DNA from: Candidatus Campbelliibacteriota bacterium
GTDB lineage: Bacteria; Patescibacteriota; Minisyncoccia; Phycocordibacterales; CSBR16-193
Length of the DNA stretch: 35,631 bases
Assembly (NCBI GenBank): GCA_007125155.1
Contig: SLDR01000038.1
Coordinates: 1 to 35,631 of the forward strand
Reading direction: 5' to 3'
Shown here: in pieces, positions 1-35,631 of the stretch
Numbering within the stretch: the first letter of the stretch is position 1
Layout: the number at the start of each line of letters is the position of its first letter
Notes under the pieces: model-generated
What the model was told of the DNA's origin: nothing
What the model saw: only the letters and a program-made list of their open reading frames with translations
Database searches by the model: none
Position numbers and translations under genes: made by a program

Positions 1-137
1 GATCCCGAACGAAGCGAGGGAGGCTTGTCGCCGAGTCCGGGGAGGAAGTTCTTAACGAAGACGAGCGCAAAGCGCGATGTCTGAGTTTAGAAACTTGACC
101 CCGATTCTCTCTAGCCACCCAAAAGACGCTGGCGCGC

Positions 138-202
138 AAATCTCAAATCACAAATTCCAAATCCTAAACAAATCCAAAATCCAAAAATTTAAATTCAAAA
201 CG
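138..202. repeat. AT-rich degenerate tandem-like intergenic tract (AAATC/CAAAT/CCAAA units)
   Basis: tctcaaatcacaaattccaaatcctaaacaaatccaaaatccaaaaatttaaattc: repeated CAAAT/CCAAA words with no coding potential. Confidence 0.45.
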
Positions 203-402
203 GGAAAATGATGAACCTGAACCTTGGTGGAATTTAAGCCTGCGAATAATTACGCACAGTGTTTGTGATCGATTCTTCATGGTTACCTGAAAACAATGAG
301 CTGAACGCGTATGCGATCAGCGACTGTATTTGTGGAGTGGGGAGTGAGAAGCGAAAGACGGAGGCGGTTATTTATTGAGGAGATGAAGCCGTTTTAATTT
401 GT

Positions 403-408
403 TATACT
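403..408 (+). promoter_or_regulatory. -10-like hexamer TATACT, 6 nt upstream of ATG 415
   Basis: gttatactcaccgtATG; spacing implies a transcription start at or beside the start codon. Confidence 0.5.
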
Positions 409-414
409 CACCGT

Positions 415-1026
415 ATGCCGACAGTCTGTATTTTCGGGGATAGCATAACCTGGGGATCTTCAGATCCGGAAGGAGGAGGTTGGGTTACTCGTCTGCGGAA
501 CATCTATGAAGCCGAAGGTTTGTCCGCGGGTAAGGACATAGATGTATATAATCTGGGTGTATCGGGCGACAATACGGACGATCTGTTAAAACGATTTAAG
601 CCGGAAGCCGTTGCCCGCGAGGCGGACACGATATTGTTTTCTATTGGTATAAATGATTCCCAATTCATAGTTTCAAAAAATGATAATGGAGTACCTATCT
701 CTAAATTTGAAAAAAATCTTAAAGAACTTATGAGCGAAGCCCGGGCACTGACTCCAAAAGTCGCTTTCATCGGACTGACACCGGTGGACGAATCAAAGAC
801 CACTCCGATCCCTTGGAACATTGATAAAGCTTACAAAAAAGAGAACAGAGATAGATATGACGAGGTTATAAAAAAAATTTGTAAAGTGAACGGGCTACCG
901 TATCTTGATATGGAAGAAGTGATCACAACGGAAGATCTGTCGGATGGTTTGCATCCGAACAGTAGAGGTCATATAAAAATATTTGAAACGGTAAAAGATT
1001 TTATCGCTCGAGAGTCCCTCATCTAA
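415..1026 (+). CDS. SGNH/GDSL-family lipase/esterase-like hydrolase
   Basis: N-terminal FGDSITWG (GDS block), GVSGDNTDDLLKR, GINDS, and C-terminal DGLHPNSRGH (Asp-x-x-His). Confidence 0.9.
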   Translation: MPTVCIFGDSITWGSSDPEGGGWVTRLRNIYEAEGLSAGKDIDVYNLGVSGDNTDDLLKRFKPEAVAREADTILFSIGINDSQFIVSKNDNGVPISKFEKNLKELMSEARALTPKVAFIGLTPVDESKTTPIPWNIDKAYKKENRDRYDEVIKKICKVNGLPYLDMEEVITTEDLSDGLHPNSRGHIKIFETVKDFIARESLI

Positions 1027-1175
1027 AAATTCAAAGAAATAGACAAGCGTCCGTCATTTTGTTTTTTTCCAAGACACAATAATATCGGGGGAGGGTAATA
1101 CCGCAAGTCAAGTTTTATAATAAATGTTATAATTTATTTAGGTCGAAGTTTTTTTATTATTAATCATAATATCCT

Positions 1176-1850
1176 ATGGAAGAAGTAAGTCGTATAACTG
1201 AAGTTATACAAGATTCCATGGAGGGATTGTGGGAGATGATAATTATGGAGATACCCCGCTTCGGCGGCGCTCTCCTGGTTTTGATCTTGGGTCTCATTAT
1301 TTCTCCTTTATTGGGAGGTTTTGTAAGGCGTATCGTAAAGATGACAAAGATCGACGACCTTGCGGAACAGGCGGGTTTTATAGACCAAGCAAGAGATGCG
1401 GGAATAAACATGACGATATCGGGACTTATCGGAGGTCTCGTCAAGTGGTTCTTCCTTATAGTCTTTTTTGTTGCCACTGTTGATATTCTCGGTTGGGAAA
1501 GATTGACCGACGTTCTCTATGATCTTCTATTCTTTATTCCCAATGTTATTGTTGCCGTTATTATACTGACCGCAGGTCTGATATTGGCAAATTGGGCCGA
1601 GAAGCTGGTGGTCAAAAAGATAGAGATATCAAAAGTGCCGGTTGCTCACGGTCATTTGATGGGTAAGTTCGCAAAGTGGGCCATTACAATCTTTGCCACC
1701 ATGACGGCATTATACCAACTCGGGATAGCTCAGGAATTGATAGTTATAATGTTCGCCGGTTTGGTTTTGACCTTCTCTCTTGCCTTCGGGTTGGGAGGAA
1801 GGCAGAAAGCCGCTGAAATAATTGAAAGGATGGACAAATCCAAGCAATAA
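1176..1850 (+). CDS. Membrane protein with conserved TM helices, mechanosensitive-channel (MscS/TM_helix)-like
   Basis: Several hydrophobic helices; GLILANWAEKLV and C-terminal GLVLTFSLAFGLGGRQKAAEIIE resemble the TM_helix/MscS pore region. Confidence 0.7.
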   Translation: MEEVSRITEVIQDSMEGLWEMIIMEIPRFGGALLVLILGLIISPLLGGFVRRIVKMTKIDDLAEQAGFIDQARDAGINMTISGLIGGLVKWFFLIVFFVATVDILGWERLTDVLYDLLFFIPNVIVAVIILTAGLILANWAEKLVVKKIEISKVPVAHGHLMGKFAKWAITIFATMTALYQLGIAQELIVIMFAGLVLTFSLAFGLGGRQKAAEIIERMDKSKQ

Positions 1851-1866
1851 TGCTCGGAAAGGTTGT

Positions 1867-1905
1867 AAAAAACCCCTATCCATTTATAAGAGGATGGGGG
1901 TTTTT
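1867..1905. terminator. Bidirectional intrinsic terminator between convergent genes
   Basis: AAAAAACCCCTATCC-loop-GGATGGGGGTTTTT, between the + strand TM protein and - strand clpB. Confidence 0.85.
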
Positions 1906-2001
1906 GATATAAGATCTTGTTCTTGAGGCGGGGGTCTTTATTCTATCTTTTCGATAATGGAATTAGGTCATGTGCTGTGTTTTTTTTATTCGCTCAAACT
2001 C

Positions 2002-4590
2002 TTATTTGTCGAAGTTTTCAAAGACCACCTTTCCCTTCTTTAAGCTGATCCTGATCTTATCTCCCTCCTTGATCTTCTCTTCAATTATCTCAAGAGCCAG
2101 AGGATCCAGTATCTTATTTTGAATGACTCGTTTTAAGGGTCTCGCTCCGAAAACGGGATCGTATCCGGTTTCGGACAGATGTTTTTTAACATTATCTTCA
2201 AAGGTGAGCTCTATATTCCTTTCCCTGAGGTTTTCTTCGATTTCTTTTATCTGAAGCTTCACTATTTTTTCGATATCGTCCAGGCTAAGGCGGTGGAAGA
2301 TCATCACATTATCGATGCGATTGATGAATTCAGGTCGGAAATGTCCTCGTACCGTTTCCATTATTTCATCTCTCATTTTTTCTTCATCCTTTCCGTTCCA
2401 ATTGGAAATGGTGTCACTCCCCAAGTTTGATGTCATGATGATGACCGTATTGCGGAAATCAACGGTTCGTCCTTGTCCGTCGGTCAGTCTGCCGTCATCC
2501 ATTATCTGTAAGAGAATATTGAATACATCGTTATGAGCTTTTTCTATCTCGTCAAGAAGTATCACGGCGTAGGGCCTTCTTCGGACGGTTTCGGTGAGTT
2601 GCCCGCCTTCTTCATATCCCACATAACCCGGCGGAGCGCCTATAAGCCGACTTACTGCATGTTTTTCCATGTACTCTGACATATCAACTCTTACCAGAGC
2701 GCTTTCATCGTTGAACATGACCTCCGCCAAGGCTTTGGAAAGTTCGGTTTTACCTACCCCGGTGGGTCCTAAAAATATGAAAGAACCTATCGGTCTGTTC
2801 ACGCTTCCCAGTCCGGCTCTTGATCGCCTGAGTGCGTTGGAGACGGATGTGATGGCCTCTTTCTGTCCAATGACCCTTTTTCCAAGTTCTTCTTCGAGCT
2901 TGGCAAGTTTTTCTTTTTCGGTTTCCAAAAGTCGTGTTATCGGTATACCCGTCCACTTGGCGATAACCTTGGCTATGTGCTCTTCGGTTACCTCTTCCGG
3001 AAGGAGACGTTTTTCTTTAGGAATGGAATCCAACTCTTTTTGAACCTCTTTGATCTTTTTTTCTACTTCCGGTATTTTTCCGTACTTGATCTCCGCAGCC
3101 TTTTGGACATCGCCTTCTCTTTCGGCTCTCTCCTCCTCGGTACGTAACCCCTCCAGCTTGTTTGAAAGGTTTTGGTGTTTTTCCAATATGCTCTTCTCTC
3201 GCCTCCACTGGGCCTCCAAAGCGGAATCTCTTTCTTTTAGGTTCGCGATATCCCTTTTCAATTCCTCTCTGCGGTCCTTGCTTTGGCGGTCTTTTTCTTT
3301 CTTGAGGGCCTCGTCTTCTATCTCGAGCTGACGTAATTTTCTTTTGATCTGATCAAGCTCCACCGGCATACTGTCTATTTCCATCTTAAGGGAAGAGGTC
3401 GCTTCATCTATAAGGTCGACTGCTTTGTCCGGCAAGAATCTGCTTGTTATATAACGGGCCGAAAGTTTTGCCGCCGAGACCAAGGCCGGATCGGTTATCC
3501 TTACTCCGTGGTGGATCTCATATCGTTCTTTTAATCCTCTTAGGATCGCAACCGTGTCCTCTATGGAGGGTTCTCCAATGTATACGGTCTGCAAGCGTCG
3601 TTCCAAAGCCGCATCTTTTTCAATGTATTTGCGGTACTCGTTTAAAGTTGTCGCTCCGATCATCTTCAGTTTGCCTCGTGCAAGCATCGGTTTTAACATG
3701 TTGGCCGTATCAACGGATCCTTCCGATGCGCCGGCGCCTACAATGGTGTGGAGTTCGTCAACAAAAAGTATTATTTCTCCCGCCGCCTTTTCTATTTCTT
3801 TTAAAACGGACTTAAGTCTTTCCTCGAACTCACCTCGGTATTTGGCCCCGGCCAATAGAGAGCTGATCTCCATATTAATTACTTTTTTGTTCTTGAGTGT
3901 CGAAGGCACGTCACCCGAAACTATTCTTTGCGCCAGTCCTTCGACTATGGCGGTCTTACCGACGCCGGGCTCTCCGATCAGGACCGGGTTGTTCTTTGTT
4001 CTGCGGGAAAGCACCTGTGTGACCCTTCTTATCTCTTCATCCCGGCCTATCACGGGATCCAGCTTGCCGTCGGTCGCAAGACTTGTAAGATCCTGGCCGT
4101 ATTTTTCGAGGACCTTGTATTTGGTCTCCGGGTTTGGATCGGTTACGTTCATATTTCCTCTTACTTCGTTTAATGAATTTATAATTTCATTATATACAAC
4201 ATTGTTCTTTTCCAAAATTTCCTTGGCGGTATTTGAAGTTGAGAGAATGGCGAGAAGTAAATGTTCCGTTGAGATGTACTCGTCACCCGCCTTTTTCATT
4301 TCCTTTTCCGCTTGTCTTATGATTTCGGCGATCTCTTGTGAGCTTTTAGGTTCCTGTTCTTCGCCAACCAACTTCGGAAGGGAGCGAACGAAGTCGTTCG
4401 CTTCCTCGTGGATCTTTGCAGTCGAAGCCCCGACGCTTCTTAACAGCTCCGGGACCGCGGTGTCATCTTGCTTCATGAGTGCGGACAGTAGATGTGTGGC
4501 CATGATCTGCGCATGGCTCATCTCTCGTGCTTCGATCAGGGCTGAATTGAGGGCCTCGATAGTTCTTTGGGTGTATTTCTGCTCGTTCAT
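2002..4590 (-). CDS. clpB: ATP-dependent chaperone ClpB (Hsp100)
   Basis: Clp N-domain; two AAA+ modules ([31 protein letters not shown]); M-domain coiled coil; [17 protein letters not shown]. Confidence 0.97.
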
Positions 4591-4818
4591 AAAAAAATCA
4601 AGTTTTTACCGGTTCATATTAAATTAAAACGGTTTTATCTTCAAAAAGTGTCTCTTAATTGGTGTTTTTATATAGATAACTTATTAATATGATTACCTTT
4701 AACTAAATATTTATTAACAGTGACAGGAAAGAGAAAAGAATTTAATCTGAAAAAAGGTCGTATTAACAACCAGTAACTCCGTTAACCCTTTTTTAAAGAA
4801 CCGGAGTTTCATTAAAAC

Positions 4819-5907
4819 ATAAACGATAAAAATAAAAAAATAAGTACTTCCAAGATCTTTTTGGGATCATTGGTTGCCGTTGTTTTGGCTTTTTCCTCTT
4901 TTACTTCAGTGGCTCAAGCTCTAACCCAAGACCAGATAGACTCCGTTCTTAACCTGCTTGCGTCTTTTGATGTGGATGAAGAGACGATGGTCAATGTGGA
5001 GAGAGCGCTTATCGGAGAAACAACCCCCTCCATTCCGGCTGAGAGTTTTGAAAGAGATCTTGGAGTCGGAAGCACCGGCCTCGATGTTAAAAGACTGCAA
5101 AAATGGCTAAACCAAAACGGCTACACTGTAGCGACCACCGGACCGGGTTCATTGGGTAACGAAAGCGAATATTATGGCGAACTAACTCGTCAAGCGGTGG
5201 CAAGGTATCAAAGCGCCAAGGACATCTCACCGGCGGTGGGGTACTTCGGACCCAAGACCAGAGGAGTTTTGAACGCCGAGCAAAAGACCGACAAGGTTTA
5301 TCAACCTTCTCCTGTCTCTCCCGTTGAAGAAGAAGATGAAGAAGAAGTTGAAACAGTTAGACCCGATGAACCCGAAAAAGAGAACGGGTATATTGATTGT
5401 GGAAAAACTACTTTTAAATTCGAAGAACTGTTTTTGAGTTGGACTCAGGATGAGAGTCAGAAGGAGAAAAGATTTGCGGAACTAGGGAAAGAACCATTAA
5501 AATGCTTTGGGAAAGAACTTAGAGATCACTGTGAAGAAGCCAAGGTAATTCTGGATACCGATGGTTATGGGGTTATAGAAATGTACACGATGGGGAAAGA
5601 TGTGTACGATATTGAAGGAGAAGAAAAAGAGCTTTGTGTTATAAAAATAGTTTTTGGTGATGAGGATAAAATAGTGGATGAAGATCGAAAAGCCTTTGCC
5701 GACACTTACCTGAAATGTCCGTTCTTAGTGGAAACTGATGAGGAGTTTTACATAGATGTGGTCGAGTATCCGGCTTATATGGTTCCGGAGGCTCTGGGTA
5801 GGACGTTGATGTACATTGGTTTCTACGAATTATCTTTACAGGATGATGATAGGGAAGAAATACCTCTATATTGTTCGGGCAGCTTTATGGATGCCGTCAT
5901 AGAATGA
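4819..5907 (+). CDS. Secreted protein with N-terminal signal peptide and peptidoglycan-binding (PG_binding_1) domain; Cys-containing unknown C-terminal domain
   Basis: LGVGSTGLDVKRLQKWLNQNGYTVATTGPGSLGNESEYYGELTRQAVARYQSAKDISPAVGYFGPKTRGVLN is a PG_binding_1 repeat. ORF caller starts at TTG 4861, but the frame is open back to 4816 and supplies a basic n-region. Confidence 0.8.
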   Translation: MNDKNKKISTSKIFLGSLVAVVLAFSSFTSVAQALTQDQIDSVLNLLASFDVDEETMVNVERALIGETTPSIPAESFERDLGVGSTGLDVKRLQKWLNQNGYTVATTGPGSLGNESEYYGELTRQAVARYQSAKDISPAVGYFGPKTRGVLNAEQKTDKVYQPSPVSPVEEEDEEEVETVRPDEPEKENGYIDCGKTTFKFEELFLSWTQDESQKEKRFAELGKEPLKCFGKELRDHCEEAKVILDTDGYGVIEMYTMGKDVYDIEGEEKELCVIKIVFGDEDKIVDEDRKAFADTYLKCPFLVETDEEFYIDVVEYPAYMVPEALGRTLMYIGFYELSLQDDDREEIPLYCSGSFMDAVIE

Positions 5908-5972
5908 TCGGATATAGATCGATACGAATTAGATTGGCTTGAGCCTCTGTAAAAGCACTATACAGTGAATGT

Positions 5973-6004
5973 CCAAAAACGGATACAAAAGTATCCGTTT
6001 TTGG
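5973..6004. terminator. Perfect hairpin, intrinsic terminator-like
   Basis: CCAAAAACGGATAC-AAAA-GTATCCGTTTTTGG: 14-bp perfect stem with 4-nt loop between two + strand genes. Confidence 0.8.
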
Positions 6005-6137
6005 CATTATTACCTTCGGTTATAAAGATAAACGGTTTTTGGTTTTCGGTAAGTTCTTTGCGACATTATATTGATTTCAGTACATGCCGACCATTTACGG
6101 TCAAGAAGTTTTGTTGATCTGTGGTATCATCTTTCTT

Positions 6138-6614
6138 ATGAAAAGCGTATTAAAGGAATTTAAAACCTTTGCTCTTAAGGGGAGCGTGTTGGATCTGGCC
6201 ATAGGTATCATAATCGGGGCCGCTTTCAACAGCGTTGTCAGGTCCATGGTCGACGACGTCATCATGCCCCCAATCGGTTTTTTGATAGGAGAAGTTGATT
6301 TTCGTGAATTTTTTATTGTTTTGGGCCCCGGAGAATATGAAACTTTAAGCGATGCCCAAGCGGTTGGGGCCGCCACTTTGAATTATGGTGTTTTCATAAA
6401 TGCGATAATAAGTTTTTTAATAACAGCAATAGCCGTTTTCTTTTTGGTGAAAGCCATTAATACAATGCGTGAACGAAAGGAAAAGAAACCCGAGACCACC
6501 GCAACCACTCGTCCTTGTCCGTTCTGTTTTACCGACATACTGCGCAAAGCCACTCGTTGCCCCAATTGCACATCGAAGGTTGACGCTTTGGATGATAAAA
6601 AGGAAGCCGTATGA
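6138..6614 (+). CDS. mscL: Large-conductance mechanosensitive channel MscL with C-terminal zinc ribbon
   Basis: MKSVLKEFKTFALKGSVLDLAIGIIIGAAFNSVVRSMVDDVIMPPIG is MscL TM1. C-terminal CPFC...CPNC. Start placed at ATG 6138 because MscL homology begins there and a TATCAT box lies 7 nt upstream; the ORF track starts at 6084. Confidence 0.93.
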   Translation: MKSVLKEFKTFALKGSVLDLAIGIIIGAAFNSVVRSMVDDVIMPPIGFLIGEVDFREFFIVLGPGEYETLSDAQAVGAATLNYGVFINAIISFLITAIAVFFLVKAINTMRERKEKKPETTATTRPCPFCFTDILRKATRCPNCTSKVDALDDKKEAV

Positions 6615-6648
6615 TATTTCTATCCTCGTCTTTTAAAATGAAATTCCA

Positions 6649-7485
6649 ATGACCTTGGTACTTGACGGAGAAAAACCTCAAAAGGAGATCGCTGAAAAGC
6701 TTCGGAAGGGGGTGGGCGAGTTATCAAAACCTCCTTCTCTTATTATTTTTTCCGTTGATCCCGATCGGGAATCTTTGTTATATATCGAAAAGAAAAAAAA
6801 GTTCGGAGCGGAAGTGGGATGCGTCGTTGAGCACGTTTCTCTCGACCCGTCCTCCTCCATCGAAGACAATAAAAGAAGGATAGAAGAAAAGAATGAAGAT
6901 AGCGGTGTTGACGGGATGATCGTTCAGCTACCCGTTACTCCCCGATCCTTCACTGCGGAGATCTTGAACTCCGTCGAACCAAGTAAAGACGTTGACGGCC
7001 TTTCGGATCTTAACACCTCCGCTCTGTTTCGCGGTGAGGAGAGGATAATCCCGGCCACCACTCGCGGGATACTTGAAATGCTCGATTTTTATAACCTTTC
7101 GGTCAAAGGCAAGAAGGTGGTGATCGTGGGAAGATCGATGCTGGTCGGACGTCCTACCGCCATGGCCTTTATAAATCGGGAGGCAACCGTTTCCATCTGT
7201 CACCGCGGAACACCTGATCTTGTACAAGAGGTGTTTTCCGCCGATGTGGTCGTATCCGCCACGGGTAAGCCGGGTATCATATCTTCGAAAATGATGCACT
7301 CTGAACAGATAATACTTGATGTTGGGATATCGGTAGGAGATGACGGTTCGATAAGAGGTGATGTCGATATCGATGACGCCCTGAAGGTCGTGAAGGCGGT
7401 GTCGCCGGTACCCGGAGGTATAGGACCTCTGACCGTCGCCTCCCTTTTCCTAAACCTGCTTGAATCCATTGAGAGGCGCAATTGA
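6649..7485 (+). CDS. folD: Bifunctional methylenetetrahydrofolate dehydrogenase/methenyl-THF cyclohydrolase
   Basis: VDGMIVQLPVTP, KDVDGLSDLN, VVIVGRSMLVGRPTAMAF and PVPGGIGPLTVASL are FolD motifs. Confidence 0.96.
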   Translation: MTLVLDGEKPQKEIAEKLRKGVGELSKPPSLIIFSVDPDRESLLYIEKKKKFGAEVGCVVEHVSLDPSSSIEDNKRRIEEKNEDSGVDGMIVQLPVTPRSFTAEILNSVEPSKDVDGLSDLNTSALFRGEERIIPATTRGILEMLDFYNLSVKGKKVVIVGRSMLVGRPTAMAFINREATVSICHRGTPDLVQEVFSADVVVSATGKPGIISSKMMHSEQIILDVGISVGDDGSIRGDVDIDDALKVVKAVSPVPGGIGPLTVASLFLNLLESIERRN

Positions 7486-7537
7486 TATTCTTATTTAAGG
7501 GTGCGATAATATATGGGAGTTTTTATTATTTGGTTTT

Positions 7538-8332
7538 ATGACAATGAATGAATTCAACCGAGTCCACAACGGACATCTGAGAGTTTTAATGATACTGATC
7601 GGCGTTCTTTTAACGGTATTGATATTACTTTTCTCGTTTATGGCGGTAAATGCTTTGGAAGAGATCAGAAAACCCGGAGATGTGAGGGCAACCATCACCG
7701 TTACCGGAGAAGGATCGGTCGTTGCCGTCCCCGATATTGCCGAATTCAACTTTTCCGTTAAGTATGAAGCCGACACCGTTTCCGAGGCTCAGCAAGAGGT
7801 GGCCGGTCGAATGGACGAGATAGTTTCTTTTCTCAAAGAAGAGGGCGTTGACGAAAAGGATATAAAGACCGTCGGTTATTCCACTCATCCTCGTTATGAG
7901 TGGATCGCACCGGACGAAAGAACATCTCGAACTTCCGGAGAAAGGGTCCTTGTAGGTTACGAGGTCATCCATAGTACGAGTATTGTTGTTAGGGATATGC
8001 CCGAGGCCGGCCGCTTGGTGGGAGGAGTGGGAGAGCGTGGAGCAACGAACATAAGCGGGGTAACCTTTTCAATCGATGATGAGAATGAACTTAAGAAAGA
8101 GGCCAGGAGTAAGGCCATAGAGGATGCCAAAAATGAAGCAAAAAGTTTGGCGGAGGATCTGAATGTTAGGATCATCGGTATGGTCGAGTTCAATGAGACG
8201 GGTAGTCTCCCCGGTTTCATGAGAGCGGATCACTTTGTGGAAGCGGATACGGCCATGTCGACCGAACCTTCTTTCGAACCCGGAGAGGAAAAGATCGTTT
8301 CGGAGGTCAGGATCAAGTATGAAATAAGATAA
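7538..8332 (+). CDS. SIMPL (DUF541) domain protein, N-terminal membrane anchor
   Basis: N-terminal TM helix then ITVTGEGSVVAVPDIAEFNFSVKYEADTVSEAQQEVAGRMDEIV, typical SIMPL start; C-terminal SEVRIKYEI. Confidence 0.88.
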   Translation: MTMNEFNRVHNGHLRVLMILIGVLLTVLILLFSFMAVNALEEIRKPGDVRATITVTGEGSVVAVPDIAEFNFSVKYEADTVSEAQQEVAGRMDEIVSFLKEEGVDEKDIKTVGYSTHPRYEWIAPDERTSRTSGERVLVGYEVIHSTSIVVRDMPEAGRLVGGVGERGATNISGVTFSIDDENELKKEARSKAIEDAKNEAKSLAEDLNVRIIGMVEFNETGSLPGFMRADHFVEADTAMSTEPSFEPGEEKIVSEVRIKYEIR

Positions 8333-8335
8333 GTC

Positions 8336-8364
8336 TTGACTTTATGGAGTCGTGTAGGTATGAT
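8336..8364 (+). promoter_or_regulatory. Sigma70-type promoter for secE-nusG: TTGACT-N17-TATGAT
   Basis: Both hexamers near consensus with exact 17-nt spacing; starts 3 nt after the SIMPL stop codon. Confidence 0.75.
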
Positions 8365-8369
8365 TAAAG

Positions 8370-8391
8370 AACGTCCGAGGGGGCGTTTTTT
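8370..8391 (+). promoter_or_regulatory. GC-rich hairpin plus T-run at the predicted 5' end of secE mRNA (terminator of upstream gene or 5' stem-loop)
   Basis: AACGTCC-GAGG-GGGCGTT followed by TTTT, ending 3 nt before ATG 8395. Confidence 0.6.
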
Positions 8392-8394
8392 AAT

Positions 8395-8583
8395 ATGGAA
8401 AGCTTTATCAATTATATTAAGGACACAAGGGCCGAAATGCGCCATGTGCGTTGGCCGACCCAAAGACACGCTGTTATATTTACGGTTCTTATAATTTGCG
8501 TTTCTATCGCCACTGCCATTTTTTTGGGTTTTTTTGATTTTGTATTCTCAGACGTGATCGTTGATCGTTTCTTTCTTAGATAA
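8395..8583 (+). CDS. secE: Preprotein translocase subunit SecE
   Basis: 62 aa; EMRHVRWPTQRHAVIFTVLIICVSIATAIFLGFFDFVFS; directly precedes nusG. Confidence 0.93.
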   Translation: MESFINYIKDTRAEMRHVRWPTQRHAVIFTVLIICVSIATAIFLGFFDFVFSDVIVDRFFLR

Positions 8584-8591
8584 TTATTATT

Positions 8592-9152
8592 ATGTCTGAA
8601 CAGAAACCGCAAAAACAAAAGATACAAAAAGGACGTAATTGGTACGTTGTTCATACCTATGCCGGATATGAGAACACCGTTCAACGTAACCTTAAGCAGA
8701 GAATAGAATCTTTGGGAATGAAGGACAAGATATTCGACGTGATCGTTCCAACGGAAAAGAAAATAAAGATAAAAGGAGGAAAGCGCGTTGAGGAAGAGGA
8801 AAAAATATATCCCGGGTATATACTCGTGGATATGATAGTTGACGATGATTCTTGGTATGTTGTTCGCAATACCCCCAGGGTTACCGGGTTCGTCGGTTCC
8901 GGTGTTTATCCCGTTCCGGCAAAAAAAGAGGAGATAGAGACCCTCTTTAAAAGAATGAGTGCCGATACAGCGGTTCATCATATCGATCTGTCGATAGACG
9001 ACCCTGTTGTTATTGTCGACGGCCCTTTTAAGGATCTTGAAGGTAAGGTAAGCGAGGTTGATGAAGAAAGCGGAAAAGTAAAGATACTTGTTCCAATGTT
9101 CGGAAGAGAAACTCCTGTCGAGCTGGACTTTCTTCAGGTGAAAAAGTTGTAA
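8592..9152 (+). CDS. nusG: Transcription termination/antitermination protein NusG
   Basis: NWYVVHTYAGYENTVQRNLKQRIE, YPGYILVDM, NTPRVTGFVG, and KOW motif GPFKDLEGKVSEVDEESGKVKI. Confidence 0.97.
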   Translation: MSEQKPQKQKIQKGRNWYVVHTYAGYENTVQRNLKQRIESLGMKDKIFDVIVPTEKKIKIKGGKRVEEEEKIYPGYILVDMIVDDDSWYVVRNTPRVTGFVGSGVYPVPAKKEEIETLFKRMSADTAVHHIDLSIDDPVVIVDGPFKDLEGKVSEVDEESGKVKILVPMFGRETPVELDFLQVKKL

Positions 9153-9222
9153 AATAAAAGATCCTCCGGTTGCAAAAAAATTGTAATTATTGTAGGTTAT
9201 ACTTCGGAAAAAGCGATAATTT

Positions 9223-9645
9223 ATGGCAAAAAAAATAAAACAAAAACTCAAATTACAGATACCGGCGGGAAAAGCCAATCCGGCTCCTCCGGTGGGACCG
9301 GCGTTGGGACAAGCCGGTGTTAACATCGGTGACTTCGTCAACAAGTTCAACGAGGCGACAAAAGAGATGATGGGAGACATAATACCTGTCGAAATATCGG
9401 TTTATGAGGACCGGAGTTTTGATTTTATTCTGAAGACACCACCCGCTTCTAGCCTTATACTTAAAGCTGTCGGTATCGAAAAAGGGTCCGGTAATAATGT
9501 TACAAAGAAAGCGGGAAAGATAAGCGAGGAACAGATACGAGAGATCGCCGAGAAGAAGATGCCCGATCTGAATACGGACGACATCGAGATGGCCTCCAAA
9601 ACCATAAAGGGAACGGCGCGTTCTCTGGGGGTGGAGGTAAAGTAA
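9223..9645 (+). CDS. rplK: 50S ribosomal protein L11
   Basis: [35 protein letters not shown]-terminal [11 protein letters not shown]. Confidence 0.98.
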
Positions 9646-9669
9646 CCTTTTCAACTTTTGAAAAAATAC

Positions 9670-9697
9670 AAAAACCCCGTTCTCCGGGGTTTTTTTT
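9670..9697 (+). terminator. Intrinsic terminator after rplK
   Basis: AAAAACCCCG-TTCTC-CGGGGTTTTTTTT. Confidence 0.9.
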
Positions 9698-9748
9698 ATC
9701 TGAAAGACCTCTTTCTAATCGATCGATAATGTTCTATCATGTTTTTTA

Positions 9749-10855
9749 ATGACTATAAATGACACACAAGGCGCCCTATCGAGTTCACTGATAAAAGCCA
9801 TGATGGACGCCGGAGCCATAGTCGGAGCCGACGAGAAGAACGTGCGTCCCTCCTCGCTGGACCTGACTCTTTCGGAAGAAGTCTATAAGGTTGAAGGGAT
9901 CTTTCAACCTTACTTAAAGGAAAGCGTTCGTGAAATGCTTCCTTTGATAAAAAAAAGAAAACATAAACTTTCAGAACCTTTCGAGAAGGGAGAGATGTAT
10001 ATAGCTCGACTTAATGAGAGTTTTTCTCTTCCCGGATCCGTCTATGGTTTATGTAATCCCAAATCTACGACCGGTCGCCTTGATATTCACGTGAGGGCAA
10101 TGGCTGACGGCGTTTCCCGTTACGACTCCCTGGCCCCGGCGGGATGGGCGGGTGAAGTATGGGTATCCATCGTATCGAAAACGTTCCCGGTAAGAATGTC
10201 AAAGAACCAGACCCTTAACCAGGTCAGATTCTTTAATGCCGAAACCAAACTTTCAGAACTTGATCTCGAGCTTTTTAGCATGAAAGATCCTCTTTTGTGG
10301 AACCGCAAAGGCGAAAAGATACCCTGGAAGAAGGTAAAGGTTTTTGATAAGGATGACTCGATCTCTCTGACACTCGATTGCGAAGAGGGAAACGTCGGTT
10401 GGAAGGCCCTGTCTTCCGCCGGGGTCTTGGATATGAATTGTTACGGGACTTACAGGGTTTCCGATTATTTTACTTCGATAAAGAAAAGAAAAGGTTTTGT
10501 TCATTTGAAAAAAAACGAGTTTTACATTCTTTCGACCTTTGAATCGGTTCGGGTACCTCCCCGGCTCGCCTGTGAGATGATCCCGATGGATGAAAAAAGT
10601 GGTGAATTTCGAGCTCACTATGCAGGTTTCATTGATCCCGGATGGGGGTGGGGAAAGAGAGGCGAAGGAAGAGGCAGACCCCTGACACTGGAGGTCAGAC
10701 CTTTTGAAGATCTTATAATTCGTCCCCACCAGCCCATAGCCAAGGTCAGGTTTGAGAGGGTCGCAGGTCGCTTGGAGCAAGGATATGACGGTATCATTGA
10801 TTCCAATTACATAAAACAGGAAGGCCCACGCTTGGCCAAGCAATTCAAACTCTGA
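9749..10855 (+). CDS. dcd: Two-domain 2'-deoxycytidine 5'-triphosphate deaminase (DCD family)
   Basis: Two dUTPase/Dcd-fold segments: NPKSTTGRLDIHVR...LAPAGWAGEVWVSIV and AHYAGFIDPGWGWG...TLEVRPFEDLIIRPHQPIAKVRFE. Confidence 0.85.
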   Translation: MTINDTQGALSSSLIKAMMDAGAIVGADEKNVRPSSLDLTLSEEVYKVEGIFQPYLKESVREMLPLIKKRKHKLSEPFEKGEMYIARLNESFSLPGSVYGLCNPKSTTGRLDIHVRAMADGVSRYDSLAPAGWAGEVWVSIVSKTFPVRMSKNQTLNQVRFFNAETKLSELDLELFSMKDPLLWNRKGEKIPWKKVKVFDKDDSISLTLDCEEGNVGWKALSSAGVLDMNCYGTYRVSDYFTSIKKRKGFVHLKKNEFYILSTFESVRVPPRLACEMIPMDEKSGEFRAHYAGFIDPGWGWGKRGEGRGRPLTLEVRPFEDLIIRPHQPIAKVRFERVAGRLEQGYDGIIDSNYIKQEGPRLAKQFKL

Positions 10856-10953
10856 TCTTTTAAAGGGTTGAATTTATTCGTGTTGCGGAGACCTCGCTTC
10901 CTTTCTTTACCGGCGTGTGTTTTGAACGGTTATTTGTTACAATGGCGATTATT

Positions 10954-12126
10954 ATGAAAGATACTCCGATAAAAAAAATAATTGAAAGAGAGAAAAAAAG
11001 ACAAGATAAGGTAATAAACCTGATAGCTTCAGAGAATTACGTATCGGACGACGTTTTAGACGCTTTGGGCTCCGAGATGGTGAATAAATATTCCGAGGGA
11101 TACCCGGGACGCCGTTATTACGGAGGCAACGAAATGATGGACGAACTTGAAAAGCTGACACAAAAAAGGGCACTTGAGACTTTTAAACTTTCCGACAAAA
11201 AATGGCATGTCAATGTTCAACCTCTTTCAGGTACTCCCGCCAATCTGGCCGTTTATATGGCTTTGATCCCTCCGGGAGGAAAGATAATGGGAATGTCGCT
11301 CGAGCAGGGAGGGCATCTGTCTCACGGTTTCAGTGCATCGGCTACCGGAAAGTTCTGGAAGCAGGTGCCTTTTGGGGTCGATACAAAGACCGAGCGCATA
11401 GACCACGACAGGGTCGGTGAAATAGCCTTAAAAGAAAAACCCGATATGATCGTCGCGGGATTTACGGCTTATCCGAGAAAGGTGAACTGGAAAAGATTTA
11501 GAGAGATAGCGGATTCCTGCGGAGCCTATCTTCATGTAGATATGTCCCATATCGCCGGATTGGTTGCCGCCGGTGAACATCCTTCACCCTTCAGGTATGC
11601 CGATACCGTAATGACGACGGTCCATAAAACCCTTCGGGGTCCCCGAGCCGCCATTATTTGGTCGGTTAAAGACGACAGGAAGATCGGTCAAGCTGTTGAC
11701 AGGGCGGTTTTTCCCGGTTTGCAGGGAGGTCCTCACATGAATCAGATAGCTTCGGTGGCTGTTGCCTTGAAAGAGGCCGATGGGGCGGATTTCAAAAAAT
11801 ATGCGAAAAAAGTCGTCTCAAACGCAAAAGCTCTGGCCGGTGCTTTGAAGAATAAAAAATGGCGTGTAATTTCCGGTGGCACCGACACCCACCTTATTTT
11901 GATCGATACCTGGTTGAAAGGATCAGGTATATCCGGAAAAGATGCGAGCGAGAGGCTTGAAAAGAAAGGGATAATTGTTAACAAGAACACCATTCCCGGA
12001 GAGACTCGCACCGCCACTGATCCGTCGGGGATCCGGCTTGGCACCGCTGCGGAAACAACCAGAGGAAAAAATGAAAAAGATTTTGTCGCAATAGCCGACA
12101 TGATAGATGAGATACTGAAGAAATGA
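10954..12126 (+). CDS. glyA: Serine hydroxymethyltransferase
   Basis: VINLIASENYVSDDVLDALGSEMVNKYSEGYPGRRYYGG; PLP lysine in TTVHKTLRGPR. Start set at ATG 10954, 10 nt after TACAAT; the ORF track starts at 10915. Confidence 0.97.
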   Translation: MKDTPIKKIIEREKKRQDKVINLIASENYVSDDVLDALGSEMVNKYSEGYPGRRYYGGNEMMDELEKLTQKRALETFKLSDKKWHVNVQPLSGTPANLAVYMALIPPGGKIMGMSLEQGGHLSHGFSASATGKFWKQVPFGVDTKTERIDHDRVGEIALKEKPDMIVAGFTAYPRKVNWKRFREIADSCGAYLHVDMSHIAGLVAAGEHPSPFRYADTVMTTVHKTLRGPRAAIIWSVKDDRKIGQAVDRAVFPGLQGGPHMNQIASVAVALKEADGADFKKYAKKVVSNAKALAGALKNKKWRVISGGTDTHLILIDTWLKGSGISGKDASERLEKKGIIVNKNTIPGETRTATDPSGIRLGTAAETTRGKNEKDFVAIADMIDEILKK

Positions 12127-12143
12127 GAGCCTAAGGTATATTC

Positions 12144-12857
12144 ATGGGATCCGGAAAAGATCTAAAAACAAGAAAAGGAAAACTCATAGTAATTGACGGT
12201 ATAGACGGCTCCGGAAAGGCCACCCAGGTGGATCTTTTGAAAAAGCGTCTTTCAAAAGAGGGAATTAAAGTGAAAAGTATAGATTTTCCAAGATATTATG
12301 ATAATTTCTTCGGAAGATTCATAGGAGAATGTCTTTCGGGGATGCACGGAGACTTCATTAAAGCCAATCCAAGGGTGGTGTCCGTTCTTTACGCAGCTGA
12401 CAGGTTCGAGTCGTCAAGAAAAATAAAAAAATGGATAGATGGTGGATTTTGGGTCATAGCAGACAGATATGTCAGTGCCAACCAGATACATCAAGGAGGG
12501 AAAATAAGTGACCCCGGAAGCAGAAAGAAATTTCTTGATTGGTTAGAGACGATGGAGCATGGCGTTTTTGATCTACCGTACCCCGATATGGTCTTTTATC
12601 TCGATGTTGATGTCGAAACCAGTCGAAAGTGGCTAGAAAACAAAGAAACAAAGAAGACAAAGAAATACCTCAAGGGTAGAAAGGACCTGGCCGAGAATGA
12701 TTTGGATTATTTGAAGAACTCGAGGAACACGGCTTTAAACTTGGAAAGAAGGAATGATAACTGGTTCAAGGTACCCTGCCGTTCCAAAAGAAAGGTTTTG
12801 GGACCCGAAGAAGTACATGAGAGGATATTCGATATAATCAAAAGCAATATCAAATGA
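12144..12857 (+). CDS. tmk: Thymidylate kinase
   Basis: LIVIDGIDGSGKATQVDLLKKRL P-loop, VIADRYVSANQIHQGGK, YLDVDVETS. Confidence 0.92.
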   Translation: MGSGKDLKTRKGKLIVIDGIDGSGKATQVDLLKKRLSKEGIKVKSIDFPRYYDNFFGRFIGECLSGMHGDFIKANPRVVSVLYAADRFESSRKIKKWIDGGFWVIADRYVSANQIHQGGKISDPGSRKKFLDWLETMEHGVFDLPYPDMVFYLDVDVETSRKWLENKETKKTKKYLKGRKDLAENDLDYLKNSRNTALNLERRNDNWFKVPCRSKRKVLGPEEVHERIFDIIKSNIK

Positions 12858-12979
12858 ATACCATGGAGATGAAGATATTGAAAAAATTACAGCACACTCT
12901 TTCTTCTCGTCAGGGAAGGGTGGGCAAGGATGTTTTCAGATGTGGCATTCTTATACACTTTTTGTTTTTATTTAGATAG
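12854..12979 (+). CDS. Possible 41-aa small ORF between tmk and argS
   Basis: Reading gives MNTMEMKILKKLQHTLSSRQGRVGKDVFRCGILIHFLFLFR*; ATG overlaps the tmk TGA (ATGA). Too short for the ORF track; no homology evidence. Confidence 0.25.
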   Translation: MNTMEMKILKKLQHTLSSRQGRVGKDVFRCGILIHFLFLFR

Positions 12980-12988
12980 GATGTATTC

Positions 12989-14710
12989 ATGGACATAAAG
13001 ACGAAGATCATAAAGACCATAAGTACGGCATTGGATGAACGGGGAATATCGGTTTCGACGGTGGATCTGGAGCACCCGTCTGATATGACTCATGGTGATT
13101 ATGCGACCAATGTCGCCATGGTGTATGGCAAGAAGGAAGGGAGGGAACCACTGAAGCTGGCCAAGGAGATAGTTGATGATATTGAGAAAATACTTGACCG
13201 GGACATAGAAAAGGTAACGATAGCCGGTCCCGGATTCATTAATTTTCATCTTTCAAGGAGCTTTTTCTCCGGGGTCTCTTCCATGATAAAAAGGTCCGGA
13301 CGAGATTTCGGAAAGAACGATAAGCTGAAAGGAAAAAGAGTAATGGTGGAATACACCGACCCGAATCCTTTCAAAGAGCTACATGCGGGACACTTGATGA
13401 GTAACTCGGTAGGCGAATCCGTTTCAAGGCTCATGGAGTTTGCCGGAGCCCAAGTTATAAGGGCCAATTACCAAGGAGATGTCGGTCCTCATGTAGCTAA
13501 AGCTTTATGGGGAATGATAAAAATGAAGAGCTCCCTCCCGAAGGAAGAGGCCACCCTTGAAGAGAAGATATCTTTCATAGGGCGGGCATATGTTGAAGGA
13601 TCGACGGAATACGAAAAAAATGAAGAGACCCGGAAAGAAATAGATGAGATAAACAAAGCGGTATATGAAAAAAGCGATCCCGAACTGATGGATCTTTATA
13701 GTTGGGGTCGGGAGATAAGCCTTGTTCATTTTGAGAATATATACAAAAAACTTGACACCTCTTTCGATCATTATTTTTTCGAAAGCGAAACTGCTCAGAA
13801 AGGGAAGGAGATAGTGAAGAATGGTCTTAAAAAGGGAGTTTTTGAAATGTCGGACGGCGCGGTGGTCTTTAAGGGTGAGGAATACGGTCTTCATACCAGA
13901 GTATTCATAACTTCTCTGGGACTTCCCACTTATGAAGCGAAGGATCTGGGACTCAACACTCTGAAGTTTGAGATCGAAGATCCGGACCTTTCCATCGTGG
14001 TGACCGCCAATGAACAGAAGGAGTATTTTAAGGTGATGTTGAAGGCCCTGTCTTTGCTTTATCCGGATGTTGTTCGTAAGACCGTACATGTCACTCACGG
14101 AATTCTTACCACCCCGGAAGGCAAGATGTCGTCTCGCTTGGGGAATGTGATCGGGGGAGGAACATTGCTTGATGATGCCGAAGAGATGGTTTTGAAAAGG
14201 ACCAAAAAAGGAGGCAAATTTGAAAATGAAGAAGAAGAAAAAAAAGCTTCCGCCGTAATTGCTTTGGCCGCCGTAAGGTTCGCCATCTTAAAGCAGGCTC
14301 CGGGAAAGAACGTTGTTTTCGATTTTGACCGCTCCCTTTCGCTTGAAGGTGATTCGGGGCCTTACTTGCAGTATTCTCTGACCCGGGCAACCTCGGTTAT
14401 AAGACTGGCGACCGACCTTGGCATAGAGGCCGATGAATCGGGGGAGTTCTTTTTGGAAACCGAACTGGAGCGTTTAATTTACAGATTTCCCGAGGTGGTG
14501 GAGAGGGCTCAAAAAGAGTATGCTCCTCATCATATTGTGACCTATCTGATATCATTGGCGTCTTGTTTTAATGTGTTTTACGCCGAACACAGAATAGCGG
14601 ATCCCGATGACAGATACTCCGGCTATAAGCTCCTGCTCACCGAAAGCTTTCAAACCGTAATGAAGAACGGTCTTTATATTCTGGGTATAGACGCACCTGA
14701 AAGAATGTGA
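12989..14710 (+). CDS. argS: Arginyl-tRNA synthetase
   Basis: DPNPFKELHAGHLMSNSVGESVSRL (HIGH region), KMSSRLGNVI, and DALR-type anticodon-binding C-terminus. Confidence 0.96.
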   Translation: MDIKTKIIKTISTALDERGISVSTVDLEHPSDMTHGDYATNVAMVYGKKEGREPLKLAKEIVDDIEKILDRDIEKVTIAGPGFINFHLSRSFFSGVSSMIKRSGRDFGKNDKLKGKRVMVEYTDPNPFKELHAGHLMSNSVGESVSRLMEFAGAQVIRANYQGDVGPHVAKALWGMIKMKSSLPKEEATLEEKISFIGRAYVEGSTEYEKNEETRKEIDEINKAVYEKSDPELMDLYSWGREISLVHFENIYKKLDTSFDHYFFESETAQKGKEIVKNGLKKGVFEMSDGAVVFKGEEYGLHTRVFITSLGLPTYEAKDLGLNTLKFEIEDPDLSIVVTANEQKEYFKVMLKALSLLYPDVVRKTVHVTHGILTTPEGKMSSRLGNVIGGGTLLDDAEEMVLKRTKKGGKFENEEEEKKASAVIALAAVRFAILKQAPGKNVVFDFDRSLSLEGDSGPYLQYSLTRATSVIRLATDLGIEADESGEFFLETELERLIYRFPEVVERAQKEYAPHHIVTYLISLASCFNVFYAEHRIADPDDRYSGYKLLLTESFQTVMKNGLYILGIDAPERM

Positions 14711-14790
14711 CCTTTCTCTTTTGAGGTCTATTTTTTATAGTATGTAAGCGGTTTTTTCTTAGTTTACTACTGTGTTATCATAGAGAGATC

Positions 14791-17700
14791 ATGAGTTTTA
14801 ATGAAGATGTAAACGAAAAAAGAAAAAGTGATATCGCCATCGAAGAAGAAAAAGTTCTTCGTTTTTGGCAAGAACGCGAAATTTTTAGAAAAACTTTGGA
14901 GAGGCCTGCATCTGAAGGGAACTTCGTTTTCTATGACGGTCCTCCTTTTGCCACAGGTCTTCCTCATTACGGCCATATTTTGGCCGGGACCATAAAAGAT
15001 GTCATTCCCCGGTATCAAACCATGTGCGGCAAGTATGTCCGAAGGGTTTGGGGTTGGGATTGCCACGGCCTTCCCGTGGAGAATCTGGTAGAAAAAGAGT
15101 TGGGTCTCAAGAGTAAAAAGGACATAGAGGATTACGGTATAGAAGAGTTCAATCGAGCGGCTCGAGAGAGTGTCCTGTTATACGATAAAGAATGGAAAAG
15201 AATAATCCCGCGAATGGGTCGTTGGGTGGATATGGATAACGCCTACAAGACCATGAACCCCTCCTTTACCGAGTCGGTTTTCCATTCATTTAAGATGCTT
15301 AATGAAAAAGGTCTTCTGTACAAGGGTTTTAAATCAATGCATATATGTCCCAGATGTGAGACCACTCTTTCCAATTTTGAAGTGAATCTGGGATATAAAG
15401 ATATAAAAGATAACTCTGTCACGGCAATGTTCAAGCTCAGAGACCCCGATACCGAGAAGCTCGGGATCAAGAAGAAGAAAAATGTTTACGTGTTGAGCTG
15501 GACCACCACTCCTTGGACCCTGCCGGGCAATGCCGCTTTGGCCGTAGGTGGGGAAATAAGATATGTTTTGGTTGAAAAAGAAGAAGCTTATTATATTTTG
15601 GCCGAAGATCGGCTGAGTAAGGTCATCGGTGAAGACGCAAAGACGGAGGCCTCAATGAAAGGTAAAGACCTCGAGGGGCTTGCTTATGAGCCTTTGTTTG
15701 ATTTCTTTATTGATTCCGATCTTCACGGCGATAAGGAAAAAGGATGGAAGATATATTCCGCCGATTTTGTGACTACCGAGGAGGGTACGGGTGTGGTTCA
15801 TATAGCCCCGGCTTTTGGTTACGACGACCATGAGCTTTCAAAGGAACATGACATTCCGTTTATCCAGCATGTCAACATGCGCGGTGAATTTACCAAAGAA
15901 CTGGGCGATCTCGCCGGAAGACAGGTCAAGCCCGAAGGAGATTGTTCGGAGACCGATATTGAGATAATAAAAAGACTGGCTCGCGAAGGAAAACTTTTTT
16001 CTAAAGAAAAAATAACCCATTCTTATCCTCACTGCTGGCGTTGTGAAACTCCTCTTTTGAATTATGCCACTGACTCTTGGTTCGTGAAGGTCTCAGATCT
16101 TGTCGGGAAACTGGTAGAGGAGAATAAGAAGGTCCTATGGATACCCGAGCATGTGGGCAGTAATCGCTTTGGTGAATGGTTGGCGGAAGCGAAAGATTGG
16201 TCGGTATCACGTTCCAGATTCTGGGGTACACCCATTCCAATTTGGGAGTGTCATGATTGCGGAGAGTATACCGTTGTAGGTTCTTTTGAGGAGATAGCCA
16301 AACAGTCGAACAATGTTTATTTTGCGGTTCGCCACGGTGAGGCTGAAAGCAACGTGAAAGATATTTTGAGTTCGGGTCCGGAGAATCCCCATCATTTGAC
16401 TGAAAAAGGCAAGAAGCAGGTAAAGAAGACCGCAAATACGATATCTTCGGATCCCCCTGATGTGATCGTAACCTCTGACATATTGAGAGCAAAGGAGACG
16501 GCGGAAATAATAGCCGATGTTTGCGGTATATCCTCCGAACACATAGTCGAAGACGCCAGGTTGCGTGAACTTGATTTCGGAGACCTGAACCTGCGTCCCG
16601 CCGATGAATACAGAGGTCTTTTCGATGACTGGACTGATACCTTTGAGAACAGGATCCCCGGAGGCGAAAGTTATGTTGATGTAAAGAGACGCCTCGGTGC
16701 CCTCATGGATGAGCTGGAAATGAAGTATTCCGGCAAAAGGATACTTATTGTTTCTCATAATGCCCCGCTTTGGCTTCTGAGCTGTGTCGCGGTCTTCGCT
16801 GACAGGAAGGAGTCAATAGAAATAAGAGGTGACAAGAAGAAAGACTTCATGGACAACGCCGAAGTCCGTGAGATAACTTACAAGCGTTTACCTCATAATG
16901 AAAATTACGAGAAGGACATGCATCGCCCTTACATCGATGAGGTCGAACTTAATTGCTCTTGCGGTGGCGTTATGAAGAGAATAAGCGACGTTTTTGATAC
17001 TTGGTATGATTCGGGGTCCGTTCCGTTCGCTCAGATACACTATCCCTTTGAAAATAAAAAGGAGTTCGAAAAAGCCGACAGTCCTTATTTTCCGGCCGAC
17101 TTTATTGCCGAGGGTCAAGATCAGACAAGGGGGTGGTTCTATACTCTTTTGGTATTGTCGACGGCGCTTTTCGGCAGAAGTCCGTTCAAAACGGTCGTTG
17201 TCAACGGTATAGTCTTGGCCGAGGATGGAAAGAAGATGTCAAAACGTCTTAAGAACTATCCGGACCCCATGGATATTGTGGATCGTTACGGCGCGGATGC
17301 TTTGAGGTATTCTATGCTCTCGTCTCAGGTTGTAAGGGCCGAGGATCTTGCTTTTAGCGAAGGTCGCGCTGATGAGGTTGCCAAAAAGCTCATAAACCGC
17401 CTTATGAACGTTGTTGCCTTCTACCGGATGTATGCTTCCGAGGACACTCCGCATATTGCTATTAAAGGAAAAAAGAAAAAAGATCTTGAGAGATTCGAAA
17501 AGCTCGATAAATGGATAGAGGCCCGGCTGATGGAGGTCGTTGAACAGGTTACCAAAGGCCTTGATGCTTATGAGATAAATCAAGCCGCTCGGCCTCTTAT
17601 GGATTTTGTTGACGATCTTTCAACGTGGTATATTCGAAGGTCGAGAGAACGGTTTAAAAACGAAGGAGAAGATTCGAAAAAGTGCCTTTTCGTGATCCGC

Positions 17701-18342
17701 ACGGTCTTGAAAACTTACTCCCAACTGCTGGCCCCTTTCATGCCGTTTACGGCCGAGAGGGTTTACGGAGCGGTAAGATCGAACGAGGATCCCGAAAGTG
17801 TGCACCTGGCATCTTGGCCCGAGAAAGAGGAGTATGATCGGTCCGTTATGGATGATTTCCGAAAGGTCAGGAAGATAATCTCGATCGCCCTTGAAAGACG
17901 CTCGGAGGCGGGTGTCCGTGTTCGCCAGCCTCTGTCAAAGGTGGTTCTAAAGCGAGGTCCGGAGTATCTGATAGAGGATGATGAACTAATTGAACACATA
18001 AGATCGGAAGTTAACGTAAAAGAGGTTGTGTTCAAGGATGGAATGAAGTCCGACATTGAATTGGATCTTGATCTGACACCCGACCTTATAAAGGAAGGAG
18101 AGATACGCGATCTGGTAAGGATCCTTCAGAGTTGCCGTAAAAAAGAAGGTTTCACCTCACAGGAAAAGGCCAAGCTCTCGGTCGAGACCGATGAAAGCGG
18201 AAAGGAATTGCTCGATAATGCTTCCGATGAACTTCGTGAAACCGTCAAGGTAACGGATATAGTTCATAAGGTTGCCGGGAAGTTTCATGAGTTCTCAGTG
18301 AATGAAAAGAAATTTCGCGTGGGGTTGGAAAAAGACGAATAA
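14791..18342 (+). CDS. ileS: Isoleucyl-tRNA synthetase with an internal histidine-phosphatase domain
   Basis: PPFATGLPHYGHILAGTIKD (HIGH), WTTTPWTLPGNAALAV (CP1 editing), KKMSKRLKNYPDP (KMSKS). Codons ~507-705 carry a histidine phosphatase fold (RHGEAESN, SDILRAKETA, LRELDFGD, PGGES, IVSHNAPLW). Confidence 0.97.
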   Translation: MSFNEDVNEKRKSDIAIEEEKVLRFWQEREIFRKTLERPASEGNFVFYDGPPFATGLPHYGHILAGTIKDVIPRYQTMCGKYVRRVWGWDCHGLPVENLVEKELGLKSKKDIEDYGIEEFNRAARESVLLYDKEWKRIIPRMGRWVDMDNAYKTMNPSFTESVFHSFKMLNEKGLLYKGFKSMHICPRCETTLSNFEVNLGYKDIKDNSVTAMFKLRDPDTEKLGIKKKKNVYVLSWTTTPWTLPGNAALAVGGEIRYVLVEKEEAYYILAEDRLSKVIGEDAKTEASMKGKDLEGLAYEPLFDFFIDSDLHGDKEKGWKIYSADFVTTEEGTGVVHIAPAFGYDDHELSKEHDIPFIQHVNMRGEFTKELGDLAGRQVKPEGDCSETDIEIIKRLAREGKLFSKEKITHSYPHCWRCETPLLNYATDSWFVKVSDLVGKLVEENKKVLWIPEHVGSNRFGEWLAEAKDWSVSRSRFWGTPIPIWECHDCGEYTVVGSFEEIAKQSNNVYFAVRHGEAESNVKDILSSGPENPHHLTEKGKKQVKKTANTISSDPPDVIVTSDILRAKETAEIIADVCGISSEHIVEDARLRELDFGDLNLRPADEYRGLFDDWTDTFENRIPGGESYVDVKRRLGALMDELEMKYSGKRILIVSHNAPLWLLSCVAVFADRKESIEIRGDKKKDFMDNAEVREITYKRLPHNENYEKDMHRPYIDEVELNCSCGGVMKRISDVFDTWYDSGSVPFAQIHYPFENKKEFEKADSPYFPADFIAEGQDQTRGWFYTLLVLSTALFGRSPFKTVVVNGIVLAEDGKKMSKRLKNYPDPMDIVDRYGADALRYSMLSSQVVRAEDLAFSEGRADEVAKKLINRLMNVVAFYRMYASEDTPHIAIKGKKKKDLERFEKLDKWIEARLMEVVEQVTKGLDAYEINQAARPLMDFVDDLSTWYIRRSRERFKNEGEDSKKCLFVIRTVLKTYSQLLAPFMPFTAERVYGAVRSNEDPESVHLASWPEKEEYDRSVMDDFRKVRKIISIALERRSEAGVRVRQPLSKVVLKRGPEYLIEDDELIEHIRSEVNVKEVVFKDGMKSDIELDLDLTPDLIKEGEIRDLVRILQSCRKKEGFTSQEKAKLSVETDESGKELLDNASDELRETVKVTDIVHKVAGKFHEFSVNEKKFRVGLEKDE
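16309..16905 (+). other. In-frame inserted histidine phosphatase (phosphoglycerate-mutase-like) domain within ileS
   Basis: Catalytic set present: R514/H515 (RHGE, codons at 16330 and 16333), R566 (SDILRAKET, 16486), E593 (LRELDFG), H656 (VSHN, 16756). Flanked by IleRS sequence WECHDCGEYTVVGSFEEI and DMHRPYIDEVELNCSCGG. Confidence 0.93.
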
Positions 18343-18351
18343 CCAAAACCT

Positions 18352-18933
18352 ATGAAGTATGATATACACGACACCAAGGCCATGGTCATCAGAAGCCATG
18401 GTCACGGAGAACACGGACTTTCGGTTTTATTGATGACCCGTGAATTCGGATGTCTTTACGCTCGGGCTGTCGGAGCACGCAAACCCCACTCCAAGATCAG
18501 ATCCGGCCTTGTTGATGGGTCTTACGTTTCCGCCGGTCTTGTGGCCGGTAAGTGCGGGTGGAGGGTGACATATCTGGTTCCTCATTCAAATTTTTATTTT
18601 TCCCTCAAAAACCGCCCTTCGGGCAGGAAGGCTGTCGCCAATATACTGTCGGTATGTGGTCACCTGATAGGCGAGAGCGAGGGTGGCCGGGAGGTGTTCG
18701 AGATCGTGAAGGAAGGGCTTTTCAAGATATCCTCAGGTGAAGGCAAGATCGGCGATATCGAAAGATCGGTCATGTTAAGACTGCTTTATGTTTTGGGCTA
18801 TGTTGATCATTCAATATATTCCAGCTTCTTTTCCGAGGAGGGTGTCCTCAGAAAGGTTGAAGCACCGGACCGTTCTTTGAAAGGAAGAAGATTGACCCGG
18901 GAGATAAACAGGGCTCTGTCGGTGGCATGGTAA
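18352..18933 (+). CDS. recO: DNA repair protein RecO (short form)
   Basis: N-terminal OB-fold-like segment DTKAMVIRSHGHGEHGLSVLLMTREFGCLYARAVGARKPHSKIRSGL; LRLLYVLGYVD near the C-terminus. Confidence 0.8.
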   Translation: MKYDIHDTKAMVIRSHGHGEHGLSVLLMTREFGCLYARAVGARKPHSKIRSGLVDGSYVSAGLVAGKCGWRVTYLVPHSNFYFSLKNRPSGRKAVANILSVCGHLIGESEGGREVFEIVKEGLFKISSGEGKIGDIERSVMLRLLYVLGYVDHSIYSSFFSEEGVLRKVEAPDRSLKGRRLTREINRALSVAW

Positions 18934-18986
18934 GTTCAAAAAGACATTCATTTGTTTTTGCGTTTTTTTGAGGCCGAAAGTTTAAT

Positions 18987-19015
18987 TTGAGAAGTTTACG
19001 TTTATGATATATAAT
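18987..19015 (+). promoter_or_regulatory. Sigma70-type promoter TTGAGA-N17-TATAAT, 7 nt upstream of ATG 19023
   Basis: Near-consensus -35, perfect -10, ideal spacing; predicted leaderless transcript. Confidence 0.75.
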
Positions 19016-19022
19016 TTTTTTG

Positions 19023-20864
19023 ATGAAGCCACGAAAGGAATATAAACCCAGGGGTGTCGGGGGGGCGGAAGAGAAGCTCTATTACGATGAAAGCGAAGGT
19101 TTTAAAAAGGAAAAGGATTATTGGAAATTCTCCCGAGAAAAAAACAAAAAACAAAATACCTCCTCGGATAAAAAAGAAAAAATACCTCAAAGAAAGAAAC
19201 AAAAGAAATACCATTATGTAAGGTTTACTCTTTTTGCGTTTTTGATAGGCTCGCTTTTGTTCTTTCTTTTCTCCGTATCCTCGGCCGTGTACATGTTCTT
19301 AAGCGGAAGTCTTTTTGTTTCTCCGGATAATGTGATCATAGAGATCGAAGGGGAGGATGAGGTCTCGGCCGGTGAGACCGTGGATCTGAATATAACGGTC
19401 AGGAACAGGAATAATACGGGTATTTATAACGTTGAACTTATACTTCGTTATCCCAATGAAGCCAGAAAGTCCGATAACGCCGATTCGAGAATAAGCGCTC
19501 AAAGAGTCGATCTGGGAGACATGACGGCCGATGGCGTCAGGAGGCATGATGTTTCCTTCGATCTTTTTGGACGGGAGGGTGAAGTTTATTCATTCATAGC
19601 CGATCTGAATTACACCATAGAAGGATCCGGAGCCGTTTATGAAAGGAGCAAGGAGTTTACGATAAGAGTAAAGGACTCACCGGTGTCTTTGGAACTTATC
19701 GGCCCTAACAATGTTTATGTGAATGGAAGGAATGAGTATGCCCTGAGGGTTCGTTCCGAGAGCGAGGCTGTTCAGGAGAACTTGGTTGTCAGGATCGATC
19801 ATCCTCTAAATTTTTATCTGTTTGATCCAAGTGAGGATATCGGAAGAGGTCTTTGGAGGATCGACGCCTTGAATCCCGGGGAAGAAAAAGAACTTAAGTT
19901 CTTCGGAATGTTCACGGAGTCCGTAAGGGACGAGGCGGGTCGTACCATCTCCGTTTCTATCGGACCGGCCGATGATGCGGTTACACATATTGCCTCCGAC
20001 AATATAGTATCGGAGGTCGACAGCCGTCCGTTTGAAGTGAATTTTCATGTTTTGAACATGGATGACCATATATATTTCGGAGATTCCATTGAAGGGGAAC
20101 TTGTTTGGCGCAATAATGCCGGTGTCGACATTGAACGAGGACTTTTGAAGCTTTCCGTTAAAGGAGGGGGTCTGAAAGAGCTGTCCGGGGTTGATGCCCG
20201 AAAGGAGGATGGTCGTTTGATGTGGACCGGTGACGATATTGATTTTTCAGGTCCGGAAGGAAGAATTCCCTTCTTCTTCGATACTCATCTTTCCAGAGAT
20301 GTGGACGACCGGGATCTTGAGATAAAAGCCATTTTTGAGGGAGATACCGATAGAAATGAAAAGATATACACGGAACATACTCGTTCGTTTTTGATCGCCT
20401 CCACTTTTGATGTCGAGGTGGTAAGCCGTATTTCAGGCAGAGGAGGCGAGAACATTTCATTCAGAGCCGGTGAAAGTGTTTCTTTGGACGTTACGCTTGA
20501 AGTTCTGGTCGGGGTTGGGGAACTAAGGAGCGCCGAGATAGTGGCTCTTTTCCCACGATCGGTCAAAGTTGAATCGGTATCCGCTTCGGGAGAGGATTAC
20601 AAGATCAACGGGGGCGGTGAGCTTCTCTGGAGACTCGGGAACGTTGAAGCCGGAACAGGTCTATGGCCGTCATCGAGGAGGTATTTGGTTGCCCCGGAGA
20701 GAAAGATAGAGCTCGAGCTGACATTGACCCCGGAGGAGGACGGGGTCCGACCGACCTTGATAGAGGAACTTCATTTTTTTGGTGAGGATGTTTACATAGA
20801 TGAGTTGCTGGAGAGAACCCTTCGTAACATACCTTTGCATATTAGCGGAGAGGCAATATCTTGA
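19023..20864 (+). CDS. Single-pass membrane-anchored surface protein with Ig-like/DUF11-like repeats
   Basis: Lys/Glu-rich cytosolic N-terminus, TM helix FTLFAFLIGSLLFFLFSVSSAVYMF, then beta-rich repeats such as VSAGETVDLNITVRNRNNTGIYNVELILRYP. Confidence 0.75.
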   Translation: MKPRKEYKPRGVGGAEEKLYYDESEGFKKEKDYWKFSREKNKKQNTSSDKKEKIPQRKKQKKYHYVRFTLFAFLIGSLLFFLFSVSSAVYMFLSGSLFVSPDNVIIEIEGEDEVSAGETVDLNITVRNRNNTGIYNVELILRYPNEARKSDNADSRISAQRVDLGDMTADGVRRHDVSFDLFGREGEVYSFIADLNYTIEGSGAVYERSKEFTIRVKDSPVSLELIGPNNVYVNGRNEYALRVRSESEAVQENLVVRIDHPLNFYLFDPSEDIGRGLWRIDALNPGEEKELKFFGMFTESVRDEAGRTISVSIGPADDAVTHIASDNIVSEVDSRPFEVNFHVLNMDDHIYFGDSIEGELVWRNNAGVDIERGLLKLSVKGGGLKELSGVDARKEDGRLMWTGDDIDFSGPEGRIPFFFDTHLSRDVDDRDLEIKAIFEGDTDRNEKIYTEHTRSFLIASTFDVEVVSRISGRGGENISFRAGESVSLDVTLEVLVGVGELRSAEIVALFPRSVKVESVSASGEDYKINGGGELLWRLGNVEAGTGLWPSSRRYLVAPERKIELELTLTPEEDGVRPTLIEELHFFGEDVYIDELLERTLRNIPLHISGEAIS

Positions 20865-20945
20865 TAGGTCTTTTTTAAGCGGTATCTACCGCACCCATTC
20901 CTTTTTTGAGGGTCTTATTTTATCCTGAACAATAACATCAAATTT

Positions 20946-22310
20946 ATGGACACCGAGGTTACAATGGAAAAAATAGTATCTCTTTGTAAACGCAGAGGGT
21001 TCATTTTTCCCGGTTCGGAACTTTACGGAGGTATTGCCGGAATGTGGGATTACGGCCCCTTGGGAGTCGATTTGAAGAACAATATCCGGGATCTCTGGTG
21101 GAGGACTTTCGTTCATGAAAGAGATGATATCTATGGTTTGGATTCCGCCATTTTGATGAGAAAGAACGTTTGGGAGGCAAGCGGTCACGTGGGCGGTTTT
21201 GTTGATCCCATTGTTGAGGATATGGTTACAAAAAAACGTTACCGAGCCGACAGTCTGCTTGAGGACAACGGTGTTGAAAACGCCGACGGCATGTCGGCTG
21301 ATGAGATGACCGAATGTATCAAAAAGAAAGAGATAAAGAGCCCGGAGGGAAATCCTCTATCCGATGTCAGAACGTTCAACCTCATGTTCAAGACGAATGT
21401 CGGAGCGACGGGAGGAGAGGATTCGGTCTCTTACCTTCGACCGGAAACGGCGCAGGGTATATTCGTCAATTATAAGAATATAATTGACGTTTTCTATCCT
21501 TCGATACCCTTCGGTGTCGCTCAGATAGGAAAAGCGTTCAGGAACGAAATATCTCCTCGCGACTTCATCTTCCGTTTGAGGGAAATGGAGCAGATGGAAA
21601 TAGAGTATTTCATAAAGGAAAGAGAGTGGGAGGAAAGTTTCGAATACTGGAGAAAAGAGGTTATGGGATTTTATGAGAAAGTCGGAATTCCGGCTCATTT
21701 GATATATGAGCACGAAATACCAAAGGAAGGAAGGGCTCACTACTCAAAAAGGACGATCGATTTCGAGTTCAAATATCCCTTCGGGCAAAAGGAACTCTCG
21801 GGTCTGGCTTACAGGACGGATTACGACCTTAGGAAACACCAAGAGCACTCGGGGGTTTCCATGGAGTACACGGATAAAAATACTCGGGACAAGTTCATAC
21901 CTCATGTGATCGAACCCTCTTTCGGAATGGAGAGGCTGGTCTTGGCGATACTGACAAGTGCTTATCGTGAAGACGAGATGGACGGAGAGATTCGATCATA
22001 CCTCGCTCTTGATACAAAAATATCTCCTGTAAGGGTCGCCGTCTTTCCTTTGCTTAAGAACAAACCCGAACTTGTAAAGAAGGCCGGTAATGTTTTTTCT
22101 GTTTTAAAAAAAGAGGTCGGCCGTGTTCGATTTGATGCCCACGGCAACATAGGAAAGAGGTATCGCCGTCAGGACGAGATAGGAACGCCTCATTGTGTTA
22201 CGGTTGATTTTGATACTCTGGAAGACGACACGGTTACCGTTCGAGAACGGGACAGTGGGGAACAACAGCGCGTCAGTCTTAATGAACTGCCTTCTCTTTT
22301 GGTCAAATGA
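20946..22310 (+). CDS. glyS: Glycyl-tRNA synthetase (single-chain, alpha2 type)
   Basis: RRGFIFPGSELYGGIAGMWDYGPLGVDLKNNI, YLRPETAQGIFVNYKN, GKAFRNEISPRDFIFRLREMEQMEIEYF. Confidence 0.97.
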   Translation: MDTEVTMEKIVSLCKRRGFIFPGSELYGGIAGMWDYGPLGVDLKNNIRDLWWRTFVHERDDIYGLDSAILMRKNVWEASGHVGGFVDPIVEDMVTKKRYRADSLLEDNGVENADGMSADEMTECIKKKEIKSPEGNPLSDVRTFNLMFKTNVGATGGEDSVSYLRPETAQGIFVNYKNIIDVFYPSIPFGVAQIGKAFRNEISPRDFIFRLREMEQMEIEYFIKEREWEESFEYWRKEVMGFYEKVGIPAHLIYEHEIPKEGRAHYSKRTIDFEFKYPFGQKELSGLAYRTDYDLRKHQEHSGVSMEYTDKNTRDKFIPHVIEPSFGMERLVLAILTSAYREDEMDGEIRSYLALDTKISPVRVAVFPLLKNKPELVKKAGNVFSVLKKEVGRVRFDAHGNIGKRYRRQDEIGTPHCVTVDFDTLEDDTVTVRERDSGEQQRVSLNELPSLLVK

Positions 22311-22371
22311 TCGGCTTTTTTTCATTACATGTTACAATGTTTCAATGATTAACAGATTATAAAGATGTTTT

Positions 22372-22821
22372 ATGGAAAAAAGTCCCCTGGAAAGAACCCC
22401 GGAAGGTTCTTCGGAGAAAAATGAAAAAGAAAGAGAAGCCTGTTTACGGGTCTGCGAGATGGCTCGTGAAATTTTTGAAGAGGCGGAAACGAAGGCCAAG
22501 AAAGAACGAAATTTCTCTCCTTCGGACAGGAGAAGTTCCAAGCGTTACTCGATAGAGAACCCGGCCGATTATATGGTTGCCGTTTCTCAAAGAGAGAGAA
22601 TGGAGGGGGATCGCTTACTTGAGTCTGTAAGGGAGAATGGTCAGTATTATGAGGAGAAGGCTGCCGGGAAATTAAGGACATTTCTTCGAAAAGAAGAAGC
22701 TTTTTTTAGGGCGTTTGCCGAGTTGGAGACTCGGTATCCGGACTTGGCATCTTTTATTAAGGCCCAAAAGCCCTATTTGGGGGATAAGATAAAAGACGCC
22801 GATCTGAATTGGAATAAATAA
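22372..22821 (+). CDS. Hypothetical charged helical protein
   Basis: 149-aa ORF in a normal gene slot, TATAAA box 8 nt before ATG; no recognised domain. Confidence 0.7.
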   Translation: MEKSPLERTPEGSSEKNEKEREACLRVCEMAREIFEEAETKAKKERNFSPSDRRSSKRYSIENPADYMVAVSQRERMEGDRLLESVRENGQYYEEKAAGKLRTFLRKEEAFFRAFAELETRYPDLASFIKAQKPYLGDKIKDADLNWNK

Positions 22822-22830
22822 ATACAAAAT

Positions 22831-23895
22831 ATGAACATTGAAAAAGAAATACTGGCGCATGTTGACAACATTCGTGATCTGAGAGCTCCTTCCGGACTTT
22901 TTTTAGCTTCGGCTCAAGGGGTGTCGACCGGATATGATAAAGCCTGGTTAAGAGATAACTTTTACACCGCACTGGCTTTTGAGGTTACCGAGGAGTGGGA
23001 TATTGTTTTGGAAACATGGACCGCGATAATGCATATCTTTGAGAAGCACAAGGAAAAGATAGTGTGGGCGACCCACAACAAGCCTCATGAAAGCTGGCAG
23101 TACATACATGCCCGTTATCATCCGGAGAGCTTTGATGAGTTCTGGGAGGAATGGGGAAACAAACAGAATGACGCAGTCGGTGCGATAATCTTCAAGTTGG
23201 CGGACATTGAACTTAAAGGAAAGGGGATCATAAAGACCGACCGTGACAGGGAGATACTTCAGATACTCATAGATTATCTTAACTCCATAGAATACTGGCA
23301 TGATCCCGACAACGGAATATGGGAGGAGTACGAAGAGGTTCACGCTTCATCCATAGGAGCCGTTGTGGCCGGCCTTAAGAAGGCATCCCAACTGGATTTC
23401 ATCAATATTCCGGAAGGACTTATAGAAAAAGGTGAAGAAAGCCTGTCTTCAATGATGCCTCGTGAATCTTCGTCAAAATTCTGCGATCTCGCTCTTTTGA
23501 GCCTGATATATCCTTACGATGTCGTCTCCAGAGAAGTTGCCGAAGAAATCATGGAGAATATGCATTACCACCTGGATAGAGGAAGCGGGGTTATCAGATA
23601 TAAAAATGACTACTATTATAATAAAAATGAGGTTGACGGTTTTAGCGAAGAGGCCGAATGGGTAATGGGCTTTCCGTGGATGTCAATTATATACAGCAGG
23701 TGGGGGGACAAGGAAAAGGCACGTAATTACATTTATAAAACCAAGAAACTTGAGGCCGAAGGTAATAAGCTTCCCGAACTTTACTACTCAAACAGTAATG
23801 ATCCGAACGAGAACATTCCCTTGGGCTGGGCCGAGAGTTTGTACGTAGTGGCTCTTAAGGAATATTCCGAGCGTTTCGGAGAGAACGAGATCTGA
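22831..23895 (+). CDS. Glycoside hydrolase family 15 / phosphorylase-kinase-like (alpha/alpha)6 protein
   Basis: LRAPSGLFLASAQGVSTGYDKAWLRDNFYTALAFE, NKQNDAVGAIIF, NGIWEEYEEVHASSIGAVVAGL resemble GH15/PhK catalytic-fold motifs. Confidence 0.78.
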   Translation: MNIEKEILAHVDNIRDLRAPSGLFLASAQGVSTGYDKAWLRDNFYTALAFEVTEEWDIVLETWTAIMHIFEKHKEKIVWATHNKPHESWQYIHARYHPESFDEFWEEWGNKQNDAVGAIIFKLADIELKGKGIIKTDRDREILQILIDYLNSIEYWHDPDNGIWEEYEEVHASSIGAVVAGLKKASQLDFINIPEGLIEKGEESLSSMMPRESSSKFCDLALLSLIYPYDVVSREVAEEIMENMHYHLDRGSGVIRYKNDYYYNKNEVDGFSEEAEWVMGFPWMSIIYSRWGDKEKARNYIYKTKKLEAEGNKLPELYYSNSNDPNENIPLGWAESLYVVALKEYSERFGENEI

Positions 23896-24046
23896 ACATC
23901 TTAAAATCCTGTGGTGAGGACCGGGAACATCTTGGAGTGAAGGTTTCCACGGATATTTTCGTTTTTTCGTTCTTTCTTTGCTAAAATGGTCAGTCAATAT
24001 ATCTTAATTTAAGAAAATAAAAATTAAAATTTAAACTTTAAAACAA

Positions 24047-25321
24047 ATGAGATCAAAAAAGAAAAAATTTGATAACGGGGTTCGTTTAATAACCGTTCCC
24101 ATGAAAGGTCACCCGACCGTTACAGTTTTGGTCATGGCCGAATCCGGGTCCATGAGCGAGGCGGAAGGTAAAAATGGAATCGCTCATTTTTTGGAACATA
24201 TGGCGATGAAAGGGGGTGAGAAATACAAAGACCCTTATGCCGTAAGTTCGGCCCTGGACTCGGTCGGAGCTTACTCTAACGCTTTTACCGGTCAGGACTA
24301 CACCGGGTATTACGCCAAAGGTAATCCAAGACATTTTAATGTTCTTCTTGATGTGGTCTCCGATGTGTACCTGAAGGCCAGAATCGATGAAGAGGAGCTT
24401 TCCAAAGAAAGAGGGGTCATAATAGAAGAGATAAACATGTATAAGGATACTCCCAGGATATATGCTCAGGAGCTTTTCTACAAAGCGGTTTACGGGGAAC
24501 AACCCGCAGGTCGGCATCCATTGGGGACAAAGGAGACCATCAACGCCCTTACTCGTGGAGATTTTCTTTCTTTCGTAAATAAAAACTACGTTTCTGAGAA
24601 CACCATTGTTGTGGTGGCGGGAGATTTTGACGGAAAGATCGTGGAGAAAGAGGTTCTTTCAAGGTATGGAAAGATGCCTTACCGGAAGCGTCCCGGTCGT
24701 CCTCGTGTTAAGGAGGGGCAGAGTGAACCGAATTTTCTTCTCGAGAGCCGAAAGACGGATCAGTTTCATGTGAATATCGGAGTCAGGGCCTTTAAGGCTT
24801 CGGACAAAAGAGTTCCGGTCCTGATGGTTCTCAATTCCGTTTTGGGTGGCGGAATGTCAGGGCGTCTTTTCCAGAAACTCAGGGAAGAGATGGGAGTTTG
24901 CTACTACGTAAGGTCCGTTGCCGATACCAACAGGGGGCACGGGGTACTGTCGGTTTCCGCCGGTATCGATCCCAAGAGGTTCGCCGAGGTCGTAGAAGCG
25001 ATAATTGAAGAGTTTCAAGTTTTGCGGGATGAGCCCGTGGGAAGCAAAGAGCTTAAAAAGGCCAAAGAGCATCTGATAGGAAAGATGTCTCTTGACCTCG
25101 AAAGTTCCGATTCCGTTGCCGAATTCTTCGTGGAACAGGAGATAATGAAGGGTACCCAGAAAACCCCTAGAGAGGTCGCAAAAGAAATTCGCTCCGTAAC
25201 TTCCGAGGACATTAAAAAACTTGCCTCAAAAATATTCACCAATGATCGACTTGCCGCTTCGGTGGTGGGGAAGGATCCGGATGAGAAGATACTGAAAAAG
25301 AAGCTAACCTTCCGGAAATAG
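24047..25321 (+). CDS. M16 family zinc metallopeptidase
   Basis: HFLEHMAMKGGEKY (HxxEH) with downstream E in ERGVIIEEINMYKD; C-terminal GGGMSGRLFQKLREEMGVCYYVRS. Confidence 0.95.
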   Translation: MRSKKKKFDNGVRLITVPMKGHPTVTVLVMAESGSMSEAEGKNGIAHFLEHMAMKGGEKYKDPYAVSSALDSVGAYSNAFTGQDYTGYYAKGNPRHFNVLLDVVSDVYLKARIDEEELSKERGVIIEEINMYKDTPRIYAQELFYKAVYGEQPAGRHPLGTKETINALTRGDFLSFVNKNYVSENTIVVVAGDFDGKIVEKEVLSRYGKMPYRKRPGRPRVKEGQSEPNFLLESRKTDQFHVNIGVRAFKASDKRVPVLMVLNSVLGGGMSGRLFQKLREEMGVCYYVRSVADTNRGHGVLSVSAGIDPKRFAEVVEAIIEEFQVLRDEPVGSKELKKAKEHLIGKMSLDLESSDSVAEFFVEQEIMKGTQKTPREVAKEIRSVTSEDIKKLASKIFTNDRLAASVVGKDPDEKILKKKLTFRK

Positions 25322-25436
25322 AACATACCTCGGCAAGAGATCTATCCGGTCGGAAGGTCATAATATCTATTTTTTCTCGCTTGAAAGCGGAGTTAAATCT
25401 TCCTGTTTCAAATCACGCATGGTATCATGATATAAA

Positions 25437-26585
25437 ATGAATGGCGATAAAAGCAACCATTATCATGTCTCCATTACTCCGTCGACCATAGTGTGGACGT
25501 TTTTGATAGCGTTACTGTTTGTTACCGCATACATTCTCAGGGATCTATTGCTGGTGATCCTCACTTCCGTCCTTTTGGCCGCCGCCATATCACCCGCCGC
25601 CAAATGGTTCGTAAAGAGGAGAGTCCCTCGAGTTGTCGGTGTCTTGATTGTTTATTTCGGCTTTATTCTGTCGCTGGTTGCCGTGTTCTACTTCCTTTTG
25701 GTCCCTCTCTTACAGGAGATATTCGCTTTTATAAGGGCTTTACCCGATTATTTCGAAGCTCTTGAAGCATGGGTACCCAACCTCGAAGGCGATCCCGTCC
25801 TTGAGAACATCCCGTTCTTCGGCGACTTTGCGGAAGAGCTTTCTCCTTCAACGATAATAGAGGGGATACAAGAGTCGCTTACGGGATTAAGCCAGGGGTT
25901 TTTAAGTGCGATCTTCCTTCTGTTCGGTGGTGTTCTTAACTTTATTTTGATAATAGTTCTTTCTTTCTATCTATCCGTTCAGGAGAATGGTGTGGCCAAG
26001 TTTTTGAGACTCGTAACTCCCGCCAATAAGATAGAATATGTTCTCGATCTGTGGGGAAGGGCCGAGGTAAAGATAGGTTACTGGATGCAGGGTCAGCTTA
26101 TCTTGGCTGTGATAGTTGCCGTTCTGGTTTATCTTTGTTTGGTGCTTTTAGGCATTCCTCACGCCCTTCTTTTGGCTGTTCTGGCCGGAATGTTCGAGCT
26201 TATTCCTGTTTTTGGCCCCATATTGGCCGCCATCCCCGCCGTGATCATAGCGATGGTCGAGGGTGGAAACTTTTTGGGTCCGGGAATAACCATCGGTATC
26301 GTCGTGACCGGAGTATATATAATAATTCAGCAGTTTGAGAGTCAGCTCATTTATCCTCTCGTTATTCGAAAGGTGATCGGCCTTTCTCCTATAATTGTCA
26401 TAGTTGCTTTGATAGCCGGTTTTCAGCTCGCCGGTTTTCTCGGTATAATCCTTTCTGTTCCTGTCGCCGCCATTTTGCTCGAGTTTTTAAATGATATGCA
26501 ATCCATGTCGGAGAATAAAAAAGAAATCCTTAAAGGACCCGCGCTGGCCGGGAAGGACATAAATGATAAAAATGGCAAATCCTGA
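25437..26585 (+). CDS. AI-2E family transporter (PerM/UPF0118-like)
   Basis: Multi-TM protein; GIPHALLLAVLAGMFELIPVFGPILAAIPAVIIA and QQFESQLIYPLVIRKVIGLSPIIVIVALIAG. Confidence 0.92.
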   Translation: MNGDKSNHYHVSITPSTIVWTFLIALLFVTAYILRDLLLVILTSVLLAAAISPAAKWFVKRRVPRVVGVLIVYFGFILSLVAVFYFLLVPLLQEIFAFIRALPDYFEALEAWVPNLEGDPVLENIPFFGDFAEELSPSTIIEGIQESLTGLSQGFLSAIFLLFGGVLNFILIIVLSFYLSVQENGVAKFLRLVTPANKIEYVLDLWGRAEVKIGYWMQGQLILAVIVAVLVYLCLVLLGIPHALLLAVLAGMFELIPVFGPILAAIPAVIIAMVEGGNFLGPGITIGIVVTGVYIIIQQFESQLIYPLVIRKVIGLSPIIVIVALIAGFQLAGFLGIILSVPVAAILLEFLNDMQSMSENKKEILKGPALAGKDINDKNGKS

Positions 26586-28023
26586 AAGTTTTTACATCAC
26601 AACCACTCTTCCTTATGTCAACGCGCCCCCACATATGGGGCATGCAGTCGAGTTTGCTCGTGCCGATATGATCGCAAGACACAAGGAAATGAAGGGAGTT
26701 GACGTTTTTTTGAACACCGGTACCGACGAGCACGGACTTAAGATATACAGAGAAGCCGAAAAGAAAGGAGAGGACCCGAGTAAATATGTCGATCGCCTGT
26801 CCGATGTCTTTAGGGATCTGACCGTATCGCTTAACATGAGGTCCGATCTTAATTTTATCCGTACCACTGACGAACATCACAAAAAAGCCACGGAAGCCTT
26901 TTGGAAAAGGTGTTTGAAAAACGGAGATATTTACAAGAAGAATTACAAGGTATGCTACTGCGTCGGATGCGAACTTGAGAAAAGCCTCTCGGATCTTGTT
27001 GACGGACGTTGTCCCGATCATCCGGACAGGGAGCTTGAAATGATAGAAGAAGAGAACTACTTCTTTCGCTTTTCTCGTTATCAAAAGGCTTTACTTGAAA
27101 TGTATGAGAATGATCCGGATTTCGTCATTCCCGATTTTCGTTTGAATGAGATAAAGAGTTTCGTTGAAAGAGGTCTGGAGGATTTCAGTGTTTCCCGTCT
27201 TGCGACAAAACAGCCGTGGGGGATCCCCGTTCCCAATGATCCCGAACACACCATGTACGTTTGGTTTGACGCTCTTGTGAATTACGTGTCGGCCATAGGA
27301 TGGCCAAATGACATAAAAAGTTTTAAACGTTGGTGGCCGGTAACCCAGTACGCCGGAAAGGATAACCTGCGTCAGCAGTCGGCGATGTGGCAGGCCATGT
27401 TGATGTCCGCCGGTCTGCCTTGTTCAAAGAGGATAATCATAAACGGCTTTATAATAAGTGATGGTAAAAAAATGAGCAAAAGTATCGGGAATGTCATCGA
27501 TCCCTTTGACTTGATAAAAAGGTACGGAACCGATGCTTTGCGTTACTACATTGCTCGCGAGGTACATCCTTTTGAGGACAGTGATATGACCGAAGATCGT
27601 TTCAAAGAAGCTTATAACGCCAATCTTGCCAACGGGCTTGGAAACTCCTTCAGCCGAATAATAAAAATGGCTCACAGCTATGAGGTCAATTACGGCAAAC
27701 TTCCCGACATTGATGAAGTATTGAATAAAACCGAGACCGAGAAGAACTATCATAAGGCCTTCGAATCCTTCGAGATAAATAAGGCCTCCGATCACGTATG
27801 GAGCAAGATATCTTTTTTGGATAAGGTCATAGATGAGACACAGCCCTTTAAAAAGATAAAGATAGACAGACCCGGAGCCGAAAAAGACATAATCAGACTG
27901 ATTCACGGGCTTTGGGAGATATCGGTCTTACTCATTCCTCTGATGCCGGAAAGCGCAAAGAGTATAATGGATGCAATTGAGAAAAGACTCCCGCCGGAGA
28001 CGCCTCTTTTTATCAGAAAATGA
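26563..28023 (+). CDS. metG: Methionyl-tRNA synthetase
   Basis: YITTTLPYVNAPPHMGHAVEFARADMIAR, TGTDEHGLKI, KKMSKSIGNVIDP; Cys motifs CYCVGC...CPDHPD. Overlaps the AI-2E gene by 23 nt. Confidence 0.96.
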   Translation: MIKMANPESFYITTTLPYVNAPPHMGHAVEFARADMIARHKEMKGVDVFLNTGTDEHGLKIYREAEKKGEDPSKYVDRLSDVFRDLTVSLNMRSDLNFIRTTDEHHKKATEAFWKRCLKNGDIYKKNYKVCYCVGCELEKSLSDLVDGRCPDHPDRELEMIEEENYFFRFSRYQKALLEMYENDPDFVIPDFRLNEIKSFVERGLEDFSVSRLATKQPWGIPVPNDPEHTMYVWFDALVNYVSAIGWPNDIKSFKRWWPVTQYAGKDNLRQQSAMWQAMLMSAGLPCSKRIIINGFIISDGKKMSKSIGNVIDPFDLIKRYGTDALRYYIAREVHPFEDSDMTEDRFKEAYNANLANGLGNSFSRIIKMAHSYEVNYGKLPDIDEVLNKTETEKNYHKAFESFEINKASDHVWSKISFLDKVIDETQPFKKIKIDRPGAEKDIIRLIHGLWEISVLLIPLMPESAKSIMDAIEKRLPPETPLFIRK

Positions 28024-28075
28024 CGGATTATTGAAAGGTTAAAAGGGCTATAATTATTTACGTGCCGGTTTTTTT

Positions 28076-28894
28076 ATGTCGGAGTATTTAAAGTATATGA
28101 AACCCTCATATTTTGATGTTCATACCCATGTGAATCTTAAAAACTTTATCGGAAAGGAGGACGAGGTCATAAAAGAGGCCTTGAATGCCGGTGTTTGGAT
28201 GGTTAATGTCGGGACCGATATCGAAACTTCCCGGAAAGCCGTCGCTCTGTCCGAGGGTTACGGAAAGGGGGTTTACGCCACGGTCGGCTTTCATCCCATA
28301 TATATCGGTAAAGAGAAATTCGAATACGAAACTTTTTTTGACACCGCATCTTCTCCGGAGGTCGTTGCTGTCGGGGAGTGCGGTTTGGATTATTTTCATA
28401 TCAGAGATCCGCATCTGATAAAAGAACAGAAGGAGGTTTTCGTGTCTCAGATAGAGATCGCCAACCGACTTAAGAAGCCCCTGATGCTCCACATTCGAAG
28501 CGGTCCGGCCGGAAATGCCTACGCCGACAGTCTCGAACTTATAAAGCTGTATGCGCGTGTTCCCGGCAACTCCCACTTTTTCTCGGGCACTATTGATGAG
28601 GCCAAAGAGTTCCTTTCTCTCGGTTTCTCTCTTTCTTTTACCGGTGTTGTGACGTTTGCTTCCGATTATGATGAACTGGTCCGTCTTCCTCCTTTGGAGA
28701 TGGTAATGGCCGAGACCGACGCTCCTTATGTTTCACCTTTATCGGTGAGAGGAAAGGAGAACAGACCGGTGTACGTCAGAGAGGTGGCGGACAGAATAGC
28801 GGATATACGTTTTGAACCGAATGAAGATGTTATTGGAGCTCTTTTTGAAAACGGGTGTCGTCTCTTCAATGTTTGCACCGGACATCGTTCGTGA
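28076..28894 (+). CDS. tatD: TatD family hydrolase/DNase
   Basis: YFDVHTHVNL, VGFHPIY, VGECGLDYFH, LMLHIRSG, MAETDAPYVSP. Start could be ATG 28097. Confidence 0.92.
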   Translation: MSEYLKYMKPSYFDVHTHVNLKNFIGKEDEVIKEALNAGVWMVNVGTDIETSRKAVALSEGYGKGVYATVGFHPIYIGKEKFEYETFFDTASSPEVVAVGECGLDYFHIRDPHLIKEQKEVFVSQIEIANRLKKPLMLHIRSGPAGNAYADSLELIKLYARVPGNSHFFSGTIDEAKEFLSLGFSLSFTGVVTFASDYDELVRLPPLEMVMAETDAPYVSPLSVRGKENRPVYVREVADRIADIRFEPNEDVIGALFENGCRLFNVCTGHRS

Positions 28895-28902
28895 GTTAAA
28901 AT
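28873..28902 (+). promoter_or_regulatory. Promoter TTGCAC-N18-TAAAAT, 8 nt before ATG 28911
   Basis: Near-consensus hexamers inside the 3' end of tatD. Confidence 0.5.
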
Positions 28903-28910
28903 GAATCATC

Positions 28911-29561
28911 ATGGAAGAACTTTATTCTCGTCTCGCTCCGGTTTGGGATGCCACTCTTACGATGAGCGGATTCAAAAGAGGTTTATGCCGTTACGTTCTA
29001 AAGACGGTATCGGAATGCAAGGTTTCCGAACCGAAGATATTGGATGTTGGATGCGGAACGGGGCTTGTCAGTTTTGCTCTATTGAAAAAATTTCCCGGTG
29101 CAAGTATTGTCGCTACCGATGTTAATGAAGATATGGTAAGGAAGGCCGAACAGCTGGCGAAGCGGAAAAAGATAGACGAAAAAGATCTGATAATAGGAAG
29201 GGCGGACGTTTTGGATCAAGACGTTGTTACTTTAAGTGATGACAGCGTGGTCCATTTGTCGCCCAATTCTTTTGACGTAGTGATAGCAAGTGGTGTTCTT
29301 GAATACACTCCTCTTGATCTGGCTGTTCCGAAACTTCTCAGTCTCTTGAAGCCCGACGGGCTTCTGATGGTCATATCCATAAAAGACGACACCTCGGTGG
29401 GAAGGCTTTGGGGAAAGGTCTATAAGTTCGTTCCCATAGAGAAAAGCGAACTGAAGAGATCGTTGAAGGTTCACGGTTGCCGTCATGTGATCCACTCGCC
29501 TCTGACTTACAAAGAGTTTCCGGCTAATATGACCCGGACAGGTCTCTTGGCGGTAAAATAA
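28911..29561 (+). CDS. Class I SAM-dependent methyltransferase
   Basis: ILDVGCGTGLVSFALLKKFPGASIVATDVNEDMV, FDVVIASGVLEYTP. Confidence 0.92.
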   Translation: MEELYSRLAPVWDATLTMSGFKRGLCRYVLKTVSECKVSEPKILDVGCGTGLVSFALLKKFPGASIVATDVNEDMVRKAEQLAKRKKIDEKDLIIGRADVLDQDVVTLSDDSVVHLSPNSFDVVIASGVLEYTPLDLAVPKLLSLLKPDGLLMVISIKDDTSVGRLWGKVYKFVPIEKSELKRSLKVHGCRHVIHSPLTYKEFPANMTRTGLLAVK

Positions 29562-29786
29562 GGTCCTGAACCCTGTAATTTTTCGATACGGATGAACTAT
29601 CCGGTTTTCCACATTTAGTACACATGATGTCCACATATATTAATGAGAGGATCGGAAAAACGGAAGGGTCCCAAACACCGAGTGCCGGATCATGTCCTGA
29701 CCGAATCGTTTGCGGTTTTCGGTCGAAACCTAAAAATAAAGGTTTTTGTTGCGCCCTTTCGGCATATATGCTACTATCATCCTCGT

Positions 29787-30290
29787 ATGACTGAATCAGA
29801 AGCTGAAAATATGGAAATAACTGAAGACGCCGGAGAGAGGAACCGAGTCTACGAGATCGGTTTTCATCTCATTCCTTCTCTTTCGGAAGAAGAGGTGTCG
29901 AAAGAGGTGGTTGCCATTAAAAAAGCGATCGAAGACGCAGGAGGCGTTTTTATAGCGGAAGGTTATCCCAAGATGAGAACTCTTGAATACACCATAGAGG
30001 TTCCCATAACGATGCCTAAATCGCGTTTTAGCCACGCCCAGTTCGGATGGATAAAGTTCGAAGCCGAACCGGAGGCCGTCTCTTCGATCAAGAAAGCCGT
30101 TTCGGGAAGTGAAAATGTTATTAGGATGATAATAGTAAAGACCGTCAGAGATAACACCCTTTACGGATACAAACTTAAACAGAAAAAGGAGGCGGAAGAG
30201 AGAAGGGAGGAGGAAGCCAAAAAGAATTCAGAGAACTTCAAGGTTTCCGATGAGGAAATAGATAAAAGTATAGATGAGATTATAGTATAA
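29787..30290 (+). CDS. rpsF: 30S ribosomal protein S6 with acidic N-terminus and charged C-terminal extension
   Basis: YEIGFHLIPSLSEEEVSKEVVAIKKAIEDAGG...RTLEYTI...FGWIKFEAEPEAVSSIKKAV...VIRMIIVKTV; followed by ssb and rpsR. Start placed at ATG 29787 rather than 29643. Confidence 0.9.
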   Translation: MTESEAENMEITEDAGERNRVYEIGFHLIPSLSEEEVSKEVVAIKKAIEDAGGVFIAEGYPKMRTLEYTIEVPITMPKSRFSHAQFGWIKFEAEPEAVSSIKKAVSGSENVIRMIIVKTVRDNTLYGYKLKQKKEAEERREEEAKKNSENFKVSDEEIDKSIDEIIV

Positions 30291-30326
30291 TTAAAAGGAG
30301 CTAATATTATAATCTAAAAAAATTTC

Positions 30327-30779
30327 ATGGATTTTAACAAGGCGATAATTGCCGGAAACCTTACGAGAGATCCCGAGATCCGTTCTCTTCCTTCCGGTGC
30401 AAAGGTTTGCAATTTCTCTTTGGCCACTAATCGGTTTTGGAAAGATAAGGACGGAGTTCAGCAGAAGAGCGCCGATTTTCACAACATAGTTGTTTTCGGC
30501 AGACAGGCTGAAACCAGCGCACAGTATCTTAAAAAAGGCCAAGAGGCGATGGTGGAAGGTCGAATACAGACTCGAAGTTGGGAAGATCAGAATGGCGAAA
30601 AGAAATACCGGACCGAAATAGTGGCCGAGAGAGTTCAGTTCGGATCCAGAGGTCCCGGGGGAGGTGGACCCTCCGAGGGATCTTACCAGTCCAATGAAGA
30701 TGAACAGGGAGCGGATAATGATGCAGATCAGATAAACTATCCCGAAGAGGAGGTCGATCCGGAAGATATACCTTTTTAA
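30327..30779 (+). CDS. ssb: Single-stranded DNA-binding protein
   Basis: MDFNKAIIAGNLTRDPEIRSLPSGAKVCNFSLATNR; acidic tail ending DPEDIPF. Confidence 0.97.
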   Translation: MDFNKAIIAGNLTRDPEIRSLPSGAKVCNFSLATNRFWKDKDGVQQKSADFHNIVVFGRQAETSAQYLKKGQEAMVEGRIQTRSWEDQNGEKKYRTEIVAERVQFGSRGPGGGGPSEGSYQSNEDEQGADNDADQINYPEEEVDPEDIPF

Positions 30780-30867
30780 GTAAGGGATGGACTTTCGAGG
30801 GGTCAATGTGTATAATGTTGCTCTCGAAAAGAATTTTTAAAGTAAAAAGACATATTAAATATTCAAC

Positions 30868-31068
30868 ATGGCTGAGTGTTTCTTCAACAAGAACAATATA
30901 AAACATATAGATTACAAGGATACGGAGCTGCTAGCCCAGTTCACTAATCCTCACGGACGCATACTGGCGAGGAAGTACACGGGAGTGTCGGCGAAAAATC
31001 AGCGCAAACTGGCTTTGGCCATAAAAAGAGCCCGCTATATGGCCCTTCTCCCTTACGTCTCGGATTGA
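30868..31068 (+). CDS. rpsR: 30S ribosomal protein S18
   Basis: [51 protein letters not shown]. Confidence 0.97.
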
Positions 31069-31091
31069 TAACTTGCAAGGAATATCAATAA

Positions 31092-31123
31092 AAAAAACTC
31101 CGATCCCAAGATCGGAGTTTTTT
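31092..31123. terminator. Bidirectional intrinsic terminator after rpsR
   Basis: AAAAAACTCCGATC-CCAA-GATCGGAGTTTTTT, 14-bp stem. Confidence 0.92.
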
Positions 31124-31132
31124 AATGTGAGT

Positions 31133-31345
31133 CTAGACCAGACTTATCAAGATCTTCTCTTTCGTACCTTCTTCCCCCTCTTCTTTCTTTATCCGGTTTA
31201 TTGAGGTGCAGTTTCCGCACCTCCAGAATGATACCTCTTCAATGCTTACGTTCACTACACGCGGGTATCCGCAACTCATGCACCTTACTTTCGATTCGGG
31301 AACCCCTTGATGCCTACATGGTATCGTTTCGCTTTTCCTCTCCAT
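31133..31345 (-). CDS. Small zinc-ribbon protein of unknown function
   Basis: 70 aa with CMSC...CGNC; strong Shine-Dalgarno (AGGAGGT, + coordinates 31349-31355) close to the ATG. Confidence 0.7.
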   Translation of the reverse strand: MERKSETIPCRHQGVPESKVRCMSCGYPRVVNVSIEEVSFWRCGNCTSINRIKKEEGEEGTKEKILISLV

Positions 31346-31469
31346 TCTACCTCCTATTTCATAGATTTTGACTGATCCACCCTTATCAAAAGGGCAAAGA
31401 ACCGATCCAGGAATGGAATTTACATCATTTGCATCCGAATTGCAACCGTCTTGACCGAGGTACTCGACT

Positions 31470-32039
31470 CTACCCCTTTTCCACGCGTTCCGTGTACTGT
31501 CCGGTTTCCGTGTTTATTCTTATCACGTCTCCTTCATTTATGAAAAGAGGTGCCGATATCTCGGCGCCGGTTTCGAGTAAGACCACCTTTGATCCCCCTT
31601 GAGCGGTGTTGCCTTTTATGGAAGGAGGGGCCGTTTTCACCTTAAGGTCCATTTTAATGGGGAATTTTATACCTATGATCTCATCGTTGAACATCATGGC
31701 CTGTACCTCGGTACCTTCTTTTAAGAATTTCTTTTTTTCCCCGACGATCTTTTCGCTCATCGCGAATCTGTCACCCTTGTCGGACGATGAGTGGAACCAG
31801 AGATCTTCTTGTTTGGAGAATATATAAACGATGTCCTTGGTCTCTATCTCGGCTTCCTCTATCTTTTCAGACTGATGAAAGGATCTCTCTGTAACCTTTC
31901 CGGTCTTCAGGTTTCTTATCTTTGTCTGGTTAACCGGTTTTCTCTGTTGCTTTCTGAAGATATGGGAATCCAGGACCTCATACGGCTCCCCGTCCAAAAC
32001 AATATATTTATTCGGGGTTATTTTATTGTAATCAAGCAT
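31470..32039 (-). CDS. efp: Translation elongation factor P
   Basis: LDGEPYEVLDSHIFRKQQRKPVNQTKIRNLKTGKVTERSF; C-terminal GDVIRINTETGQYTERV. Confidence 0.95.
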   Translation of the reverse strand: MLDYNKITPNKYIVLDGEPYEVLDSHIFRKQQRKPVNQTKIRNLKTGKVTERSFHQSEKIEEAEIETKDIVYIFSKQEDLWFHSSSDKGDRFAMSEKIVGEKKKFLKEGTEVQAMMFNDEIIGIKFPIKMDLKVKTAPPSIKGNTAQGGSKVVLLETGAEISAPLFINEGDVIRINTETGQYTERVEKG

Positions 32040-32190
32040 AACGAAAGAATATTAGCACATTTTAATTTGAATTATAAGACCCCGGTTCCTCGAAAAAAGT
32101 TTGCCGACAGTCGGTGGGGAGGCCGGTGGAGTTGAGTTAATTTTGAGGCACGAAGATGGAGAGCCTCCGGCCTGTTTCAACGAAAGGTAA

Positions 32191-33216
32191 TTATTTTTCT
32201 TTTTTGTTCTCTTTAAGCTTGGTCTTTATTTCTTTCAGGATCTTGTTCGAGATCTTCTTGTTCTCTTTTAGATATTTTCTGGTCGCATCATATCCTCTAC
32301 CCAGCTTTTCTTCTTCGTAACTGTAAGATGCGCCCGACTTTTGTATAATTCCGAATTTTTCTCCAAGTGCCAATATTTCTCCTTCTCTTGATATTCCTTC
32401 ATTGTACATCAGATCGAACTCGGTTTGACCGAAAGGAGAGGCAACCTTGTTCTTTACAACCTTGACCCTGACCCTTCCTCCCATCACCTCGTCACCCTTC
32501 TTTATCTGGGCGATCCTTCTTATGTCCAGCCTTATGGAAGAATAGAATTTAAGGGCTTTGCCTCCGGGCTGTGTTTCCGGTGAACCGAAGAACACCCCTA
32601 TCTTCATTCTTATTTGGTTGGTGAATATGACAATGGTGTTACTTCTGGCCGTTATGGCGGTCAGCTTTCTTAAGGCCTGCGACATCAGTCTGGCCTGTTT
32701 GCCTACATGATGTGCACCCATATCTCCTTCTATCTCATCTTTCGGTGTCAGAGCCGCCACCGAGTCTATCACTATTACGTCGATGTTACCGGTTCTGACC
32801 AAGCTTTCCACTATCTCCAGGGCCTGTTCGCCCGTGTCGGGTTGCGATATCAGAAGATCGGAGACATTGACTCCAAGTTTTTTGGAGTATTCAGGATCCA
32901 GTGCGTGCTCGGTATCTACAAAAGCCGCTATACCTCCTTTCTTTTGAGCTTCAGCCACAACGTGAAGACAGACAGTGGTCTTTCCACTCGATTCCGGTCC
33001 GTATATCTCTATGATTCTTCCTTTCGGAAGACCACCGACACCCAAAGCATTGTCGAGCCCTATTGAACCGGTTGAGACCACATTTACGTCCAGTTTTGGC
33101 CTGTCACCGAGTTTCATTATCGCCTCTTCTCCGAACTTGGTTTTTATTTCCTCTATAGTGCTTTCAAGAGGGTCTTTGCTCTTATCTTTTTTATCTCCGG
33201 TGTCTTTTTTTGTCAT
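32191..33216 (-). CDS. recA: Recombinase RecA
   Basis: [23 protein letters not shown] Walker [52 protein letters not shown]. Confidence 0.98.
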
Positions 33217-33220
33217 ATCA

Positions 33221-33676
33221 TTAAAAGGTTTCGGTTTGATCGGTGTCTTCCTCCTCTTCCTCGGTGTCTTCCTCTCCGCTTCTTATCCTTTCTATCTCTT
33301 CTTGAGAGGGGACGACAAAAGTATCTGAGGCGCCCAGGACCTGTTGTTGTATCTTAACGCTTCGTCCGAATCTGTCCTTCGCCTCGACCTCTATTATATT
33401 ACGGGGTCCCATCATAGGCAATTTTTCTCTGAACTCTCCTTCGGTGTTTATGAATATGGGAGTGCCGTTCAAACTTACTTTGGTGATGTTTCTGGTCTTT
33501 CCGTAGAGAGTGAAGGTTCTATCTTCGATCAATTGGTTGTTTTTCGGGTACTCTATTTTTACCACCGGTCCCATTATCAGGTCATTGGCTTGGAAATATC
33601 CGTACGTCACAAGTGCCGTCAGTGCCAGAATGACGGTCAGGATCCTAAGTTTTGTTCTCCATCTGTGTGCCAACAT
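33221..33676 (-). CDS. Membrane-anchored protein with one extracytoplasmic Ig-like (glucodextranase-B-like) domain
   Basis: N-terminal TM helix [85 protein letters not shown]; acidic tail. Start overlaps the ftsK stop (TAATG). Confidence 0.7.
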
Positions 33677-35631
33677 TATTGATATCTTTGTTCGTATTCC
33701 TCTTGGTCGTCGAGATCGGCCGGGCCGTAGTCCGAGGGCTTCTCAATGACCTCTCGGGGTTTGGCGCCGTTAGCGGGACCGATCACGCCTCGTGCTTCCA
33801 ACATGTCCATCAATCGGGCTCCTCGATTGTATCCCACCTTCAGCTTTCTCTGAAGGAATGAAGTGGAAGCCTTGCCGGCTTCGATCACTATTTCTCTTGC
33901 ATCTTCGTAGAGATCGTCATCATCATCCTCGTCTTCCGTGTCCGTGTCGAAGATGCCGTTGTTCCCGGAACTCTCACTCACGGCAAGATCAAGCTCTTCG
34001 TCAAGACCCCCTTGGTAGTGTTTTCTGATATGCGATACCACTTTTTTGACCTCATCTTCCGATATGAACGCAGATTGTATTCTTTTCGGTTTGGACATCT
34101 CGCCTGAAAGGTACAGCATATCTCCCGAACCCAGAAGACGTTCAGCTCCCCCTGTATCAAGTATCGTTCGCGAGTCGATCTGGGAGGCCACCTGAAGCGC
34201 GATCCGAGCAGGTATGTTCGCTTTTATCAAACCGGTGATGACATTGACCGAGGGTCTCTGAGTGGAGAGCATCAGATGGATCCCAACGGCCCGGCTCATT
34301 TGTGCAAGCCTTACTATGGAGGCTTCCAGTTCTCTCGGATACGTCGCCATTATGTCGGCAAGTTCGTCTATTACGACCACTATGTACGGCATCGTTTCGG
34401 GAAGGTTCAAGGGGTCACGCTTCTCTTCATCCGTTTCTTTGTATTTCTTTCTCGCCGGTTTAACAACTTTGTTGTGATAGGACTCTATGTCGCGGACTGT
34501 CTCCGCCTCCAGAATGTCATATCTTCTGTCCATCTCTTTCGCCGCCCACTTCAGAGCCTTGATGGTATCTTTAGGGTTGGTTATGACCGGTGTAAGCAGA
34601 TGGGGTATCTTGTTGTAAAGGGTTAGCTCGACCCTTTTGGGATCGACCATTATGAACTTAAGATATTCCGGGGAGTTTCTGTAAAGAAGGGAAGTGATGA
34701 GAGCGTGGATAGTGACGCTCTTACCACTACCGGTGGCGCCGGCTATCAGCAGGTGGGGCATTTTGGCGATGTTGGCGTAGTGCATGTCGCCGGAAACGTC
34801 TTTGCCCAAGGCGACCAGCAATGATTTTGGCGACTTGGCGAAATCTTCCGAATCAAGCAGTGTGCCAAGCCCGACGGTCGACTTGACCTTGTTGGGTATC
34901 TCTATTCCCACCAGCGATTTCCCGGGTACCGGGGCTTCTATTCTTAAAGGGTGCGCCGCCAGCGCCAGGGAAAGATCATTCTGAAGACCGACTATGCGTG
35001 AGAGTTTCACACCCTCGGCCGGCTTTAATGCATACCTGGTTACGCTCGGTCCGACCGAAACCTCATCCATTTCAACTTGGATGCCGAAGTTGGCCAAAGT
35101 TCTTTTTATGATGTTCAGGTTTGCTTTAACGTCTCCGACGCTGGGCTTACCGCTGTCCGATTTAAGAAGGCTCATCGGAGGAGGTGAATATTCGTACATT
35201 ATCCCTTCAGAGTGAAGGCGCGCATCCATCTCTTCCTCCTTTTTTCTCTTGGAGACCCTCCATCTTTCGGTCATTCCGGACAGGACCCCTTTGCTTTTTT
35301 CCTCCTCATTGCCGTCTTCGACAACCTCGGGTTTCTTTTCGGGGGAGGGCGTTACCACCTCCGCTTCTTCGCCGACCTCTTCCTCCTCCTCTTCCATCTC
35401 CTCACCCCTCTCCTTGACCGCAGGTTTTTTCAGCCAGTTCTTCATCCTCGACAGGTGTTCTATTCTGAAGGAGGTGTTGAACATTATGAATATGGATATC
35501 ACAATGAGAGCCGTAAGGATTATCAAGCTGGCATAGAAATCGAACAGCCATTCCATAGGCGATGCTATCCATTCTCCTATCAATCCTCCTCCGTTACCGT
35601 TCTCGCTTAAAAGGCCGGCCAGACTGACGCC
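33676..35631 (-). CDS. ftsK: DNA translocase FtsK/SpoIIIE (5' end cut by the window edge)
   Basis: HLLIAGATGSGKSVTIHALITSLLYRNSPEYLKFIMVDPKRVELTLYNKIPHLLTPVI, VVVIDELADIM, LSTQRPSVNVITGLIKANIPARIALQVAS; C-terminal gamma/winged-helix domain. Frame stays open upstream of 35583 to the window end (GVSLAGLLSENGNGGGLIGEW). Confidence 0.96.
   Translation of the reverse strand, partial: GVSLAGLLSENGNGGGLIGEWIASPMEWLFDFYASLIILTALIVISIFIMFNTSFRIEHLSRMKNWLKKPAVKERGEEMEEEEEEVGEEAEVVTPSPEKKPEVVEDGNEEEKSKGVLSGMTERWRVSKRKKEEEMDARLHSEGIMYEYSPPPMSLLKSDSGKPSVGDVKANLNIIKRTLANFGIQVEMDEVSVGPSVTRYALKPAEGVKLSRIVGLQNDLSLALAAHPLRIEAPVPGKSLVGIEIPNKVKSTVGLGTLLDSEDFAKSPKSLLVALGKDVSGDMHYANIAKMPHLLIAGATGSGKSVTIHALITSLLYRNSPEYLKFIMVDPKRVELTLYNKIPHLLTPVITNPKDTIKALKWAAKEMDRRYDILEAETVRDIESYHNKVVKPARKKYKETDEEKRDPLNLPETMPYIVVVIDELADIMATYPRELEASIVRLAQMSRAVGIHLMLSTQRPSVNVITGLIKANIPARIALQVASQIDSRTILDTGGAERLLGSGDMLYLSGEMSKPKRIQSAFISEDEVKKVVSHIRKHYQGGLDEELDLAVSESSGNNGIFDTDTEDEDDDDDLYEDAREIVIEAGKASTSFLQRKLKVGYNRGARLMDMLEARGVIGPANGAKPREVIEKPSDYGPADLDDQEEYEQRYQ

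Follow-up and report, generated by a model that had tools for sequence, protein, structure and literature searches.

A histidine phosphatase domain with a conserved active site is embedded in isoleucyl-tRNA synthetases of Patescibacteria

Introduction

The closest described relatives of the synthetase reported here are type-2 isoleucyl-tRNA synthetases (IleRS), represented by Priestia megaterium IleRS2 and by the Thermus thermophilus enzyme (1ile), which resemble it over the entire body, including the CP1 editing domain, the zinc ribbon and the anticodon domain. A curated class of IleRS with an extra small enzyme domain exists (NCBIfam NF040702, ileS_w_GNAT), but the extra enzyme is an acetyltransferase, not a phosphatase. 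Domain fusion and swapping were reported in 2017 for an aminoacyl-tRNA synthetase (aaRS) of CPR bacteria, TyrRS (PMC5370408); this is another synthetase with another domain, and IleRS and ValRS are not mentioned there. A histidine phosphatase (HP) domain joined to machinery of the tRNA pathway is found in tau55, a subunit of yeast TFIIIC (PMC4490372), but tau55 is a transcription factor subunit and not a synthetase, and its HP domain is termed non-conserved in that work. The 2024 AARS Online paper tabulates aaRS domain superfamilies without using the word 'phosphatase' (PMC11580382). Among the 5.39 million open papers searched, none was found that describes an HP in IleRS or ValRS; subscription papers and InterPro architecture lists were outside the scope of that search, and it is possible that the architecture already stands in databases without a paper.

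The window analysed here is the whole stretch of 35,631 nucleotides of contig SLDR01000038.1 (assembly GCA_007125155.1), from a Candidatus Campbelliibacteriota bacterium of the order Phycocordibacterales (Patescibacteriota). A sequence-only reading had proposed that a catalytically competent HP domain is inserted in its IleRS. We describe the domain, its distribution in relatives, its evolutionary history and the functions that it may have.

Results

A complete IleRS containing a complete phosphatase

The features discussed below are as follows.

12989–14710, + strand: argS, immediate upstream neighbour of ileS (gene name from sequence)
14791–18342, + strand: ileS, IleRS with embedded HP, 1183 amino acids (AA) (Pfam, NCBIfam, AlphaFold)
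16246–16263, + strand: first half of the zinc ribbon (ECHDCG, Cys487/Cys490), aligned to Cys461/Cys464 of 1ile
16309–16905, + strand: inserted HP domain, AA 507–705 (Pfam, PDB sequence matches, AlphaFold, Foldseek)
16324–16812, + strand: Pfam core of the HP insert, AA 512–674 (PF00300 His_Phos_1)
16330–16335, + strand: catalytic R514 and phospho-acceptor H515 (RHG motif), invariant in all IleRS-borne HP domains examined
16486–16488, + strand: catalytic R566, invariant in IleRS-borne HP domains
16567–16569, + strand: acid/base E593, E in all except three IleRS-borne HP domains and D in those three
16756–16758, + strand: second catalytic H656, invariant in IleRS-borne HP domains
16954–16962, + strand: second half of the zinc ribbon (CSC, Cys722/Cys724), aligned to Cys502/Cys504 of 1ile

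The ileS frame is open from end to end, and its product meets the NCBIfam definition of IleRS (TIGR00392, 881 bits for a cut-off of 621). Pfam tRNA-synt_1 matches flank His_Phos_1 on either side, and Anticodon_1 is also matched. The class I signatures and the CP1 editing region are kept, residues H62, W237–T239, D346, K815, S817 and K818 being invariant or nearly so in 56 homologues. The AlphaFold model of the full-length protein (pLDDT 89.6, pTM 0.82) finds as its top PDB folds P. megaterium IleRS2 (8c8v and 8c8u), yeast IleRS and T. thermophilus 1ile, with TM-scores of 0.79–0.87 (normalised by target) in the best matches to type-2 IleRS. The protein is a complete type-2-like IleRS; that it charges tRNA-Ile is inferred from its sequence. 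It has no GNAT domain and scores 329 bits with NF040702, whose cut-off is 1999.

The insert matches PF00300, which represents branch 1 of the HP superfamily, with an E-value of 4.4e-34 and 118.3 bits against a gathering cut-off of 21.7, and it contains all the catalytic residues of that family, namely the Arg-His pair, the second Arg, the Glu/Asp and the second His. Modelled alone it folds with a pLDDT of 96.8. Its sequence matches phosphoserine phosphatase 1, PhoE, CobC and others in the PDB, and its model meets the criterion for a phosphatase fold in Foldseek comparisons (E-values down to 8e-14), the best folds being phosphoserine phosphatase, PhoE, CobC, glucosyl-3-phosphoglycerate phosphatase and an HP of the riboflavin pathway. 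The fold and catalytic residues are thus those of PhoE, CobC, PspA and glucosyl-3-phosphoglycerate phosphatase (TM-scores of about 0.7–0.78), but identity to these enzymes is only about 22–27% in the fold alignments, and the insert differs from such branch-1 HPs in being embedded in a synthetase. On the insert, every curated function model stays below its cut-off, whether for 2,3-BPG-dependent phosphoglycerate mutase (NF038349, 88.9 versus 225 bits), for the alpha-ribazole phosphatase CobC (TIGR03162, 77.7 versus 162.9 bits) or for the phosphoserine phosphatase PspA (NF045917, 54.5 versus 350 bits). The insert is a complete PhoE/CobC-like HP with an intact active site.

The phosphatase occupies one loop of the zinc ribbon

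Alignment to 1ile places the insert between T. thermophilus residues 479 and 489, so that about 200 residues of phosphatase stand where 1ile has about nine. The insert is flanked by the cysteine pairs C461/C464 and C502/C504 (1ile numbering), which we take to be zinc ligands. These cysteines are gone in several carriers of the HP (for example L026, L040 and L047), and therefore the loop, rather than the metal, is the constant feature. The insertion point in IleRS is always this same loop. The insert-free IleRS that were fetched, including the longest open reading frames (ORFs) without an HP match, have only 11–67 amino acids at the site, and therefore every long insert seen there contains an HP. 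A possible deletion scar in the insert-free L059 (LPQNENGEPDLHKP compared with LPHNENYEKDMHRP) is suggestive, and it was not used as evidence; similar text occurs in insert-free IleRS such as L208.

Nearly all relatives in the order share the architecture

In a sample of 60 genomes from 59 genera, of the same order or closer, an HP-bearing IleRS is present in 55 of the 59 genomes that have an IleRS. In the other four (G024, G031, G056 and G057) the IleRS is insert-free, and no clear IleRS was found in G040, which is 68% complete. Sequences of relatives have the same architecture at 40–57% identity. Seven of eight genomes sampled from other orders of the class also carry an HP in IleRS, the eighth (G227) having an insert-free IleRS of 965 amino acids and, at a locus unrelated to it, a separate HP gene that belongs to the same clade. 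Most of the phylum sample lacks the insert: of 181 sampled genomes in which an IleRS was matched, about 30 have it, a count that is approximate. Named carriers include Taylor-, Yanofsky-, Harrison-, Giovannoni-, Peregrini- and Peribacteria metagenome-assembled genomes (MAGs). In a named scan of 85,462 species, which rests on peptide patterns, 80 loci were kept, and every HP found inside a synthetase among them belongs to a CPR/Patescibacteria record.

The active site is fixed while the rest of the domain diverges

We listed 104 IleRS-borne HP domains (89 single, seven first copies and eight second copies), one second copy (L169/L183) being a single gene fetched twice, which leaves 103 distinct domains. 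R514, H515, R566 and H656 are invariant in all 103, and position 593 is E, or D in three. Only nine columns of the insert alignment are invariant: the four catalytic residues just named, G540, S562, E626 and R634 of the HP motifs, and H711 in the flank. Median pairwise identity is 35% for the insert versus 51% for the IleRS body; the insert evolves faster, with its active site retained, and this strict conservation spans about 57 families in the order as well as several further lineages of Patescibacteria. A diverging surface around a fixed active site is the pattern that selection for catalysis would be expected to leave. The ratio dN/dS against the closest relative was unusable, synonymous sites being saturated. 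In an automatic alignment E593 or H656 is changed in two ValRS-borne HPs, the second copy of L098 and that of L174; possible decay of the active site was seen only in these two.

These results bear on the sequence-only reading, which had placed an HP domain at 16309–16905 inside the 1183-AA IleRS, had listed R514, H515, R566, E593 and H656 as present, and had predicted a competent phosphatase. The first claim held in the Pfam, TIGR00392, PDB and AlphaFold comparisons, and the residues lie exactly at those positions. Competence is supported by the strict conservation of the active site; activity, presumably that of a phosphomonoesterase, and substrate remain inferred. The same reading had named three findings that would refute it. 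The absence of an HP match and the loss of catalytic residues in homologues were both examined, and the claim stands on both counts; the third, an assembly chimera, is untenable given the conserved architecture in relatives.

Tandem copies and phosphatases in ValRS

Tandem HP pairs occur in seven distinct IleRS of Peregrini- and Peribacteria type (L076, L077, L084, L178, L180, L181 and L183). HPs are also present in nine ValRS ORFs, two of which contain two copies (L098 and L182), and they occupy the equivalent loop wherever the sequence was read (L078, L083 and L110). Genome G104 has an HP in both IleRS and ValRS, its ValRS carrying two. In two further genomes, HP domains (G014:C14:22416–22886 and G037:C3:6395–6862) lie in ORFs of 933 and 945 amino acids that match class Ia synthetases at 28–30% identity; these are likely to be ValRS with an HP, in genomes whose IleRS has one too.

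Other enzyme domains were met in some of these synthetases. The IleRS of G104 (L184:2638–6990, 1451 amino acids) has a GNAT domain together with the HP. A Dojkabacteria ValRS (L103:2580–6410) contains three extra enzyme domains: a HAD-like hydrolase in the CP1 region, a serine hydrolase (PF06821) and an HP. A Nomurabacteria ValRS (L083:17–3061) has, besides the HP, a weak ASCH-domain match as a second insert. The GNAT, HAD, serine hydrolase and ASCH inserts may point to loops that tolerate insertion.

Gain, loss and exchange of the module

The insert of the window falls inside a large clade, HP_A, in a tree of 191 HP domains. A careful tree of 39 domains supports HP_A at 99/99.7 and a second clade, HP_B, at 100/98, the members of HP_B (L023, L035, L048, L051 and L053) all coming from genomes of the same order. 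Constraining all inserts of the order to one clade is weakly rejected (AU p 0.026), and the IleRS bodies that carry HP_B do not form a clade (AU p 2e-61). On the tree of IleRS bodies the presence and absence of the HP require at least 13 changes, and strongly supported branches force 11 changes of the insert-free state. Pairwise identities of the body segments N1, N2 and C1 correlate with each other at 0.83–0.87 versus only 0.16–0.20 with those of the insert. The HP and IleRS trees disagree strongly: the module has been gained, lost and, because HP_B bodies are not a clade and insert and body identities correlate poorly, exchanged between IleRS genes. These data show neither the direction of each event nor whether it took place by gene conversion or by new insertion. 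HPs of the different clades HP_A and HP_B have arrived at the equivalent loop of two paralogous synthetases, IleRS and ValRS.

The IleRS of L048, from a genome of the window's own family (G002), falls on another main branch in the tree of IleRS bodies, and whole-gene lateral transfer of ileS among Patescibacteria therefore probably also occurs.

Gene context and stand-alone phosphatases

The MAG locus L074 has argS and an insert-free ileS with a stand-alone HP gene of the HP_A clade between them; this HP is 39–44% identical to the insert, depending on the stretch compared. In L176, a stand-alone HP gene related to the IleRS inserts of other genomes is directly upstream of an HP-bearing ileS. 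Taken together, adjacency and fusion support a functional link, but adjacent cases are few. On a Moraniibacteriota contig (L075:3080–5612), a probable argS is directly followed by a stand-alone HP. Unlike L075, the contexts of four other stand-alone relatives (L079, L187, L189 and L191) revealed no link to tRNA charging.

No stand-alone HP of the same clade, judged by E-value, was found in the insert-free G024, G031, G056 and G057, and a compensating copy in trans was rejected for these relatives. Separate HP-like genes are common across the phylum. In 17 of the 55 carriers of the order no branch-1 HP other than the insert was found, and therefore the insert is not simply redundant there. The window's genome has a PF00719 pyrophosphatase (PPase) and a separate HP resembling 2,3-BPG-dependent phosphoglycerate mutase (dPGM) at L063:4830–5459, identified by reading motifs and not by a model. 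A PF00719 match is absent from 25 of the 60 genomes of the order; two of the four insert-free relatives have it and two do not. Two fusions of dPGM-like domains were seen, each beside an enolase gene, one with a D-2-hydroxyacid-dehydrogenase-like protein (L220:1985–3643) and one with a DedA-like membrane protein (L221:1364–2665), all names coming from reading the sequence.

Discussion

This work shows that a complete HP with an intact active site lies inside a complete IleRS. The explanation that we rank first, though we hold it slightly less probable than not, is a phosphatase function tied to the synthetase–tRNA system, clearing a phosphorylated blocker or by-product; it is inferred, no substrate, activity or geometry having been shown. 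The insert would take the phosphoryl group of a phosphomonoester onto H515 and then free phosphate, and its tethering beside synthetase and tRNA would allow removal of a phosphorylated by-product or blocker of the IleRS reaction (or, in some lineages, of the ValRS reaction). Candidate targets are a phosphorylated inhibitor, a phosphorylated tRNA end and a phosphorylated residue of the synthetase. Because close relatives live without the insert, the activity must be accessory, outside aminoacylation and dispensable; frequent exchange, tandem doubling and the acetyltransferase and hydrolase inserts would be less expected of a fixed step in charging than of an accessory activity that clears or protects. 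In favour of the tied function are the intact sites in 103 HPs, the faster divergence of the insert around a kept active site, the use of the same loop, the two synthetases, the tandem pairs, the contexts of L074 and L176 and the 17 carriers in which the insert is the sole branch-1 HP found. Against it are the four insert-free relatives without a same-clade copy, the varied other inserts and the insert-free state of most of the phylum. Repeated gain, loss and swapping suggest a job that is real and as yet unidentified.

The main rival is a carrier model, in which an independent general or metabolic phosphatase is housed in a tolerant loop of the abundant and essential IleRS and is unlinked to charging. 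In its favour, loop length varies, some of these synthetases contain unrelated small enzymes as inserts, HP-like proteins encoded by genes of their own are common in the phylum, and swaps and losses occur without visible compensation. However, every long insert found at the IleRS site contains an HP, different HP clades reached the equivalent loop of IleRS and of ValRS, and a stand-alone HP relative lies beside ileS in L074, as does another HP gene in L176. We rate this model below the tied function and think it more probable that it is wrong than that it is right.

A bolder reading, which remains a possibility only, is that Patescibacteria carry, at a single constant loop of their class Ia synthetases IleRS and ValRS, an exchangeable phosphatase cassette for detoxification or repair. 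Such a cassette might shield charging from phosphorylated inhibitors or phosphate-blocked tRNA ends, its versions being traded as in an arms race.

A structural or regulatory role without catalysis, in which the HP fold would act as a stabiliser or docking surface, is disfavoured; the sequence-only reading had raised a mainly structural role. Some synthetase appendages are non-catalytic, and the AlphaFold model shows a confident fold in place. However, it is exactly the catalytic residues that selection has kept while the surface diverges, and possible decay is limited to two ValRS copies (the second HP of L098, and L174). We regard this role as unlikely.

Still less likely is the replacement of a missing housekeeping enzyme, either a PPase acting on PPi or the glycolytic phosphoglycerate mutase. 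The absence of a PF00719 match from part of the order and the carriers in which the insert is the only HP speak for it. Against it, the insert need not replace either enzyme in the window's genome because a PPase and a dPGM-like protein are separately present there, and both replacements were rejected for that genome. In addition, PPase presence does not track insert status among the insert-free relatives, and the insert is far under the dPGM cut-off. To our knowledge, branch-1 HPs do not act as PPases; they are phosphomonoesterases or mutases. The substrates proposed in the sequence-only reading (AMP, PPi, Ap4A and tRNA ends) remain guesses, with replacement of a missing PPase argued against in this genome. 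Tandem copies, HPs in ValRS and swapping of the domain had not been anticipated in that reading.

Finally, an assembly chimera or mis-joined contig, for which no supporting evidence was found, is all but excluded, as is chance, because nearly all relatives in the order and independently assembled named MAGs share the architecture.

A second complete enzyme lies inside a core enzyme of translation; its active site is conserved throughout a large radiation, and it bears the marks of having been captured and exchanged repeatedly. This raises a question that can be tested: which phosphorylated compound must tRNA charging clear in these reduced cells? The architecture is also a clear example of a single class Ia synthetase loop to which the same enzyme family has come again and again, and the presence of an HP in IleRS provides a marker architecture for Patescibacteria genomes.
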